This document shows, piece by piece, positions 1 to 64,000 of a stretch of 64,000 nt of DNA (positions are counted from its first letter, which is position 1; every line of letters starts with the position of its first letter). The notes below the pieces were generated by a model, which worked only from the letters and a program-made list of their open reading frames with translations, did not search any database and was not told where the DNA came from. The DNA lies in contig NZ_JAIWPJ010000001.1 in assembly GCF_020515625.1 (NCBI RefSeq), forward strand, positions 1,550,001 through 1,614,000, given 5' to 3'. A program made the position numbers and the translations under genes. This DNA comes from Natrinema amylolyticum. Lineage in GTDB: Archaea > Halobacteriota > Halobacteria > Halobacteriales > Natrialbaceae.

Positions 1-344
1 CGCGGCTCGCCGAACAGCGCCATCGAGACGGCGTACATCGCGGGGATGACCGGCGAGTACTTCGAGTAGAGCCGGCCGCCGTCCTGCACGAAGAACCACG
101 GCCGGAACGCGTCGGCGAGCTCGCCGGCCCGGAGCGTGAGCTGTCCCTCGAGCAGCATGGCTGCCTGCAGGAGGTAGACCCCCTCGTCGTCGTTGCTCGA
201 GTGATGGGGGAAGAGCTCAATCGCGAGGATCGCGACTGTGAGGCCGGCGAGACAGACGACGGCGAACGCTGCGAGGTGAGCGCGGCGCGGTCGCTCGCCG
301 AGGGCGTCTCCCGATCGAACCTGCCGAATCGGATCACGGATCAC
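1..344 (-). CDS. GT-C superfamily (GT39/ArnT-like) membrane glycosyltransferase, C-terminus outside window
   Basis: Only the first ~114 residues are present, and the gene runs off the left edge. The likely start is a GTG at 344, 14 bases after the stop of the iron-binding lipoprotein gene, so the two are probably co-transcribed. A hydrophobic segment (about residues 23-40) is followed by an acidic loop, SSNDDEGVYLLQAAML, and then FRPWFFVQDG and YSKYSPVIP. In GT39/ArnT-like lipid-linked sugar transferases the first external loop carries an acidic D/E motif of this kind that contributes to catalysis. Such enzymes transfer a sugar from a polyprenyl-phosphate carrier on the outer face of the membrane. 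The glycosyltransferase, flippase and epimerase genes just upstream fit that role. The substrate cannot be told. The start codon is uncertain. Confidence 0.6.
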   Translation of the reverse strand, partial: MIRDPIRQVRSGDALGERPRRAHLAAFAVVCLAGLTVAILAIELFPHHSSNDDEGVYLLQAAMLLEGQLTLRAGELADAFRPWFFVQDGGRLYSKYSPVIPAMYAVSMALFGEP

Positions 345-357
345 GAGGACTGGCGGG

Positions 358-1482
358 TTAGATGCTGATACCGTCGACGCTGCGCATCAGGTCCAGCGTC
401 GGCTGGAGGTCGGACAGTTCGGACGGGTCGAGATCGGGGACGTTCAGTTCGTTGGTCGGCGGCAGTTCGCCGACGGGTTCGCCCTCCTCGATCAGCGGGT
501 ATTCGAACGTCTCCACCGCGAAGAACTCCTGGACCTCCGCCGAGAGCAGGTGGCGGACGAAGTTCTCCGCCAGCTCGGCGTTGTCCGTACTCTCGATGAC
601 GGTCGCGCCCGCGACGTCGAACGTCGCGCCCGCGTCGCCCTCGGTGAACACCGTCTCGATCGGCGCGTCCGGGGACCCCTCGAGGACCCGCTGGATGTAG
701 TAGTGGTTCGTGAATCCGGCGTCGATTTCGCCGTCCGCGACGGCCTGACAGACCGCCATCTCGTCGCTGTACGCGGTGATACCGTTGTCGACGACGGCTT
801 GAAGCCACTCGCGAGTCGTCTCCTCGCCCTCGAGCAGACGCATCGCGGTGACGAACGACTGGCAGGAGCCGTAGGACGGGGCCCAGCCGAGGTCGCCCTC
901 GAAGTCGGTGTAGGCGTCGATGCTCGTGGGCATGTCGCTCTCGGAGAACGCCTCCGAGTTGTAGGGAATCGTCCGGACGCGGCCGGAGGTCCCGACCCAC
1001 TCGTCGGTCCGGAACTCTCCGGGGACCATCTCCAGCACGTCGTCCGAGAGGCTCTTCGACAGCCCCTCGCTTGCGACCTCGCCGAGCGCGGCCGAGTCGA
1101 CCGTGAAGAAGACGTCCGCGTCGGTGCCCGCACCCTCCTCGGCGATCTGGTTCGCGAGGTACGAGGAGTCGGCGTATCGGGGGCCGTCGACCTCGAACCC
1201 GTCGTACTGGTCCTCGAGGCTGCTGATAAGCGTCCCGACGAGGAACTCGTTTCGTCCGGAGTAGATGTGGAGCTCGCCCTCGAGGTCGGGCAGCTCCGCC
1301 ATCGGCGTCCCGCCGGGCTGGCCGCGGCCTGCACGCCCCGAACCGATCTGGCTGAAGACGTTCTCCTCCTCTTCCTCTTGGTTCCCGATCAACCCTGTGC
1401 AACCGGCCAGGCCGGCCATACCGAGCCCGGCCGACCCGGCGAGAAACGTCCGCCGGCCCGTGAAATCGCGTTGCTCCGTCAT
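358..1482 (-). CDS. Iron(III)-type ABC transporter substrate-binding lipoprotein
   Basis: A 374-residue extracellular solute-binding protein (family 1/FbpA-like). The N-terminus has a twin-arginine motif (GRRTFLAG, residues 9-16) and a lipobox LAGC with Cys28, so it should be Tat-exported and lipid-anchored. An acidic linker follows, then the mature domain opens with LHIYSGRNE (71-79), a typical FbpA start. The adjacent tyrosines Tyr261-Tyr262 in NHYYIQRV match the paired tyrosines that bind ferric iron in FbpA proteins. No permease or ATPase gene is adjacent: the next gene is a glycosyltransferase. A perfect 16-bp DtxR/Idr-like palindrome lies 4 bases before the ATG, downstream of a TATA box, which strongly suggests iron repression. 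Thiamine or another anion is a less likely ligand. Confidence 0.8.
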   Translation of the reverse strand: MTEQRDFTGRRTFLAGSAGLGMAGLAGCTGLIGNQEEEEENVFSQIGSGRAGRGQPGGTPMAELPDLEGELHIYSGRNEFLVGTLISSLEDQYDGFEVDGPRYADSSYLANQIAEEGAGTDADVFFTVDSAALGEVASEGLSKSLSDDVLEMVPGEFRTDEWVGTSGRVRTIPYNSEAFSESDMPTSIDAYTDFEGDLGWAPSYGSCQSFVTAMRLLEGEETTREWLQAVVDNGITAYSDEMAVCQAVADGEIDAGFTNHYYIQRVLEGSPDAPIETVFTEGDAGATFDVAGATVIESTDNAELAENFVRHLLSAEVQEFFAVETFEYPLIEEGEPVGELPPTNELNVPDLDPSELSDLQPTLDLMRSVDGISI

Positions 1483-1486
1483 GTGG

Positions 1487-1502
1487 TTTAGGCCGGCCTA
1501 AA
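1487..1502. promoter_or_regulatory. DtxR/Idr-like operator before the iron-binding lipoprotein gene
   Basis: Perfect palindrome TTTAGGCCGGCCTAAA, ending 4 bases before the ATG at 1482 (minus strand). A TATA-like CTATAAGTA lies just upstream on the minus strand (about 1505-1513). Transcription should therefore start at or next to the ATG, and a protein bound here would cover the start site. The half-site TTTAGG and the 4-base spacer recur at 2687, 3885 and 45081. The regulator is inferred from known DtxR/SirR/Idr sites; no such gene is in the window. Confidence 0.75.
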
Positions 1503-1507
1503 TGTAC

Positions 1508-2674
1508 TTATAGGCGTCGATTCCCCGCGACCGGCGTCGCTCGCTCGAGGGCCGAGAGACAGTCGAGCCAGTCGCGCATGTGTTCGCCGACGTAGTTGAA
1601 GAACGCACCGTTGTTGTACGCCTCCCAGTCGCCGTCGGCGAGTTCGTCGGCCATCGCCTCGAAGACGTCGGCGTAGTCGTCCGCGTCGCCGCCGACGTCG
1701 TCGATGATTCGCCAGAGGTGTTCGTTGAGTTCGAGCCCCGGCACCTCGTTGTTCAGGTCGTCGAAGGTGCTGCGGGGAGCCTTGTTGTGCTCGCAGAGCG
1801 GCGCGCCGTTGTAGATCCGCTTGCCGAGCACGTCGCAGGCGCGCTTGAGGAAGACGCCCGACCAGATGTCGTCGAAGCGGCCGACCTCCCACTCGTTGTC
1901 GTCCATCGGGAGCTGGTAGAACGCGGGGATGACCTCGCGTCGGAAGGCGAGATTCATCGAGCAGACGGTGAGGTAGTTATTGCGCGCGGCGACGAAATCG
2001 TCGCCGAAGTCGTCGCTCGAGGTGCGGGTCTGGGCCTGGCCCTCGAGGTCGCCGTCCATCAGAATGCGGACGGCGTCGAGGTCGGGAACGTTGGTCCACA
2101 GCCCCTGCGAGGCGACGACCTCGCCGCCGCCGATCTCGGTCGTCCCGGTCTCGACCGTTTCGTTCATCGCCGAGTACGGGTAGCCGCGCGGATAGAGGCC
2201 GTGCTCGTCGGCGTTCTGGTAGAGGACGTTGACCCACTGTTCGTCCGAAGAGACTTCCTCGACCTCGCCCTCGAAGGCCAGGTTGTCCATGTGCATGCCG
2301 AAGAAGTCCTGGTCCTCGTGGGGGAGCGTGTCGTCGTCGATGAAGAAGCCGTAGTCGAACTCGTCGTGGGCCCACATGTAGAGCAGCCCGAAGCTGGTCT
2401 CGGCGTGGCTCGCCGCCGGCACGACGTGGCCGTACTCGGCGACGTCGCGGTCGGCGTACCACTCCTCGCGGCGGCTGCCGTCGAAGACCTCGCCCGAGAC
2501 GCCCTCCTCGGCGAGCATCGCCTCCATCTCGTCGGTCTCGCAGAAGTCCTCGGTGACGAGCACGACGTGCAGCCGCGAGAGGTCGAAGCCGTGGTTTCGC
2601 GCGTTCGCGAAGTACGAGCGCATGCACTCGTACTCCCGGATCGTCGGAACGATGACGCAGATGTCCTGACTCAT
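1508..2674 (-). CDS. GT75/RGP-like (reversibly glycosylated polypeptide family) glycosyltransferase
   Basis: A 388-residue soluble protein matching the reversibly glycosylated polypeptide/UDP-arabinopyranose mutase family, often labelled alpha-1,4-glucan-protein synthase in archaea. Landmarks in order are CVIVPTIREYE at the N-terminus, the metal/UDP-sugar motif FIDDDTLP with DDD at 113-115, GYPYSAMNE (164-172), SQGLWTNVPDLDAV (189-202), CSMNLAFRRE (238-247), GRFDDIWSG (265-273) and CEHNKAPRS (294-302). These line up with the conserved blocks of plant RGP proteins. The arginine that is self-glycosylated in plant enzymes (in a GYPFSLRE-type block) appears to be Met or Asn here, so mutase activity may be lost and a transferase role is more likely. 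A DtxR-like box lies at its promoter. Neighbours suggest surface-glycan synthesis. Confidence 0.75.
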   Translation of the reverse strand: MSQDICVIVPTIREYECMRSYFANARNHGFDLSRLHVVLVTEDFCETDEMEAMLAEEGVSGEVFDGSRREEWYADRDVAEYGHVVPAASHAETSFGLLYMWAHDEFDYGFFIDDDTLPHEDQDFFGMHMDNLAFEGEVEEVSSDEQWVNVLYQNADEHGLYPRGYPYSAMNETVETGTTEIGGGEVVASQGLWTNVPDLDAVRILMDGDLEGQAQTRTSSDDFGDDFVAARNNYLTVCSMNLAFRREVIPAFYQLPMDDNEWEVGRFDDIWSGVFLKRACDVLGKRIYNGAPLCEHNKAPRSTFDDLNNEVPGLELNEHLWRIIDDVGGDADDYADVFEAMADELADGDWEAYNNGAFFNYVGEHMRDWLDCLSALERATPVAGNRRL

Positions 2675-2681
2675 TGCCCCG

Positions 2682-3860
2682 TTATTTTTTAGGTTTGCCT
2701 AAAAGCTTGCCGGTCTCCCGCGTCGCTTCTGGGTTCGATTCCGTCGCATCCGAAAGCGAAATACCCAACGAGGTGACCGAACCGGCACCTCCGACCAGCG
2801 TCACGCCGTTTTTCAGCGCGTGATCGACGATCGCCGCGGCCAGCGCCGTGCTCGCACCGATCGGGGTGAGCCCGACCACGAGCGCCGTGAACGCGGCCTC
2901 GTAGAGCCCGACGCCGCCCTGAGACAGCGGGAGGACCTTCGCGAGGTTCCCGACGCTGACCGCCAGCGTCCCGACCGCAAGCAGCGTGCCAAATGCGAGC
3001 CCACCGCCCAGCGCCGCGAGGACGAGCACCGCCGTGAGCACGTCGAGCGCCCACACCAGTAGACTCCCCGTCCCGATCCTCGCCAGCGCTCGCGGCCGAC
3101 GGGCGACGATCTGTACGTCGCCGGCGAATCGGAGCGCGGCCTCGAGCACCCCCTCGAGTCGCGGCCGACCGTCCGCTCGCGTCCGGAGCCACGCGCTCAG
3201 TCCGTGATCGGCCCGGGCGGAGGTGACGACGGCGAAGCCGACGCCGACGGTCGCCGTGCTCACGGCCACTGCAGCGAGAAGGGCGGTCCGCGCGCCACCG
3301 GCCTCGGCGGCGATCTCGAGCGGGCCGGCCTCGCCGCCGAGCGCGAGCCAGGCCGTCGCGAGCCCCGCGAGCGCGGCGATCGTCGCCAGATCGAACACCC
3401 GTTCGACGGCCAGCGACGCGAAGCCGGCGGTGTAAGGGACGTCGCGATGAGTCTTCATCACGTATGCACGGACCGCGTCGCCGGCCCGCGCTGGAATCGC
3501 GAGGTTCGCCGTCTGACTGACGAAGACGGCCAGCGTCGGAACGATCGTCCCGCCCCGGTACCCCATCGCGGCCAGCACGTCGCCGTATCGGCGACCCCGG
3601 AGCGGCCACGAGACGGCGTAGACGGCGATCGCAGCGCCGATCAGGAGCGGGTCGGCGCTCGCGATTTCGGTCGCGACGGTCCGGACGTCGATCTCTCGGA
3701 GGGCGACGAGCAGGCCGACGAGAACGAGTATCGTTCCCGCGATCGTCAGTCGGCGGCGAGTCAGCGCCGCGGCGAGTCGCTCGCTCGCTGACTCACCGCG
3801 TTCCGCGTCCGGCCCGCGGTCGCCCGCTCGCGAACCCGATCTCTCGCCCCCGTCGTTCAT
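2682..3860 (-). CDS. Flippase-like integral membrane protein (lysylphosphatidylglycerol synthase TM/UPF0104 family)
   Basis: A 392-residue multi-spanning membrane protein. After a charged 35-residue N-terminus comes a first helix (TIAGTILVLVGLLVAL), then repeated hydrophobic segments to about residue 370. The block IPARAGDAVRAYVMKTHRD followed by LAVERVFDL is the signature of the LPG-synthase TM (AglD2/YbhN-like) family, whose members accompany glycosyltransferases and have been proposed to move lipid-linked sugars across membranes. The next gene on the strand (GT75-like) starts 7 bases after this gene's stop, and the GT75 operator lies inside this gene's last codons (GKLLGKPKK). A one-mismatch DtxR-like box plus a TATA box precede its own ATG. 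Function is inferred from family and neighbours. Confidence 0.75.
   Translation of the reverse strand: MNDGGERSGSRAGDRGPDAERGESASERLAAALTRRRLTIAGTILVLVGLLVALREIDVRTVATEIASADPLLIGAAIAVYAVSWPLRGRRYGDVLAAMGYRGGTIVPTLAVFVSQTANLAIPARAGDAVRAYVMKTHRDVPYTAGFASLAVERVFDLATIAALAGLATAWLALGGEAGPLEIAAEAGGARTALLAAVAVSTATVGVGFAVVTSARADHGLSAWLRTRADGRPRLEGVLEAALRFAGDVQIVARRPRALARIGTGSLLVWALDVLTAVLVLAALGGGLAFGTLLAVGTLAVSVGNLAKVLPLSQGGVGLYEAAFTALVVGLTPIGASTALAAAIVDHALKNGVTLVGGAGSVTSLGISLSDATESNPEATRETGKLLGKPKK
2687..2704. promoter_or_regulatory. DtxR/Idr-like operator before the GT75-like gene
   Basis: TTTTAGG-TTTG-CCTAAAA, two perfect 7-base arms with the same 4-base spacer as the copy at 1487. It lies 13-30 bases before the ATG at 2674 and overlaps the last codons of the upstream flippase-like gene. 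The GT75-like gene can therefore be controlled separately although it is almost contiguous with its neighbour. Confidence 0.7.
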
Positions 3861-3884
3861 GCACGGGTCCTTCGGACCCAGATA

Positions 3885-3900
3885 TTTAAGCCCACCTAAA
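3885..3900. promoter_or_regulatory. DtxR/Idr-like operator before the flippase-like gene
   Basis: TTTAAG-CCCA-CCTAAA, one mismatch from the TTTAGG-N4-CCTAAA pattern. It overlaps a minus-strand TATA-like CTTAAATATC, whose centre is about 26 bases before the ATG at 3860, so the transcript is probably leaderless and a bound repressor would block the TATA element. Confidence 0.6.
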
Positions 3901-3972
3901 ACGCCTCCGGACGGGGGAAACGGTCTCTCTCGAGTACATTTCTGCCGGATGAAATATCCGCAGCCGTCCCGG

Positions 3973-4902
3973 TCAGCGCAGTTCGTCGATGATCTCGCGG
4001 GTCGACCGACGGACCGCCTCGTCGCTCGAGAGCCGGGGCTCCCAGCCCAGCGCCGAGAGCTTCTCGATCGAGAGGCGCATCTTTGGTACGTCGCCGGTCC
4101 AGCCGCGCTCGCCGCCGGTGTACTCCCGGTCGGGATCGACGCCCAGTTCCTCGGCGACGATGGTCGCGATTCGGTCGACCGACGTGGTCGTCCGCGTGCC
4201 GAGGTTGTAGGTGTTCATCGCGTCGTCGGCGTGCTCGATGGTATGACAAATCGCGTCGAGACAGTCCTCGACGTGTAGATAGGACTTCTCCTGACGGCCG
4301 TCACCGAGAATGGTGAGGGTCTCCGGGTTCTCCTGAAGCTTCTCGATGAAGTCAGGGATCACCGCCCCGCGCAGGCGCGGTCCGACCACGTTCGCGAAGC
4401 GGAAGTTCCAGACGGTGAGATCGTGGCTGTGGGCCCGCGCGGAGAGTAACCCTTCGTCCGCGAGTTTGCTCGCCCCGTAGGCACTGATCGGCTCGAGCGG
4501 CGCGTAGTCCTCCGGCGTCGGTCGCGGTGCCTCGCCGTACACCGTCGAGGAAGAGGTGTAAGCGATCTCGGTCACGTCGGCCTCGGCCATCGCCTCAAGG
4601 ATGTTCCGGGTCATCCGCGTGTTGTCGTCGAACTGGCCGTGAGGCCGGTCCGTGTCGACGTGTTTCGACGCCGCGAGGTGGACGACGAGGTCGATCTCCT
4701 CGAGGTGGCCCTCTAGCGCGTCGGGGTCGGTGAGGTCGGCCTCGAGGAAGTCGGCGTCGTCGGGCACGCGGTCGCGGTCGCCGTTCGAGCAGTCGTCGAC
4801 GACGGTGACGTCGGTGCCGTCGGCGAGCAGGCGTTCGGTGAGATGGGAGCCGATGAATCCGGCTCCGCCAGTGACGAGGACGTTCCGGCTCGAGATGGAC
4901 AT
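3973..4902 (-). CDS. NAD-dependent sugar-nucleotide epimerase/dehydratase (SDR, GalE-like)
   Basis: A 309-residue extended short-chain dehydrogenase, starting MSISSRNVLVTGGAGFIGSH. The nucleotide-binding GGAGFIG is at residues 10-16, TSSSTVYGE carries the catalytic Ser/Thr region, and YGASKLADE is the YxxxK catalytic pair. Length and the RFANVVGPR block fit UDP-glucose 4-epimerase-type enzymes, which make nucleotide sugars in the cytoplasm. The reading frame stays open far upstream over the aRF1 region, but that part lacks family similarity, so the ATG at 4902 is chosen. It probably supplies donor sugars to the glycosyltransferase cassette downstream. No DtxR-like box was seen directly before it. 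Exact substrate is unknown. Confidence 0.8.
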   Translation of the reverse strand: MSISSRNVLVTGGAGFIGSHLTERLLADGTDVTVVDDCSNGDRDRVPDDADFLEADLTDPDALEGHLEEIDLVVHLAASKHVDTDRPHGQFDDNTRMTRNILEAMAEADVTEIAYTSSSTVYGEAPRPTPEDYAPLEPISAYGASKLADEGLLSARAHSHDLTVWNFRFANVVGPRLRGAVIPDFIEKLQENPETLTILGDGRQEKSYLHVEDCLDAICHTIEHADDAMNTYNLGTRTTTSVDRIATIVAEELGVDPDREYTGGERGWTGDVPKMRLSIEKLSALGWEPRLSSDEAVRRSTREIIDELR

Positions 4903-5007
4903 GGGCGGTGATTCACTGACGGTGCGGTAAGTAGTTGGGTTTCGGCTTCGGAGATACCCAGATTCGAAGGGGTGCGAAACGGTTGGCGCGGATACGGTGA
5001 CGACGAG

Positions 5008-5053
5008 TGTCCTGCTTATCGTGGAAACGGGGAATCGCCACGCCCGTGGCGTT
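5008..5053 (+). repeat. Relic resembling the right end/guide-RNA scaffold of a haloarchaeal tnpB (IS200/IS605-type) element, copy 1
   Basis: About 40 bases match a stretch near 59555-59597 with roughly 35 identities and one gap; the shared core is ACGGGGAATYGCCACGCCC. Here it ends in a perfect hairpin, CGCCACG-CC-CGTGGCG (about 5037-5052). The resemblance to IS1341-type element ends is from memory, not a search. No tnpB gene is present nearby. Confidence 0.4.
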
Positions 5054-5104
5054 AGTAGAACGTAAGAGGACAAGGGATCGAGCGATGCTGTCCGAACGGA
5101 AACC

Positions 5105-6364
5105 TTAGACGCCGGTCGAGTACCGCAGGAGGCCGGCAAATCCGCCGAAGGCGTTGAGGAGCTGTTCGCCCTTCTCGAAGTCCGTCGAGATGAACTTGGT
5201 CTCGGTGCCGCGCTGTTCGGCGATATCGATGAGGTGGTCGATCGCATCCTCGCGGTCCTCCTCGGTTCCCTCGACCTCGGTACCGCAGTCGGTGCAGGTG
5301 TGGGTCGGCGTCGACTTGCGCCGGTCGACGACCTCGCGTTCGGTGGTGCCACACTCGGGGCACTCGTAGGTGATCACGTCCTTTCGGAGGTCCTCGCTGA
5401 TCAGGAGTCGATCGACCGACCCCATCATGAGGTTCCGGCGGGTCTGCTCGAAGCCGTAGGTCGCCAGATCACCGGCGTTGAGTTCCTCGAAGAACTCCTC
5501 CATCACCTTCTTGTCCTTCATCACCTCGGCGTCGGCCAGCGCGTCTTCCGCGTTGTCGACGAGGTCTTTCAGGCCGGACTCGTCGGTGTAGGCGACGTCG
5601 AACTTGCCCAGGACTTCGTCCTGCAGTTCGTGGTGGAGGTAGTCGCCGTCCAAGAACTCGTCTTTGGTCGGCGATGGACCGCCGACGAGAATGCCGTCGA
5701 TCTCGTGGCGTCGCGGCACGAACAGGTCGTTGGCCATCCCCGCGACCTCCTGATAGAAGTTGTCGATGGCCTCGAGGCGCAGCCGAGCGAATCGCTGGGC
5801 GGACTGGCCACCCTTTCGCTGCTTGCCGGGGACCAGCGAGGAGGCGGATTTGACCGGCTCGATGCGCTTGCCCTTCAGCCAGCCGACGTTGGCCTCGCGT
5901 CGGTCGAGGACGATCAGGCCGTAGAGGCCCTTGTCGGCGAGCATCTCCTCGAGCGGCTCTGTCAGGAAGTCCGAGTCACAGTGATAGCGGAAGGATTCGA
6001 TCGGCTGGGGCGGACTCTCGAGGACCTTGGTGACCATCTCGGTTCGGCCGCCGCCGGAGTCGACGGCACCGGAAAAGAGCACGATGCCGTTGTCCGGCGG
6101 ATAGGTGTCGTAGTATCGGAGCCGGTCTTTGATACTCGTCAGCGCGTCCTGGACGGCCGTTCGGGTCTGCTTGGACTTGATGTTGGCCGCTTCGCTGTGT
6201 TCCTGCGTGACGTGTTGGACGACGTCACTGATCTGTCTGTCGTCGGGAATGTAGATCGTCACGAGCTGCGTTCCGGAGCCGTCGTAGTCCTTGAGGTCCT
6301 CGATGACCTTCCGGAACTCGTACTTTTTCCGGTCCGAGTGCTCCTGCTCGCCCTCCTGGCTCAT
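5105..6364 (-). CDS. prf1: Peptide chain release factor aRF1
   Basis: A 419-residue archaeal class-1 release factor that recognises stop codons and triggers peptidyl-tRNA hydrolysis on the ribosome. It shows the decoding motif NIKS (61-64), the YxCxxxF motif (YHCDSDF, Tyr127-Phe133) and the GGQ catalytic loop (185-187, inside RKGGQSAQRF). The C-terminal mini-domain keeps four cysteines in two CxxC pairs (CPEC and CTDC). I chose the ATG at 6364 (MSQEGEQEH) because homologues start near this point; an in-frame start 14 codons upstream at 6406 is also open. A TATA-like TTTTATAC lies only a few bases upstream of 6364 on the minus strand, so the true start is slightly uncertain. It stands alone as a housekeeping gene. 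Confidence 0.95.
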   Translation of the reverse strand: MSQEGEQEHSDRKKYEFRKVIEDLKDYDGSGTQLVTIYIPDDRQISDVVQHVTQEHSEAANIKSKQTRTAVQDALTSIKDRLRYYDTYPPDNGIVLFSGAVDSGGGRTEMVTKVLESPPQPIESFRYHCDSDFLTEPLEEMLADKGLYGLIVLDRREANVGWLKGKRIEPVKSASSLVPGKQRKGGQSAQRFARLRLEAIDNFYQEVAGMANDLFVPRRHEIDGILVGGPSPTKDEFLDGDYLHHELQDEVLGKFDVAYTDESGLKDLVDNAEDALADAEVMKDKKVMEEFFEELNAGDLATYGFEQTRRNLMMGSVDRLLISEDLRKDVITYECPECGTTEREVVDRRKSTPTHTCTDCGTEVEGTEEDREDAIDHLIDIAEQRGTETKFISTDFEKGEQLLNAFGGFAGLLRYSTGV

Positions 6365-6534
6365 TAGCCGTATAAAACGGGGCTGTGGGTAAGAATCCTT
6401 TGACACACCCGCCGGGTGCCAACGGCTGCCGGTGGAACGTCGTCGCGACCGGGTTCCCGTACCGGAATCGTCTCGGCGACGTGTCGGTCCCTCGTTACGA
6501 GTCGGGAGGTGACGATTTAAGGTGATGCCGTTCC

Positions 6535-6548
6535 ACTGTCCGGACAGT
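6535..6548. promoter_or_regulatory. Perfect 14-bp palindrome in the minD-like promoter
   Basis: ACTGTCCGGACAGT ends 8 bases before the ATG at 6557. A TATA-like GATTTAAGG lies at about 6513-6521, so the palindrome covers the expected transcription start region. It is a good candidate operator for an unknown dimeric regulator; a hairpin in the short leader is an alternative. Confidence 0.5.
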
Positions 6549-6556
6549 ATCTACGT

Positions 6557-7408
6557 ATGTCCCACGAGACGGTATATGCCATCGCGAGCGGGAAAGGCGG
6601 TGTCGGGAAGACGACGACGACGGTCAACCTCGGCACGGCGCTGTCCGAGGCGGGCGAGCGCGTCGCGATCGTTGACGCCGACCTCGGCATGGCGAACCTC
6701 GCCGGGTTCGTCAGCCTCACCCCTGACTCGACCACCCTCCACGACGTGTTAGCCGGAGACGCATCGATCGACGACGCCACCTACCGACTGGCGGACAATA
6801 TCGTCGCCGTCCCGAGCGGCACGAACCTCGACGAGTACGCCGAAACCTCCCCCGAAGGGCTGCGGGAGGTCATCGAAAAGCTGCGGTCCCAGTTCGACTA
6901 CGTCTTTCTCGACGTCGGCGCCGGCATCAGCCACGAGACCGTCCTCCCGCTGGGACTGGCCGATGCCGTCGTCCTCGTCTCGACGCCCGAACCCGCCGCG
7001 GTCCACGACACGAAGAAGACTATCGAGTTGACCGATCGCTCCGGCGGCGAGGTCGCGGGCCTCGTCCTCACCCGCACCCGCCCGGACGGCGACGTCTCCC
7101 ACGACGAGATCGCCGACCGCCTCGAGGTGCCCCTGCTCGGTGCGATCCCCGAGGATCCGGCAGCCCGGGACAGCGTCTACGCCGGCACGCCGTTGGTCGT
7201 CTTCGAGCCTCAGGGTCCCGCGGCGGTCGCCTATCGGCGGCTCGCGACGGAGTTGACCGGTATCGAGATCCCGGTTCCGGAGGGCAGTGACGAAAGCGAC
7301 GAGACGGAGAGCAAGGCGACCGCGACCGGTTCGGCGAGCGACGACGGTCGGGAGGCGGCACACGACGACGTCTCGAGTGCGATCACGGAAGCGGAATCGG
7401 ATCCCTGA
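6557..7408 (+). CDS. MinD/ParA-family P-loop ATPase
   Basis: A 283-residue member of the MinD/ParA family of ATP-dependent positioning ATPases. The deviant Walker A motif KGGVGKT is at 13-19, with the signature lysine Lys13; the A' motif VDADLGMANL and FLDVGAG (Walker B region) follow. The core ends near residue 235 and is followed by an acidic, low-complexity tail. Haloarchaea carry several MinD paralogues that affect positioning of motility and chemotaxis structures rather than division, so this is one of those. No minE or parB gene is adjacent. A perfect palindrome sits in its promoter, suggesting specific regulation. Confidence 0.85.
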   Translation: MSHETVYAIASGKGGVGKTTTTVNLGTALSEAGERVAIVDADLGMANLAGFVSLTPDSTTLHDVLAGDASIDDATYRLADNIVAVPSGTNLDEYAETSPEGLREVIEKLRSQFDYVFLDVGAGISHETVLPLGLADAVVLVSTPEPAAVHDTKKTIELTDRSGGEVAGLVLTRTRPDGDVSHDEIADRLEVPLLGAIPEDPAARDSVYAGTPLVVFEPQGPAAVAYRRLATELTGIEIPVPEGSDESDETESKATATGSASDDGREAAHDDVSSAITEAESDP

Positions 7409-7728
7409 TCCCGTCTCGGTTCGACCGCGTTTCGTCGCCTGAAACCCACACACTCGTCGGTAATCGGTGCCTTCCACCCTCGAGTCGTCCGTCGTTCGGT
7501 TTCGATGAGCCGAATGCGGCGATTATCACTGAGACGTGACCGTCATCGGAGCCTGACAGTCATCCCGACCGTATCGACGCTACTGACCCGGAACGCACTC
7601 CTTTCGATCCGTTTGTCACTCCCTTCCGACGTCGACACGGCGGGTAGTCGGACCCGAATTTATCGGTCCTGACGACAGAAACGGTAACGAACTGATTACT
7701 AATCATGACGGTTCTCGATGGGTCGTCC
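7409..7728. other. Intergenic region before the acidic lipoprotein gene
   Basis: About 320 bases without a supportable gene. A TATA-like GAATTTATCGG near 7656-7666 precedes an ATG at 7705 and the preferred start at 7729. No clear terminator hairpin was seen after the MinD-like gene. Confidence 0.4.
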
Positions 7729-8256
7729 ATGGAGCGACGAAAGATCCTCCTCGGCAGTGGCGCAGCGCTCGCAACCGTGCTCGCGGGTTGTTCCAGTGAC
7801 GAGACAGACGACGACTCCGAGTCAGACACCGATGACAGCGAACCGCTCAACGACGACGGGGGCGGCGACACCGACGACACTGACGACACCGACGACAAAA
7901 CGGCGATTCCCGGCCTCGACCGCGACAAGCTGAAGATCGACAGCGACAAGCTATCGATCAAAGACGTCAACAAGGACGACGACGAGATCGACGTCGTCGC
8001 GACGACGACGACGACCGATCCCGAGACGCTGCAGGCAGAACTGGAGTCCCTCGGAGAGACGATCGCCGCAGCGATCACCGACTCCGAGAAGTTCGCGGCC
8101 GAAATCAACAGCGTCACGTGGGTGCTCGAGCAAGACGGCGCGAAGGTCATGTCGTTCTACGTCGACGTCCAGTGGGCGCTCGCGTACATCAACGACGAGA
8201 TGAGCGAAGACGAGTTCGTCGAGACCATCCTCGCGACGAGCGACGAAACCAAGTAA
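7729..8256 (+). CDS. Acidic haloarchaeal lipoprotein of unknown function
   Basis: A 175-residue secreted protein. MERRKILLGSGAALATVLAGC gives a twin-arginine-like signal (ERRKIL) and a lipobox LAGC, so it should be exported by Tat and lipid-anchored. A long Asp/Glu/Ser/Thr-rich linker (about residues 22-65) leads to a compact folded part with LQAELESLGETIAAAI and AYINDEMSEDEFVETI. The second ATG (7729) is preferred to the one at 7705 because it places the signal peptide at the extreme N-terminus. The folded part resembles a haloarchaea-specific DUF family, but I cannot assign a function. It is a single gene. Confidence 0.65.
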   Translation: MERRKILLGSGAALATVLAGCSSDETDDDSESDTDDSEPLNDDGGGDTDDTDDTDDKTAIPGLDRDKLKIDSDKLSIKDVNKDDDEIDVVATTTTTDPETLQAELESLGETIAAAITDSEKFAAEINSVTWVLEQDGAKVMSFYVDVQWALAYINDEMSEDEFVETILATSDETK

Positions 8257-8369
8257 CTGGTCGCTCAGTTGCGCTGACCGGCGTGTTCTTTCGGCCCCAC
8301 CCGCGAACAGCCGTCGGGCTACCCGGCGTGCGGACGCGGTCGTGACAGCGTCCGTCGCCGATTCCGGTC

Positions 8370-10148
8370 CTACATCGACTGCGGCGCGGCCACGCCCAGA
8401 ATCGAGAGCGCGTTCGCGACCGCGTGCTTTGAGGCCGCGACCAGCGCCAGCCGCGCCTCGCGGACCTCGGGGTCGACGTCGTCGGCGAGCACCGGACACT
8501 CCCGGTAGAAGCCGTTGAACCGATCGGCGAACTCGCGAGTGTACGTCGCGATCTGGTGTGGCTCGAGATCGTCGGCGGCCTCGTCGACGACCGCCGGGAA
8601 CCGCGCGATCGTCTCGAGCAGGTCCCGTTCGGCCTCGGTCTCGAGCAGGTCGGCGTCGACGGCGGTCTCGACGTCGGCCATCCCGGTCTCGGGATCGATC
8701 CCCGCTTCCTCGAGGATGCCACAGCAGCGCGCGTGGACGTACTGAACGTAGGGTGCGGACTGGGCCTCGAAGTCCAGCGCGCGCTCCCACTCGAAGGTGA
8801 TCGCCTTCGTCGGCTGTTTCGAGACGATGTCGTAGCGGACCGCGCCGATCCCGACCTGATGGGCGATGCGTTCGATGTCGTCCTCGTCCAGATCGTCGTC
8901 GCGGATGCGGTCGTCCAGTCGGTCCTCGACCTCGTCGCGAGCGCGGTCGATCGCCTCGTCGAGCAGGTCGTCGAGGTCGACGCCGGTCCCCTGACGGGTA
9001 CTCATCTTCCCCTCGGGGAGGTTGACGTACGAGTAGAGCACCTGCCGGAGCTGGTCCGTCTCGTTGCCCAGCAGCTCGAGGGTCGTTCGGACCTGTTTGG
9101 CCTGCAGCTTGTGGTCCTCGCCCAGCACCGTCACCGCGCGGTCGTAGTTGTCGAACTTCCACTCGTGGTGGGCCAGGTCGCGGGTGGCGTAGAGCGAGGT
9201 GCCGTCCGACCGCAGGAAGACGAGGTTCTTGTCGATGCCGTGGTCCTCGAGCTCGAGCTGCCAGGCGTCTTCCTCGTAGACCGATTCGTCGAGTTCTTTG
9301 AGCCGGTCGACGAGGTCGTCGGTCGCGCCCGAGCGCATGAACCGCGTCTCCTTGACGAATTCGTCGAACTCGGCCGGCAGGCGGGCGAGACACTCCGTCA
9401 TGCCACCGAGCACCTGATCGACGACCTCGCTGACCCGCTCGTAGGCCTCGTCGTCGCCCGCCTCTAAGCCCTGCATGATCGACTCGATCTCGGCCTCGGC
9501 GTCCTCGACCTCGGCTTCGGGCGCGTTCTCGAGGTAGGCGTTGCCCTTGCGGTAGTAGCGCACGAGGTCGTACTCGATGCGGTCGCGCTCGGGCGGCTCG
9601 TCCAGATCCTCCTCGTCGAAGGTCTCGTAGGCCCAGGTGAAGACGGCCATCTGTCGGCCGGCGTCGTTGACGTAGTAGTGGCGGTCGACGTCGTACCCCG
9701 CGAAATCGAGCAGGTTCGCGACCGCGTCGCCGATGATCGGGTTCCGGGCGCGGCCGACGTGGACCGGTCCCGTCGGGTTCGCGCTCGTGTGTTCGACGAC
9801 GACCGACTCCTCGCGGTCCGCGAGCGACCCGTAGGCGTCGTCGGTCGCCGCCTCGAGCGTCGTCGCGAGATAGGCGTCGCTCGGCAGGAAGTTGAGATAC
9901 GGTCCCTGCGTCTGGATCTCGGCGACGTAGGTCAGTTCGTCGGCGTCAATCTCGTCGGCTATCCGTCCGGCGACCTGCGGTGGCGGCGCACCGGCCTCGC
10001 CGGCGAGTCGGAACGCCACACTCGAGGCCAGCACGCTCTCGACGTCGTCCGGCGGTTCTTCGATCCCGAGATCGTCCGTCGGGAAGTCGAGTTCGGAGAG
10101 CGCCCCCTCGAGGGCGTCCTCGACCTCCGCGCGTAGGGAGAGGAACAT
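8370..10148 (-). CDS. argS: Arginyl-tRNA synthetase
   Basis: A 592-residue class I aminoacyl-tRNA synthetase that charges tRNA-Arg. The N-terminal tRNA-recognition domain (about 1-110) precedes the catalytic core with the HIGH-like signature [12 protein letters not shown] (HVGR, 130-133). The KMSKS-loop equivalent EGKMSTRQG is near residue 381. The C-terminal anticodon-binding DALR domain contains YVQYVHARC and [15 protein letters not shown]. Length and motif order match full-length ArgS. The protein is strongly acidic with an inserted charged segment, typical of halophiles. It is monocistronic. Confidence 0.97.
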
Positions 10149-10470
10149 ACCCGCCCGTATTCAGGGCTCGAGTAAAGGAATGTCGGGTTTCGTCTCGAGA
10201 GCAAGTTCGAGAATGACCCGTCACCGAGAGAGGGGAGTCGGCTTCCGTAGAGAGCGACTCGTGAAACTCACGAGAAGTCCGGCTCGAGGAGTTCTCCCGC
10301 AGTATCCGAGAGCGGATCGAACGGTTCACCGCGAGAGAGCAACGCTTTCTCGGCATCGATCGAAACAGACGAAAAGCGGGTCTGTCAAAACCCTCGGAGC
10401 AGTACGGAGTGGTCGAGAGCGAGGAAACAGAAACGGATAGGGGCCCCACCTACCAACCGCTAGGATAGAT
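10149..10470. other. Intergenic region between argS and the GH43-like gene
   Basis: About 320 bases between the divergent argS and GH43-like genes. I see no gene or RNA. An inverted repeat ACAGAC-N9-GTCTGT at 10365-10385 lies about 90 bases before the GH43-like start and could be an operator. Confidence 0.35.
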
Positions 10471-11415
10471 ATGGAGGCATACTTGTTCGTTCACTTCAAG
10501 GAGAAGCGGACGCCGGACGGTGAGCAGGTGTATTTCGGGATCAGTACGGACGGATTCCACTGGGAGGAGGTAAACGGGGGCGACCCCGTCCTCTGGAGTT
10601 ATAAAGGCGATAAGGGGGTCAGGGACTGTACGATCACCAGAACGACGGACGGGAAATTCGTGATAATGGGGACGGATCTCAGCCTGGCGTACGGGATGCC
10701 CAATCAGTATCGCGGTTCGTGGGACGAGATCAACCGCAACGGGAGTAACTCGCTGGTGCTGTGGGAGTCCGAGGACCTGACCGACTGGTCCGAACAACGG
10801 ATGGTCGAATTCGGAGACGGGGAGTTCGGCTGCCTCTGGGCGCCGGACATTACCTACGACGGGGAGAACGACGAGTACATCGTTCACTGGTCGTCGTCAC
10901 ACCGCAGCAACGACTACGGGGACAAAGCGATTTATTACGCGAGGACCGACTCGTTCGACGCGTTCTCGGACCCGGAACTACTGTATCGGAAAGCGGACAG
11001 CGGCGTCATCGACTCCGCGATGTACGCGGAAGACAGGACGTATTACTGTTTCGTCAAAAGCGATGCGAATCCGACCGGAATTATCCTGCTGAAAAGCGAG
11101 CGGCCGACCGGGCCGTTCACCCGGGTTACGGCGTTCGATCGCACCATGGAGGGACTCGAGGGCGGGCGATACGAGGCACCGACCGCCGTGCGACTCGATG
11201 ACGGACGGTGGTGTCTGTTCTTGGATTACTACGGCGGCAGTCCGGAGACGCAGGGCTACGTTCCGTTCGTGGCGGATTCGTTAGCGGAGGAGTTCGTGCG
11301 CGCCGACGACGAGTTCTCGTTCCCATACGGGTTCAAACACGGCACGGTGCTTCCGATCACGACCGAAGAGTACGAGCGACTGAAAGCGTACGAGAAGGAT
11401 CCGTCGGAGCGGTAG
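10471..11415 (+). CDS. GH43-like five-bladed beta-propeller glycosidase, probably cytoplasmic
   Basis: A 314-residue protein resembling glycoside hydrolase family 43 (arabinosidase/xylosidase-type). Repeated propeller-blade phrases are visible: YFGISTDGFHWEEV, VLWESEDLTDWSE, LWAPDITYDGENDEYIVHWS, IYYARTDSFDAF and YEAPTAVRLDDGRWCLF. The WAPD block and the Glu in YEAP match GH43 active-site regions. There is no signal peptide, so it acts inside the cell or is exported in an unusual way. The coding sequence looks lower in GC (two 60-base lines I counted gave about 53% and 60%) than flanking genes (near 65%), hinting at transfer. No sugar transporter or other carbohydrate gene is beside it. Substrate is unknown. 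Confidence 0.7.
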   Translation: MEAYLFVHFKEKRTPDGEQVYFGISTDGFHWEEVNGGDPVLWSYKGDKGVRDCTITRTTDGKFVIMGTDLSLAYGMPNQYRGSWDEINRNGSNSLVLWESEDLTDWSEQRMVEFGDGEFGCLWAPDITYDGENDEYIVHWSSSHRSNDYGDKAIYYARTDSFDAFSDPELLYRKADSGVIDSAMYAEDRTYYCFVKSDANPTGIILLKSERPTGPFTRVTAFDRTMEGLEGGRYEAPTAVRLDDGRWCLFLDYYGGSPETQGYVPFVADSLAEEFVRADDEFSFPYGFKHGTVLPITTEEYERLKAYEKDPSER

Positions 11416-11515
11416 GCGACAGCCCGCTCACCTCGCGTATTCGGCATGGCCGCTGCACCGTCTCTCCGTATGAGGCTTTTAACAGAGGTGAAATCGGTGA
11501 AACAGCACCGGAACG

Positions 11516-11749
11516 CTACTTCTTGTGCGTGAAAATGACCGCCTGATCGTCCGCTGATCCCACGCACAGATCCAGTTGTTTCGAGAGGTTGAGACTCGCC
11601 GGGTTCTCCTTACAGACGACGAGATCGTCGAACTGGGAATCACAGGCCGGGCAGGCGACCGCCACCGTGTTCTGATAGCTCCTGATCGCCTCGTTTTCCT
11701 CACGAAGCGTCAACGAGGACACGAGTTCGTCGAGATCGATATCGTCCAT
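11516..11749 (-). CDS. Small haloarchaeal CxxC protein ('flagella cluster protein'-like)
   Basis: A 77-residue protein with VACPACDSQFDDLVVCKEN, a CxxC zinc-ribbon-like knuckle, and a C-terminus LCVGSADDQAVIFTHKK. The overall plan (short N-terminal helix, CPAC, then a final ...FTH) matches small haloarchaeal proteins annotated as flagella cluster protein. The ATG at 11749 is chosen because a TATA-like TTTTTATG (about 11774-11783) lies 25-35 bases before it; a further ATG at 11776 would overlap that element. The role is unknown; a zinc-binding adaptor is plausible. Confidence 0.6.
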   Translation of the reverse strand: MDDIDLDELVSSLTLREENEAIRSYQNTVAVACPACDSQFDDLVVCKENPASLNLSKQLDLCVGSADDQAVIFTHKK

Positions 11750-11924
11750 ACGTCCCCTTTCTGAGCCAGTACTCATAAAAATAGGCGAACGAAGCGACCC
11801 GATCGTCTCGCAGACCGATTTATCGTGCCCGCCGAACTGCGATTCCGTCGTGTCACGGTGCAGAGAACCGCTGGAACCTACCGATTGAAGAAGGTCGGGC
11901 CCGCCACGTGACCTGTAACACGGT

Positions 11925-12569
11925 ATGACTTCGGGATACGCCCTCGAAACCGCGACCACGCTGCTGACACTCGTTCCTGCGAGCGTCGCCGCCCGAAGCG
12001 ACCTCGAGGACGTCGTCACGAATCCCGCGACGCTCGAGGAACTGGCGCTCGCGGTCGGGCTCTATGTCCTCGCGACCGTCGTCATCGGAGCGCTCGTTCT
12101 CGCGGTCTCCCAGTCGTCCGTTCGGCGGATCGAAACTCGAATCGTCGAAGAACCGGTGACCACGGGCGTGATCGGTATCGGTGTTCTGGTCGGCGGCGTC
12201 GTCGCGTTCGCGGTCCTGACGGCCGCCGCGTCGCTCCTCGTCGCGATTGGCGCACCGGAACCGGTCGGGACCGTGCTCGAGGCGCTGACGGTCGCGTTCC
12301 CGATCGCGCTGACGATCGCCAACACCGTCGGTGTCATCGTCCTCGGCTCGAGACTGCTCCGGTGGGTCGGTCGCGGACCGAACCCGTGGCTCGCGCTCGT
12401 CGTCGGCGCGATCGCGGTCAACGTCCTCTATCTGATCCCGGTGGTGAACATCGTCACTGTCCTCGGCCTCGTCGCCCTCGCAACCGGTGCGATCGCCGGC
12501 CAGTGGTGGCGCGATCGCGGGAACGAGTCGTCCGATTCGACGCCGCGCGAGCGGTCGGCGGACGACTGA
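11925..12569 (+). CDS. Polytopic membrane protein of unknown function
   Basis: A 214-residue protein with about four or five membrane segments: around residues 45-65, 85-115, 125-145, 155-175 and 175-190. Between helices 1 and 2 it has a charged loop, SSVRRIETRIVEEP. The C-terminus after GQWWRDRG is soluble and acidic. The glycine/valine-rich helices resemble small haloarchaeal membrane proteins, but I recognise no catalytic motif. It lies upstream of uvrA in the same direction with about 240 bases between, so co-transcription is doubtful. Confidence 0.6.
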   Translation: MTSGYALETATTLLTLVPASVAARSDLEDVVTNPATLEELALAVGLYVLATVVIGALVLAVSQSSVRRIETRIVEEPVTTGVIGIGVLVGGVVAFAVLTAAASLLVAIGAPEPVGTVLEALTVAFPIALTIANTVGVIVLGSRLLRWVGRGPNPWLALVVGAIAVNVLYLIPVVNIVTVLGLVALATGAIAGQWWRDRGNESSDSTPRERSADD

Positions 12570-12615
12570 CTTCGGGGACTCGAGCGAGCCGGTACGCCGG
12601 TTGTCGCCCCGCCTT

Positions 12616-12663
12616 GTCGATTCGTGTTGGCGTCGATCCGTGCCGGTGTCGATTCGTGCCGGT
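12616..12663. repeat. 16-bp tandem repeat, three units
   Basis: Three adjacent 16-base units of the form GTCGATYCGTGYYGGY (12616-12631, 12632-12647, 12648-12663), followed by the first bases of a fourth. It lies in the gap before uvrA. It does not look coding. Confidence 0.6.
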
Positions 12664-12810
12664 GTCGACGATAACGATCGGACGACGTGTGGCAACTGAT
12701 GACGTGGCATTGCCCTTTCAGACTCGTTAAGTCCTTGCGGCCACTGACTCAGATACAATGAATCTGGAACCGCGTCGACAGGAGAGACAGTGTCTATTTG
12801 CGACCGAACG

Positions 12811-15774
<2,964 letters not shown>

Positions 15775-15910
15775 TCGGAGCCGATCGGTGTCACGCAACG
15801 ACATCGGCGACTCGAGCGGACCGCCCAACGGGCCGCAACTCGAGCGCGCCGGCATCCGTTCGCGCTCGAGTGGGAACGACTAACCGCGTTCCGGCGAAAC
15901 CGACCGCTCG

Positions 15911-16327
15911 ATGAGCGGACTGAAGACCGTCGTTCGCAACGGGTTCACCGGTGGCGGCGCTGCGACCCTGCTGTTAGCGGGGCTGTTCGTCGCCGGTGGC
16001 GATCCGAACGGAGCGGCGACGCTGCTTCTCGCCGGCTGGCTCGCCGTCGTCGGCGTCGCGTTGCTCCTCGCCGGCACCCGCGAGCGAGTCGTCGTCGCCG
16101 GTCGGCCCGTCGGCTGGCCCCGCGTGGCTGCCGTCGGGATCGGTACGCTCGCGGTCGGCACGGGAGTATTCGGGGTCACCCGGCTCCGCTCGCTCGAGGT
16201 TGCAAGCGGTCCGTGGCTGCTCACTGCCGCGATCACGGTCTTCGCGATGGGGTATCTCTCCTGGTTCGCCCGCGAGTGCTGGACCGGTGGCCGGCAACTG
16301 GACGACGAGCTGTTCGCCGTCGGGTGA
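15911..16327 (+). CDS. Small four-helix membrane protein of unknown function
   Basis: A 138-residue protein with four predicted membrane helices (about residues 15-30, 37-55, 70-88, 100-118) separated by short loops, one containing GTRERVVVAGRPVGWPR. Ala/Gly/Leu-rich helices with no recognisable active site. It follows uvrA with a 136-base gap and precedes another membrane-protein gene by 78 bases, all in one direction. I do not recognise the family. Confidence 0.55.
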   Translation: MSGLKTVVRNGFTGGGAATLLLAGLFVAGGDPNGAATLLLAGWLAVVGVALLLAGTRERVVVAGRPVGWPRVAAVGIGTLAVGTGVFGVTRLRSLEVASGPWLLTAAITVFAMGYLSWFARECWTGGRQLDDELFAVG

Positions 16328-16405
16328 GTTCGATCGCGCGGTCCGTCCGTTTCAACGGGTGGCACTGCCGCCCGTTCTTTTCACCACCGGCGTTGTCGGG
16401 TCGAT

Positions 16406-17422
16406 ATGAGCGCACGCGACCGGGAGCTGTCCACGACCGCGGACGGCGAAGAGAGCGAGTTGACGTACCAGAAGATAACCGAGTCGCCGCTCAGGCGCTG
16501 GCTGATGCTCGACGGTCACCGACTGGCCATCGCCGGGCTACTGACCGGGGGCCTCTACGCCGCCGTCATCGCGCTGTACGTCGCCGGGCTGTTCCCCGTA
16601 AACGACGCGGGAGCCGTGGTCACGCTCTACGGTTCGCTCGTCGGCGGGACGCTGCCGTTCATCACGATCGTACTGGCGATCAATCAGCTCGTCCTCTCCC
16701 AGGAATTGGGCTGGACGCCGGATCTCAGGGATCGGTTCGACGGCATGACCGAGTTTCAGCGGGACGTCGAGGAACTGACCGAGTCGGGCGTCAGTCCGGC
16801 GTCACCGGCCGCCTTCTTGAACGTCATCGTCACCGCGACGGTCGACCGCGCCCGGCGGCTTCCCGACGCGCTCGCGGACGACGCCGACCCGGACAAGTGG
16901 GCGGAAGTCGAGCGGTTCATCGAGACCTTCGAGTCGGACGGAAAGACGGTCTCGAACGCGCTCGAGGACGCCGAGTTCGGGACGTTCGAGGCGCTGTCGG
17001 CAGTGCTCGGCCACCACCAGGGGAACTACTACCACGCGGCGCGGACGTTCCGAGACGAGTGGGACGACGTCTTCGACGAGACGGAACCGCTCGAGGAGTT
17101 GATCGAACTGCTGGGCTTTCTCGCGGTCGCTCGCCAGACGTTCAAGACGCTGTACGTCCAGCACGAACTGGCCGTCCTCTCGCGAATGCTCCTGTACGTC
17201 GGCTTCCCCACGCTGGTCGGCGGCGGCCTGCTGCTCGTCTCCTACGGACGGATCGCCGACGCGGTCGCAACCGACTGGCTCCTGCTGGCGATCGCCGCTG
17301 GCGGCGTCGTGCTCGTCTTCCTCCCCTTTATGGTCCTGCTGAGCTACGCGCTCCGGATCGCGACGATCGCCGCGCGGACCGCCGACTTCGGCCCCTTCGT
17401 CCCGCGGTCCTCGAGCGAGTAA
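16406..17422 (+). CDS. Conserved haloarchaeal membrane protein of unknown function
   Basis: A 338-residue protein with two N-terminal helices (about residues 42-62 and 72-95), a long acidic soluble middle part (about 100-250) and two C-terminal helices (about 260-280 and 293-318). The middle part includes a stretch with several aromatic and histidine residues (LGHHQGNYYHAARTF). The 2+2 helix plan with a large cytoplasmic insert resembles signalling or channel-like scaffolds, but no motif supports a specific function. Three genes from 15911 to 17906 run in the same direction and could share a transcript. Confidence 0.6.
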   Translation: MSARDRELSTTADGEESELTYQKITESPLRRWLMLDGHRLAIAGLLTGGLYAAVIALYVAGLFPVNDAGAVVTLYGSLVGGTLPFITIVLAINQLVLSQELGWTPDLRDRFDGMTEFQRDVEELTESGVSPASPAAFLNVIVTATVDRARRLPDALADDADPDKWAEVERFIETFESDGKTVSNALEDAEFGTFEALSAVLGHHQGNYYHAARTFRDEWDDVFDETEPLEELIELLGFLAVARQTFKTLYVQHELAVLSRMLLYVGFPTLVGGGLLLVSYGRIADAVATDWLLLAIAAGGVVLVFLPFMVLLSYALRIATIAARTADFGPFVPRSSSE

Positions 17423-17510
17423 CGGCCGTTGCCCGTCCGACTCTCGCCGCCGAGACCGCGCGGAATCGACCGGGCGTACAGCCAAGGGGAACGCCGGACA
17501 AGGAACACGT

Positions 17511-17906
17511 ATGCCAGAGGACACCACACCGACCGAGGCGACCGAGGAGCCGACCCCCGTCGAGGAGGCCCGGACGGACTCGTTCGACCTCGAGCACGCC
17601 GAACGCGTCCGAATCGGCGTCACGCGCGGGGAGACCGACCTCGAGTTGGGACCGCCGCGGGACTACCCGGACCGAGCGGACGTGTCGGTGCGGCCCGAAT
17701 CGGCGGACGATCACCGCGTCGTCCTCAGTATCGACGCGATGGCGGGCGACCACGGGACGGGGCACGCGGACGTCGAACTGACGCCGGCGGAAGCCCGCGC
17801 GTTACGCGATCGGCTCGACGATATCGTCCGCTGGATGGCCGAAGACGACGGCGTCGCCGCTCGTGCGACCGAAACGACCGACGGTTCCGACTCCGATCCG
17901 GGCTAA
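17511..17906 (+). CDS. Small acidic haloarchaeal protein, DUF6360-like
   Basis: A 131-residue acidic soluble protein. An N-terminal Pro/Thr/Glu-rich stretch (1-25) precedes a compact core: FDLEHAERVRIGVTRGETDLEL, then VVLSIDAMAGDHGTGHADVEL and LTPAEARALRDRLDDIVRWM, ending in a helix. The arrangement resembles a haloarchaea-only family I associate with DUF6360; that name is from memory. No enzyme motif is seen. The gene starts 88 bases after the preceding membrane-protein gene. Confidence 0.55.
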   Translation: MPEDTTPTEATEEPTPVEEARTDSFDLEHAERVRIGVTRGETDLELGPPRDYPDRADVSVRPESADDHRVVLSIDAMAGDHGTGHADVELTPAEARALRDRLDDIVRWMAEDDGVAARATETTDGSDSDPG

Positions 17907-18000
17907 CGGCGATGGGCTTCGAGTCCGCGTCTCGGACGCTCGCTCGAGCGGCGGCTCTCGATGCCTCGAATCGTTCCGCAGTGGCGGTCGGACCCAGCGA

Positions 18001-18405
18001 TTACTCGGGGCTCGGCGACTGCACGCGCGAGAGGTACCCCGCCAGGTCCGACGTGGTGACCATCCCGATGACGCCCTCGTCCTCGTCGACGACCGGAATG
18101 TGGTGGAAGCCGCGTTCGACCATCACGTCCGCGGCGTCGCGGATGCTGTCCTGTGCGGACGCCGTCACGACGTCGCTGCTCATGTACTTCGAAACCGGCG
18201 TCTGGTCTTTCGGCTTCTGTTCGGCGACGATCCGGACGAAGTCCGTCGTCGTCAGGATTCCCTCGAGCCGGTTGTCGTCGTCGACGACGACGACCGATCC
18301 GATCCCGTTTTCGAGCATTTCCTGTGCGGCATCCTCGACGAGCGTGTCCGGCGTCACCGTGTGGAGCGACGTGGACATGACCCGAGCGACGAAAATATCT
18401 TCCAT
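18001..18405 (-). CDS. Tandem CBS-domain protein
   Basis: A 134-residue protein made of two CBS domains (a Bateman module), residues about 8-62 and 72-126. Characteristic phrases are VTPDTLVEDAAQEMLENGIGSVVVVDDDNRLEGILTTTD and the second copy ending in GFHHIPVVDEDEGVIGMVTTSDL. Bateman modules bind adenosyl nucleotides or similar ligands and act as regulatory sensors, often for a partner protein. No partner domain is fused and no obvious partner lies next to it. Haloarchaea carry many stand-alone paralogues. Confidence 0.85.
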   Translation of the reverse strand: MEDIFVARVMSTSLHTVTPDTLVEDAAQEMLENGIGSVVVVDDDNRLEGILTTTDFVRIVAEQKPKDQTPVSKYMSSDVVTASAQDSIRDAADVMVERGFHHIPVVDEDEGVIGMVTTSDLAGYLSRVQSPSPE

Positions 18406-18931
18406 ACCCCATAGTACTCGGTAAACAATATAAGGATTGTCGGACCGATTCGGTCCGAAACGCTCACACGGATGGAATTGTGTGCAGTCCGGCCCGATCG
18501 AATCTGACTCGAGCGACGGAATCCGTTCCGTGATCGACCTTGAGGGTCTGGGTCGGACTCGAGCCGAAAAGGCGGAGGGATTACATATCGCTTCCAGAAC
18601 TGGTTCTCTAATTAGGCAATTTATTTATATTTATCGTAGAATCGCCAAAGGTGCGTTTCTATCGACCAGATATCGACCCTCAGCGTTTCACACTCGATTC
18701 TAACACCCCATACGCTGTTCGAATGGAATCCATCGGGAAACGCTAAATAGAAACGATAAACGCTCTGATCCGGCGCAAGAGGGCCTCTATTCGGTGTCAA
18801 ACGATATATGATATAGATGGGGAGAACCACATGTGTATCCAACTAAATTATTCTCCTAATCTGGTAGCTAACCGCTTCGAACGCGAGGAACGCGGTCGTT
18901 GGGGATGAGAGAAGTCGCCGAGTGAGCCGTC
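18406..18931. other. AT-rich intergenic region
   Basis: About 525 bases with no supportable gene. The part from about 18595 to 18870 is clearly lower in GC than its surroundings, with runs such as AATTTATTTATATTTATCG. Short inverted repeats occur (for example AGAAC-TG-GTTCT at 18596-18607). It lies downstream of the IclR gene and upstream of the CBS gene (both minus strand), so it contains the CBS promoter. A 73-codon minus-strand frame here looks non-coding. Confidence 0.4.
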
Positions 18932-19723
18932 TCAGGAGTGGGCGAGGTTCAACTCGAGTTCGTTGATGACGCTCCGGGTCGTGTCGGGGATCTCGGACTC
19001 GAAGCGCTCGCCGCGCATGCGGTGGCTCGGGCCTGCGACGGCGAACGCACCGATGACCGCCCCCTCCGGGCCCGTCAGCGGTACGCCGACCGCGCGGAGT
19101 CCGCGCGTGCTCTCGTCGATGTTGAACGCGTACCCTCGCTCGCGGATCGCCTCGAGTTCCTCGAACAGTTCGGCTTCGCTCGTGATCGTCTCGTCGGTGG
19201 CGGCCGGCAACCCGTGGCGGGCGACGATCTCGCGGACGCGCTCGTCGGGCAAGTTCGCCAGGATCACCTTCCCGCCGGCGACCTGGTGCATGTAGAACCG
19301 CTTTCCGATCCGGGCGCGGCTGAAGACGCCTTTCTGCCCCGCCTTTCGGTCGAGGACGACGGAGCGGCCGCGCTGTTCGATCGAGAACTGGACCGTTTCC
19401 CCGGTGAGATCCGCCAACTCTCGGACCTTCGGTTCGATGTACTGGAGCCCCTCGACCTGATGGAGGGCGTAGCCGCCGACGTCCAGGAATCGGAGGCCGA
19501 TCCGGTAGGTATCGCCCTCCTTGACGACGTAATCGTGCTTGAGAAGAGTAATTAGGTGTTTGTGGACCGTCCCCTTCGATTTCCCGGTCGCCTCGGCCAG
19601 CTCCGAGACCCCGGCCCCGTCTCGAGCCTGTAGCTCGTCGACGATCGCGAGCGAGGTCTCGACGCTCTTGATGGTCGGTGAACCGGGTTCGCGCTCCCGA
19701 TCGCCGGCGTCGTTTCGGGACAT
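18932..19723 (-). CDS. IclR-family transcriptional regulator
   Basis: A 263-residue regulator. The N-terminal winged helix-turn-helix (about 18-75) contains SVETSLAIVDELQARDGAGVSELAEATGKSKGTVHKHL. The C-terminal ligand-binding IclR domain follows with FSRARIGKRFYMHQVAGGKVILANLPDE and GYAFNIDESTRGLRAVGVPL. IclR proteins bind palindromes and respond to small organic acids or aromatic metabolites. It is divergent from the CoA-transferase pair, and a 7-base-arm inverted repeat lies between them. It probably controls the cluster up to 28.7 kb. The ATG at 19723 is chosen because a TATA-like CTTTTAGG lies 25-35 bases before it. Confidence 0.9.
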   Translation of the reverse strand: MSRNDAGDREREPGSPTIKSVETSLAIVDELQARDGAGVSELAEATGKSKGTVHKHLITLLKHDYVVKEGDTYRIGLRFLDVGGYALHQVEGLQYIEPKVRELADLTGETVQFSIEQRGRSVVLDRKAGQKGVFSRARIGKRFYMHQVAGGKVILANLPDERVREIVARHGLPAATDETITSEAELFEELEAIRERGYAFNIDESTRGLRAVGVPLTGPEGAVIGAFAVAGPSHRMRGERFESEIPDTTRSVINELELNLAHS

Positions 19724-19775
19724 GACGTGTATCATAGCGCCCGCACGCCTAAAAGGTTCACCGATGAGAAACGAT

Positions 19776-19798
19776 CGGAGAAACTATTTCGTTCTCCG
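19776..19798. promoter_or_regulatory. Inverted repeat between the IclR gene and the CoA-transferase genes
   Basis: CGGAGAA-N9-TTCTCCG, perfect 7-base arms. It lies 53 bases before the IclR-gene ATG and about 90 bases before the CoA-transferase ATG, at a typical place for an autoregulated divergent promoter. IclR binding is inferred only. Confidence 0.45.
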
Positions 19799-19852
19799 AG
19801 GGACCCCGTTCGTCTCGATTCGAGTCGCCGTCCCCGTAGAAAAGAGACGACC

Positions 19853-19858
19853 TTATAC
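19853..19858 (+). promoter_or_regulatory. TATA element of the CoA-transferase operon
   Basis: TTATAC, 30-36 bases before the ATG at 19889, which predicts a very short or absent leader as is common in haloarchaea. Confidence 0.5.
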
Positions 19859-19888
19859 GAGTGCCCGCGGAGAAAGCGTATAGAGCCG

Positions 19889-20800
19889 ATGGCACAAGTG
19901 ACAACGATGGCGTCCGCGATCGACGACGCCGTTGACGACGGAGACAGTCTGTATCTCGCCGGGTTCACCCATCTGATCCCCTTCGCGGCGGGACACGAGA
20001 TCATCCGCGGCGAGTACGACGACCTCGAGTTGATCCGGGCGACGCCCGACCTGGTGTACGATCAGCTGATCGCGGCGGGCTGCGTCTCGAAGGTCACCTT
20101 CTCGTGGGCCGGCAACCCGGGCGTCGGAAGCCTCCGCGCGTTCAGGCGAGCGGTCGAGGACGGCGTCCCGAACCCGATCGAACTCGAGGAGTACACTCAC
20201 TACGGGATGGTGGCGGCGCTCCACGCCGGCGCGGCGAACCTCCCGTTCATGCCCGTTCGGACGTTCGCCGGCTCGGACCTGATCGAGCACAACGACGCGA
20301 TCAGGACCGTCGAGAGCCCGTACGGTGACGACGAGATCCCGGTCGTGGCGCCGATCAACCCCGACGTGGCGATCGTCTCCGCACAGCGGAGCGACGAGGA
20401 CGGGAACGCTCACCTCTGGGGCATCCCCGGCGAGCAGAAGGAGGCGGCGCTGGCCGCCGACACGGTCGTCTGCTGCGTCGAAGAGCTCTGTCCGACCGAG
20501 ACGATCCGGAGCGATCCCAACCGGACGCTGTTCACCGCGGACGCCGTCGACTACGTCGTCAGGGAGCCCTACGGTGCTCATCCCTCCTACGCACAGGGCT
20601 ACTATCAGCGGGACAACGACGCCTACATCGAGTGGGAGGAGATCTCGAAGAATCACGAGGACGTTCTCGAGTGGCTCGACGAGTGGGTCTACGGCGTCGA
20701 GAATCGACGGGAGTACCTCGAGAAGCTCGGCGCGAAGCGGCTGCTCGATCTCGAGGTCGACTCGCAGTACGCGACGGCGATCGATATGGGTGACTACTGA
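19889..20800 (+). CDS. Family I CoA-transferase subunit A (glutaconate CoA-transferase/IpdA-like)
   Basis: A 303-residue alpha subunit of a two-gene CoA-transferase. It begins with AIDDAVDDGDSLYLAGF, then the domain with SWAGNPGVGSLRAFRRAVEDG and a Glu-rich HYGMVAALHAGAANLPFMPVR block, all typical of GctA/IpdA-type subunits. The upstream frame is open from 19727, but the TATA element at 19853 and the family start point to 19889. The stop and the next start share a base (TGATG), so the two subunits are translationally coupled. Members move CoA between acids or hydrolyse ring-opening CoA esters. The natural acid is unknown. Confidence 0.8.
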   Translation: MAQVTTMASAIDDAVDDGDSLYLAGFTHLIPFAAGHEIIRGEYDDLELIRATPDLVYDQLIAAGCVSKVTFSWAGNPGVGSLRAFRRAVEDGVPNPIELEEYTHYGMVAALHAGAANLPFMPVRTFAGSDLIEHNDAIRTVESPYGDDEIPVVAPINPDVAIVSAQRSDEDGNAHLWGIPGEQKEAALAADTVVCCVEELCPTETIRSDPNRTLFTADAVDYVVREPYGAHPSYAQGYYQRDNDAYIEWEEISKNHEDVLEWLDEWVYGVENRREYLEKLGAKRLLDLEVDSQYATAIDMGDY

Positions 20801-21555
20801 TGGAGTACACGGACACGGAACTCATGGTGACGGCGGCGGCGGAACAGCTCGAGGACGACGACTCGGTGCTGGTCGGGATCGGCGTCCCGAACCTGGCCTG
20901 TAACCTCGCGAAGCGCAACCACGCGCCCGACCTCGAGATGATCTACGAGTCGGGGACGATCGGCTCGAATCCGAGTTCGCTCCCGCTGTCGATCGGCGAT
21001 CCGGTGCTCGCGTCGGGCGCGACGAGCGTCGAATCGATGCTGAACGGCTTCTCGTACTACCTGCAGGGCGGTCGGATCGACGTCGGCTTCCTCGGCGGCG
21101 CGCAGGTCGACCGCTACGGCAACATCAACTCCACCGTGATCGGCGACTACGACGATCCCGCGGTGCGCCTGCCCGGTAGCGGCGGAGCCTGCGAGATCGC
21201 CAGCAACGCCCACCGGACGATCATCGTCTCGCCGCTCGAGGAGCGGCGGTTCCCGGCGGAAGTCGACTTCGTCACGAGCCCCGGCTATCTCGACGCCGAG
21301 ACGGACCGCGAGGACCTCGGACTGCGCGGCGGTCCGGAGACGGTGATCACCGACAAGGCGCTCATGGGATTCGACGACGACGGCGAGATGGTCGTCGAGA
21401 GCCTCCATCCGGGCGTCACCGCCGACGAGGTTCAGGCGTCGGTCGGCTGGAAGATCCAGTTCGCCGACGACGTCGCGCAGACGCGGGAGCCGACCGACGA
21501 CGAGATCCGGCTCATCCGCGAGGAGCTCGATCCCGACGGCGTCTACCTCGACTGA
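20800..21555 (+). CDS. Family I CoA-transferase subunit B (glutaconate CoA-transferase/IpdB-like)
   Basis: A 251-residue beta subunit that partners the preceding gene. VLVGIGVPNLACNLAKR and MIYESGTIG are characteristic; the Glu in YESG is at the place where family I transferases carry the glutamate that forms the CoA thioester intermediate, although IpdAB-type relatives are hydrolases. GFLGGAQVDRYGNIN and LPGSGGACEIAS are the conserved glycine-rich blocks that follow. Its stop is 230 bases from the convergent end of the TRAP permease gene. The pair is probably the activation step for acids imported by that transporter. Confidence 0.8.
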   Translation: MEYTDTELMVTAAAEQLEDDDSVLVGIGVPNLACNLAKRNHAPDLEMIYESGTIGSNPSSLPLSIGDPVLASGATSVESMLNGFSYYLQGGRIDVGFLGGAQVDRYGNINSTVIGDYDDPAVRLPGSGGACEIASNAHRTIIVSPLEERRFPAEVDFVTSPGYLDAETDREDLGLRGGPETVITDKALMGFDDDGEMVVESLHPGVTADEVQASVGWKIQFADDVAQTREPTDDEIRLIREELDPDGVYLD

Positions 21556-21784
21556 TCGCGGGAAGTGGTCGTCGAGCAGTTCTCTTTTCGCGCCGCTGAC
21601 GATGAGATCGACCGCGCGGAGTCACGGAGCCGCGGGCTTCCGACCGGCCGTCACCGCATCGACGACCGGAGGGAACGGTGACCGATCAGACCGGTCGGTG
21701 CTCGAGCGATGACGAGGAACGACTCTGAGACGGAGAAACGGATTCGGAATTTCGAGCCGAAATCGCGCGGTAGTCGGGACGGCT

Positions 21785-23791
21785 TCAGTCCCCGCGAGCG
21801 ACGGTGTCGACGCCGGTTCCCCGCGGAACCACCGTCTGGAGTGCGATGAGGATCATCGCGACCAGGACGGCACCGAGTCGCGGCAGCAGCGTCGGCCACA
21901 CCATCGCGAAGACGCCGAGGGCGACGTACATCGCCCGGGCACCGTAGTCGACCGGCGACGGGATGCCGAACGGGCGGGGGGCACAGTTGAGTCCGTGGGT
22001 AATCGCGATCGCACCCAGCAGGACGACGAGCCCCGAGCCGGCGGTCGTGAGCCCGAACCCGCCCGTCACGATTTCCGGATTGTAGATGAACGTGAACGGG
22101 AGAACGAACAGCGGCAGGCCGAGCTTCAGCGCCTCGAGCGACGTCTTCCAGAAGTTCGACTCCGCGATACCGGTCGTCACCACCACCGCGATGGCGATCG
22201 GTGGCGTAATCCCCGAGAGGATGGCCGCGTAGAGCACGAAGAAGTGTGCCGCGAGCGGCTCCACGGCGAACTCGCCGGTCAGCGTCGGCGCGATGAGCAG
22301 CGCGACGATGGTGTAGGCGGCGACCGTGGGCATGCCGAGTCCCAGCACGAGGCAGACGGCCATCGCGAGGATGACGGTGAACAGCAACACGCCGCCGGCG
22401 ACGCTGACCATCGCCAGCGAGAGCTTGCCGGGGAGGCCGGTCGCGTTCAGCAGGTCGACGATACCGTTGACGGCCGCGATGATGATAACGATCGGGGCGA
22501 TCGAGACCGCGCCGAACTTGAACCCGGAGATCGTGTCGGTCAGGGCGTCCCGGCCGGTCTCGGCGAGATCCACGTCGCTACTGACGAGGCCGAGGACCAG
22601 GGGAACGCCGGCACCGGTCGCGATCATCGCGACGCAGGTGTACAGTGCGGACGAGAGGACCGTCCACTGCGCGATACCGAGCGTGTAGAGGAGCACGGCG
22701 AACGGAACGCCGAACCGGATCGCCTCGATCGCGGGATGGTACCCCTCCGGGATGTCGCCGATGCGGCTTTCGATATCGATGCCGCTGTCCGGTAGCTGCT
22801 TGATCGCCATGTAGTGGACGCCGATGGCGACCGAGATGTAGAACACCAGCGCCGGGATGATACCCGCGACGAGGACGTCGACGTAGCCGATGCCGGGAAT
22901 GAGCGATGCCATCACGAACGCGGCCGCGCCCATGACCGGCGGCATGATCTGGCCGCCCGAGGAGGCGACCGCCTCGATGCCGCCCGCCGAATCCGACCGC
23001 ATCCCGCTCTCTTTCATCAACGGAATTGTAAAGGAGCCGGTCATCGCGGCGTTGGCCGTCTGCGCGCCGTTGATCGAGCCGACGATCAGACTCGAGGTCA
23101 CCGCCGACTGGGCGACCCCCGAACGGAGATACTTCGCCGTCTGGAAGGAGAGTCGCATGATGAGTTCGAAGGCCCCGTAGCCGCGCATCAGGCCTGCGTA
23201 CAGGAGAAACAGCGCGACTTTGACGGCGACGACCTGCGTGATCGAGCCGAAGAAGCCGTCGAACTCCATCGTGAGCACGTTGACGATCTGTTCGGTAGCG
23301 ACGCCGCCGTGGCCCAGCAACCCGGTGATGAGACCCCCGAACCGGGCGTAGAGCACTGCCAGTATCATCACGGATGCGAAGGCGGCCCCGAACGCTCGGT
23401 AGGTCAGATAGAGGATCACGAGCGCGAACAGCCCCCCGATCAGGTACTCGTGGTCTAACGCGTAGCCGACGCGGGTCGTCTCGAGCACCTCGTAGTTCAG
23501 CCAGACGTAGCTGGGAACGGTGACGCCGACGAGCGCACAGAGCCACAGCCCGATCCGTTCGAGGCGTTTGCCCCCCTCGAGGTCGGCGAGCTCTTTGATG
23601 ACGTAGACGAGTATCCCGCCGGCGAGGAAGACGGCCCCGTACTTCGCTCGCGGGGCGTCCTGTCGCACCGCATACAGCAAGACCCGCGCCCAGAACAACA
23701 GGGCGACCACCGTGACGAGGTTGTTCAGCAGGTGCTTGCGCCGGAAGTCCAGCGGCGACCAGACGGGCGGTTCGCTCTGGGTCTCGCTCAT
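21785..23791 (-). CDS. TRAP transporter fused permease (DctQM, TAXI type)
   Basis: A 668-residue polytopic protein with about 16-18 hydrophobic segments. The first third (about 1-170) corresponds to the small DctQ-like part, and the remainder to the DctM large permease, with AAAFVMASLIPGIGY, GLGMPTVAAYTIVALLIAPTL and AAILSGITPPIAIAV as typical glycine/proline signatures. It starts 7 bases after the stop of the binding-protein gene, so the two form one operon. TRAP systems use ion gradients rather than ATP for uptake of organic acids; sodium coupling would suit a halophile. Confidence 0.9.
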   Translation of the reverse strand: MSETQSEPPVWSPLDFRRKHLLNNLVTVVALLFWARVLLYAVRQDAPRAKYGAVFLAGGILVYVIKELADLEGGKRLERIGLWLCALVGVTVPSYVWLNYEVLETTRVGYALDHEYLIGGLFALVILYLTYRAFGAAFASVMILAVLYARFGGLITGLLGHGGVATEQIVNVLTMEFDGFFGSITQVVAVKVALFLLYAGLMRGYGAFELIMRLSFQTAKYLRSGVAQSAVTSSLIVGSINGAQTANAAMTGSFTIPLMKESGMRSDSAGGIEAVASSGGQIMPPVMGAAAFVMASLIPGIGYVDVLVAGIIPALVFYISVAIGVHYMAIKQLPDSGIDIESRIGDIPEGYHPAIEAIRFGVPFAVLLYTLGIAQWTVLSSALYTCVAMIATGAGVPLVLGLVSSDVDLAETGRDALTDTISGFKFGAVSIAPIVIIIAAVNGIVDLLNATGLPGKLSLAMVSVAGGVLLFTVILAMAVCLVLGLGMPTVAAYTIVALLIAPTLTGEFAVEPLAAHFFVLYAAILSGITPPIAIAVVVTTGIAESNFWKTSLEALKLGLPLFVLPFTFIYNPEIVTGGFGLTTAGSGLVVLLGAIAITHGLNCAPRPFGIPSPVDYGARAMYVALGVFAMVWPTLLPRLGAVLVAMILIALQTVVPRGTGVDTVARGD

Positions 23792-23798
23792 GCTCGTT

Positions 23799-24857
23799 CT
23801 ATTCGCTGGTCTCGCCGCGCGTGTAGGCGCTCATGTCGACGTCTTGCTCCTCGAGGAAGTCGTACGGGCCGGGGTGGACGGGGACGTCCTCGAGGTAGAG
23901 CGATGCCATCGACTCGGGGTCGCTGTGGTCGAGATACGCCGGTTGGCCCTCCTGAATGGACTCGACGTTCTCGTGACTGATTCGCGCGAGTTCGTAGCCG
24001 ACGTCCCGCGAAACCTCGCTACTGAGCCAGAACTGGAAGTCGGCGCCGTAGATGTCCACCTGCTCCTGCTCGAAGCTCTGTTGTTCCCAGCCGTACGGTT
24101 CGATCTGGCTGTGACTGGTCCCGCGAGTGCTGTTGACGCCCTCGATGAAGCTGTCGGTGAACTCGACGAGCTGGAGGTCCGCTCGAGCGTCGACCTCCGT
24201 CGCCCAGCCCGCGAGGTTCGCGAACCCGGAGCCGTAGGCGATCAGCGCGTCGACGTCGCCCTCTTCGATACGGCCGGCCACTTCACCGGTCCCGGCGTTG
24301 ACGATGGAGTCGCTGCTCTCGAGATCGCTCCAGAGGCCGGCGTTCGTGAGAACGGTCTCGGCCTGCTGGCGGAGTCCCCACTCCGGCGGCAGCGGCCAGA
24401 AGTTACTCCCGACGAGGTCGTCCGTCGTCTCGATGCCCGACCCCTGCAGCGAGAGGATATGCATGTGCAGGGGTGCGATCGAGAACATCTGCTGGGGGAG
24501 CGTGTCCAGCGGCCGCTCCTCGAACGGCGGCAGGTCCTGCTGGGCCGACGCAACGATGAAGTTCCCGGCGGTCAGCGCCTGCAGGTTCCCCTGGGCGTGC
24601 TGTCTGAGACTCGGCGGGTCGCCGCCGGTCTCCTGGTTCTGCCACCGGATCTCCCCGGCGGGCTCGGTGTCGCCGGACTGTTCCTGGACGACGCGCTGGA
24701 AGGAGTTGCTTGCCTGCCCGGTCGTCGTACTGGAACTTGGAATCCCGACGCTGAGAGAGGTCGTACTGCCACCGTCACCGCCGAGACAGCCGGCCAATCC
24801 GACCGCCCCGATTCCACTCACTGCTTTCAGGATATCCCGTCGTCTATTGAGACGCAT
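23799..24857 (-). CDS. TAXI-family TRAP transporter substrate-binding lipoprotein
   Basis: A 352-residue extracytoplasmic binding protein. The N-terminus MRLNRRRDILKAVSGIGAVG has a twin-arginine-type motif and is followed by a lipobox LAGC, so it should be Tat-exported and lipid-anchored. The mature part follows TAXI-type TRAP receptors: LSVGIPSSSTTTGQASNSF, then QALTAGNFIVASAQQDLPPF and IVNAGTGEVAGRIEEGDVDALIAYG. The ATG at 24857 is preferred over one seven codons upstream because a TATA-like TTTAATTATTA (24877-24888, minus strand) is about 26 bases away. The ligand is unknown, likely a mono- or dicarboxylate. Confidence 0.85.
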   Translation of the reverse strand: MRLNRRRDILKAVSGIGAVGLAGCLGGDGGSTTSLSVGIPSSSTTTGQASNSFQRVVQEQSGDTEPAGEIRWQNQETGGDPPSLRQHAQGNLQALTAGNFIVASAQQDLPPFEERPLDTLPQQMFSIAPLHMHILSLQGSGIETTDDLVGSNFWPLPPEWGLRQQAETVLTNAGLWSDLESSDSIVNAGTGEVAGRIEEGDVDALIAYGSGFANLAGWATEVDARADLQLVEFTDSFIEGVNSTRGTSHSQIEPYGWEQQSFEQEQVDIYGADFQFWLSSEVSRDVGYELARISHENVESIQEGQPAYLDHSDPESMASLYLEDVPVHPGPYDFLEEQDVDMSAYTRGETSE

Positions 24858-24956
24858 ACAGCCTAAAGGTGTATCCATAATAATTAAACCTTCGGGAAAA
24901 GGTCAGCTATAGAGGAAGATAAATGCCGATTATCGGGACAGATGCCCTCGGCCGGT

Positions 24957-24986
24957 CGAACCGAGCGGTCGGGTGGAGTCGGTTCG
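24957..24986. promoter_or_regulatory. Inverted repeat in the TRAP / CoA-transferase III divergent region
   Basis: CGAACCGA-N14-TCGGTTCG, perfect 8-base arms, between the divergent starts at 24857 and 25046. It is a candidate regulator site; a different half-site from those at 19776 and 25001. Confidence 0.35.
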
Positions 24987-25000
24987 GCCCGTGATCGGGG

Positions 25001-25014
25001 GTTCCGAGCGGAAC
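25001..25014. promoter_or_regulatory. Palindrome abutting the TATA box of the family III CoA-transferase gene
   Basis: GTTCCG-AG-CGGAAC, perfect 6-base arms, directly before a TATA-like GTATAAACGG (25014-25023) that lies 23-32 bases before the ATG at 25046. The position over the TFB-recognition element would suit control of initiation. Confidence 0.45.
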
Positions 25015-25045
25015 GTATAAACGGAGGTCCGTCTATGACGGAGAT

Positions 25046-26224
25046 ATGCGGCCTCTAGAGGACGTTACCGTTATCGACGCGACACAGGCGCTCGTCGGAC
25101 CGATGGCGACACAGACGTTCGGCGACCTCGGTGCGGACGTGATCAAGATCGAACGGCCCGGGTACGGTGATCTGACGCGCACCTATCAGCCGGAGTACGA
25201 GGGACTGTCGGCGTACTTCGTGAGCCTCAACCGGAATAAACGGAGTCTTACGCTCGACCTAACGAGCGAGGAGGGACAGACGGTCCTCCACGAGCTGGTC
25301 GAAGACGCCGACGTATTCATGCAGAACTTCAGCCCTGGCAAGGCCGAGGCGTTCGACGCCGACTACGAGACACTCTCGACGCTGAACGATGACCTGATTT
25401 ACTGTGACGTGTCCGGATACGGTTCGGACAGCCCCTACAGCGGGCGCAAGTCTTTCGACATCGTGTTACAGGGCGAAGCCGGCATGATGAGCATCACCGG
25501 GAGCGAAGACGAACCGGCGCGGGTCGGTATCTCGATCTGTGACGTCTCGGGTGCTATGACGGCGACCTACGCCATTCTGACGTCGCTCTATCATCGCGAA
25601 CAGACGGGCGAGGGGCAACACATCGAACTCTCGCTGTACGACACGAGCTTCCAGTGGCTCCTCTATCACGTCACCAACTTCTTCGCCTCCGGCGACGTGC
25701 CGCGCCGGATGGGGACCAAACACCCCAACCTCGCGCCCTACCAGGCGATCGAGACGGCCGACTCCCACGTCGTCGTCGGCGTGATCAGCGAGGGTCTCTG
25801 GCCCAACCTCTGTCGCGCGCTCGATCGCGAGGAGTGGATCGACGACGACCGGTTCGCGACGTTCGAGGATCGGGTCGAGAACCGGGAGGCGCTCGACAGC
25901 CGACTCGAGGAGATATTCGCCCGGATGACGACCGACGAGTGGGTCGAACACCTCCGCGAGTTCGACGTCCCGTGTACGCCCGTCAACGACGTCGAAGACG
26001 TCGTCAACGATCCGCACATCCAGTCCCGGGACATGATCGCCAAGATGGAACACCCCGAGCACGGAACGCTGAAAGCGCCCGCGAACCCGGTCAACTTCTC
26101 CTCGCTCGAGACCACCCACGAGCGGGCACCGCCGGATCTCGGTCAGCACTCGCGTGAGATCCTCGCGGAACTGGGCTACTCGGACGACGAAATCGCGGCT
26201 CTCGAGGCCGACGAGGTCGTCTGA
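25046..26224 (+). CDS. Family III (CaiB/BaiF-type) CoA-transferase
   Basis: A 392-residue enzyme with the full family layout: MRPLEDVTVIDATQALVGPMATQTFGDLGADVIKIERPG at the N-terminus, LNRNKRSLTLDL, then FMQNFSPGKAEAF and CDVSGYGSDSPYSGRKSFDIVLQGEAGMMSITG. The conserved aspartate that carries the acyl anhydride in this family is probably the Asp in ICDVSGAMTA near residue 170. These cytoplasmic enzymes exchange CoA between carboxylates such as oxalate, carnitine, mesaconate or succinate. It is divergent from the TRAP operon and likely co-regulated with it. The substrate pair cannot be fixed. Confidence 0.85.
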   Translation: MRPLEDVTVIDATQALVGPMATQTFGDLGADVIKIERPGYGDLTRTYQPEYEGLSAYFVSLNRNKRSLTLDLTSEEGQTVLHELVEDADVFMQNFSPGKAEAFDADYETLSTLNDDLIYCDVSGYGSDSPYSGRKSFDIVLQGEAGMMSITGSEDEPARVGISICDVSGAMTATYAILTSLYHREQTGEGQHIELSLYDTSFQWLLYHVTNFFASGDVPRRMGTKHPNLAPYQAIETADSHVVVGVISEGLWPNLCRALDREEWIDDDRFATFEDRVENREALDSRLEEIFARMTTDEWVEHLREFDVPCTPVNDVEDVVNDPHIQSRDMIAKMEHPEHGTLKAPANPVNFSSLETTHERAPPDLGQHSREILAELGYSDDEIAALEADEVV

Positions 26225-26383
26225 TCGAGGAACCGACGACGGCGTACCCCGGCCGACCGCACTCGTAGCACGGTTCTCTCCGACCGCGAGCCGATCGGCG
26301 GTCTCGGACGGTCGTTCGAGAGGCTCGACGAGAGAGGGATCGGCAGTCCTGTCGTTTCCGGTGACGATCGTCATCGGAATATC

Positions 26384-26400
26384 GTTTCGTTGGTCGAAAC
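26384..26400. promoter_or_regulatory. GTTTCG-N5-CGAAAC element, copy 1
   Basis: GTTTCG-TTGGT-CGAAAC; the arms extend one base on each side (CGTTTCG/CGAAACG, 26383-26401). No T-run follows, so it is not an obvious terminator. The same arms and spacer length occur at 26750 and 26945. Confidence 0.5.
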
Positions 26401-26749
26401 GGCGACTCTTCCTGTGGCAATAATTGCGATATCGCCGCTCGAGACGCCCGATTCGCGCTGTTCTCGGTCGACGGCCGCGATAACGGGTCGCGATCCGAAT
26501 CAGCGCGACGGGCACCGAGAGGAAGCGGACGAACGACCGAATGCAACTACTCATTCATTGTTCATTTGAACGGATGTGTTATTTCGTCGACTCGGCTAAC
26601 CGCACGCCGTGACGGCGGCAATCGATCGTGTACTCTCGAGGGATTTTACATATATATGGCCGTAATTCATAGTCGCGAATAGCGAGAGCGTCCCAGTCTG
26701 AACGAGGCGATTGCAGCGGACGAATCGCAATTCAGCGCCGAACGGCGTC

Positions 26750-26766
26750 ATTTCGAGAGGCGAAAC
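26750..26766. promoter_or_regulatory. GTTTCG-N5-CGAAAC element, copy 2 (one arm mismatch)
   Basis: ATTTCG-AGAGG-CGAAAC: five perfect pairs plus one mismatch at the outer base. Same spacer length as copies 1 and 3. Confidence 0.4.
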
Positions 26767-26944
26767 GAATTCGGTTCCGCCCTCGACCATCATTGGTTCT
26801 TGATATCACACACCAATTTCGATCGAACTCCCCGAATCGGCGATAGAGGCCGTATACGCACCCTTCATGGCATCACACGGCAGTCGGACGCCACGAACTG
26901 TCATCGCCGGCCCGATCTGTCCGTGTCCCGACCGGCCCAGTTTT

Positions 26945-26974
26945 GTTTCGGTACGCGAAACGCTATTGCGTTTC
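26945..26974. promoter_or_regulatory. GTTTCG-N5-CGAAAC element, copy 3, overlapped by a second palindrome
   Basis: GTTTCG-GTACG-CGAAAC (26945-26961) shares its right arm with GAAACGC-TATT-GCGTTTC (26957-26974). The pair lies about 85-115 bases before the ThDP-enzyme ATG at 27059, upstream of its TATA element, a place that would suit an activator or a looping repressor. Confidence 0.5.
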
Positions 26975-27058
26975 AGCGCGCCCGATCCGCCCGTCGGATC
27001 ACCGCTCAGAGAGCGAACCGAAGGGAGATCATAAGTACCTGGTTTACGAGGTGAGCGT

Positions 27059-28702
27059 ATGGACGTGAGCCGAGCGGTCATCGAGCGATTGGCAGCCGAC
27101 GGAATCGACACCGTGTTCGGCATTCCGGGCAAACAGACGCTCCCGCTGAACGAGGCGATCGGAGCGCGGGACGACATTCAGTTCGTCATGGCTCGCCACG
27201 AGACCGCCGTCACCCATCAGGCGTGGGGGTACGCCGAGACCAGCGGGCGGCCCGCGGCGACGGCCGTTGTCCCCGGGCCGGGCGATATGAACGCGATGAA
27301 CGGTTTGAAGAACGCGCTCAACGATTGCACGCCGCTCGTCCACATGGCCGTCGAGACCGAACCCGAGGTCCGCGGCGGCGACGGCATCCACGAGACGCCG
27401 CCGGACACCTACGACAACGTCGTCAAAGCGAACCGACTCGTCGAGAGTCCCGAGAGCACGCTCGCCGTCCTCGAGGAGGCGATCTCGATCGCCGAGACGC
27501 CACCGAAGGGCCCCGTTCGGGTCGGGATTCCGAAGAACTTCCTGGCGATGGACGTCCCGCTCGCGACGCCGGCGGAATACAGCCGGGACTCGGTTTCGGG
27601 GGTCGCGGATCGCGACGTCGAGGCCGCCGCCGATCGCCTCGCCGACGCCGACGAGCCGGTGATCGTCGCTGGCGGCGGGGTCCGTGCCGCCGAAGCGAGC
27701 GACGACCTCCGCCGCGTCGCAGAGCGACTCGGCGCGCCCGTCGTCACGACCTACAAGGGGAAAGGCGTCCTCCCCGACGGTCCCGACGGGTACGTCGCCG
27801 GAACGCTGTCGGGCAGCGCGTCGCCCGAGTTGCTCGAGCTCCTCGCCAGCGCGGACGCCGCGCTCGCGGTCGGCACGGACTTCGACGCCGTGGCGACCCG
27901 TGCCTGGTCCGTGACCGTACCCGAGACCCTCGTCCACGTCACGCTCGATCCCGACGACCTCGGGACCGGCTACGATCCGACGGTCGGCATCGTCGCCGAC
28001 GCCGGCGAGGCGCTGTCGGCGCTCGAAGACGCGCTCGCCGACCGCGAGTTCGCGGCCGGCAACGCCGTCGAGCGCGCCAGCGAGGTCCGAACGGCCACGA
28101 GCGAGCGACTCGAGGAGCTGCGCGTCTCGTCGCCGCCACTGACCTCCGTCAGCGCGCTCGAGGCGATCCGGGAAGCGGTCCCGCGGGAGGCGATCGTGAC
28201 GGCAGACGCCGGCGGCTCCCGCGTATGGGGACTCAACGTCTTCGAGGCGGGGGGGCCGCGCTCGTACGTCAATCCGGGCTCGTGGGCGTCGATGGGGACC
28301 AGCCTCCCGTCGGCGATCGGTGCACAGGTCGCCAACCCCGACGAGGACGTGGTCGTCCTGGTCGGCGACGGCGGACTCATGATGTGCGTCCACGAACTCC
28401 ACACGGCCGTCGCCGAGGCGCTGCCGATCACCGTCGTCGTCTTCGTCAACGAGGACTACGCGATCATCAGCGACGACGCCGACCGGAACTACGACCTCGA
28501 GGCCGGCGCGTACGAGTGGGCGAACGCGCCGATCGATTTCTCGAGCCTCGCGACGAGTCTCGGGATGCGGGCCGAGCGCGCGGAGACATCGTCGGAAATT
28601 CGGGCAGCGCTCGCGTCCGCGCTCGAGGCGGACGAGCCGGTACTCGTCGAAATTCCGACGGACCCGGGCGAACCGCAGGCGAGCGAGTGGATGAGCGAAT
28701 AG
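27059..28702 (+). CDS. Thiamine-diphosphate-dependent enzyme (acetolactate synthase/decarboxylase superfamily)
   Basis: A 547-residue ThDP enzyme with the three-domain plan of acetolactate synthase-type proteins: pyrimidine-binding domain (1-165), middle domain (185-320) and ThDP-diphosphate domain (360-540). The activating glutamate is Glu48 in ARHETAV. The diphosphate motif starts at VGDGGLMMC (about 440) and closes at NEDYAII, a GDG...N pattern. No regulatory small subunit is adjacent, so a catabolic decarboxylase or lyase is more likely than branched-chain biosynthesis. With a family III CoA-transferase nearby, oxalyl-CoA decarboxylase was considered, but specific residues do not convince me. 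Substrate unknown. Confidence 0.8.
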   Translation: MDVSRAVIERLAADGIDTVFGIPGKQTLPLNEAIGARDDIQFVMARHETAVTHQAWGYAETSGRPAATAVVPGPGDMNAMNGLKNALNDCTPLVHMAVETEPEVRGGDGIHETPPDTYDNVVKANRLVESPESTLAVLEEAISIAETPPKGPVRVGIPKNFLAMDVPLATPAEYSRDSVSGVADRDVEAAADRLADADEPVIVAGGGVRAAEASDDLRRVAERLGAPVVTTYKGKGVLPDGPDGYVAGTLSGSASPELLELLASADAALAVGTDFDAVATRAWSVTVPETLVHVTLDPDDLGTGYDPTVGIVADAGEALSALEDALADREFAAGNAVERASEVRTATSERLEELRVSSPPLTSVSALEAIREAVPREAIVTADAGGSRVWGLNVFEAGGPRSYVNPGSWASMGTSLPSAIGAQVANPDEDVVVLVGDGGLMMCVHELHTAVAEALPITVVVFVNEDYAIISDDADRNYDLEAGAYEWANAPIDFSSLATSLGMRAERAETSSEIRAALASALEADEPVLVEIPTDPGEPQASEWMSE

Positions 28703-28872
28703 GCGGTCGCGTCTGGCGGGAATCCGCGTCTACGACCGCGGAGAACCGATTCAACGAGCGGGTTCGCTTCGATGCGACCGGTCGCTCCAGTCCTCGAGGC
28801 GACGAACAACACACGTATACTGAGTGATACGATTCGAGAGGGGTTTACGTGATACGCCCCCACTAGTCGATA

Positions 28873-29160
28873 ATGAAACACGAGATTGCCGAAGACGACC
28901 TGGTAGTGGAATACGAGATTCCGGAGAACGAATCCCCGAGCGTCGCGACCGTTCGCGCGGTGAGTTCGATACGGGAGTGTGACCCCAAGGCGCTGACGCC
29001 GTTATACGAGGCGATAGATCCGGACGCATTGAACGACCTGTGTGAGTCGCGAGGAGACGAATCGGACGGAGTCGACTGCACGATCGAATTCGTCTTCAGC
29101 GACTATCACATCACCGTTGACAGTGATGAATGTCTCACGATTCGAGCAGTCGGAGAGTGA
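28873..29160 (+). CDS. HalOD1-type output-domain protein
   Basis: A 95-residue acidic protein consisting only of the haloarchaeal output domain HalOD1: SPSVATVRAVSSIRECDPKALTPLYEAIDPDALNDL followed by CTIEFVFSDYHITVDSDECLTI. This domain is often fused to receiver or sensor domains in haloarchaeal signalling, so a stand-alone copy may serve as a regulatory adaptor. No two-component partner is adjacent. It ends 20 bases before the convergent MFS gene. Confidence 0.75.
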   Translation: MKHEIAEDDLVVEYEIPENESPSVATVRAVSSIRECDPKALTPLYEAIDPDALNDLCESRGDESDGVDCTIEFVFSDYHITVDSDECLTIRAVGE

Positions 29161-29180
29161 GCGACCGGGCCGTTTAGCCG

Positions 29181-30353
29181 TCAGTACCCCAGCGAGAGGA
29201 CGTTGTTCGAGACGATCGTCACCAGCGCGATCGCCATAATTCCCGAGAGGAGGCCGAACGCGACCGTCCAGCCGAACAGGTCGGCGGCCGTACCGATGGC
29301 GACGCTCCCCGTTGCGCCGAGTAGCATGTAAGCGGTCCGGACGAGTCCGAAACCGAGGCCGCGTTCGGACGACGACAGTACGTCCATGAACCGCGACTGC
29401 AACGGGGCACCCCAGGTCATCGCGACGCCGACGCAGGCGACTCCGGCGATCGCCGCCGCCAGTCCGTCACCGGTGACAAGCACCGCGAAGCCGACCAGTC
29501 CCGCCGTCATCGTGACCGCGGCGGCGGCGTCGCGCGAGTAGCGATCGGACAGCGAGCCGATCAGCGGCTGCACGCCCCCGTTGACGAGGAAGTACAGCGA
29601 GAACAGGAGGCCGGCCGTCGTCCGCGGGAGACCGTAGCCGACCGCGAGAAACGTCGGGAGAAACGACGCCGTGGCCTGCCAGGTGAAGGCACCCATCGCA
29701 CAGAGCGCGGTCGTGTAGGCCACGCTGGGCCGGGTCAACAACTGCGAGAGGAGGGACGGGTCGACCTGGTCGCGCATCCGCCGATCGGGATAGCGCGGCT
29801 CCGTCGGACGGGTCCGGAGGTAAAACAGGGCGACGATCGGAATTCCGACGGCGGTCCCGACGGCGATCGCCGCGCGCCAGCCGTATCGGTCGGCGGCGAG
29901 CGCCGCGAGCACCGGCGCGGCGAGGCCGGCGATCGGCGCGCCGGAGACGTGGATCCCGATCGCGCGTCCCGTCCGATCGAACAGCCGAGTCAGGAACGTC
30001 GTCGCGACGCTGTAGTGGAGACCGGCCGCTCCGCCGAGGACGATCGCGAAGAGCAAGAAGGCGACGTAGGTCGGCGACAGCGCGAGCAAGGCGCTCGCGA
30101 CCGCCGTGCCACCGATCGCGGTCAAGATGATCCGCCGCTCCCCGAACCGATCGCCGAGCAGTCCGCTCGGAAACTGCGAGAGCGCGTAGGCGGCCCACAT
30201 GCCCGAGAGCGCCAGTCCGACCGCACCGGTGCTGACCGAGAACGTCTCGACGATGTCGGGAACGACCGGACTGATCACCAGCCGCGCGGTCACCGTCACG
30301 AAGAACGCGAACGTACAGAGAACGAGAACCGTATTCCTGTATGACCAGTTCAC
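29181..30353 (-). CDS. MFS transporter (12 helices)
   Basis: About 390 residues with twelve predicted helices in two six-helix halves. The loop between helices 2 and 3 has GLLGDRFGERRI, the MFS signature (GxxxDRxGRR-type), and the equivalent loop in the second half is GSLSDRYSRDAA. The GTG at 30353 (VNWSYRNTVLV) is chosen: the frame stays open to 30467, but the extra N-terminus is a charged stretch overlapping the start of the divergent Usp gene. No binding motif tells the substrate. The transporter is convergent with the HalOD1 gene. Confidence 0.8.
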   Translation of the reverse strand: MNWSYRNTVLVLCTFAFFVTVTARLVISPVVPDIVETFSVSTGAVGLALSGMWAAYALSQFPSGLLGDRFGERRIILTAIGGTAVASALLALSPTYVAFLLFAIVLGGAAGLHYSVATTFLTRLFDRTGRAIGIHVSGAPIAGLAAPVLAALAADRYGWRAAIAVGTAVGIPIVALFYLRTRPTEPRYPDRRMRDQVDPSLLSQLLTRPSVAYTTALCAMGAFTWQATASFLPTFLAVGYGLPRTTAGLLFSLYFLVNGGVQPLIGSLSDRYSRDAAAAVTMTAGLVGFAVLVTGDGLAAAIAGVACVGVAMTWGAPLQSRFMDVLSSSERGLGFGLVRTAYMLLGATGSVAIGTAADLFGWTVAFGLLSGIMAIALVTIVSNNVLSLGY

Positions 30354-30465
30354 TGAGAGACCGTTCGACGAGCGACCGAAAAGCGGTTTCGATAGCGGCC
30401 GTCCACCGCGATGAGAGTCTATCGCGACGCGTACTACTAAGTGAATTCCGGCCGGTCTATGACGC

Positions 30466-30900
30466 ATGTACCGGATCGTTATCCCGGTCGACCCCGACGA
30501 AGAGCGGGCGATGGAGGCCGCGGACTACGTAGCCGGACTCCTCGAGGACGGACCGGTCGAGAGCCCGGACGAACTCGCCGTGACGGTGCTCAACGTGTTC
30601 GAGGAGTTCTCGGCCGTCGACGATGGCGTCCGCGTCACCTCCGACGAACTGTTCGATCCCGACGACGTCCCCGAGTCGGTCGACGCCGTCCGTGACGCGC
30701 TCGAGGCCGCCGGCATCGACGTCGACGTCGTCCGCCGCCACGGCGAACCCGCCGAAGAGATCGTCGACTACGCCGACTCCGTCGACGCGGATACGATCGT
30801 CCTCCCGACCCGCGAGCGATCGCCGGTCGGCAAAGCGGTCTTCGGAAGCGTCACGCAGCAGGTGATGCTCGAGACCGATCGCCCCGTGACGGTCCTCTGA
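30466..30900 (+). CDS. UspA-family universal stress protein
   Basis: A 144-residue single Usp domain. It starts MYRIVIPVDPDEE and ends with the nucleotide-binding motif PTRERSPVGKAVFGSVTQQVM, a variant of G-2x-G-9x-G(S/T), then PVTVL. The glycines needed for ATP contact are partly retained. Usp proteins are cytoplasmic and often bind ATP or AMP under stress. Haloarchaea have many paralogues, so the specific role is unknown. It is divergent from the MFS gene. Confidence 0.85.
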   Translation: MYRIVIPVDPDEERAMEAADYVAGLLEDGPVESPDELAVTVLNVFEEFSAVDDGVRVTSDELFDPDDVPESVDAVRDALEAAGIDVDVVRRHGEPAEEIVDYADSVDADTIVLPTRERSPVGKAVFGSVTQQVMLETDRPVTVL

Positions 30901-31394
30901 GGATCAACCGACCGCCGGTCAGTTCCCGTCTCCCCCGGCCAGTGGACGGCGGTATAGAAATATGTGATATCATAGTAGTGCATAGAACAGTAAAATAGTA
31001 CTCATATATAGCCCCACATCTGACAGTATCTATTAATACGCACTTATCAACCGTACTACGGCACTTATTCGCTGTTTTCCCTTTCTCATGCAGTTGCCAC
31101 CCCTACCAAAAATATAATTTCCCCAATACGCCGTAAAACGCCCTTTTGAGCCCTAATACGAGACTACTCCTAATCTACTCCACATTCACGACGATATTCA
31201 TTCATATTCTATATGGGTATCTATGTAATCGTATAGTATCGGCTTCGGTCACGGGTGAGCGGTCGTTCGCAGTCGGACTCGAGTCACCGGTATGCTCGAG
31301 TCCGATCGATCAGACTCGATTCGCACACCGAACGGAGACCGGATCGTGCCCACATTTAAATACCAATTCCGTCATACACGGTGACGTACGACCG
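30901..31394. other. AT-rich, G-poor intergenic region before the AddAB-like operon
   Basis: About 490 bases without a supportable gene. From about 30950 to 31240 GC drops to roughly 40%. In 31021-31200 I counted about 20 G and 56 C on the plus strand, a strong C-over-G asymmetry. A TATA-like ATTTAAATA at 31355-31363 lies 30-40 bases before the operon start at 31395. A frame open from 31146 through this region joins the first gene, but its codons and GC differ from the gene, so I do not include it. Confidence 0.5.
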
Positions 31395-33653
31395 ATGACC
31401 ACCACGCCGCCCGCGCTCGACGGAACCTGTAAGCTCCTCCCCTCCCCCCTACCGGGCAACGACGTGTTCGCGACGATCGCCGCGGAGTACGCCGCTCTCG
31501 CCGCGGAACACGGCCCGCGGAACGTCCTAGTCCTGAAACGGCATCCGGCGGGTCTCGAGGCCCTGACCGAGGCGGTAGCGGACGCCGACCTCGAGCGGGC
31601 CGGCGACGATCCCCGTTCACCTCGAATCGAGTCGCTACCGGAACACGCCTCGAAGACCATCGAGGAGTACGATCCGACGCTCTCCCGCCTCGAGTACGAG
31701 GAGCGTATCGAGCTCATCTCGCTCGTGATCGACGGCGCGAGCCGGTCGGTGCCCGACTACCTCGAGCGCGCGGCCGACCACGAGAGCTTCGCGCGCGACG
31801 TCGGGCAACTGCTGCTCGCCGCGACCCGCCAGCGGCTCCGACTCGACGACCTCGACTCGCCCCACGACTGTCTGGCCTTTCTCTACGCGATGAACGACCG
31901 GTTCCACGCGGAACTCGACGATCGGGGCTACGTCGAGCGGGCGGACGTGATCCCGCAGGCGGTCGACCTGCTCGAGGCGAACGCGGACGGACTGCGAACC
32001 CGCGTGACCGACTCCTTCGACGCCGTCCTCGCCGTCGAGTTCGAGGAGTACCGCCGACTCGACCGCCGGTACCTCGCGGCGCTTTCGGGGGACGCCGACC
32101 TCGTCTGTCTCGGCGAGCGCCACGCCAGCGTCGAACGTACCCGGGTCGAACCGGGTCGCGTCGAGGATTTGGCGAGGGACGCGGGCCTCGAGATCGAGCC
32201 GCTCGAGCCCGCGTCCGATCGCGAACCGGCCGACGAACCGCCACATCGACCGATCACGCGGTTCCTCGCGACGGGCGAATCGCCGGACGAACGCGTCGAC
32301 GCCGAAGACGGGCTCACAGGGGGAGGACCGGCCGGTCGCGCCCGACGGATCCGCACCGAAACCGCCCGCGAACAGGTCCGGGCGGTCGCGACCGAAATCC
32401 AGTCGCTGTCCGACCGCCACGGCTGGTCCGCCGACGAGTTCGCGGTCGCCGTGCCGCGGATCGAACGGGTCCCGGAGACCAGACGCCGACTCCGGGACGC
32501 CGGCGTTCCGACGGCGACGATCGGGACCCCATCGCTGGCGGACGATCCCGCCGTGAACGAGCTCTACGCGGTCGTCACGTGCCAGTGCGAACGCGAGCGC
32601 GACGGTGACGCCCTCGAGCGGCTCGGTCCCGCTGACCCGGCCCGCGAGTCCCGAGCGTCGAACGACCCGCGAGACGTCTCGCTGAATCGTCTCCGAGCCC
32701 GCGTTCCGGACTTTTCACCCGACCTGCTCGCCGAAACCGCCGGGTCGAGCGTTCGCCGCTCGCTCGAGCGCTGGATCCGTCGGACGAACCTGAAGGGGCG
32801 AATCGCCCGCGAGGAATCGTGGGTCGACGCCCGCGAGCAGTACGAGGGCGTCGGACGCGTCCTCGAGATCGCCCGGTTCGTCGAGGAGACGGACCTCGTC
32901 GGCCCGGACTGGCAGGGGCTGCGCCGGATGCTCCGGCGGACGATCCGGTACGACGCGCCCTACGTTCACGCGGTCGAGACGCGGCCGCCGACCGGCGGCG
33001 TCACCGTCTGCGCCGTCGACGACCTGAAGTACGACTCGCGGCGGGCGGTCTTCCTGCTGGACCTGATCGACGAGACCTATCCGGGCGAGCAGTTCCTCAC
33101 CCAACTGTTCCCGTCGGCGTGGCTTCGCACCATGCCGACCTATCCCGCGGTCACCGACCCGTCGCTCGAGGACATTTCGGAGACGTTCGAGCCGGTCGAC
33201 GCGACCGCCGTCGGTGACCCCTTCGAGACGTACCACGCCCAGCGGTCCCGTAGGCGGCTCGCGCTCGGTGCGCGCGCGGCCGAGAAGACCCTCTACTGGT
33301 GTTCCTACGAGCGCGGTGCCGGCGGCCTCCAGCGGACCTACGACGAGTCGCGGTATCTGAAGCTGCTCGAGTCGACGCCGGGACTTCGCCTCGCAGACGT
33401 CGACGCCGCGGCCGACGCGGCGATCCACGGCGAGACGAACGCCGTCGAGGCGCTGCTCGACCAGCCCCGCGGCGAACTCGAGCGGGTGCTCCGAGAGGCC
33501 AGCACCGGCGGTGAGGCCGACCTCGGCGAGACCGAGGCGCTGTTCGAGGAGATCGCGGTCGTGCTCGAGGACGGTGATATCGACGACGAACTCGCCGAGG
33601 CGGTCCGCTCGCAGTTCGAGTTCGCCGCGGGCGAGGTGGTCCGCGATGACTGA
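31395..33653 (+). CDS. AddB-like degenerate helicase subunit
   Basis: A 752-residue protein resembling the helicase-like part of AddB/RexB-type subunits. Usable landmarks are NVLVLKRHPAGLEALTEAV, SFDAVLAVEFEEYRRLDRRYL (the region where active helicases have DE motifs), VRAVATEIQSLSDRHGWSADEFAV and VFLLDLIDETYPGEQFL. I find no Walker A GxGK(T/S), so it is probably an inactive helicase fold, as in AddB proteins. It lacks a C-terminal nuclease domain; that domain seems to be encoded separately by the next gene, which overlaps it by 8 bases (ATGACTGA). Likely role: DNA-end or recognition-sequence scanning in a helicase-nuclease. Confidence 0.65.
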   Translation: MTTTPPALDGTCKLLPSPLPGNDVFATIAAEYAALAAEHGPRNVLVLKRHPAGLEALTEAVADADLERAGDDPRSPRIESLPEHASKTIEEYDPTLSRLEYEERIELISLVIDGASRSVPDYLERAADHESFARDVGQLLLAATRQRLRLDDLDSPHDCLAFLYAMNDRFHAELDDRGYVERADVIPQAVDLLEANADGLRTRVTDSFDAVLAVEFEEYRRLDRRYLAALSGDADLVCLGERHASVERTRVEPGRVEDLARDAGLEIEPLEPASDREPADEPPHRPITRFLATGESPDERVDAEDGLTGGGPAGRARRIRTETAREQVRAVATEIQSLSDRHGWSADEFAVAVPRIERVPETRRRLRDAGVPTATIGTPSLADDPAVNELYAVVTCQCERERDGDALERLGPADPARESRASNDPRDVSLNRLRARVPDFSPDLLAETAGSSVRRSLERWIRRTNLKGRIAREESWVDAREQYEGVGRVLEIARFVEETDLVGPDWQGLRRMLRRTIRYDAPYVHAVETRPPTGGVTVCAVDDLKYDSRRAVFLLDLIDETYPGEQFLTQLFPSAWLRTMPTYPAVTDPSLEDISETFEPVDATAVGDPFETYHAQRSRRRLALGARAAEKTLYWCSYERGAGGLQRTYDESRYLKLLESTPGLRLADVDAAADAAIHGETNAVEALLDQPRGELERVLREASTGGEADLGETEALFEEIAVVLEDGDIDDELAEAVRSQFEFAAGEVVRDD

Positions 33654-34680
33654 CGACGCGACGACCGTTCCCGTGCTCGACGTCGACGGCCTCCGCACCG
33701 CGCTCCACTGTCCGCGCCGATACGAGTTCGCCCACGTTCACGGGCTCGAGGGGAGCGACGACGACGCGGTCGACGACCGCGTGGACGTGTTGCGGACCGC
33801 CATCTGCGACGCGCTCCGGAGCGGCGAGACGGACCGAGAGGCGCTCGAGTCGGTCGCCGGCGACCGACTCTCGACGTTGTGGAACGACCACGACGAGCCG
33901 TTCCACTCCGGGACGCAGCGCCGTCACGAGCGACGGGTGCTCGAGGCGACGCTGTCGGCGTATTTCGAGCGCGTCGGGGCCGACCACGCCGCGGGGATCG
34001 AGCGGCTGGACGCCAAGGCGGCTGGCGGCGAACTGATCGGCCCAGGGCTGCCGCTCTCGAGCGCAGTCGACGTGCTCGATGAGACAGTCGAGGCCGAGAG
34101 AGCGAGGATCGACGCGACGGTGGACTACGTCTACGGCGACGGCTCGTCGATCGTCGGCGTCCGGTTCGTCCCGACGCTCGCGCCGCTGGGCCGCCTGCGC
34201 TACCGGTCCGACTGGGAGGGCGACGTCGCCGAGCTCTTCACCGATCACTTCGACGACGAGTCGACCGCGTTCGAGCCGGACCCGGTCGGCTCGCTCTTCG
34301 AGACCGCCGTCGTCCTCGACGGGCTTCGCGGGCTCCGCGACCGGCTCGAGCTCGGCGACCGGACCTGTCGATACGTCCAGATTCCGCTGGCGGAGCGCTC
34401 CGGAACGACGGTGAACTGGGTCCGGGACACCGTCGAGACGAGCCTCGAGGTCGTCGATCTGACCGACGTCTACGTCGACCACCACACCTACGGTATGACA
34501 CACGACCACCGAAACGAGACCGTCGACGACCGACTCGCGAGGATCGCTGCGGGCCTGCTCTCGGGTCCCTTCGATCCGTCCGAGCGCTGGGCACAGATCG
34601 CAGAGCACGCCTGTCCGGACTGTGAGTACACCGTCTGCTGTCAGGAGTACATCGCGAAGGAGGTGCGGTTCGATGGGTGA
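33646..34680 (+). CDS. Fe-S, PD-(D/E)XK-like protein (AddB C-terminal domain or Cas4-like), probably catalytically degenerate
   Basis: A 344-residue protein. ALHCPRRYEFAHVHG near the N-terminus (one cysteine) and CPDCEYTVCC at the C-terminus (CxxC plus further cysteines) form the four-cysteine arrangement that holds an Fe-S cluster in AddB, Dna2 and Cas4 nucleases. In between, RIDATVDYVYGDGSSIVGVRFVP looks like the nuclease core, but the usual (D/E)xK is replaced by a G-V-R-F sequence, so cleavage may be lost. It overlaps both neighbours by 8 bases (ATGACTGA and ATGGGTGA), which means a tightly coupled operon. It may be the missing second half of AddB. No cas genes are present. Confidence 0.6.
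   Translation: MTDDATTVPVLDVDGLRTALHCPRRYEFAHVHGLEGSDDDAVDDRVDVLRTAICDALRSGETDREALESVAGDRLSTLWNDHDEPFHSGTQRRHERRVLEATLSAYFERVGADHAAGIERLDAKAAGGELIGPGLPLSSAVDVLDETVEAERARIDATVDYVYGDGSSIVGVRFVPTLAPLGRLRYRSDWEGDVAELFTDHFDDESTAFEPDPVGSLFETAVVLDGLRGLRDRLELGDRTCRYVQIPLAERSGTTVNWVRDTVETSLEVVDLTDVYVDHHTYGMTHDHRNETVDDRLARIAAGLLSGPFDPSERWAQIAEHACPDCEYTVCCQEYIAKEVRFDG
34659..34665 (+). promoter_or_regulatory. Shine-Dalgarno sequence for the AddA-like gene
   Basis: GGAGGTG, 7 bases before the ATG at 34673 and inside the end of the upstream gene. Strong complementarity to the 16S rRNA 3' end supports translation starting at this internal operon position. Confidence 0.6.
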
Positions 34681-37600
34681 CGGCTCGCGACGGGACGACA
34701 GCGGAGAGCGACCGCTCGAGCCGGGGGCCGACCCGAACGACGACGAACCCGACGCGGGGGCCGCTGCCGACCTCGCGTCCGCCGCCGAGATCGAACCGAA
34801 GGGTAATCAGGAGGCCGTCATCGACAGCCGCGCGGCCTGTACCTCCGTCGACGCGGGGGCCGGTACCGGGAAGACGACGACGATGCTCGTCCGGATCGAG
34901 CGCGCCATCGAGCGGGGCGACGTCGATCCCGACGACGTGCTCGTGTTGACGTTCGCGAACGAGGCGGCTGCCAGCATCCGCACGGCGGTCTCCGAGCGGC
35001 TCGAGCCCGACGCCGCCGCGGCGATCGACGTCTACACCTACCACTCCTTCTGTTACCGGCTGGTCCGGGAGTACGCCTACTACCTCGGCTACTCGCCGGA
35101 GTTCGACGTCGTCACCGAGCGAACGCGTCGCCGGCTCATCGGCCGCCTGCTCGCGGACAACGACTACGACTTCGCAGCCGCGTCGACCCGCAACGACGGC
35201 TCGCCGGCCGACCTCGTCGATGCGATCGACCGGTTCATTCAGTCGATGAGCCAGGAGGACATCACGCCCGACGACCTGCAGTCGGGGCTGCCGCCGGTGC
35301 GGACCCTCGAGCTCTGCAACGAGTTCGTCCTCTGGCTCGAGCGGACCGCCGGCGAGGAGCTCTCGTTCGACAACGAGGCGCTACGCTACTTCAACCGGGA
35401 CGAGTACCTCGAGACGGCCCGGGAGTCGCTGGTCGACTACGGCAAGCTCGTCTCCTACTGCCGGGAGAAGATCGCCGAGGCACCGGCGGCCTTCCGCGAC
35501 GACGACCTAGTGCAGGACGTCGACCGCTATCTCCGAGTGCTCCAGCGGTGCGTCACCGACACGATCGACGCGCTCTCGCTCGACGACCCGACGACGAAAC
35601 ACCTGCCGCGGGCCCTGTTCGGCAACCGGATCTGGGGGACCGCGACGAGCCGGATCGAACAGACCCCCTTCGGGCGGCTGAAACACTACGTCGAGTTCCT
35701 CCGACTGGCCCGCCACTACGCCGACGTCTACGCGGATTACCACGACGCGCTCGAGGCCGAAGGGGCGATGGACTTCGACGAACTGGTGCGGACGGCGACC
35801 GGCCTGCTAGATGACGAGGCGATCGCCGACGAGATCACCGACCAGTGGACGCAGGTCTACTGCGACGAGTTTCAGGACACCGACGCGACCCAGTTTTCCC
35901 TGCTGACCGAACTCACGGACGGCCCCGACCGGCCGGACCTGCTCGCGATCGGCGACAAGGATCAGGCCATCTACGGCTGGCGCGGTACCGACCGCGAGGG
36001 GTTAGACCGGCTGGCCGACGCCTACGACGACCACGAGGCGATCGAACTCGAGCTCAACTTCCGCTCGAGACAGGAGATCCTGGACCTGACCAACGCCTGC
36101 GATTACGGTCCCCAGTCCTCGAAGACGCTGCGGGAGGACGGTCGGACGGCCGGCACCTACGACGAGGACGAGCCGCCGGATCGGGTCGTCAAAGTCGAGA
36201 GCGACGAGGTGCCCCAGTCGACGCCCGAGCAGGTCGCGACGACGGTCTCACGGCTGCTCAACGGCGAGGCCGCGAACGTCCCGCAGCGCTCGCTGGGCGA
36301 TATCGCGGTCATCGTTCGGACCAACCGCCACGCACAGCGGGTCGCAGACGAACTGCGAGAGTTGCAGATCCCCCACGAGATCTCCGGCTCGCCCCGCGGC
36401 GAGATCTCGTCCGGGATTCGGACGGTGCTGTCGTACCTCAGAGTCCTCGTCGAACCGGACGCCGACGCCCACCTCCGGCGCGTGTTGCTCTATCGGTATC
36501 GGTTCACCGAGGGCGATCTCGCGACGCTGCAGCGACGGGACGGCTCGCTGTTCGACGCCGTGACGGACGCTGATCCGGCGGCGCTCGACCTCGAGCATCC
36601 CGATCGGCTCGAGACGGTCCGCGACCACATCGAGCGACTCGAGCGGCTCCGAGACGTTTACCCCCTCTCGGGGTTCGTCCGCCGGTTCCGGGAGCTCACC
36701 CGGATCGAGTGGTTCTGTGCGAGCGAGGAGCGCGCTCAGTTCGACCGCCTCGAGCGGTTCGTCGAGGCCTACGAGTCCGACGGGGTCGTCCAGTCGCTGT
36801 CGAGCGAGTTCGTAGACGCGCTAGCACAGACCCTGCGAAGCGGCGGGAGCGACCGGACGCGTGGGACGCGCTCCGAGGACAGCGTCGACGTGATGACGGT
36901 CCACCAGGCCAAGGGCCTCGAGTTCGATACCGTCCTCGTTCCCTACCTCTCCGACGAGGAGTGGTGCGTCGACGGCGACTACGTCGAGCGGGCACGCTAC
37001 CGGCTGCTGGCCGCGACGCTCGACGACGACGTCGGCTCTCCCTTGCTCGCCGATCTCGCGGCCGAGCGGGTCGCAGAGGAGTGGCGGGTGCTCCACGTCG
37101 CGCTCACCCGGGCCGAGGAGCACCTGTTCGTGTTCGGTTCCGACTACGAGTACGACGGCGACGACGACGAACTCGCGGCGTCGACGGCCGAGGCCTGCCT
37201 GGCGAGCGAGATCGAGTGGTCCGTGACCGGCCAGCGGATGGACCTCTGGTCGTCGCTGACCGAGAGCTTCGAGCAGGTGCGGGAGACCTACCCCGAAACC
37301 GTAGTCGATCGCACCGACGAGATCGCCGCCTCGGCGGGCGAGAGCCCGGGAACGATCACCTACTACGCCGACTACGGCGACCGCCCCGTCGAGCCCCTCG
37401 AGACCCGCGAGGCGATCGAGACGGTCCACCGGCTGGGCCGGCTGCTCCGCGACGGGACGCTGTTGTCGGCGGCCGATGCCGCGAGCCACGGCTCGCTCGA
37501 GGACGGGAGCGGCGACCGATCGGCAGCGGATTCGCCGGCTCGAGTCCCCAGCGGTCGGCGACTCTCCGCGCTGACGACCGACACGGTCCGGTTCCCGGTC

Positions 37601-38449
37601 GAGACGCTCGCGACGGCGACGGAGCTCCCGGTCGCGATGCGCCACAGCTACTCCGCGATGGACACCCACGAGACCTGCGCCCGGAAGCACTACCTCGATC
37701 ACGTCGTCCGAGCGATCGACGATCCGCTCGCGGCGGACGCGATGGACGGCACCGCGACCGAGACGAACGGCGGGACGCCCGCGCCGACCGACGACGCAGC
37801 GTCGCGACTCGTCGGCACCGTCTTCCACGACGTCGCCGAGGAGGCGTTCCACCGCGAGTACCGCACCCGCGAGGCGTGGCGCGAGGCCGCCGTCCGACAG
37901 CTCACCGCGCGAGACCTGCTCGCACACCGGGAGGCCGTCCTCGCCTGCGTCGACCGCTACTTCGCGGCGACCGCACCGGCGGTCGACCGCCCGGTCGCCG
38001 ACTGGGAGCCCCTGGCCGCGGAACTCCCCTTCTCGCTCGAGGACGTGCCCGGCGTGACGGGAGACGTCGTCGGCTACGTTGACTCGGTCCGGCGGCTTCC
38101 CGACGGCGGGCTCGCGGTGCTGGACTACAAGGCCACCGCGGAGCGGATCGACCCCGACGACGCCGCCCAGTTGTCGCTCTACGTCCGCGCCTGCGAGGAT
38201 CGGTTCGACGAGCCGATCTCGGCCGTCGGCTACGTCTACGTCGGCGATATCGACGGCCCTCGCGTCGACCTCATAGCGCCCGACGACCTCCCGCCGTGGG
38301 AGTCCGTGCTCGAGACGCTGGAGGCGGTCGACGAACCGTCGTTCGCGGAGACGACGCCGGGCGACCACTGCCGGCACTGTCCGCACCGCTCGCTGGGCTG
38401 TGGACCGGCGGAGTACACGCCCGAAATCGACCGAACGGGTGACGACTGA
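34673..38449 (+). CDS. AddA-like UvrD-family helicase fused to an Fe-S RecB-type nuclease
   Basis: A 1258-residue helicase-nuclease. Superfamily 1A motifs are complete: Walker A DAGAGTGKTTTM (~60-70), motif II YCDEFQDTD, motif III/IV GDKDQAIYGWRGTD, LNFRSRQEI, motif V TVHQAKGLEFDTV and motif VI HVALTRAEEHL. The C-terminal third is a RecB/AddA nuclease: LVGTVFHDVAEEAFH, then GYVDSVRRLPDGGLAVLDYKA with the catalytic D...DYK, and QLSLYVRAC. Cysteines HETCARK, CRHCPHRSLGC form an Fe-S site. It should unwind and cut double-strand DNA ends. The order helicase-like/nuclease-like/AddA suggests an AddAB-equivalent operon for recombination or defence against foreign DNA. Confidence 0.85.
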   Translation: MGDGSRRDDSGERPLEPGADPNDDEPDAGAAADLASAAEIEPKGNQEAVIDSRAACTSVDAGAGTGKTTTMLVRIERAIERGDVDPDDVLVLTFANEAAASIRTAVSERLEPDAAAAIDVYTYHSFCYRLVREYAYYLGYSPEFDVVTERTRRRLIGRLLADNDYDFAAASTRNDGSPADLVDAIDRFIQSMSQEDITPDDLQSGLPPVRTLELCNEFVLWLERTAGEELSFDNEALRYFNRDEYLETARESLVDYGKLVSYCREKIAEAPAAFRDDDLVQDVDRYLRVLQRCVTDTIDALSLDDPTTKHLPRALFGNRIWGTATSRIEQTPFGRLKHYVEFLRLARHYADVYADYHDALEAEGAMDFDELVRTATGLLDDEAIADEITDQWTQVYCDEFQDTDATQFSLLTELTDGPDRPDLLAIGDKDQAIYGWRGTDREGLDRLADAYDDHEAIELELNFRSRQEILDLTNACDYGPQSSKTLREDGRTAGTYDEDEPPDRVVKVESDEVPQSTPEQVATTVSRLLNGEAANVPQRSLGDIAVIVRTNRHAQRVADELRELQIPHEISGSPRGEISSGIRTVLSYLRVLVEPDADAHLRRVLLYRYRFTEGDLATLQRRDGSLFDAVTDADPAALDLEHPDRLETVRDHIERLERLRDVYPLSGFVRRFRELTRIEWFCASEERAQFDRLERFVEAYESDGVVQSLSSEFVDALAQTLRSGGSDRTRGTRSEDSVDVMTVHQAKGLEFDTVLVPYLSDEEWCVDGDYVERARYRLLAATLDDDVGSPLLADLAAERVAEEWRVLHVALTRAEEHLFVFGSDYEYDGDDDELAASTAEACLASEIEWSVTGQRMDLWSSLTESFEQVRETYPETVVDRTDEIAASAGESPGTITYYADYGDRPVEPLETREAIETVHRLGRLLRDGTLLSAADAASHGSLEDGSGDRSAADSPARVPSGRRLSALTTDTVRFPVETLATATELPVAMRHSYSAMDTHETCARKHYLDHVVRAIDDPLAADAMDGTATETNGGTPAPTDDAASRLVGTVFHDVAEEAFHREYRTREAWREAAVRQLTARDLLAHREAVLACVDRYFAATAPAVDRPVADWEPLAAELPFSLEDVPGVTGDVVGYVDSVRRLPDGGLAVLDYKATAERIDPDDAAQLSLYVRACEDRFDEPISAVGYVYVGDIDGPRVDLIAPDDLPPWESVLETLEAVDEPSFAETTPGDHCRHCPHRSLGCGPAEYTPEIDRTGDD

Positions 38450-38454
38450 GGGGG

Positions 38455-38736
38455 TCAGTGGGGTCTCGCGAATTCGGGATAGGTGAGGAGAACGACTCCT
38501 GCAAAGAGCAGCATGAGCGGATCGTACGGGACCGCGAGCGGGCCGTCGACGAGCGTCGAGGCACCGACGAGCGAGAGCGGGATCCCGGCGACGGTCGTCA
38601 GCCGGCGTTCCCACGCCAGCACTAGCTCTCGATGCGGCGTTTCGGAATTTCGGAGAAGCTTCCAGACGGCACGGCAGACGAAACCGACGACGATCAGCGA
38701 CGCGAGACCGTACACGAGTCCGTCGGAAAGGGGCAT
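38455..38736 (-). CDS. Small three-helix membrane protein of unknown function
   Basis: A 93-residue protein with three hydrophobic segments: LVYGLASLIVVGFVCRAVW, LTTVAGIPLSLVGASTLV and PLMLLFAGVVLLTYPEF. Loops are short and include ETPHRELVLAWERRL. No active-site motif. It is convergent with the AddA-like gene, ending 5 bases after that gene's stop, and it lies downstream of the multi-PAS kinase gene on the same strand. I do not recognise the family. Confidence 0.5.
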   Translation of the reverse strand: MPLSDGLVYGLASLIVVGFVCRAVWKLLRNSETPHRELVLAWERRLTTVAGIPLSLVGASTLVDGPLAVPYDPLMLLFAGVVLLTYPEFARPH

Positions 38737-38803
38737 ACCGGCATCGAGCGGTGCGATACCAAGAAACTGAGGGAATGTATGATGACGCCGTCGCCGACCG
38801 AAA

Positions 38804-41800
38804 TCACGACGGTCGATCGCTCGCGGCGGGGAGCGTAAACGAGAACGTCGTTCCCTCGCCGGCGTCGGAGCCGGAGTCGACCCAGATGTCGCCGCCGTGG
38901 CGCTCGACGATCCGCTCGCACAGCGCGAGGCCGATCCCCGTGCCGTCGTGTTCCTCGCGGGTGTGGAGCCGCTGGAACACCTCGAAGATGCGCTCTCGGT
39001 CGTCGGGATCGATCCCGATCCCCTCGTCGCTGACCGAGAGCAGCCACTCCCCGCCGTCGCGCTCGGCGTTGATCCGGACTCGGGGGGGCTCGTCCCCGCT
39101 GTACTCGATCGCGTTCGACAGCAGGTTCTGAAACACCTGCCGGAGCTGGTTCGCGTCGCCCTCGACGAGGGGTAACGACTCGCTCGTGATCTCGGCGTCG
39201 GTCTCCTCGATCCGGAACTGGAGGTCCGTCAGTACGTCGTCCAGCACGGCGTCCAGATCGGTCGGTTCCAGCGGATCGCCGCGGGTCTCGACTCGCGAGT
39301 ACTCGAGGAGGCCGTCGATCATCTCGCGCATCCGCTGGGCCCCGTCGACCGCGAACGCGAGGAACTCCTCGCCGTCCTCGTCGAAGGCGTCGCCGTACCG
39401 CTGCTCGAGCAGTCGGAGATAGCTCGTGACCATTCGCAGGGGCTCCTGGAGGTCGTGCGAGACGGCGTAGGCGAACTGTTCGAGGCGCTCGTTGGACTCC
39501 TCGAGCTTTCGCTGGTACTCCCGGCGTTCCGTGATGTCCTGAACCATGACCATGCCGGCGAAGGTGTCGCCGTCGTCGTCGTCAACCGGCAGCGTATACG
39601 CGATCCAGTGGCGGTCGTGAAACTCGATTTCGAACGAGTTGCGTTCGCCCTCGAGTGCAGCCCGGAAATTCGGCTCGAGCTGCGCGGCCAGTTCGTCCGG
39701 ATACCGCTCCCAGAGGGATTTCCCGACGATCTCCTCCTCTGAGGTGCCGACTTCCTCCAGAACCGCCCCGCCGGCGGCCGTGTACCTGAGATCTTCGTCG
39801 AACAGCCCCACTGCACCGTTCGGGAAGTTCTCCACGATGGTCCGATAGCGCCGCTCGGACTCCGCGAGCCGGCGCTGGGCCCGCCGTCGCTCGGTGACGT
39901 CGCTCAGCGTGATGACGCCGCGAGTCACCTCGCCGGCCTCGTCCCGGATCGGCATGCCTTCCGCCTCGATGATCCGGCGCTCGTCGTCGAAGGCGTCGAT
40001 CTCGAAGATATCGGGCTCGGTCACCTCCTCGCCGCGGAGCACCCGGGCCAGCGTCATCTCTTCGGGGTCGGCTCGCTCGCCCGAGTCGGCCCATCGCAGC
40101 GAATACTGCTCGTACTCGTCGATGGAGTCGGCGTCGAACACGTCCCCGCCCCAGATGTCGTGTGCGGTATCGTTCGCCGAGACGATCTCACCGTCGGCCT
40201 CCGCGACGACGACGCCGACCGGGAGCACCTCGAACAGCGTCTCGAGTTGCTCCTTGTTCCGCTCGAGTTCGCGTTCGCGCTCTATGCGTTCCGTGACATC
40301 GCGGACGACGCCGACGCGACCGACCTCGTCGTCCGTCTCGAAGAGGGTAAACCGGGTCACGACCGGGATCTCTCCGTCGGCGGCTCTGACGTGCTCGTCC
40401 AGTTCCGCGATGTCGGTCTCGCCTGCGATCATCTCTCGTTGGAGCCGCTCGGCTCGGTCGACTTTCGATTCCGGAAAGACGGTCGAGGCGTGCTCGCCCA
40501 CCAGCGCCGCCCGGTCGCGGCCCAGCATGTCGGCGAAGGCCTCGTTCACCGTCCGGAACCGGCTGTCGCCGTCGAGCACGTAGACGCCGTCGTCGATCGT
40601 CTCTATGATCCGCTCGTACCGCTGTAGTTCGCGCTCGCGCTCCCTACGCTCGGTAACGTCGCGGTCCGAGACGATGATCGAGACCACCTCGCCGTCGTCG
40701 TTCGTGACCGGGCGGAAGTACCCGCTGATGGAATACTGCTGGCCGTCCGGACCGACGAGATCCGTCTCGAAGCCCACGTACTCGCCCCGGGCTGCCCGTT
40801 CGATCCACTCCCTGACGTCGTCCCGGACGCCGTCGCTCTCGCCCCACCACGGCGTCTCCCAGAACGGTTCGCCCGTCACCGCCTCGAGGTCAGCGTCGAC
40901 GTACTCCATCGCCGTCCCGTTGATATCGATGACCGTTCCGTCGGGCTCGAGCAGCCCCACGAGGATGTTCGGGTCCTCGAAGACGGCCTCGTACCGACGT
41001 TCCTTGCGCTCGAGTTCCCGCTCGCGGGCTCTGCGCTCGGTGACGTCTCGGGAAATCGCGAGGACGTACTCGTCCTCGAGTTCGACGTACGAGGCGTTGA
41101 TCTCGACGGGATAGGTCGTCCCGTCCTTTCGCCGGTGACGGCCCTCGAACGTGATCGGTCCCTCGGCTCGCAGGTCGTCGACGAAGGACTGCCAAGCGTC
41201 CCGGTCGGGAAGCTCGGTCTGGAGGTCGGGGACCGACAGTTCCAAGAGCTCTTCTCGGGAGTAGCCGCGTCGATGACAGGCCGTTTCGTTGACGTCCAGA
41301 TAGCGGCCGGTGTCCGGATCGACGACGAGCACGCTGTCGGTCGAGTGATCGAGCAGGAGCCGGAACAGTTCGAGCTCCCGTTCCCGTCGTTTCCGCTCGG
41401 TGACGTCCTCGATAATCCCCTCGATCTCGACGAGCTCGCCGTCCTCGAAGACGCCGCGACCGTAGTCTCTGACCCACCGCTGCTCGCCGTCGGCGGTCTC
41501 GACGCGGTATGTCTCGGAGAAGGTATCGTCATCGGCCATCTCGCGCTGGATCGACTCCCAGACCGGCTGGCGGTCCGCCTGCACCATGACGTCCACGCCC
41601 CACTCGACGTCGCCGCGCTCGAGCGCCGCCGGGTCATAGCCCGTGATTCGCTCGCAGGCCTCGCTGATGAACTCCATCGGCCAGCCGCGTTCGTTCTTGC
41701 AGCGATAGACCATCCCGGGAACGTTGTCGATCAGCGTCGAGAGCTGCCGCTCGCGCTCCCGGAGTTCCCGTTCCAGCTTCCGGCGTTCGACGATGGCCTC

Positions 41801-42223
41801 GGCGCGTTTCCGCTCGCTGATGTCCCGGACGATCCCGACCGTCCCGCGAAACTCTCCGTCGTCGGTCAAGAGACTGAAGCGAAGTTCACACGGGATCGTC
41901 TCTCCGCTCGCAGTCCGTGCCGTCAACTCGAACGTCTCCTGCTCTCGATCGTCCGTCGTAAGTCGAGTGGAGATCTCCGCCTCGATCCGTTCGGAGTCGG
42001 CCTCGTTGAGGACGATCGAAATGTGTTCGCCGAGGAGGGTGTCGCGTTCGTAGCCGGTAATCTCGAGAACGCAATCGTTGACCGCGACGAACTGACCGTC
42101 GGAATCGAGCTGGTAGATACCGTCGTCGACGACGTCGACGAGCGTGCGATAACGCTGGAGCGCCTCGGACTCGGTCGTCTCCCCCCAGAAGTTCGGGTCC
42201 GAGGCCGCCGACCGTTCGCTCAT
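38804..42223 (-). CDS. Seven-PAS sensor histidine kinase
   Basis: A 1139-residue cytoplasmic signalling protein with no membrane segment. I count seven PAS/PAC units in series (about residues 20-140, 150-285, 285-405, 405-530, 530-650, 650-780, 780-900), each ending in a D(I/V)(S/T)ER(K/R)-type linker. HisKA follows with the phosphorylated histidine in AYAVSHDLQEPLRMV, then HATPase with FQNLLSNAIEYSGDEPPR (N box), DEGIGIDPDD (G1) and GTGIGLALCERIVERHGGDIW (G2). It has no receiver domain, so its response regulator is elsewhere. Substrates of the PAS units are unknown; none shows an obvious heme or flavin signature. A TATA-like GATTTATACG precedes the start. Confidence 0.92.
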   Translation of the reverse strand: MSERSAASDPNFWGETTESEALQRYRTLVDVVDDGIYQLDSDGQFVAVNDCVLEITGYERDTLLGEHISIVLNEADSERIEAEISTRLTTDDREQETFELTARTASGETIPCELRFSLLTDDGEFRGTVGIVRDISERKRAEAIVERRKLERELRERERQLSTLIDNVPGMVYRCKNERGWPMEFISEACERITGYDPAALERGDVEWGVDVMVQADRQPVWESIQREMADDDTFSETYRVETADGEQRWVRDYGRGVFEDGELVEIEGIIEDVTERKRRERELELFRLLLDHSTDSVLVVDPDTGRYLDVNETACHRRGYSREELLELSVPDLQTELPDRDAWQSFVDDLRAEGPITFEGRHRRKDGTTYPVEINASYVELEDEYVLAISRDVTERRARERELERKERRYEAVFEDPNILVGLLEPDGTVIDINGTAMEYVDADLEAVTGEPFWETPWWGESDGVRDDVREWIERAARGEYVGFETDLVGPDGQQYSISGYFRPVTNDDGEVVSIIVSDRDVTERRERERELQRYERIIETIDDGVYVLDGDSRFRTVNEAFADMLGRDRAALVGEHASTVFPESKVDRAERLQREMIAGETDIAELDEHVRAADGEIPVVTRFTLFETDDEVGRVGVVRDVTERIERERELERNKEQLETLFEVLPVGVVVAEADGEIVSANDTAHDIWGGDVFDADSIDEYEQYSLRWADSGERADPEEMTLARVLRGEEVTEPDIFEIDAFDDERRIIEAEGMPIRDEAGEVTRGVITLSDVTERRRAQRRLAESERRYRTIVENFPNGAVGLFDEDLRYTAAGGAVLEEVGTSEEEIVGKSLWERYPDELAAQLEPNFRAALEGERNSFEIEFHDRHWIAYTLPVDDDDGDTFAGMVMVQDITERREYQRKLEESNERLEQFAYAVSHDLQEPLRMVTSYLRLLEQRYGDAFDEDGEEFLAFAVDGAQRMREMIDGLLEYSRVETRGDPLEPTDLDAVLDDVLTDLQFRIEETDAEITSESLPLVEGDANQLRQVFQNLLSNAIEYSGDEPPRVRINAERDGGEWLLSVSDEGIGIDPDDRERIFEVFQRLHTREEHDGTGIGLALCERIVERHGGDIWVDSGSDAGEGTTFSFTLPAASDRPS

Positions 42224-42295
42224 ATCCCCGCACGTGGGGACCGTGACGTATAAATCCGCTCCCGGGAGTGTCGTACTCCGGCCAGTCGCTCGCCG

Positions 42296-44914
42296 TCACG
42301 CGTTCCAGTCGAACCGCTCCGGATCGCGCGCGGCGAGCGCCGTCCGAACCGCGGCGACGTTCTCGGGAACGTCGTGGACCCGAACGAGATCCGCTCCCCG
42401 GTCGGCCGCCAGCGCACTGGCCGCGACGGTCGCCTCGAGTCGCTCGCCGGCCTCGCGGCCGACTCGTTCGAACATGGACTTGTGGGAGTGTCCGAAGAGA
42501 ACCGGACAGCCGAGCGCGTGGAACTCGTCGAGCCGGTCGAGGAGTTCGAAGTTCTCGGCGGCGGATTTCCCGAAGCCGATGCCCGGATCGACGATGATCT
42601 GGCTCCGGTCGAGGCCGGCCTTCTCTGCCAACAGGATGCGTTCGGAGAGCTGATCGATCACGTCCGCGACGACGTCGTCGTACTCGACGTCGTGGTCCGG
42701 CACGACCGGCGCGTCGATGCTGTGCATCACGACCAGCCCTGCGTCGTGCTCGGCGGCGACGAATCGCATCTCGGGATCCTCGAGCCCCGAGACATCGTTG
42801 ATAACGTCTGCCCCGGCCTCGAGCGCGGCGTCGGCGACGGCGGCCCTGCGGGTGTCGACAGAAATCAGGGCGTCGAGGTCGGCGATCCGTTCGATCACGG
42901 GCACGACCCGCTCGAGTTCCTCGTCGACCGAGACGGGAGCCGCACCCGGCCGGGTCGACTCCCCACCGATGTCGATCACGTCGGCGTCGTTCTCGATCAT
43001 CGCCTCGGCGCGGGCCACGGCGTCCTCGAGGGCGTCGTACTCGCCGCCGTCGTGGAAGCTGTCGGGCGTGACGTTCAGGATCCCCATCACGGCCGTCCGA
43101 TCCGTCCAGGGGTAGTCCGGGCCGCTCGAGTCGGCCGTCGTCCGACCGACTGCGTGCGGACGGCCGGCGGACTGCGCCGGGCTCGTCGCGTCGCCGTCGG
43201 TTTCGCCGTCGATATTTGTATCGTCCGCAACGCCGACGCCGGCCTCGGCGTCGAGCGCGAGCGTGTCCCGCAACTCCCGGGCGACGTCGGTCAGTCCGTG
43301 GGGCCGCGAGCGGCTCTCGAGGGCATCGACGAGCGACTCGAACTGGGCGAGCGTACCCATCAACACGGCGTCGACGGCCTCGTCGTCTCGCTCGAGGCCG
43401 GAGAGGGCACACTCCCCGCCCAGCCGCAGCAGTTCCTCCTTCAGGACGGTCGCCTGTCGGTCCCGGAGCGCCGTCCTGACGACCCGGTGGACGGCGTCGC
43501 CGTCCAGTCGCTCGACGTCGCCCGCGGCGACGTTCGCCTCCGCGAGCGCGTCGCGAGCGTCCGAGCGGTCGCGAATCCGCTTGGGAACGTCGGTGCGAGT
43601 CCACCTCGAGCGGGCCTCCGCGACCGCGAACAGCGAGCCGGTGACGAGCACGCAGTCGTCGCGCTCGGCGCCGGCGAGGGCGGTCGCGAGCGCGTCCGGG
43701 ACCGCGGTCTCGGTGCGGACGGTACCGACGCCGGCGTCCGCGAAGACGTCGGCGAGGACCGCCCGATCCTCGGCCCGGTCGAGGGTCGGTTCGGTCGCGA
43801 CGACGGTGTCCGGCGTCGGCAGCGCGGCGGCCATCTCGCGGTGGTCCTTGTCGTGCATCGCGCCGAAGACGAGGTGGAGGTCGTCGTACTCGTACGTCCC
43901 GAGCGTCTCGGCGAGCCCCTCGCAGGCGCCCGGATTGTGCGCGCCGTCGAGGACGGTCAGCGGGTCGGTGTCGAGCACTTCGAACCGGCCCGGCCAGTGT
44001 GCGCTCCGCAGTCCGCGCTCGAGGTCCGTCTCCGAGATGTCGCCGATCTGTCTGGCGAGGACGGCGGCGATGCCGGCGTTCGAAGCCTGATGCTCGCCGA
44101 GCAGCGGAATCCGCGTCTCGAGGTCCCACTCCGCGGCGTCGACCGAGACGGCGGCCTCGGTGTGGTTCGTCCGGCCGCCGTAGGCGACCCGAACGTCCGG
44201 ATTCGAAGCGGTCCCGTCGCCGTCGCCACCGTCGTCTGCCCCGCTAGCAGCGGCGTCCGGTGCCGGACCGACCGTGACGACGTCGCCGGCGACGTCGCGG
44301 ATCGCCTCGAGCGGGCTCCCGGTGACGCCCGTGACCAGCGGCGCGCCGGCCGGGGCGACGTGGGCCTTGTCGCGGGCGATCTCCTCGACGGTATCGCCGA
44401 GGATTCCCGTGTGCTCTAAGGTCACGCTCGTCACCGCGCTGGCGATCGGATCGACGACGCTCGTGGCGTCGTACTTGCCGCCGATACCGACCTCGAGGAC
44501 GGCGATATCGACGTCCTCGCGGCCGAACTGCCAGATCGCCATCGCGGTCATCGTCTCGAAGAAGGTCGGGGACTCGCCGTCCGCGCCGCGTTCGGTGATA
44601 TACTCGCGAGCGGCGTCGACGTAGTCACAGACCGCGGCCCGCGACATCTTCCGGCCGTCGACGCGGACGCGCTCGCGGAGGTCCTCGAGGTGCGGCGAGG
44701 TGTAGAGGCCGACGGAGTAGCCCGCCTCGCGCAGCGTCCGCTCGAGCATTCGGGCCGTGCTCCCCTTCCCGTTGGAGCCGGCGATCTGGACGAAGTCGAC
44801 GGTTTCGTGCGGGTTCTCGAGGTGGGCCAGCAGCCGGGCCGTCGACTCGGTGCCCGGCTTCGGGCGGAACCGCCGCAGATCGAAGAGGAAGTCCGCCGCC
44901 TCGTGATACTCCAT
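42296..44914 (-). CDS. folCP: FolC-FolP fusion: folylpolyglutamate synthase + dihydropteroate synthase
   Basis: An 872-residue bifunctional folate enzyme. The N-terminal FolC/Mur-ligase part (1-~430) has the P-loop QIAGSNGKGSTARML and TFFETMTAMA, then EVGIGGKYDATSV. The C-terminal dihydropteroate synthase (~600-870) has GILNVTPDSFHDGG, DIGGESTRPGA, VDTRRAAVADAAL, INDVSGLEDPEM and VDPGIGFGKSAAEN, plus GHSHKSM. Between them is about 170 residues, of which about 430-545 are ordered-looking (helices such as VHRVVRTALRDRQATVLKEEL) before an acidic linker. Fusions of this kind are known in haloarchaea. It makes dihydropteroate and adds glutamate residues to folates. It is divergent from the cupin gene. 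Confidence 0.93.
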   Translation of the reverse strand: MEYHEAADFLFDLRRFRPKPGTESTARLLAHLENPHETVDFVQIAGSNGKGSTARMLERTLREAGYSVGLYTSPHLEDLRERVRVDGRKMSRAAVCDYVDAAREYITERGADGESPTFFETMTAMAIWQFGREDVDIAVLEVGIGGKYDATSVVDPIASAVTSVTLEHTGILGDTVEEIARDKAHVAPAGAPLVTGVTGSPLEAIRDVAGDVVTVGPAPDAAASGADDGGDGDGTASNPDVRVAYGGRTNHTEAAVSVDAAEWDLETRIPLLGEHQASNAGIAAVLARQIGDISETDLERGLRSAHWPGRFEVLDTDPLTVLDGAHNPGACEGLAETLGTYEYDDLHLVFGAMHDKDHREMAAALPTPDTVVATEPTLDRAEDRAVLADVFADAGVGTVRTETAVPDALATALAGAERDDCVLVTGSLFAVAEARSRWTRTDVPKRIRDRSDARDALAEANVAAGDVERLDGDAVHRVVRTALRDRQATVLKEELLRLGGECALSGLERDDEAVDAVLMGTLAQFESLVDALESRSRPHGLTDVARELRDTLALDAEAGVGVADDTNIDGETDGDATSPAQSAGRPHAVGRTTADSSGPDYPWTDRTAVMGILNVTPDSFHDGGEYDALEDAVARAEAMIENDADVIDIGGESTRPGAAPVSVDEELERVVPVIERIADLDALISVDTRRAAVADAALEAGADVINDVSGLEDPEMRFVAAEHDAGLVVMHSIDAPVVPDHDVEYDDVVADVIDQLSERILLAEKAGLDRSQIIVDPGIGFGKSAAENFELLDRLDEFHALGCPVLFGHSHKSMFERVGREAGERLEATVAASALAADRGADLVRVHDVPENVAAVRTALAARDPERFDWNA

Positions 44915-45080
44915 ACGGAACCAGAGTGCCCGATCGTTTTAGAGTATTCCGTTCCGGTACCGCTCGGGTCGCTCTCCCGGCCGGTACGCGGCGACTCCGT
45001 CGGGGCGACGAGGGACGATCGGTCTCCCCAACATATTCGGGGGAAGATCGACCCTGGCGAGGGCCGTCGTTCCGGATACG

Positions 45081-45096
45081 TCTAGGCGAACCTAAA
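45081..45096. promoter_or_regulatory. DtxR/Idr-like operator before the cupin gene
   Basis: TCTAGG-CGAA-CCTAAA, one mismatch from the TTTAGG-N4-CCTAAA pattern found at 1487, 2687 and 3885, with the same spacer. It ends 20 bases before the cupin ATG at 45117 and overlaps a TATA-like CCTAAATCG, consistent with repression of that gene. Confidence 0.6.
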
Positions 45097-45116
45097 TCGC
45101 CTGGCGCATACTACCT

Positions 45117-45488
45117 ATGCCAGCGACCGATTTTGACACCGAACGGACGTACGACGAGGATCGATTCAGCACGCAACCTGTCTTCCAGAGCGACCGGATG
45201 AAGGTCGTCCTCGGCTACTTCGAGCCGGGGCAGTTCATCCCGGTCCACGCGCCCGGCAGCGACGTCGCGATCTGCGTTCGCGCCGGAACCGGCGTCGTCC
45301 GAGAGGGGGAGACCGAACACGTCGTCGGGCCGGACGACGTGGTCGTCATTGAAGCCGACGTCGACCGGGGGATCCAGGCCGACGACGACGGTCGGCTCGA
45401 GGCCCTGCTCACGACGAGTCCGCCGCCGACCGACGCAGAGCACGCGCCCGTTCGAGAGGGACTCCGGCGCGGCGTCTTCGATCCCTGA
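45117..45488 (+). CDS. Small cupin-domain protein, putatively iron-regulated
   Basis: A 123-residue single cupin. LGYFEPGQFIPVHAPGSDVAICVRAGTGVVREG is cupin motif 1 region and HVVGPDDVVVIEADVDRGIQAD motif 2 region. Only one histidine of the usual metal-binding set is clearly present (VHAPGSD), so metal binding is doubtful and a ligand-binding or folding role is possible. A DtxR-like box lies directly before it, linking it to the iron-type cassette at 1.5-3.9 kb. The start at 45117 follows the operator and TATA element closely, so the transcript is probably leaderless. Function unknown. Confidence 0.7.
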   Translation: MPATDFDTERTYDEDRFSTQPVFQSDRMKVVLGYFEPGQFIPVHAPGSDVAICVRAGTGVVREGETEHVVGPDDVVVIEADVDRGIQADDDGRLEALLTTSPPPTDAEHAPVREGLRRGVFDP

Positions 45489-45546
45489 CTCGAGACGCGA
45501 TACTCGCGGGGGTAGCGACTGGGCTCGAGCGGTGCGACCGGCGAAC

Positions 45547-45789
45547 TTACGTCCCGCGGGGCCTCGTCGGAGGCCGGAAGAACAGGCCGTCGAGCAAGGC
45601 GAGAGCGGCGATGACGACGCCGGCGAGAAGCGTCGCCTTACCGGAGAGATCGAAGATGCGACCGGCGATCCCGGCGACCGCGAAGGCCGTCGGGATCAGT
45701 CCGAGCAGGAGATCGTATCGATCGATCGTCGAACCGTACTCGGCGAGTCGAGAACCCGTCTCGATTCCGGTGCTATCTCTCAGTCCCAT
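45547..45789 (-). CDS. Small membrane protein of unknown function
   Basis: An 80-residue protein with two hydrophobic segments, YDLLLGLIPTAFAVAGIAGRIF and ATLLAGVVIAALALLDGLFF. The acidic/polar N-terminus precedes the first helix and the C-terminus is short and basic (RPPTRPRGT). Small proteins with this plan are frequent in haloarchaea and are of unknown role. It lies between the cupin gene and the ABC ATPase gene, on the minus strand. Confidence 0.55.
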   Translation of the reverse strand: MGLRDSTGIETGSRLAEYGSTIDRYDLLLGLIPTAFAVAGIAGRIFDLSGKATLLAGVVIAALALLDGLFFRPPTRPRGT

Positions 45790-45923
45790 CGATTCTCACC
45801 ACCCGACAGGAGCTATGACCGCGCCCCACTAAAAATATACGGAAACGAAGCCCGCAAAACGCAGCTACGCCACCATCCGACGATCTTATCGAGTGTCACC
45901 GCTCATAACGGCTCGCCGGCGCA

Positions 45924-46706
45924 TCACTCCGCGGCCCGCTCTCTCGCCAGTCCGTCCTCGTCGGGTTCGCGAGTGATCTCGAGGAAGGCGTCCTCTAAGC
46001 TGCGGGCGTCGCCGGTCTCGACACGGGACTTGAGCGTCGCGGGATCGCCCTCGGCGACGAGTTCGCCGTCGTGGAGGACGCCGATTTCGTCGGCCAGTTC
46101 GTCGACGACGGGAAGGATGTGCGTCGAGAGGAAGATCGTCATTTCCCGGTCGGCGAGTTCGGCGATGGTGTCCCGCATCGTCCGGGCGGCGCGGGGATCG
46201 AGCCCGCTCGTCGGTTCGTCGAGGAAGGCCACTGCCGGCTCGTGGAGGACCGCCTGAATGACGCCGACCTTCTGGCGCATCCCTTTCGAGTAGTCCTCGA
46301 TGCGCTTGTTCGCGTCCGCGAGCAGGTCGAACCGCTCGAGTAGCGACTCGATGCGCTCGCCGGCCGCGTTCTCCGGCATATCTCGGAGACCGGCGGCGTG
46401 CTCGAGCTGTTCCCGGCCGGTCAACTCGTCGTAGATCGGCGGCTCCTCGGGAAGATAGCCGATATGAGGGGTGACGGACTCCCGGTCCGCGATAGAGTGG
46501 CCGGCGACGCGGGCCGTCCCGGCGGTCGGCTTCGTCAGGGTCGTCAGCATCCGCATCGTGGTCGTCTTCCCCGCGCCGTTGGGGCCGAGGAAGCCGTAGA
46601 CCGTCCCGCGCTCGACGGCCATCGTCAGCTCCGAGACGGCGACCGTCTCGCCGTAGCGTTTCGTCAGTCCCTCGGTTTCGATAGCGGCGGCGCCGACAGA
46701 GCTCAT
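45924..46706 (-). CDS. ABC transporter ATP-binding protein (ABC-2 type)
   Basis: A 260-residue ATPase. Walker A GPNGAGKTTTM (about 40-50), Q-loop region IGYLPEEPPIYDELTG, signature YSKGMRQKVGVIQ (a variant of LSGGQ) and Walker B VAFLDEPTSGLDPRA, followed by the H-loop STHILP. This is the DrrA/NatA-like class that powers ABC-2 exporters. It is divergent from a large membrane-protein gene, its probable partner, with a 165-base promoter region between. A TATA-like TTTAATTATATC lies before the ATG at 46706. The cargo is unknown. Confidence 0.9.
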   Translation of the reverse strand: MSSVGAAAIETEGLTKRYGETVAVSELTMAVERGTVYGFLGPNGAGKTTTMRMLTTLTKPTAGTARVAGHSIADRESVTPHIGYLPEEPPIYDELTGREQLEHAAGLRDMPENAAGERIESLLERFDLLADANKRIEDYSKGMRQKVGVIQAVLHEPAVAFLDEPTSGLDPRAARTMRDTIAELADREMTIFLSTHILPVVDELADEIGVLHDGELVAEGDPATLKSRVETGDARSLEDAFLEITREPDEDGLARERAAE

Positions 46707-46858
46707 ACGGTTCCTTTCGCGGCGATATAATTAAATGTGTGTCACGTCCAGCGGTCGAGCCGACGCGATCCGAATGACAAAAAACCAAACTAATTACTGG
46801 CAGCGCGATGCGGTTACACGTATGATGTCGGTTCGTTCCCGGTCCCTGCATTCGAAAC

Positions 46859-46867
46859 GAGGTGATC
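46859..46867 (+). promoter_or_regulatory. Shine-Dalgarno sequence before the ABC-2 membrane-protein gene
   Basis: GAGGTGATC, a nine-base match to the anti-Shine-Dalgarno of 16S rRNA, 4 bases before the ATG at 46872. A leadered transcript is implied, unlike most genes here. Confidence 0.6.
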
Positions 46868-46871
46868 GCTG

Positions 46872-48533
46872 ATGGCAGCCGTTGCGCTCTCCATCACCAG
46901 AACAGAGGTCCGGCGAACGGTTCGTGCGGTCGCCGGCGATCGAACGAAACTGCTCATGATGGCGGTGGTCGCGCTGTTCGCGCTCGGTCCGGTCACGGCC
47001 GTCGGACTGCTGATCGTTCCGGAACTCGGCGAGGAGGCCGCCGCCGGATCGCTCTCCGCGGCCGACGCCGCGACGGTGATCGAGTTCGTCACCGGCGGCA
47101 CGGCGGTCCTGTGGCTGTTTCTGGTCCTCATGGCGATCATGCGAACGGTCACGGCCGTCGCCAAGGTCGATAAACCGGCGTTTCTCCTGCTCTCGACTAC
47201 GGTTCGGAACTCCGTCATCGGGGTCGTCGCCGCGGAAATCGCGCTCTTCGCGATTTGGCTGGTACCGCCGACGGTCCTCTTCGCGGCCGCGTTCGCCTCC
47301 GGTTCGGGAACGGTGCTTCCGGTACTCGTCGCGCCGCTGCTGATCGCCCTGCTCCTGTGTACCGCCGTCCCCGTCGGGTTCACCGTCGGCGTCTGGATCC
47401 GACATCTGATCACCGTCTACGAGCCGGTTGCCCGGTATCGAACGCTGCTGTTCGCCGCGTTCTGGGTCGTCTACTTCGGCGCAATTGCGACTGGCGGGCT
47501 CAACACGGTCATGGGAACGCTGTTCTCCGCGTTACAGGCCAGCCCGCTCGGATGGCCGGGCCACCTGCTGGTAGCCGGAATCCCAGGTGTCGATCCGTCC
47601 GCGACCGGAATCGCGGCCGCGATCGGGGGCTCGCTCCTCGTCGCTGGCCTCGCGATCGCGGTCGCGATTCCCTCCGCAGAGCGCCACTGGTTCGCCGACC
47701 CGGCCCGGACTCAGGACGAGGAAGTCGACGAGACGACGTCGTCAGATCGGCTCGCTGGCCTCCTCTCCGGGACGCTCTCGCGGCCGGTCCGAACGGTGAC
47801 GGTGACAGCGATCCGCCGAACGAAACGCGCCCCCATTCGATTGGTGTACGTCGGCTACCCGCTGCTGGGTGCGCTCGGGTTCGTCCGACAGATCGTCGAA
47901 CTGGGGACGATACCACCGTTCATGGCCGTCCTCTTCTCCCTGTACATCGTCTGGGCGGCCGGCGCGCTGTTCACGCTGAACCCGCTCGGCGATCTCGGAC
48001 CGGCGCTGCCCGCCGTCGTCACGTCGACGCTCACCGGGAAACAGGCGATTCGGGGACGAATCATCGCCGGTGCGCTCGTCGCCGTCCCTGCGGCGCTGTG
48101 TCTCTCGCTCGCGATGGGGCTCGTCAGCCCGCTCTCGCTCGAGCGGACCGCCGCCCTGGTCGCCGGAACCGTCGTTGGCACGGTCGCCACGCCGGCGCTG
48201 GCGACCGGGATCGGTTCGGCGTTTCCCCGCTTCGGTAGCGTCAACGTCACCAACAACCGCGAGGCCGTGATGCCGAGCAAGACCGCGTTCGTCGTCTACA
48301 CGCTCGCGATCGCGCTCCCAGCGGTCGCCGCCGTCGTGTTGTACCTCGAGGCACCGGAACTGATCGCCGACCTGATCGCGTCGACCGCGACCGTCACGCC
48401 GCTTCCCGACCTCTCGATCTCCGCTCAAGCGATCACCGTCGGCGCGTGGATCGTCCTGATCGTCGGCCTGATCGCCCCACCGGTCTCCTATCGCTATGCG
48501 GTCGAGCGGTTCGACTGGTACGATTTCGAGTGA
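46872..48533 (+). CDS. ABC-2 type membrane subunit (exporter permease-like), 553 residues
   Basis: A polytopic protein with about 12 hydrophobic segments (for example LMMAVVALFALGPVTAVGLL, VVAAEIALFAIWLVPPTVLF, LIALLLCTAVPVGFTVGVWI and VYTLAIALPAVAAVVLYLEA). The two halves, each starting with a hydrophobic cluster, are separated by a hydrophilic stretch near residues 270-300. This matches large ABC-2/NatB-like membrane partners. The clear Shine-Dalgarno sequence at 46859 supports the start. It is divergent from the ATPase gene at 45924, so the two subunits are probably controlled by a shared promoter region. Cargo unknown; multidrug, lipid or ion export are possibilities. Confidence 0.75.
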   Translation: MAAVALSITRTEVRRTVRAVAGDRTKLLMMAVVALFALGPVTAVGLLIVPELGEEAAAGSLSAADAATVIEFVTGGTAVLWLFLVLMAIMRTVTAVAKVDKPAFLLLSTTVRNSVIGVVAAEIALFAIWLVPPTVLFAAAFASGSGTVLPVLVAPLLIALLLCTAVPVGFTVGVWIRHLITVYEPVARYRTLLFAAFWVVYFGAIATGGLNTVMGTLFSALQASPLGWPGHLLVAGIPGVDPSATGIAAAIGGSLLVAGLAIAVAIPSAERHWFADPARTQDEEVDETTSSDRLAGLLSGTLSRPVRTVTVTAIRRTKRAPIRLVYVGYPLLGALGFVRQIVELGTIPPFMAVLFSLYIVWAAGALFTLNPLGDLGPALPAVVTSTLTGKQAIRGRIIAGALVAVPAALCLSLAMGLVSPLSLERTAALVAGTVVGTVATPALATGIGSAFPRFGSVNVTNNREAVMPSKTAFVVYTLAIALPAVAAVVLYLEAPELIADLIASTATVTPLPDLSISAQAITVGAWIVLIVGLIAPPVSYRYAVERFDWYDFE

Positions 48534-48704
48534 GTCGATCGCAGTTCGCTGCTGCAGCGAGGACGTGCCGTGCGAGGCGAGACGTCGAACCGCGTCACCC
48601 GCGGGCGTGCTGATCCGGACACGGGAATTTCCGCCCCGAACGGCGCGAGGAACGTGTCAGTATCGATGCAGAGACGCTACACTGTTCGAGGCCGTTTACG
48701 GAGC

Positions 48705-49505
48705 ATGGAACTGAATCACGTGCGAAGAGGGACGGGCGAGCCGTTACTCCTCGTCCACGGACTGGGCGGAAGCTGGCGGACGTGGCAGCCAGTGCTCGAG
48801 TCGCTGGCCGCCGAGCGCGAGGTGATCGCCGTGGACCTTCCCGGCCACGGTGAAACGCCGCCGCTGCCCGGCGAGTCGTCCGTCGATACGCTCGCCGACG
48901 CCGTCGGTTCGTTTCTGACGGCCCGCGACCTCGAGGGCGTCGACGTGGTCGGGAACTCGATGGGCGGACGGCTCGTGCTCGAACTGGCGCGCCGGGGCGA
49001 GGTCGGCGCGACCGTCGCCCTCGATCCCGGCGGGTTCTGGGCGGGCTGGGAGCGGTACTTCTTCTACGCGACCCTCGCCCCGTCGATCCGTCTCGTTCGC
49101 CTGCTCCAGCCCGTGATGGGGCGGCTCATGGACAGCGCCGCGGGTCGCACACTGTTGCTGGCCCAGCTCTCGGCACGCCCCTGGGAGTTGCCCGCCGACG
49201 TCGCACTCGAGGAGATGCGGACCTTCGCGGACTCGCCGTCCTTCGACGAACTCCTTCGTCGATTAGCGTTCGGACCCGGTCAGGAGGGGACGGACTCCAC
49301 CCCGGGACCGGTCGTGATCGGCTGGGGCCGGAAGGACCGGGTCACCCTCCCGCGGCAGGCGAAACGCGCGCTGAAGCGGTTTCCCGACGCGCAACTGTAC
49401 TGGTTCGAGGGGAGCGGCCACTATCCCCACTGGGACGCCCCGGAAGAGGCGACGCAGTTGATCCTCGCGTGTACCGGAGAGACGGCGGTAACGGCCCGGG
49501 AGTAG
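48705..49505 (+). CDS. Alpha/beta-hydrolase-fold enzyme
   Basis: A 266-residue serine hydrolase. The oxyanion region HGLGGSWRTWQ, nucleophile elbow GNSMGGRLVLELA (Ser in GxSxG), a late acidic residue in WGRKDRVTLPRQA and catalytic His in GSGHYPHWD give a full triad. A cap insertion lies around residues 105-180. The frame is open from 48570, but family length and the N-terminus MELNHVRRGTG favour the ATG at 48705. No signal peptide is seen. It may hydrolyse esters, lactones or act as a haloalkane/peroxidase-like enzyme; neighbours give no clue. Confidence 0.8.
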   Translation: MELNHVRRGTGEPLLLVHGLGGSWRTWQPVLESLAAEREVIAVDLPGHGETPPLPGESSVDTLADAVGSFLTARDLEGVDVVGNSMGGRLVLELARRGEVGATVALDPGGFWAGWERYFFYATLAPSIRLVRLLQPVMGRLMDSAAGRTLLLAQLSARPWELPADVALEEMRTFADSPSFDELLRRLAFGPGQEGTDSTPGPVVIGWGRKDRVTLPRQAKRALKRFPDAQLYWFEGSGHYPHWDAPEEATQLILACTGETAVTARE

Positions 49506-49610
49506 GGACCGACGCGTGCGAGCGCTTCCGACTCGTACGCCGTGCCCGCTCGAGTCGAGGGGGCCGTCGACCCGACCCTTTATTCGATCGGCGGCGAAAT
49601 CCGACGATCG

Positions 49611-50189
49611 ATGCCACGACTGTGGCGGCTGACGCGCAACCGGTACGGCCGCGCCGCCTACGACGCGCTCGCACGGGTAGGGATCACGGCGACGGTGATG
49701 GACGAGTACGTCGCGACGCTCACCGAAGATCAGTTCGACGCGCCCGCGTCGAACGGCGAGCGATCGTACGCGATCGACGTCTGCGAACCGGCGCGGGTCG
49801 CGTCGCTCGACGCGCCGGTGGACGAACTCGAGCCCGACGAACGGATCGTCGCCGCGCTCGAGGACGGGCGAGCGCGAGGGTATCTCTTTCTCTCGGTGGA
49901 TACCGCCCACGAGATCGGCCCCCTCGAGCGGACGCTCGCGTTCGACGGCGCTTACGTCAGACGCGTCTTCGTCGATCCGGCGCACCGAAACCGCGGTATC
50001 GCGACGGCAATGGTCGCCGAGGCCTGTCGACGGGCGCGCGAACGTGGCGCGCGGCGGGCCACTGCACTCGTCGCCGTCGATAACGCACCGTCGCGCGCGT
50101 TGTTCGAACGCCACGGCTTCGAACCGCGCCGCCGTCGGCGCTACGTCAGGGTCGGTCCGTTCTCCCATCGGGCGACTCGAGCGGTCTGA
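49611..50189 (+). CDS. GNAT-family N-acetyltransferase
   Basis: A 192-residue protein. After a ~90-residue N-terminal part, the GNAT core has VRRVFVDPAHRNRGIATAMVAEACRRAR, where HRNRGIATAM is the acetyl-CoA motif A (R-x-x-G-x-A/G), then ATALVAVDNAPSRALFERHGFEP (motif B). Acceptors of GNAT enzymes range from proteins to small amines, so substrate is unknown. The ATG at 49611 is preferred to one at 49542 because a TATA-like CTTTATTCG lies about 27-35 bases upstream. It lies 105 bases after the hydrolase gene. Confidence 0.8.
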   Translation: MPRLWRLTRNRYGRAAYDALARVGITATVMDEYVATLTEDQFDAPASNGERSYAIDVCEPARVASLDAPVDELEPDERIVAALEDGRARGYLFLSVDTAHEIGPLERTLAFDGAYVRRVFVDPAHRNRGIATAMVAEACRRARERGARRATALVAVDNAPSRALFERHGFEPRRRRRYVRVGPFSHRATRAV

Positions 50190-50349
50190 TCCCGATCTCG
50201 ATCGATCCCGCTCGCCGCGTATCCGCCATCGAGACGATCGGATCGCTCTCGAGCGCTACGTATCTCTCCACACCTATATAGAATAATAGTAAGTAAATAG
50301 TTGTCAGAGCAGATTTATACCGGTTCCCGTGGTGTCTCCACTCGAGCGG

Positions 50350-51048
50350 ATGGCCAGTGAACTGCGAGAGGCGATACGAGGGGTCTGGAATCGGCTCGAT
50401 CTCGCCGATCGGCGAGTCGGCAACGCGGCGGATCGAACGAACGTGTTCGGACGGCTCACGGGGGCCGATTACATCAGCCTCGGCGCCCTGTTCGTCGGGT
50501 GGGCCAGCGCGCTCCTGTTCGCTCGCGGGGAGCCGAACTGGGCACTGCTGGTCATGTTCGGTGCCTTCCTCCTGGACAAGGCCGACGGCTGGTACGCCCG
50601 CCGCACGGGCACGTCGTCGCCGTTCGGTCGGCAGGTGGACTCCTTCATCGACATCTTCGCGTATCTGGTTCCGGCGGTCCTCCTCTATCACTTCGTCCTC
50701 GCGCCGAGCGTGTATGCGAGCCTCGTCGTCGGGTTCCTCGTCCTCGCGTTCGGGGGACTCAGGCTGGTCCGGCACAACAACGAAGGGTTCGGCACCGACG
50801 GCGGCGAGAGCTTCTATCACGGGACCACCGTCGTCCACACGAACCTCGTCGTGGTCGCGAACTACTTCCTCCTCGTCTTCGTCGGGGGCTGGAACGGCTG
50901 GCTGGCGGGGCTCGTCGTCGGTGCCGTCTGCCCGCTGATGGTCTCGGACTACAAGGCCTACAAGACCGATACCTCCCACGCGCTGGCCGGCCTCGCCGCG
51001 GTCGCTGCCGCTGGACTGGCGATCGGCCTCGAGTTCGGCCACCTATGA
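50350..51048 (+). CDS. CDP-alcohol phosphatidyltransferase family enzyme
   Basis: A 232-residue integral membrane enzyme of phospholipid head-group transfer. The catalytic motif D-x2-D-G-x2-A-R-x8-G-x3-D-x3-D is perfect: Asp76, Asp79, Gly80, Ala83, Arg84, Gly93, Asp97 and Asp101. Six hydrophobic helices are visible. The ATG at 50350 is taken because a TATA-like TTTATA (50314-50319) is about 33 bases before it; a GTG at 50329 is an alternative. The stop and the next gene's start overlap (ATGA), so the PHP gene is co-translated. In archaea these enzymes use CDP-archaeol with serine, glycerol phosphate or inositol phosphate; the substrate is not determined. Confidence 0.85.
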   Translation: MASELREAIRGVWNRLDLADRRVGNAADRTNVFGRLTGADYISLGALFVGWASALLFARGEPNWALLVMFGAFLLDKADGWYARRTGTSSPFGRQVDSFIDIFAYLVPAVLLYHFVLAPSVYASLVVGFLVLAFGGLRLVRHNNEGFGTDGGESFYHGTTVVHTNLVVVANYFLLVFVGGWNGWLAGLVVGAVCPLMVSDYKAYKTDTSHALAGLAAVAAAGLAIGLEFGHL

Positions 51049-51752
51049 CGAGCCACGCGATCGGCGCGGCCGACGGAGCAGCGCGGACGCTGCGTATCGA
51101 TCCCCACGTCCACACCAGCGCGTCCTACGACGGAACGACGACGCCGGCGGAACTGGTCCGGGCGGCGCGGACCGTCGGCCTCGACGGCGTCGTCGTCACC
51201 GATCACGACACGGTCGACGGGGCGACTCGGGTCGCGGACCTGGCGGCCGACGACCTCACCGTCATCGTCGGCTGCGAGGTTTCGACCGCCGACGGCCACC
51301 TGCTCGCGATGGGCGTCGACGCCGCGCCCGAACCCGACCGCTCGCTCGAGGAGACGGCGCGGGCGGTCCGCGCCGCGGGCGGCGTCGCGGTCGTCCCCCA
51401 CCCGTTTCAACGATCGCGACACGGCGCTCGGGGGGCCGCGATCGACGGCGTCGACGGCATCGAAGTCTACAACGCCCACGCGGTCACGAACGTCCGGAAC
51501 CGCCAGGCCGACCGGTTCGCGACGCGCCACGAGTATCCGCGATTCGGGGGGAGCGACGCCCACCGTCCCGGGAACGTCGGCCGCGCCGCCACGGCGGTTC
51601 GACTGCCCGCGGACGCTCCCCCGACGCCGACGGCGATCCTCGAGGCGATGCGCGCCGGCCGGACCGCCGCCGTCGGCGAGCGAACGACGACGTGGCAGTA
51701 CCTGCGCAAGGTGGTCACGAACGCGAGGCGAAAGACGCCCTCGCTGCGCTGA
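51045..51752 (+). CDS. PHP-domain metal-dependent phosphoesterase
   Basis: A 235-residue PHP-superfamily protein. Metal-binding motifs in order: DPHVHTSASYDG (HxH), VVTDHDTVDG (DHD), GCEVSTADGH (E), VVPHPFQRS (H) and GGSDAHRPGN (DxH). All the usual metal ligands appear intact, so it should be an active phosphoesterase, probably on small phosphorylated molecules. It overlaps the CDP-alcohol phosphatidyltransferase gene by 4 bases (ATGA). Their coupling suggests a shared pathway, perhaps dephosphorylation of a phospholipid-head-group precursor, but this is an inference. Confidence 0.85.
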   Translation: MTSHAIGAADGAARTLRIDPHVHTSASYDGTTTPAELVRAARTVGLDGVVVTDHDTVDGATRVADLAADDLTVIVGCEVSTADGHLLAMGVDAAPEPDRSLEETARAVRAAGGVAVVPHPFQRSRHGARGAAIDGVDGIEVYNAHAVTNVRNRQADRFATRHEYPRFGGSDAHRPGNVGRAATAVRLPADAPPTPTAILEAMRAGRTAAVGERTTTWQYLRKVVTNARRKTPSLR

Positions 51753-51781
51753 GTTCGACTCCCCGTTCCCGCTCGAGTTCG

Positions 51782-51835
51782 ATGGCGGGGAGTGGGTCCA
51801 TGGCCGGGAGTGGGTCGATGGCGAGAAGCGGTTCG
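51782..51835. repeat. 18-bp tandem repeat, three units
   Basis: Units 51782-51799, 51800-51817 and 51818-51835; consensus ATGGCGGGGAGTGGGTC(C/G), with the last unit more diverged. In one frame each unit reads as Met-Ala-(Gly/Arg)-Ser-Gly-Ser, but the context looks intergenic. Confidence 0.6.
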
Positions 51836-51940
51836 TGTCGAGTAGCCGTAGGGAGCGACTGTCTCTCGAGCGTGCGCGTCCCTGGAGGCGAAGCCTCATT
51901 GCTTATCAGTACCGAGGGCTATGTAGCGACCAGTATCGCT

Positions 51941-52597
51941 ATGATGGCGCTCACGCACGGGTTCGTGGCCCTCGCCGCCGCGGTCGTCGTCCTCCCGGTC
52001 CTCGGCGACCACGTCGGGACGCCGCTCCTGCTGGCGGCGTTCGTCGGCGGACTCGCGCCGGACGCCGACCTGCTGGCGAGCCATCGGAAGTCGCTGCACT
52101 ATCCGGTCGGCTTTTCGGTCCTCTTTTTCGTTTTGCTCGGCGCGGTCCACCTGACGGCGTCGGCTCCGCTAGTGGTCCTGACGGTGGGGGTCGGGGCCGC
52201 CGCCCTCCACGCCGTCTCGGACGTGTTCGGCGGCAGCGCGGAGCGGGAGCCCTGGAATCCGGTGACCGAAAACGGCGTCTACAACCACGTCCTCGGCCGG
52301 TGGCACCGGCCGCGGCGGTACGTCCGGTACTCGGGCGCGCCGGAGGACTTTCTGGTCTGTCTCGGGTTCGCGGCCGTCGCGATCTCGTCAGGGAGTACGT
52401 CAGCGGCGGCCGACACCGTCCTAATCTCGCTGGTCGCGTTCGCGGGCGTGTACTCGCTGTGTCGAAAGCGGCTCGCGGCGATCGGCGCCGGAATCGGGGG
52501 CCTCGTCCCGGCGAGTCTACGCGCGATCCTCCCGGCGGTCCGCGTCAGAGAGACGGAAACCGACGGGACGACGATCGATATCAGGTTCGGCCGCTGA
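51941..52597 (+). CDS. Membrane-bound YdjM-like metal-dependent hydrolase family protein
   Basis: A 218-residue polytopic protein, starting MMALTHGFVAL (MALTH at 51944 is equally possible). The family hallmarks are an early His in THG, GLAPDADLLASHRKSLHYPVGF with DxD and HxxxxH-type residues, and GAAALHAVSDVFGG. Hydrophobic segments flank these polar clusters, as in YdjM/DUF457 membrane hydrolases. The frame extends upstream over the tandem repeats, but I exclude that. Function is unknown in detail; some members are damage-inducible membrane proteins. It is on the plus strand after the PHP gene with a 188-base gap. Confidence 0.65.
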   Translation: MMALTHGFVALAAAVVVLPVLGDHVGTPLLLAAFVGGLAPDADLLASHRKSLHYPVGFSVLFFVLLGAVHLTASAPLVVLTVGVGAAALHAVSDVFGGSAEREPWNPVTENGVYNHVLGRWHRPRRYVRYSGAPEDFLVCLGFAAVAISSGSTSAAADTVLISLVAFAGVYSLCRKRLAAIGAGIGGLVPASLRAILPAVRVRETETDGTTIDIRFGR

Positions 52598-52641
52598 GTG
52601 TCCGGCGACGCGATCGAGAACGACACTGCGAGCGGCACGGA

Positions 52642-52755
52642 TCAATCGAACAGTTCACTGTTCAGTCTCTCGTCGCCGTCCCAGTACCAGCGGAGATACG
52701 AGTATCCCACACCGAACAAGACGCACACTGTCACGATCATCGCTATCGCTCCCAT
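52642..52755 (-). CDS. Very small predicted membrane protein (37 aa)
   Basis: A 37-codon frame: one hydrophobic helix (IAMIVTVCVLFGVGYSYL, residues 4-21) followed by RWYWDGDERLNSELFD. A membrane anchor plus a short acidic aromatic tail is typical of haloarchaeal small membrane proteins. No larger gene competes for this stretch. I saw no strong promoter, so it is tentative. Confidence 0.4.
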   Translation of the reverse strand: MGAIAMIVTVCVLFGVGYSYLRWYWDGDERLNSELFD

Positions 52756-52920
52756 ACGCCAGTTGTTACCTTCGGACAGAAGTGATTTCTGGACGTCACC
52801 GGTGAATACCGACTGAATCAGCTACTCCGCTTGGATAGAAACCGCGTGGGCCGGTCTACGACACCTCGAGACCAGTGAAACCGGCGTCGGCGAACCGATC
52901 CGGACGACTCGAGCGCGGTC

Positions 52921-55900
52921 TTACTCCGCCGCGCCCCAGTCGCCGGTGTGCTTCGGACGGTCCGTCACCGACGCGACCTCGAGGTCGCCGTCGAAGCTAT
53001 CGAGCGCTTCGACGTAGGCCTCGGCGCTGGCCGCCGTCGACAGGTAGGGGATCTCCTCTTCGACGGCCATCTCCAGCGAATCGCGGTCGCGGCTGACGAT
53101 GAAGTCGACTTTCCCCTCGCGGATCGCCTGCGGGACGTCGTCGAACTCGGTCACGTCGAAGTGATTCTCGAAGCCGTCGACGTCGAGGTCGACCACGGCG
53201 GTCCCCTCGCTGACGGCGTTGCCGGCGGCCTGCTGGGCCTTCCAGTAGGCCGTCCCGGGGTCGCTGGCCGTCCCCATGACCTCGCCGGTGGACTTCATCT
53301 CCGGGCCGAGACGCGGGTCCGAACCCGGCAGGCGGTCGAAGGGCAGAACGACCTCCTTGACCGAGGTGTGGTTGGGGATCTGCTCGTCGACCTCGAGACT
53401 CTCGAGGGTCTCGCCGGCCATGACCTGCGCGGCGAGTTTGGCGATCGGCACGCCGGTCGCCTTCGAGACGAACGGGACGGTACGCGAGGAGCGCGGGTTG
53501 GCCTCTAAGACGTACACCTCGCCATCGCGGACGGCGAGTTGGACGTTCAGCAGCCCCTTCGTTTTGAGCGCCTCGGCGATGTCCTCGGTGACCTCGCGGA
53601 CGCGCTCGAGCGTGTCCTCGTCGAGCGAGCGCGGCGGGATCATACACGCGGAGTCGCCCGAGTGGACGCCCGCCGTTTCGACGTGTTCCATGATGCCGCC
53701 GATGATGACGTTGCGGCCGTCGGAGACCGCGTCGACGTCGAGTTCGATCGCGTCCTCGAGGAAATCGTCCACGAGAATCGGTTTGTCCGGCGCGACGCGG
53801 ACGGCCTCCTCGATGTAGGTCTGCAGTTCCTCGTCGTTGTAGACGACGTCCATCGCGCGGCCGCCCAGCACGTAGGAGGGGCGGACGAGGACGGGGTAGC
53901 CGATGTCGTGGGCCAGCTCGAGGGCTTCCTCCTCGGAGAAGGCGGTCCCGCCGTCGGGCTGGGCGATGCCCAGTTCGTCCATCAGGGCGTTGAAGCGGTC
54001 GCGGTCCTCCGCGAGGTCCATCGCTTCGACGGAGGTACCCATGACCTCGCAGTCCAGGCCGCGGCGCGCGAGTTCGTCCTCGAGCGGTTCGCCGATGTTG
54101 ACGGAGGTCTGGCCACCGAACTGGACCATCACGCCGTCAGCACCGGTCGCCTCGGCGACGTCCGCGACCTCCTCGGCCGTGATGGGCTCGAAGAAGAGGC
54201 CGTCGGAGGTGTCGTAGTCCGTCGAGACGGTCTCGGGGTTGTTGTTCACGACGTAGGCGTCGATGCCGAGGTCGCGCAGCGCGCGGACCGCGTGGACCGA
54301 ACAGTAGTCGAACTCGACGCCCTGTCCGATGCGGATCGGGCCGCCGCCGACGACGATCACGCTCTCGATGTCGCGGTCGACCTCGAGCTCACCGGCCGCG
54401 GCGTCGCCGAGTAGCGGGCCGGACTCGAACTCCGACTTGCGCGCGGAGTAGTAGTACGGCGTCTCGGCCTCGAACTCGCCCGCGCAGGTGTCGACCTGCT
54501 TGTAGGTGCGGCCGGGGACTTCCGTCTCGACGGTCTCGACGTCCGCGCCCGCGGTCGTGGCGATGCTGGCGTTGGTGTGGCCGGCGATCGCGGCCTCGGT
54601 GAAGTCGCCTTCCTGAGCGGCGAGCGTCGAGTCTGCGATGCGTTTGAAGCGCTCGGTGTACCACTCGAAGATGCCGGTCAGCTCCTGGACCTCGTCGACG
54701 GTGTAGCCGCGCTCGAAGGCCTCGAACATCGCGTAGGGACGATCCGGCGACGGGCGCTCGAGGTAGTGCTCCTCGAGTTCCTCGTCCGAGATTTCGGCCC
54801 AGTCGACGTCGGGCTCGTACTCCGAGGAGCGAAGCGCCTTGAGCAGGGACTCCTCGAAGGTGCGGCCGATTGCCATCGCCTCGCCGGTCGACTTCATAGC
54901 CGTCGTCAGCTCGAAGTCGACGTCGTCGAACTTGTCTTTGGGCCAGCGGGGTACCTTCGTGACCACGTAGTCGATCGCGGGTTCGAAGGCGGCGGTGGTC
55001 TCGCCCGTGATCTCGTTGGTGATCTCGTGGAGTCGCTTGCCGAGCGCGACCTTCGCGGTCACGCGGGCGATCGGGTAGCCGGTCGCCTTGGAGGCCAGCG
55101 CGGAGGAGCGGGAGACGCGCGGGTTGACCTCGACGACGCGGTACTCGCCGCCGGGGGTGCCGTCGTCGTGCCACGCGAACTGGATGTTACAGCCGCCCTG
55201 AATGCCAAGTTCGCGGATGACGTCGAGCGCGGCGGTGCGCATCTCCTGGTGACCCTCGTCGGGGACGATCTGGGAGGGCGTGACGACCGTCGACTCGCCC
55301 GTGTGGATCCCCATCGGGTCGATGTTCTCCATGTTACAGATGATGATACAGGAGTCGTCGGCGTCGCGCATGACTTCGTACTCGTACTCGACCCAGCCGG
55401 CGATCGACTCGGTGATGAGTACCTCGCTGTTACGAGAGAGGCGCAGTCCCTTGCGGACGCGGCGCAGCAGTTCGTCGAAGTCGTGGACGACGCCCGAACC
55501 GGAGCCGCCCAGCGTGTAGGTCGTGCGGGCGATCACGGGCAGGCCGCCGACTTCGTCGACAGCCGCCTGAACGCGATCGCGCAGGCCCTCCTCGGTCATC
55601 TCCGAGACCTCCTCGCCCTCGTCGAGCGAGATGGTGGTGGAGGCGGGAACCGGCTGGCCGATCTTCTCCATGCGCTGACGGAAGAGGTCGCGGTCCTCCG
55701 TCGCGTAGATCGTGTCCAGGGGCGTCCCCATGATCTCGACGTCGTACTCCTCGAGAACGCCTTCCTCGGCGAGTTCGGCGGTGACGTTCAGCCCGGTCTG
55801 GCCGCCCAGGCCGGCGATAACGCCGTCGGGGTTCTCCTTGCGGATGATCTCGGCGATGGCGTCGGTCGTGATCGGCTCGATGTAGACCTCGTCGGCCATC

Positions 55901-56097
55901 TCCGGGTCCGTCATGATCGTCGCCGGGTTCGAGTTCACGAGGACGACGCGAGCGCCTTCCTCCTGAAGCGCGCGACAGGCCTGTGCGCCCGAATAGTCGA
56001 ATTCGGCGGCCTGTCCGATCTGGATCGGGCCGCTCCCGATCAACAGGATCGTGCGCCCGTCGCCCGTCTCGGCGTCTGTGGCGGTGTCCGTACTCAT
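52921..56097 (-). CDS. carB: Carbamoyl-phosphate synthase large subunit
   Basis: A 1058-residue enzyme that makes carbamoyl phosphate from ammonia, bicarbonate and ATP for arginine and pyrimidine synthesis. It has two homologous ATP-grasp halves: ILLIGSGPIQIGQAAEFDYSGAQAC (about 15-40), with NVTAELAEEGVLEEYDVEIMGT, and the second half from about residue 575, VVGGGPIRIGQGVEFDYCSVHAVRA. EVNPRVSRSSALASKATGYP and EANPRSSRTVPFVSKATGVP are the ATP-grasp signatures of the two halves. A C-terminal MGS-like allosteric domain follows (about 930-1058). carA is not visible nearby. Length is normal. Confidence 0.97.
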   Translation of the reverse strand: MSTDTATDAETGDGRTILLIGSGPIQIGQAAEFDYSGAQACRALQEEGARVVLVNSNPATIMTDPEMADEVYIEPITTDAIAEIIRKENPDGVIAGLGGQTGLNVTAELAEEGVLEEYDVEIMGTPLDTIYATEDRDLFRQRMEKIGQPVPASTTISLDEGEEVSEMTEEGLRDRVQAAVDEVGGLPVIARTTYTLGGSGSGVVHDFDELLRRVRKGLRLSRNSEVLITESIAGWVEYEYEVMRDADDSCIIICNMENIDPMGIHTGESTVVTPSQIVPDEGHQEMRTAALDVIRELGIQGGCNIQFAWHDDGTPGGEYRVVEVNPRVSRSSALASKATGYPIARVTAKVALGKRLHEITNEITGETTAAFEPAIDYVVTKVPRWPKDKFDDVDFELTTAMKSTGEAMAIGRTFEESLLKALRSSEYEPDVDWAEISDEELEEHYLERPSPDRPYAMFEAFERGYTVDEVQELTGIFEWYTERFKRIADSTLAAQEGDFTEAAIAGHTNASIATTAGADVETVETEVPGRTYKQVDTCAGEFEAETPYYYSARKSEFESGPLLGDAAAGELEVDRDIESVIVVGGGPIRIGQGVEFDYCSVHAVRALRDLGIDAYVVNNNPETVSTDYDTSDGLFFEPITAEEVADVAEATGADGVMVQFGGQTSVNIGEPLEDELARRGLDCEVMGTSVEAMDLAEDRDRFNALMDELGIAQPDGGTAFSEEEALELAHDIGYPVLVRPSYVLGGRAMDVVYNDEELQTYIEEAVRVAPDKPILVDDFLEDAIELDVDAVSDGRNVIIGGIMEHVETAGVHSGDSACMIPPRSLDEDTLERVREVTEDIAEALKTKGLLNVQLAVRDGEVYVLEANPRSSRTVPFVSKATGVPIAKLAAQVMAGETLESLEVDEQIPNHTSVKEVVLPFDRLPGSDPRLGPEMKSTGEVMGTASDPGTAYWKAQQAAGNAVSEGTAVVDLDVDGFENHFDVTEFDDVPQAIREGKVDFIVSRDRDSLEMAVEEEIPYLSTAASAEAYVEALDSFDGDLEVASVTDRPKHTGDWGAAE

Positions 56098-56362
56098 TTG
56101 TCTTGTCGAATTGGAGTTCGTACATCGTAATAAGCCCCACGATACAGTACGAATCTCGAAATCGATTTTCGAAATTCGAACTCAACGGCGGAGTCATCTC
56201 GATCAGTCCGAATTCGCGCGGGTCGCCGTCGATCCAGCGGCTGGGTGTGAACCTCTCGCGTCCTCACCGAGGACGGTCGGCAGGGGTATAGCAGTCGGTT
56301 ATGACCGGTATCTCCGGCCACACGCCTTATGATGACTCGTCCCGTCACTTCAGATCATCTAG

Positions 56363-58720
56363 ATGGCCGCGTCCGGTACTATCCGTTTCCAGCGCCCGAT
56401 CACCGTTCTCTACGCCGACCCGGACCCCGCGGCTCGCCGCCGAACCGTCGAGAAACTCGAGACGGCCGCGGACGGACTCGCGGTCGATCCCGTCGCGACG
56501 CCGACCGAACTCCGCGACGCGCTCGCGGACGCGGACGAGCGTACGTGCGTCGTCACCGAATATCGGTTCGCCGAAACGGACGCGCTGTCGATGTACGAAC
56601 GCGTCCGAGCCGAGGACGCCGCCGCCGTTCCGTTCGTCCTCTACACTGCCGACGACGACGAACGGCTCGCGAGCGACGCCATCACGTCCGGCCTGATGGG
56701 ATACGTCCCGAAGGACGTCGCGGATTCGATCGAGCGACTGCTCGCCCAACTCCGAACGGTCGTCGACGAGAGACTCCGACCGGGCGATGGCAAGCGGGCC
56801 GCCGCCCCGTCCCGATTACACCGGTCGCGAGCGACCGACCGCGACCACTTCGTCGCGCTCTTCGAGCACAGCCCCGACCCGATCATCGTGACGCGCCGCG
56901 CCGACCCGAATCAGATCGTCGACGTCAACCCCGCGTTCGAGGACGTCTTCGGCTACGAACGCGATGCCATCTCCGGGGACTCGCTCGACGACGTCCTCGT
57001 CCCCGACGACGCCGAACCGGTCCGTATCGCCGGGACGGTCGGGCTCGGTGAAGTGGTCACGGCGGCCGTCGAGCGCCTGACGATCGACGGCTGCAGGGAC
57101 TTCTCTCTCCGCGGGTTCGCGGCCGAGATCGGGGGCGACGTCTACGAGTACGCGATCTATACCGACATCAGCGAGCAGAAACGCCGGGAACGGGAACTCG
57201 AGCGATATCGGACCCTCGTCGATACCGTCGGCGATCCGATGTACGTCCTCGACGAGCGGGGACGGATCGAGATGGCCAACGACGCGATGGCCGACGTGCT
57301 CGGGACGACGCGCGCCGCACTCGTCGGCGAGCATCCGAGCGAGTACATGTCCGACGAGGACGTCGAACGGGCGAAAAGGACCCTCAGCGAGATCCTGTCC
57401 GACGACGATCGAACGTGGGAGACCTACGAGATGCAGTTCGAACCCCCCGACAGCGACCCGTTTCTCGTCGAGAACAACGTCGCACCGCTGACCGACGAGC
57501 ACGGGTCGTTTACCGGCAGTGTCGGCGTCATCCGAGATATCAGCGACTACAAGGAGCGAGAACAACGGATTCACCGCCTCCACGAGGGGACCCGACGGCT
57601 GATGGCCGCGGAGAGCAGCGAAGAGGTCGCCCGCGTCGCGAGCGAAATCGCCCGCGACGCGCTGTCGCTCACGATCAACTCGATCCATCTGTACGAGGAG
57701 CGAGCGGACCGATCCGCCTCGAGTTGCGACGACACGTCACGCGCGCCCGGCGTTCTCGTCCCGGTGGCGATGACCGACGAGACGAAAGCGCTTCTCGGGG
57801 CGGTCCCGCCCATCGAGCCGGGCGACAGCATCTCTTGGGACGCCTTCGAGGCCGGCGAGACGATCGTTCACGGCGACGTCCGCTACGCCGATAACGTTCG
57901 AAATCCGGAAACGCCGGTCCGGAGCGAAGTCCACATCCCGCTCGGCGAGGCGGGGATCTTCATCGCCAGTTCGACGGCGACGAACGATTTCGATCCGGAG
58001 ACGATCACGCTCGCGCGCATCCTCGCGGCCAACGTCGAGGCCGCGCTCGAGCGGGCCCGCCGGGAGGACGAACTCGCCGCGCGTACGGCCGAGCTCGAGC
58101 GTCAAAACGACCGGTTGGACGCCTTCGCGAGCACCGTTTCCCACGACCTCCGGACCCCGCTGACCCTCGCGGCAGGCCACCTCGAGAACCTCGAACCCCA
58201 ACTCGACGCCGAGGGCGAGCGATACCGCGAGGAGATCGAGTGGGCGGTCGATCGGATGGACGACCTCATCGAGAACGTCCTCGCGCTCGCCCGGAGCGGC
58301 CAGCGGCTGACGGAGACGGAACCGGTCGACCTCGACGGCGTCGTCGATCGAGCCCATCGAGCGGTCGACCCCGAACTGACCGTCGTTCGAGAGCGGGCGT
58401 TACCCACCGTCGAGGCCGACGAGGAGCGGCTGCTCGTGCTCTTCGAGAACGTCTTTCGAAACGCGCGCAACCACGTCGGGACCGACGTGAGGATCACGGT
58501 CGAGCCGACCGACGACGGGTTCGCCATCGGTGACGACGGCCCCGGAATCCCGTCGCGCGAACGTGAGAAGATCCTCGAGTCCGGATATAGTACTGCCGCG
58601 GAGGGCACTGGCTTCGGGCTGGCGATCGTCTCCGAGGTCGTCGAGGCCCACGGCTGGTCGATCACCGTCGGGGAGAGCGAGGCGGGCGGGCTTCGGCTGG
58701 CCGTTTCGTTCGGCGCGTAG
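56363..58720 (+). CDS. Multidomain histidine kinase: pseudo-receiver, two PAS, GAF, HisKA, HATPase
   Basis: A 785-residue cytoplasmic sensor. It opens with a receiver-like domain (about 10-130; TVLYADPDPAARR, VPFVLYTADDD, SGLMGYVPKD). The residue aligning with the phosphorylated Asp is Glu (CVVTEYRFAETDALSMYERV), so this looks like a pseudo-receiver. PAS units follow (about 155-275 and 275-400), then a GAF-like segment (about 405-570). HisKA has STVSHDLRTPLTLAAGHLENL and HATPase has NVFRNARNHVG and GTGFGLAIVSEVVEAHGW. No transmembrane region is seen. Promoter lies before the ATG at 56363 in a 265-base gap after divergent carB. Confidence 0.9.
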   Translation: MAASGTIRFQRPITVLYADPDPAARRRTVEKLETAADGLAVDPVATPTELRDALADADERTCVVTEYRFAETDALSMYERVRAEDAAAVPFVLYTADDDERLASDAITSGLMGYVPKDVADSIERLLAQLRTVVDERLRPGDGKRAAAPSRLHRSRATDRDHFVALFEHSPDPIIVTRRADPNQIVDVNPAFEDVFGYERDAISGDSLDDVLVPDDAEPVRIAGTVGLGEVVTAAVERLTIDGCRDFSLRGFAAEIGGDVYEYAIYTDISEQKRRERELERYRTLVDTVGDPMYVLDERGRIEMANDAMADVLGTTRAALVGEHPSEYMSDEDVERAKRTLSEILSDDDRTWETYEMQFEPPDSDPFLVENNVAPLTDEHGSFTGSVGVIRDISDYKEREQRIHRLHEGTRRLMAAESSEEVARVASEIARDALSLTINSIHLYEERADRSASSCDDTSRAPGVLVPVAMTDETKALLGAVPPIEPGDSISWDAFEAGETIVHGDVRYADNVRNPETPVRSEVHIPLGEAGIFIASSTATNDFDPETITLARILAANVEAALERARREDELAARTAELERQNDRLDAFASTVSHDLRTPLTLAAGHLENLEPQLDAEGERYREEIEWAVDRMDDLIENVLALARSGQRLTETEPVDLDGVVDRAHRAVDPELTVVRERALPTVEADEERLLVLFENVFRNARNHVGTDVRITVEPTDDGFAIGDDGPGIPSREREKILESGYSTAAEGTGFGLAIVSEVVEAHGWSITVGESEAGGLRLAVSFGA

Positions 58721-58821
58721 CGCTATCGAATCCGCCGCACGCTCCGCAGCGATCGACCGTCACGCTCGCATCGCTCGATCCTCTGTCTATTCGCCGCCGA
58801 CGTTCTGTGATATGATCGCTC

Positions 58822-59358
58822 TCAGAGCGCCCGGTCGTGTTCGCTCTCGAACTCGCGCTGCCGGCGGTACTGGTCGACGAACTCCGCGACATCGAACTCG
58901 AGCATCTGGGACTCGAACTCGGAGACGGCGTCGTCGTTCTCGGCGTGACTGACCGCGTGTTCCATGAGTTCGACGACGAGTTCGACGACGATTTCGTGGA
59001 GTCGGCGGGCGTCAAAGTCGGTCATCCACAACAGCGTGTATCCGACGGCACCGTCGTCACTCGCATCGTGGACGACGACCTTCTCGGGGAACTCCTCCAG
59101 GACGACGCCCATCAGGTGGGGCGTGCCGAACTCCTCGAACTCGTCGTCAGTTTCGATCGTTTCCTGAAGGACGGCCACGAGCGACTCCGGGAAGAACCGC
59201 GAGGGCGGATGGACGTCCGTCACGACGGCGTGGGCGTCGCCGCAGGAACAGGTGTACTCGCGCATCCCCAGATCGATCTCGTGGGGGTCGACGCGCTCCC
59301 CGCAGGGGAGCGCGAGCCGATCACCGCTGTCGGAACCCGGGACGCCGGAGTCTGCCAT
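58822..59358 (-). CDS. Haloarchaeal conserved protein, DUF5815-like
   Basis: A 178-residue acidic protein. An N-terminal CxCG-type segment (REYTCSCGDAHAVVTDVHPPSRFFPES) looks like a metal-binding knuckle, and an earlier cysteine occurs in LPCGERVDPHEID. The middle (SLVAVLQETIETDDEFEEFGTPHLMGVVLEEFPEKVV) and end (LHEIVVELVVELMEHAV) are helical and charged. The overall sequence resembles a haloarchaea-only family I recall as DUF5815; that name is uncertain. The ATG at 59358 is used because the frame upstream (to 59613) lacks this character. Function unknown. Confidence 0.6.
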   Translation of the reverse strand: MADSGVPGSDSGDRLALPCGERVDPHEIDLGMREYTCSCGDAHAVVTDVHPPSRFFPESLVAVLQETIETDDEFEEFGTPHLMGVVLEEFPEKVVVHDASDDGAVGYTLLWMTDFDARRLHEIVVELVVELMEHAVSHAENDDAVSEFESQMLEFDVAEFVDQYRRQREFESEHDRAL

Positions 59359-59849
59359 TGACAGCGCTTCGGCTGGAGCGGGCATAAGAGCGACGACTCG
59401 CAGGGAAAGACGAGCGATTCGTCCCCGCCGGCAGGCGGTATCGGAGCGGCCGCCACGGGACGGTAGGTGCGATGATTTCGAACGGACAGAGCTGAACCGG
59501 TTGATCACTACAGATGTAAATTGGGCAGTGGGATCTGATGGGAACGAGCGAGAGAATGTCTTGCTACCGTGGCAACGGGGAATTGCCACGCCCTCCCCAG
59601 CCGATTCACTCACGCCTGCGGCGTTCGCTCATCCCTCGCGCAGTATCGGCGGCCGCCCTCACTTCGTTCGGACGGCCGACAGCGCGCGCCACCGCGGGTT
59701 GAATGATTGATTTGGATAATATCGGTTATCTTTGCTGGACGGATGATAAGCGGATAAGACAGGCTTGTAAACCGCTCGCTGAGATTCAGAAACGAAAACG
59801 TTCCAAGCAGTATGACACGAACCGTTCGGAGAGAACGCCGACGTCGAGG
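59359..59849. other. Intergenic region with a mobile-element relic
   Basis: About 490 bases without a supportable gene. It contains the second copy of the relic repeat (59555-59600), then a GC-rich stretch with GCGGCGTTCGCTCATC-type sequence to 59698 and GGGTTGAATGATTG at about 59697-59710. From 59703 to 59815 the GC falls sharply. A short plus-strand frame starting at 59703 is not convincing. Confidence 0.4.
59555..59600 (+). repeat. Relic resembling the right end/guide-RNA scaffold of a haloarchaeal tnpB (IS200/IS605-type) element, copy 2
   Basis: TGTCTTGCTACCGTGG then CAACGGGGAATTGCCACGCCC, matching the copy at about 5010 over 40 bases with one gap and a few substitutions. The 3' half of the hairpin (CGTGGCG) seen at 5046-5052 is absent here. 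Class assignment is from memory and remains inference. Confidence 0.4.
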
Positions 59850-60260
59850 TTACGGCCAGTCGTCGCGGACCTGTTCCGCCTCGTCGTCTTCGTCGTCGGC
59901 ATGCGTTGCCGGCACCCAGTCCGCCGCCTCGGCGGCGTCGTGGACGTCGAGGTACTCCCAACCGACCTCGTCGGCCAGTTGCTCGTCCTCGTCGTTCGCG
60001 CCGACGTAGACGTAGCGGTCGGTGTCGAACTGGTCTTTGACGCCCTCGAGGCTCTCCGCTTTCCCGCGGGGGCCGGAGAAGAAGTCCTGTCGAATGCGGT
60101 TCTTCCGGGTGAAGTTCGTCACGACGTAGGTCGGTTTCTCGGAGACGACGCCGATGTACTCGGTCCACCCTCTGGCGTCTTCGAACACGCGCTCGGGCGA
60201 GGCGAGCTCCTTGAGCGCCTCGAGTTCGAACGCCAGTGTCATGTCGCTGTCGCCGTTCAT
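59850..60260 (-). CDS. Haloarchaeal conserved acidic protein of unknown function
   Basis: A 136-residue protein: FELEALKELASPERVFEDARGWTEYIGVVSEKPTYVVTNF, KNRIRQDFFSGPRGKAESLEGVKDQF and RYVYVGANDEDEQLADEVGWEYLDV are the most structured parts, ending in a very acidic tail. It reads as an alpha/beta fold with a nucleotide-like pattern, perhaps a DUF7124-type protein; I cannot confirm that. It is encoded on the minus strand downstream of the 60361-60609 gene. Confidence 0.55.
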   Translation of the reverse strand: MNGDSDMTLAFELEALKELASPERVFEDARGWTEYIGVVSEKPTYVVTNFTRKNRIRQDFFSGPRGKAESLEGVKDQFDTDRYVYVGANDEDEQLADEVGWEYLDVHDAAEAADWVPATHADDEDDEAEQVRDDWP

Positions 60261-60360
60261 GCGTCATCGAAGGCGCGCACGCGGGAAAACGACTTCGATA
60301 CCACCCACCGAATCGGTATCGCCCACTGGACGAGGGCCCGACTCGCGACGCCGGCGCGGC

Positions 60361-60609
60361 TCAGACGCGTTCGACGCGGTAGTAGTCCGTAAAGACGATG
60401 ATCTCGCCCGGCTCGAGATCGGTCTCCGCAGTCGACACGGGTCGGTCCTCCGAAACGGCCCGATAGACGGCCGCCAGCGTCTTCGTATCGAGTTGGTCGA
60501 CGTGACGAATCGTCGCGTTCGCCGCAACTGACTCGACGCGCTCGAGTCGGACGTCGACGTGGTCGAGACGGATCGATCGACGGCGGAAGTCACTGGCTGC
60601 CATGTTCAT
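60361..60609 (-). CDS. Small haloarchaeal protein of unknown function (82 aa)
   Basis: An 82-residue protein; RSIRLDHVDVRLERVESVAANATIRHVDQLDTKTLAAVYRAVSEDRPVSTAETDLEPGEIIVF and TDYYRVERV make an alpha/beta pattern. I chose the ATG at 60609 because a TATA-like CTATTAAGTC (about 60632-60641, minus strand) is 25-32 bases upstream; ATG 60603 is nearly as good. No family was recognised. It lies between the oxidoreductase gene and the 59850 gene, all on the minus strand. Confidence 0.5.
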   Translation of the reverse strand: MNMAASDFRRRSIRLDHVDVRLERVESVAANATIRHVDQLDTKTLAAVYRAVSEDRPVSTAETDLEPGEIIVFTDYYRVERV

Positions 60610-60782
60610 TGTTACCAAATACCTTGGATTGACTTAATAGTTCCGGCTCGAGAACGGTCGACGGAGCAGGTAAGAGAGCGATCGCCGTTCGGACGCGGAT
60701 CGAAACGAGCGACGGCGAAACGGCACGGTCCGTGCCTCGAGAGCGGCCGGAAAATGGACTGCGTCGAACGGATCGGGTCGGA

Positions 60783-62021
60783 TTACTGTTCCTGGGGCGC
60801 AGCGAGTTCGTCCAGATCGACGGACTGCTCTAGGAGCACGTCGGCCTGATCGGCGACGACGCGCTGTTCGCGCATGAGCTGTTTGAACTTGCTCTGGGGC
60901 GAGAGATCGCCGATGAGGACGCCGCCGACGATCCGGCCGTCCTTGAAGGCGACGCGTCGCCATTCGGTGTCGCTGTAGCGCCGTTCGGCGTGTTCGTCGC
61001 CCAGCGTCGGGTGCCCGAAGGAGAGGAACGGGAAGTCGAAGTGGGTGATGGAGTACGAGGAGACCCACTGGAATCCCTCTTCCTCGGCGTCAGCGGCCAT
61101 GTTGACCGCGGCGACGCGACCCTGTTCCTTGGCCGAGCCCCACGAGCCGTTCTGGCCCTGCTCGCCGAGCAAGACGTCGTGGAATCGGGTGAGGTCGCCG
61201 GCGGCGTAGACGTCGTCGACGTTCGTCTGCATGTACTCGTCGACGATGATCCCGTTGTCCCGTTCGATCCCGGACCCGCGGAGGAACTCGGTGTTGAAGT
61301 TCAGCCCGATAGCGGCCCCGACGAAGTCACACTCGTAGCGGTCGCCGTTGGGATCGACTGCGGCAGTGACGCGACCGTCGTCGTCGGTTTCGAAGCGATC
61401 GACGCCGCTGTCGAAGACCGGTTCGACGCCGACTTCTCGCATGCCTTCGTGCATGATCTCCGCGCCGTCGGCAGAGAGCGCGTAGCGCCACCAGCGGTCG
61501 CCGCGCATCAGGTAGTCGGCCTCGATACCCTGTGCGCCACAGACCGCGGCGAAGTCGATACCGAGCAAGCCGGCACCGACGATGACGCCCTTGTCGGCGT
61601 TTTCGGCGTGTTCGCGGATGCCGCGGGCGTCCTCGAAGGTCCAGAAGTGATGGATCCCGTCGGCGTCGCTGTTCTCGACGGGCAACTGTGTCGGCGTTCC
61701 ACCGGTCGCCACGAGCAGTTTGTCGTAGGGAATGTCACCGCTATCGTGGGTGTAAACGACATTCGCGTCGGTGTCGACGCTCGTGACGTGGGTGTTCAAC
61801 GAGAGCTCGATGTCGCGTTCCGCGTACCAGTCCTCGTCGTGGATCGAAATGGGGGCTTCGGGGAGCTTGCCTTTCGCGTGTTCCTTGATGAGAATCCGGT
61901 TATACAGTGGCTCCCCCTCATCGGTGATGACGGTAATCTTCGCGTCCGGGTCTTCCTCCCGGAGGGTCTCGGCGGCCGAACTACCCGAGATCCCGTCACC
62001 GATGATCACGTACTGAGTCAT
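60783..62021 (-). CDS. FAD/NAD(P)-dependent oxidoreductase (NirB-N/nitrite-reductase-flavoprotein-like)
   Basis: A 412-residue pyridine-nucleotide-disulphide-type flavoprotein without the redox-active cysteine pair. The FAD-binding GDGISGSSAAETL at residues 8-20, the NAD(P)-binding GVIVGAGLLGIDFAA near 150, and VYAAGDLTRF near 275 (second FAD motif) are intact. The C-terminal part (ITHFDFPFLSFGHP, EWRRVAFKDGRIVGGVLIGD) resembles the N-terminal reductase half of NirB or rubredoxin/ferredoxin reductases. It has no siroheme domain. The partner redox protein is unknown. Confidence 0.82.
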   Translation of the reverse strand: MTQYVIIGDGISGSSAAETLREEDPDAKITVITDEGEPLYNRILIKEHAKGKLPEAPISIHDEDWYAERDIELSLNTHVTSVDTDANVVYTHDSGDIPYDKLLVATGGTPTQLPVENSDADGIHHFWTFEDARGIREHAENADKGVIVGAGLLGIDFAAVCGAQGIEADYLMRGDRWWRYALSADGAEIMHEGMREVGVEPVFDSGVDRFETDDDGRVTAAVDPNGDRYECDFVGAAIGLNFNTEFLRGSGIERDNGIIVDEYMQTNVDDVYAAGDLTRFHDVLLGEQGQNGSWGSAKEQGRVAAVNMAADAEEEGFQWVSSYSITHFDFPFLSFGHPTLGDEHAERRYSDTEWRRVAFKDGRIVGGVLIGDLSPQSKFKQLMREQRVVADQADVLLEQSVDLDELAAPQEQ

Positions 62022-62331
62022 ATCCGGAACGTTTGTAATGCGGGTTAAAGTGGGTTGCTATCTCGTCTATTTTGCCGGACGTGGACGTATGGCACTACGA
62101 TCGTAAACTGACGGCCGAATATATTCACCAGAATATATCCAATTCAGCTATTTCGGCACCAATTCTCGAGAGAGCAAGGTTTGCTGCCATCTCTGACGAG
62201 CGCTCGCCCCGTCATCTGCGGTCGCCCTACTCGAACGGAGCGGTGACGGAAACCGAGATGGAGCGGTCGGTCGCCGGGGCCTAACAGTGTTGTCCGAACG
62301 GCTCTTTAGGGCCCCTTCCTAAGACGAGACC
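62022..62331. other. Intergenic region with a repeated AT-rich element
   Basis: About 310 bases between divergent genes. GAATATATTC (62117-62126) and GAATATATCC (62131-62140) form a direct repeat with a 4-base spacer; the first is a perfect palindrome. It may be an operator for the flanking genes. A 70-codon frame here (62072-62284) is weak. Confidence 0.4.
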
Positions 62332-62883
62332 ATGAAACTCCGTCAGAACGCGAAACACTTCGCCTATCGGAAGTCCCTCGAGACACCGGGGATTCGATCG
62401 GTCGCCAAGTCGGGGCTCGTCAGGCTGCACACCAAGATCTTCACCGGCAAGGCCGACCCGGCCCACGCCGAGGAGCGGAAGGACCACCTCGACGCCCTCT
62501 TCGACGCGACGATGGACGCCTACCTGCGCGCGCTCCAGGAGGGCTACTCCGAGGCCGAAGCCCGAGAGATCACGCACATTCAGGCCAACTTCGACTTCTA
62601 CAACCACGGCTGGACCGAGATGATGGAGTTCCCCGCTGACGAACTCGAGGCCCATTATGATCGCTACGGTGAGTTCTTCGGACGCTGGGACGTGACGATC
62701 GACGAGCCGCTGGGTCAGTTCGAACCGCCGGAGGGGCTCCCCGAGGCTCCGTCGACGCCCGAGCGGCTCGAGGACCCCGAACACCCCCACGCCGAAGGCG
62801 GATTCGCGGACGACGTCTACGTCGAAACCGACGACGGCGAACTGGTCGTCGGCGGTCGCGACTCGGCGAACGCCGATTCGTGA
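62332..62883 (+). CDS. Haloarchaeal conserved protein, DUF6149-like
   Basis: A 183-residue acidic protein. Landmarks are MKLRQNAKHFAYRKSLETPG, VRLHTKIFTGKADPAHAEERKDHLDALFDATMDAYL and ITHIQANFDFYNHGWTEMMEFP, with the C-terminal 50 residues acidic and low in complexity. It is mostly helical. The family is one I recall as DUF6149; the number is uncertain. No function is known. It is divergent from the oxidoreductase gene. Confidence 0.6.
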   Translation: MKLRQNAKHFAYRKSLETPGIRSVAKSGLVRLHTKIFTGKADPAHAEERKDHLDALFDATMDAYLRALQEGYSEAEAREITHIQANFDFYNHGWTEMMEFPADELEAHYDRYGEFFGRWDVTIDEPLGQFEPPEGLPEAPSTPERLEDPEHPHAEGGFADDVYVETDDGELVVGGRDSANADS

Positions 62884-63086
62884 GGTCGTCGGCGATCGAC
62901 GGAGTCTGAGGACGGCTGAGGAACGAACCGGCCGACGTTTCGAAGGCCGTCAGCGTCGCGGACGAGCGCGACCGTCGGACGGACGCCAGCCTGACGAGGG
63001 TCGGTTCGACTCTTCGCGTCTTGAGGACGGGTACCGCCGGTTCCCAAGCGGCTAAGTGCGCGGAGGGTCCGCGTTCGGGTAACGCA

Positions 63087-64000
63087 ATGGGGCTGAACGC
63101 GAACGATCGCTCGATCGCGGGGTTTACCATGGCGGGCCACGCGCTCGTCCACTGGTTCGAAACCTCGATCCCGATCTTTCTGGTCGTCTGGCTGACCGAG
63201 TTCGACGTGGGCGTCTCGCTGTTCGGGATCGTGGTCGCGCTCGGCTACGCCCCCTTCGGACTGGGGGCGCTCCCGGGCGGCATTCTCGCTGATCGGTACG
63301 GCACCAAGCGGCTCGTGGTGGGCTGTCTCGTCGGCATGTCGCTGTCCTTTCTCGTCCTCTCGCTCGCGACCTCCATCTATACCATCGCCCTCGGCCTGAT
63401 CCTGTGGGGCGTCGCCGCCAGCGTCTACCACCCCGCCGGTCTCGCGCTCATCAGCACCGGCGTCGAGGAACGCGGCACCGTCTTCGCCTGGCACGGCATC
63501 GCCGGCAACGCCGGCATCGCGCTCGGTCCCTTCGTCGCCGCGACGCTCCTGATCTTCCTCGAGTGGTCGCTCGTCGCGGCGCTGCTCGCCGTTCCGGGCG
63601 TCCTCGCCGTGCTCTACGGGCTCAGTGCGGAGTTCGATCCGACCGCGGCGGTCGCGGCGGACGCCGACGCCGGTCCCGACGAGGCGCTATCGGCGTCGGG
63701 ACTGCTCGGGGACTCGCGGACGCTGTTCGCGAGCGCGTTCGCCGTCGTTTTCATCCTCGTCACCTTCGAGGGGCTCTACTACCGGGGCACGCTGACCTAC
63801 CTCCCCGAGATCCTCCACGGACTGCCGGCGACGGACGGCCTGGCACTGCCGGCCAGCCTCGAGGGGATCGAGCCGGCCGACTACATTTACGTCGGCCTGT
63901 TGGTCGTCGGGATGGCGGGTCAGTACGCCGGCGGAAAGCTGACCGGGCGGGTCTCGCCGGCCCGCGGACTCGGGGCGATCTTCGCCGTTCTGGCCGTCCT
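63087..64000 (+). CDS. MFS transporter, 3' end beyond window
   Basis: The first ~304 residues of a membrane transporter; the gene runs off the right edge. MGLNANDRSIAGFTMAGHALVHWFE opens helix 1. GGILADRYGTKRLVVGCLVG carries the MFS loop 2-3 signature (GxxaDRxGtKR), and WGVAASVYHPAGLALIST is typical of fosmidomycin-resistance/sugar-phosphate-like MFS members. About nine helices are visible, with an acidic loop (residues ~190-205) between the halves. Substrate is unknown. Confidence 0.85.
   Translation, partial: MGLNANDRSIAGFTMAGHALVHWFETSIPIFLVVWLTEFDVGVSLFGIVVALGYAPFGLGALPGGILADRYGTKRLVVGCLVGMSLSFLVLSLATSIYTIALGLILWGVAASVYHPAGLALISTGVEERGTVFAWHGIAGNAGIALGPFVAATLLIFLEWSLVAALLAVPGVLAVLYGLSAEFDPTAAVAADADAGPDEALSASGLLGDSRTLFASAFAVVFILVTFEGLYYRGTLTYLPEILHGLPATDGLALPASLEGIEPADYIYVGLLVVGMAGQYAGGKLTGRVSPARGLGAIFAVLAV

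Follow-up and report, generated by a model that had tools for sequence, protein, structure and literature searches.

Three adjacent haloarchaeal genes, here called A, B and C, probably encode a three-polypeptide end-resection enzyme of the AddAB/RecBCD type, and the version analysed here would have a single motor and a single working nuclease. In this enzyme, AddB would be represented by two separate proteins (A and B), and C would be the active helicase-nuclease. The folds, the gain and loss of motifs, the conservation of the operon, the split or fused state of its genes and the gene contexts were established by sequence or by prediction.

Operon layout, distribution and neighbourhoods

The host sequence of the operon is a Natrinema chromosome, of which a stretch of 64 kb (the window) was analysed (Table 1). 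At both the A/B and the B/C junctions, the downstream ATG lies 8 nt within the preceding gene, as the initial annotation of this DNA had described for three genes overlapping by 8 bases each. The TATA-box-like element TTTAAATA is the likely single promoter of the operon; most orthologues in Natrinema have the same element at -36 to -41, and in some others it is degenerate (TTTAAGTA). On the 3' side, the next ORFs of the window are encoded on the opposite strand; one is small and of membrane type, the other is PAS-kinase-like.

Table 1. Positions of the operon, its motifs and its context gene in the window
Feature	Position	Strand	Remarks
uvrA (context)	12811..15771	+	co-directional, 15.6 kb upstream of operon
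TATA-box-like TTTAAATA	31355..31362	+	~40 nt 5' of A start; read from sequence
Gene A	31395..33653	+	752 aa; inactivated SF1A helicase fold, corresponding to N-terminal two thirds of AddB
A motif II remnant (VEFEEY)	32034..32051	+	from alignment; active motors have DEFQD here
Gene B	33646..34680	+	344 aa; RecB/Cas4-type nuclease fold, Fe-S-type cysteines, predicted catalytically degenerate; corresponding to C-terminal third of AddB
B Cys22, first of four Fe-S-type cysteines	33709..33711	+	conserved in 88/88
B R-F-V in place of catalytic D-Y-K	34162..34170	+	from comparison with sister clade
B Cys323/Cys326/Cys332 (C-x2-C-x5-C)	34612..34641	+	conserved in 87, 88 and 88 of 88
Gene C	34673..38449	+	1258 aa; SF1A helicase fused to intact RecB-type nuclease, own Fe-S-type cysteines
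C Walker A (AGAGTGKT)	34853..34876	+	88/88 homologues
C Walker B / motif II (DEFQD)	35864..35878	+	DEFQD in 84/88
C PD-(D/E)XK nuclease domain with 4-Cys motif	37640..38401	+	Cys1002, Cys1233, Cys1236, Cys1243

The three genes are contiguous, on the same strand and tightly joined in all 91 related loci examined, which were retrieved via A, so that solo copies of C were possibly missed; the genes therefore pass the co-occurrence check that the initial annotation had set. In none of the 91 are A and B fused into one gene, and no RecD-type SF1B second motor was found within the operon in the loci examined. The genes are present in 89/101 Natrialbaceae genomes and in 50/290 other haloarchaeal genomes, and purifying selection acts on all three (omega 0.17-0.26). 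Because order and tight junctions are kept throughout and each gene is under purifying selection, the operon is not a chance arrangement.

Among the core loci, uvrA lies within 10 kb upstream in 19/39, and it is found upstream in both Natrinema and Natronorubrum. The sister clade (clade I, the window's being clade II) is mobile: it occurs on plasmids and in defence islands beside BREX-5, restriction-modification, DISARM, SIR2 and pAgo-AgaP genes, and in 13 genomes its A-B-C genes stand directly 3' of pAgo-AgaP in a conserved five-gene order. It is rather doubtful, though, that the whole family, including the window copy, is primarily an anti-virus and anti-plasmid nuclease whose chromosomal fixation in Natrialbaceae represents domesticated defence. 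The company kept by the sister clade speaks for this, as does the fact that RecBCD-type enzymes degrade foreign linear DNA. However, a stringent PADLOC scan of the DNA flanking the core copies of Natrialbaceae returned almost no defence genes, the near-constant presence in that family does not fit defence genes, which have a patchy distribution, and one methanogen homologue, an AddB-AddA pair, is situated behind sbcD-sbcC. The mad3/mad8 defence genes scored near core copies were discarded, the proteins checked being UvrA, which accounted for the main matches and had been scored as mad3. Gabija was rejected as well: the PADLOC matches of GajB to C cover only the generic UvrD core, and no GajA (OLD ATPase-TOPRIM) was found by PADLOC for A, for B or in the flanks of core copies. 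Phages searched with a sister-clade A gave no match. It seems that the use of one machine differs between lineages, some employing it in DNA repair and others in defence.

The Natrinema genome of the window also encodes Mre11, HerA-like ATPases and NurA, so a resection role of A-B-C may be redundant. A, B and C belong to families other than HerA-NurA, and the HerA-like and NurA genes of this genome are located elsewhere.

Folds and motifs of the three proteins

No credible Pfam match was obtained for A, and a Walker A motif in the first 120 residues is present in 0/88 homologues. The motif II remnant is retained, with E217 in 88/88 and E218 in 87/88. When the structure of A was predicted with AlphaFold (pLDDT 86), the longest coverage among the structural matches was that of AddB, in which residues 2-768 are covered with about 620 residues aligned (Z 22, rmsd 6.2). 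UvrD/PcrA chains give a slightly higher Z (24-26) with fewer residues aligned, and the alignment of A reaches residue 743 with AddB, but only about 674 with UvrD. Against PDB sequences, the A profile matches AddB at 1.2e-8 and UvrD1 at 6e-10, and it also matches C (E 6.9e-13). Given the higher Z of UvrD/PcrA and the A-C match, the assignment of A to AddB rests on coverage, colinearity and partnership, and not on sequence alone. The matches of A to ribosomal S16 (E 0.03-0.09) and of its profile to IL-12 were regarded as chance.

B is recognized by Pfam as PDDEXK_1 (9e-5). The catalytic D173/Y174/K175 are found in 28/28 members of the sister clade, whereas K is kept in 0/60 of the window's clade, in which B is, judged from these residues, a catalytically dead nuclease that has lost D and K. 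The separation into a mobile clade with an apparently intact B nuclease and a clade with a dead one is clean. The AlphaFold model of B (pLDDT 90.7) aligns with AddB 785-1138 (Z 14.7), AdnA 789-1039 (Z 15.3) and the Argonaute-associated, Cas4-family ACE1 (Z 13.1-13.8), and weakly with RecC (Z 5.8). The relation to AddB was obtained by VIA-align 2, which re-ranks Foldseek's list, on the predicted fold; Foldseek alone gave nothing below 0.001 for B, and the B profile returned only chance matches among PDB sequences.

The initial annotation had taken the first protein for a degenerate UvrD-type fold without Walker A and the second for an Fe-S nuclease-like protein, and both descriptions hold; the loss of the catalytic D-x-K is newly added. 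Its proposal that the two are AddB cut in two came with a structure-prediction check set beforehand, and in that check A and B were both placed on AddB, without overlap, which supports the proposal.

C carries UvrD-helicase, UvrD_C and PDDEXK_1 domains. Its four Fe-S-type cysteines are conserved in 88/88 homologues, among which the nuclease residues H1052, D1137, D1151, K1153, Q1166 and Y1170 are invariant. Both the SF1A helicase and the nuclease of C are predicted to be intact, and C to be the sole motor and nuclease of the window's complex. The best match of its nuclease profile is AdnA (E 1.9e-7), with the C-x2-C...C aligned. Against the curated addA model TIGR02785, C scores 149.7 bits, below the cut-off of 707.65, and it is also below the curated recB cut-off; in the tree, it forms a separate clade (SH-aLRT 99) apart from AddA and RecB, the outgroup branches being long. 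On these scores and this tree, C cannot be called an AddA orthologue; the helicase, the intact nuclease and the separate cysteine set of the earlier description are retained.

It is also conceivable that an inactive paralogue of UvrD and a free-standing Cas4/ACE1-like nuclease were recruited independently beside C and are merely AddB-like. This would suit the ACE1 and UvrD/PcrA matches, the position of C outside the AddA clade, and the profile comparison in which B and C nucleases match each other about as strongly as B matches AddB. We consider it unlikely, since A ends and B starts at the motor/nuclease boundary of AddB (768/785), the alignment of A with AddB extends further C-terminally than that with UvrD, and gene order and tight junctions hardly vary. 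Moreover, methanogen AddB spans both proteins: in the profile alignment, A occupies columns 14-571 (E 7.6e-15) and B then follows at 727-1027 (E 1.4e-6), colinearly. It is very improbable that C is a lone helicase-nuclease like the UvrD-Cas4 fusions, with A-B as a regulatory or inhibitory module and not channel subunits: single UvrD-nuclease fusions lacking such partners are common (PMC5704561; L164, L165, L170), but no C without A and B occurs in the 91 loci, though these were retrieved via A.

Proposed machine and its significance

We infer that A, B and C assemble into an AddAB/RecBCD-like complex in which C, the only motor, would load at a double-strand end and move 3' to 5' on one strand. 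A, whose motor is dead like those of AddB and RecC, would form the channel for the second strand and could scan it. B, as the detached nuclease domain of AddB with its Fe-S fold kept, would probably act structurally, as a fork clamp. Since B has lost the catalytic D and K in the window's clade, the C-terminal nuclease of C would cut alone, as in a RecBC-like single-nuclease machine, and the enzyme would resect ends and hand them to RadA for recombination. The sister clade keeps the catalytic residues of both nucleases, and its genes have been taken into mobile defence loci, including the operon with pAgo and AgaP. A bolder proposal, which we put forward tentatively, is that haloarchaea possess a third RecBCD/AddAB-class architecture (split, dual-Fe-S and single-motor), in which A of the chromosomal clade scans for an archaeal Chi-like signal, and the mobile version with two nucleases works in physical association with Argonaute (pAgo-AgaP-A-B-C), where it unwinds the DNA of invaders and provides or uncovers guides and targets.

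Archaeal DNA-end resection is assigned to Mre11-Rad50 and HerA-NurA. A term search of two archaeal repair reviews gave no mention of a haloarchaeal RecBCD-class machine (PMC7776575, PMC7690668), and searches of open-access papers gave no description of the A-B-C operon. The initial annotation's remark that such a system is little described in archaea needs the qualification that two-gene AddAB is present in methanogens and on some haloarchaeal plasmids. One large family of haloarchaea, the Natrialbaceae, would almost universally possess a RecBCD-class machine. The split of AddB would place scanner, clamp and motor on separate, individually deletable genes, and the nuclease-intact mobile clade and the nuclease-dead clade together provide a natural experiment on the origin of RecC-like dead nucleases. 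The pAgo-AgaP-A-B-C operon supplies Argonautes of a catalytically active type with a helicase-nuclease partner of their own, and would make dsDNA opening and guide acquisition by Argonaute directly testable.

Comparison with known systems

In AddAB (Bacillus subtilis AddB, 3u44_B/4cej_B; AddA, 3u44_A), as in A-B-C, a dead helicase fold and an Fe-S nuclease domain are paired with an active SF1A helicase-nuclease, and C, like AddA, is a Walker A/B SF1A motor fused to an intact RecB nuclease. However, AddB is one polypeptide and its haloarchaeal counterpart two; A is devoid of any Walker A, B is predicted to be catalytically dead in the window's clade whereas the AddB nuclease is competent, and C has an extra set of Fe-S cysteines.

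For mycobacterial AdnAB, the likeness lies in the AdnA nuclease, which gives the top Z for B in a tie with AddB. Each of AdnA and AdnB is a single fused protein, and the AdnA motor has the Walker A, whereas A has lost its ATPase motifs; both haloarchaeal nuclease domains have a cysteine set (the AdnB match ends before that region).

Judged by its motifs, the window's clade would resemble RecB plus RecC, in that a single nuclease is active and the partner has neither a working motor nor a working nuclease, and the predicted loss of catalysis in B would bring it nearer to RecBC than to AddAB. Unlike RecBCD, the haloarchaeal operon is without a RecD-type second motor; RecC is one polypeptide, and RecB is without Fe-S cysteines. 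A and B have a dead motor and a predicted dead nuclease, but B keeps its Fe-S cysteines and finds in RecC, which is not known to have an Fe-S cluster, a weak structural match (Z 5.8).

In methanomicrobial genomes of the same phylum, AddB and AddA are encoded by a gene pair that overlaps or abuts (L166-L169, L171), and two-gene AddBA is also found on haloarchaeal plasmids (L187, L172), so archaea are not devoid of AddAB. The order of a dead-helicase/nuclease gene and then an active helicase/nuclease gene is that of A-B-C, but AddB is unsplit and the large subunit falls outside the haloarchaeal C clade.

APAP consists of a haloarchaeal long-A pAgo and the PLD protein AgaP, and a helicase-encoding gene has been noted near some ago-agaP operons (PMC11442185). 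For some members of the sister clade, A-B-C directly follows pAgo and AgaP, but here the neighbour earlier noted only as "a helicase-encoding gene" is identified, from its sequence, as a complete three-gene AddAB-like set in a conserved five-gene order.

Operon layout and distribution

The operon of three genes with 8-nt overlaps described in the initial annotation is confirmed. The source genome is that of a Natrinema species, and A is 86-87% identical in named relatives (e.g., N. altunense, N. pallidum). The element TTTAAATA, located ~40 nt upstream of the A start and retained in most Natrinema orthologues, is compatible with a single promoter for the whole operon. Comparison of Natrinema species gives omega values of 0.17-0.26 for A, B and C, indicating that B is kept as a protein and is not decaying.

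With the alignment of A as the query (E<=1e-6), 391 Halobacteria genomes from 86 genera were surveyed, and matches were found in 139 genomes and 51 genera. Counted from this survey, A-B-C is almost universal in Natrialbaceae, the family of the window (89/101 genomes), and patchy in the remaining Halobacteria (50/290); some genomes have two diverged copies. The genes also co-occur elsewhere as expected, being contiguous and on the same strand in all 91 loci examined in detail, although identity can be as low as about 30% for A and C and 20% for B. Junction offsets are typically -1, -4 or -8 nt; start codons were picked automatically, and in a few loci the genes are separated by small positive gaps or one start is uncertain. 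A and B were never seen fused in these 91 loci.

Features of the operon, its relatives and its surroundings
Feature	Location	Strand	Remarks
Gene A	31395-33653	+	752 aa
Gene B	33646-34680	+	344 aa; start 8 nt within A
Gene C	34673-38449	+	1258 aa; start 8 nt within B
uvrA	12811-15771	as operon	window, upstream
Mur-ligase (FolC-type) + pterin-binding (dihydropteroate synthase-type) fusion, one gene	42296-44914		window, downstream of operon; syntenic in Natrinema
Five-gene operon pAgo-AgaP(PLD)-A-B-C	L023:3465-14747; equivalents L111, L119, L135, L189-L197		13 haloarchaeal genomes, several families
Mre11-like metallophosphatase + Rad50-like AAA ATPase	L021:11809-16054; also L088, L114, L115, L116, L176	as A-B-C	upstream of A-B-C; Natrinema zhouii plasmid lineage
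AAA_14/DUF4143 ATPase	L173:12034-13740; also L175, L177	divergent	conserved, 240 nt upstream of A; plasmid lineage
Two-gene pair, window's own genome	L172:6335-13503 (contig C6, 63921-67301 region)		second pair, different contig; AddB-like 1177 aa (TIGR02773 1.5e-7) + AddA-like 1223 aa
Two-gene AddBA-like pair	L187:2922-9609		Halobacterium hubeiense plasmid, near TIR-domain genes
sbcD-sbcC-addB-addA cluster	L168:2179-13695		methanogen, one such genome; bacterial-style end processing in an archaeon

Folds and motif states

C matches the initial reading of a helicase fused to an intact RecB-type nuclease with its own cysteines. All 88 homologues have Walker A, and 84 of them have motif II as DEFQD; UvrD_C follows, and then a PDDEXK_1 nuclease domain, in which H1052, D1137, D1151, K1153, Q1166, Y1170 and four cysteines are invariant. 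The description of A as a degenerate UvrD-fold protein also holds: Walker A was found near the N terminus in none of the 88 homologues, VEFEEY stands at the place of DEFQD, and the AlphaFold model (pLDDT 86, pTM 0.87) has an SF1A helicase fold. Judged by these motifs, A should not be an active helicase, and the NCBI name 'DNA helicase UvrD' that it often carries (e.g., L173:13983-16046) is misleading because Walker A is missing.

The top Z scores of the A model (24-26, across 425-521 residues) are to UvrD/PcrA/Rep chains, and its widest cover is on AddB, where model residues 9-743 map to AddB 2-768 with about 620 residues aligned (Z 22). The B model (pLDDT 90.7) best matches AdnA 789-1039 (Z 15.3), AddB 785-1138 (Z 14.7) and the Argonaute-associated ACE1 (Z 13.8), followed by Dna2 (Z 11.7), Cas4 (10.9) and RecB (9.3). 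The end of A and the start of B thus fall at the motor/nuclease junction of AddB.

Unsplit counterparts occur in Methanomicrobial genomes of the same phylum, where a gene for an AddB-like protein of 1026-1052 aa overlaps or abuts one for an AddA-like protein of about 1076-1150 aa. Against the methanogen AddB profile, A aligns with columns 14-571 (E 7.6e-15), and the B alignment covers columns 727-1027 (E 1.4e-6). It is important to note that the controls also match (A vs C, E 6.9e-13; B vs C nuclease, E 3.9e-6), so the profiles by themselves do not single out AddB; against PDB chains, the A profile gives UvrD1 6e-10, AddB 1.2e-8 and AdnA 5e-5. The interpretation of A and B as AddB in two polypeptides is supported, and depends on coverage, colinearity and partnership.

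The view of B as an Fe-S nuclease-like protein stands, with one addition on its catalytic residues. The fold and four cysteines are there, but in the set that includes the window the catalytic K is missing from 60/60 proteins, with H114, D160 and the cysteines remaining; in the other set, D173-Y-K175 is intact in 28/28. The haloarchaeal C family forms one clade in the C tree (SH-aLRT 99), divided into two clades that coincide with the B sets (18 rows with intact B; 19 with lost B, including the window), so that one loss explains the data, with the C-tree root position unsure. From its residues, the window's machine is predicted to combine one motor with a single nuclease, as RecBC does, and the sister clade's version to pair one motor with two nucleases, as in AddAB. 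B of the window's clade may retain a non-canonical activity.

Genomic surroundings and the Argonaute link

In the core Natrialbaceae loci, uvrA lies co-directionally <=10 kb upstream in 19/39. Apparent mad3 defence genes in these flanks were rejected, as the matches are UvrA. Sister-clade copies are often plasmid-borne and within defence islands, with BREX-5 PglZ/BrxB, type I restriction, DISARM DrmA/DrmE, SIR2 and T4SS VirB4 as neighbours.

Among 47 Piwi-domain places in the 391 genomes, 13 are directly upstream of A on the same strand, and a fourteenth (genome G280) is probably divided by a contig end. The order Argonaute (pAgo), PLD protein (AgaP), A, B, C was confirmed by sequence in thirteen loci, usually with an AgaP-A gap of 8 nt; pAgo is truncated in L195 and AgaP shortened in L190. 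A relative (55%) of the AAA_14/DUF4143 ATPase lies upstream of pAgo in this lineage. The pAgo-AgaP pair ('APAP') was found active against a plasmid and a ssDNA virus, and the published account records no more than a helicase-encoding gene near some of the operons (PMC11442185). By analogy, A-B-C may help pAgo by unwinding double-stranded targets or generating guides. RecBCD has been proposed to act in this way with other Argonautes.

Proposed mechanism and relation to known systems

The predicted folds, motif states, operon and contexts are the established part of the mechanism. Beyond them, C would load at a double-strand end and travel 3' to 5', and A would keep the second strand in the channel of its dead motor; in AddB and RecC, this channel serves as the Chi scanner (PMC4824097). 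The Fe-S module of B could serve as a fork clamp, the C nuclease would do the trimming, and the 3' tail would be passed to RadA. The genome further encodes Mre11, HerA-like and NurA genes, so A-B-C adds to the standard archaeal set and is no substitute for it.

A-B-C does not qualify as AddAB in the strict sense: AddB is not a single polypeptide, its nuclease in the window's clade is not competent, and C is not placed as an orthologue of AddA. It belongs with the AddAB/AdnAB/RecBCD class as a variant in which AddB is split in two genes and both nuclease domains carry a cysteine set. One haloarchaeal clade of this variant has a dead nuclease, and its mobile sister clade is partly tied to Argonaute.
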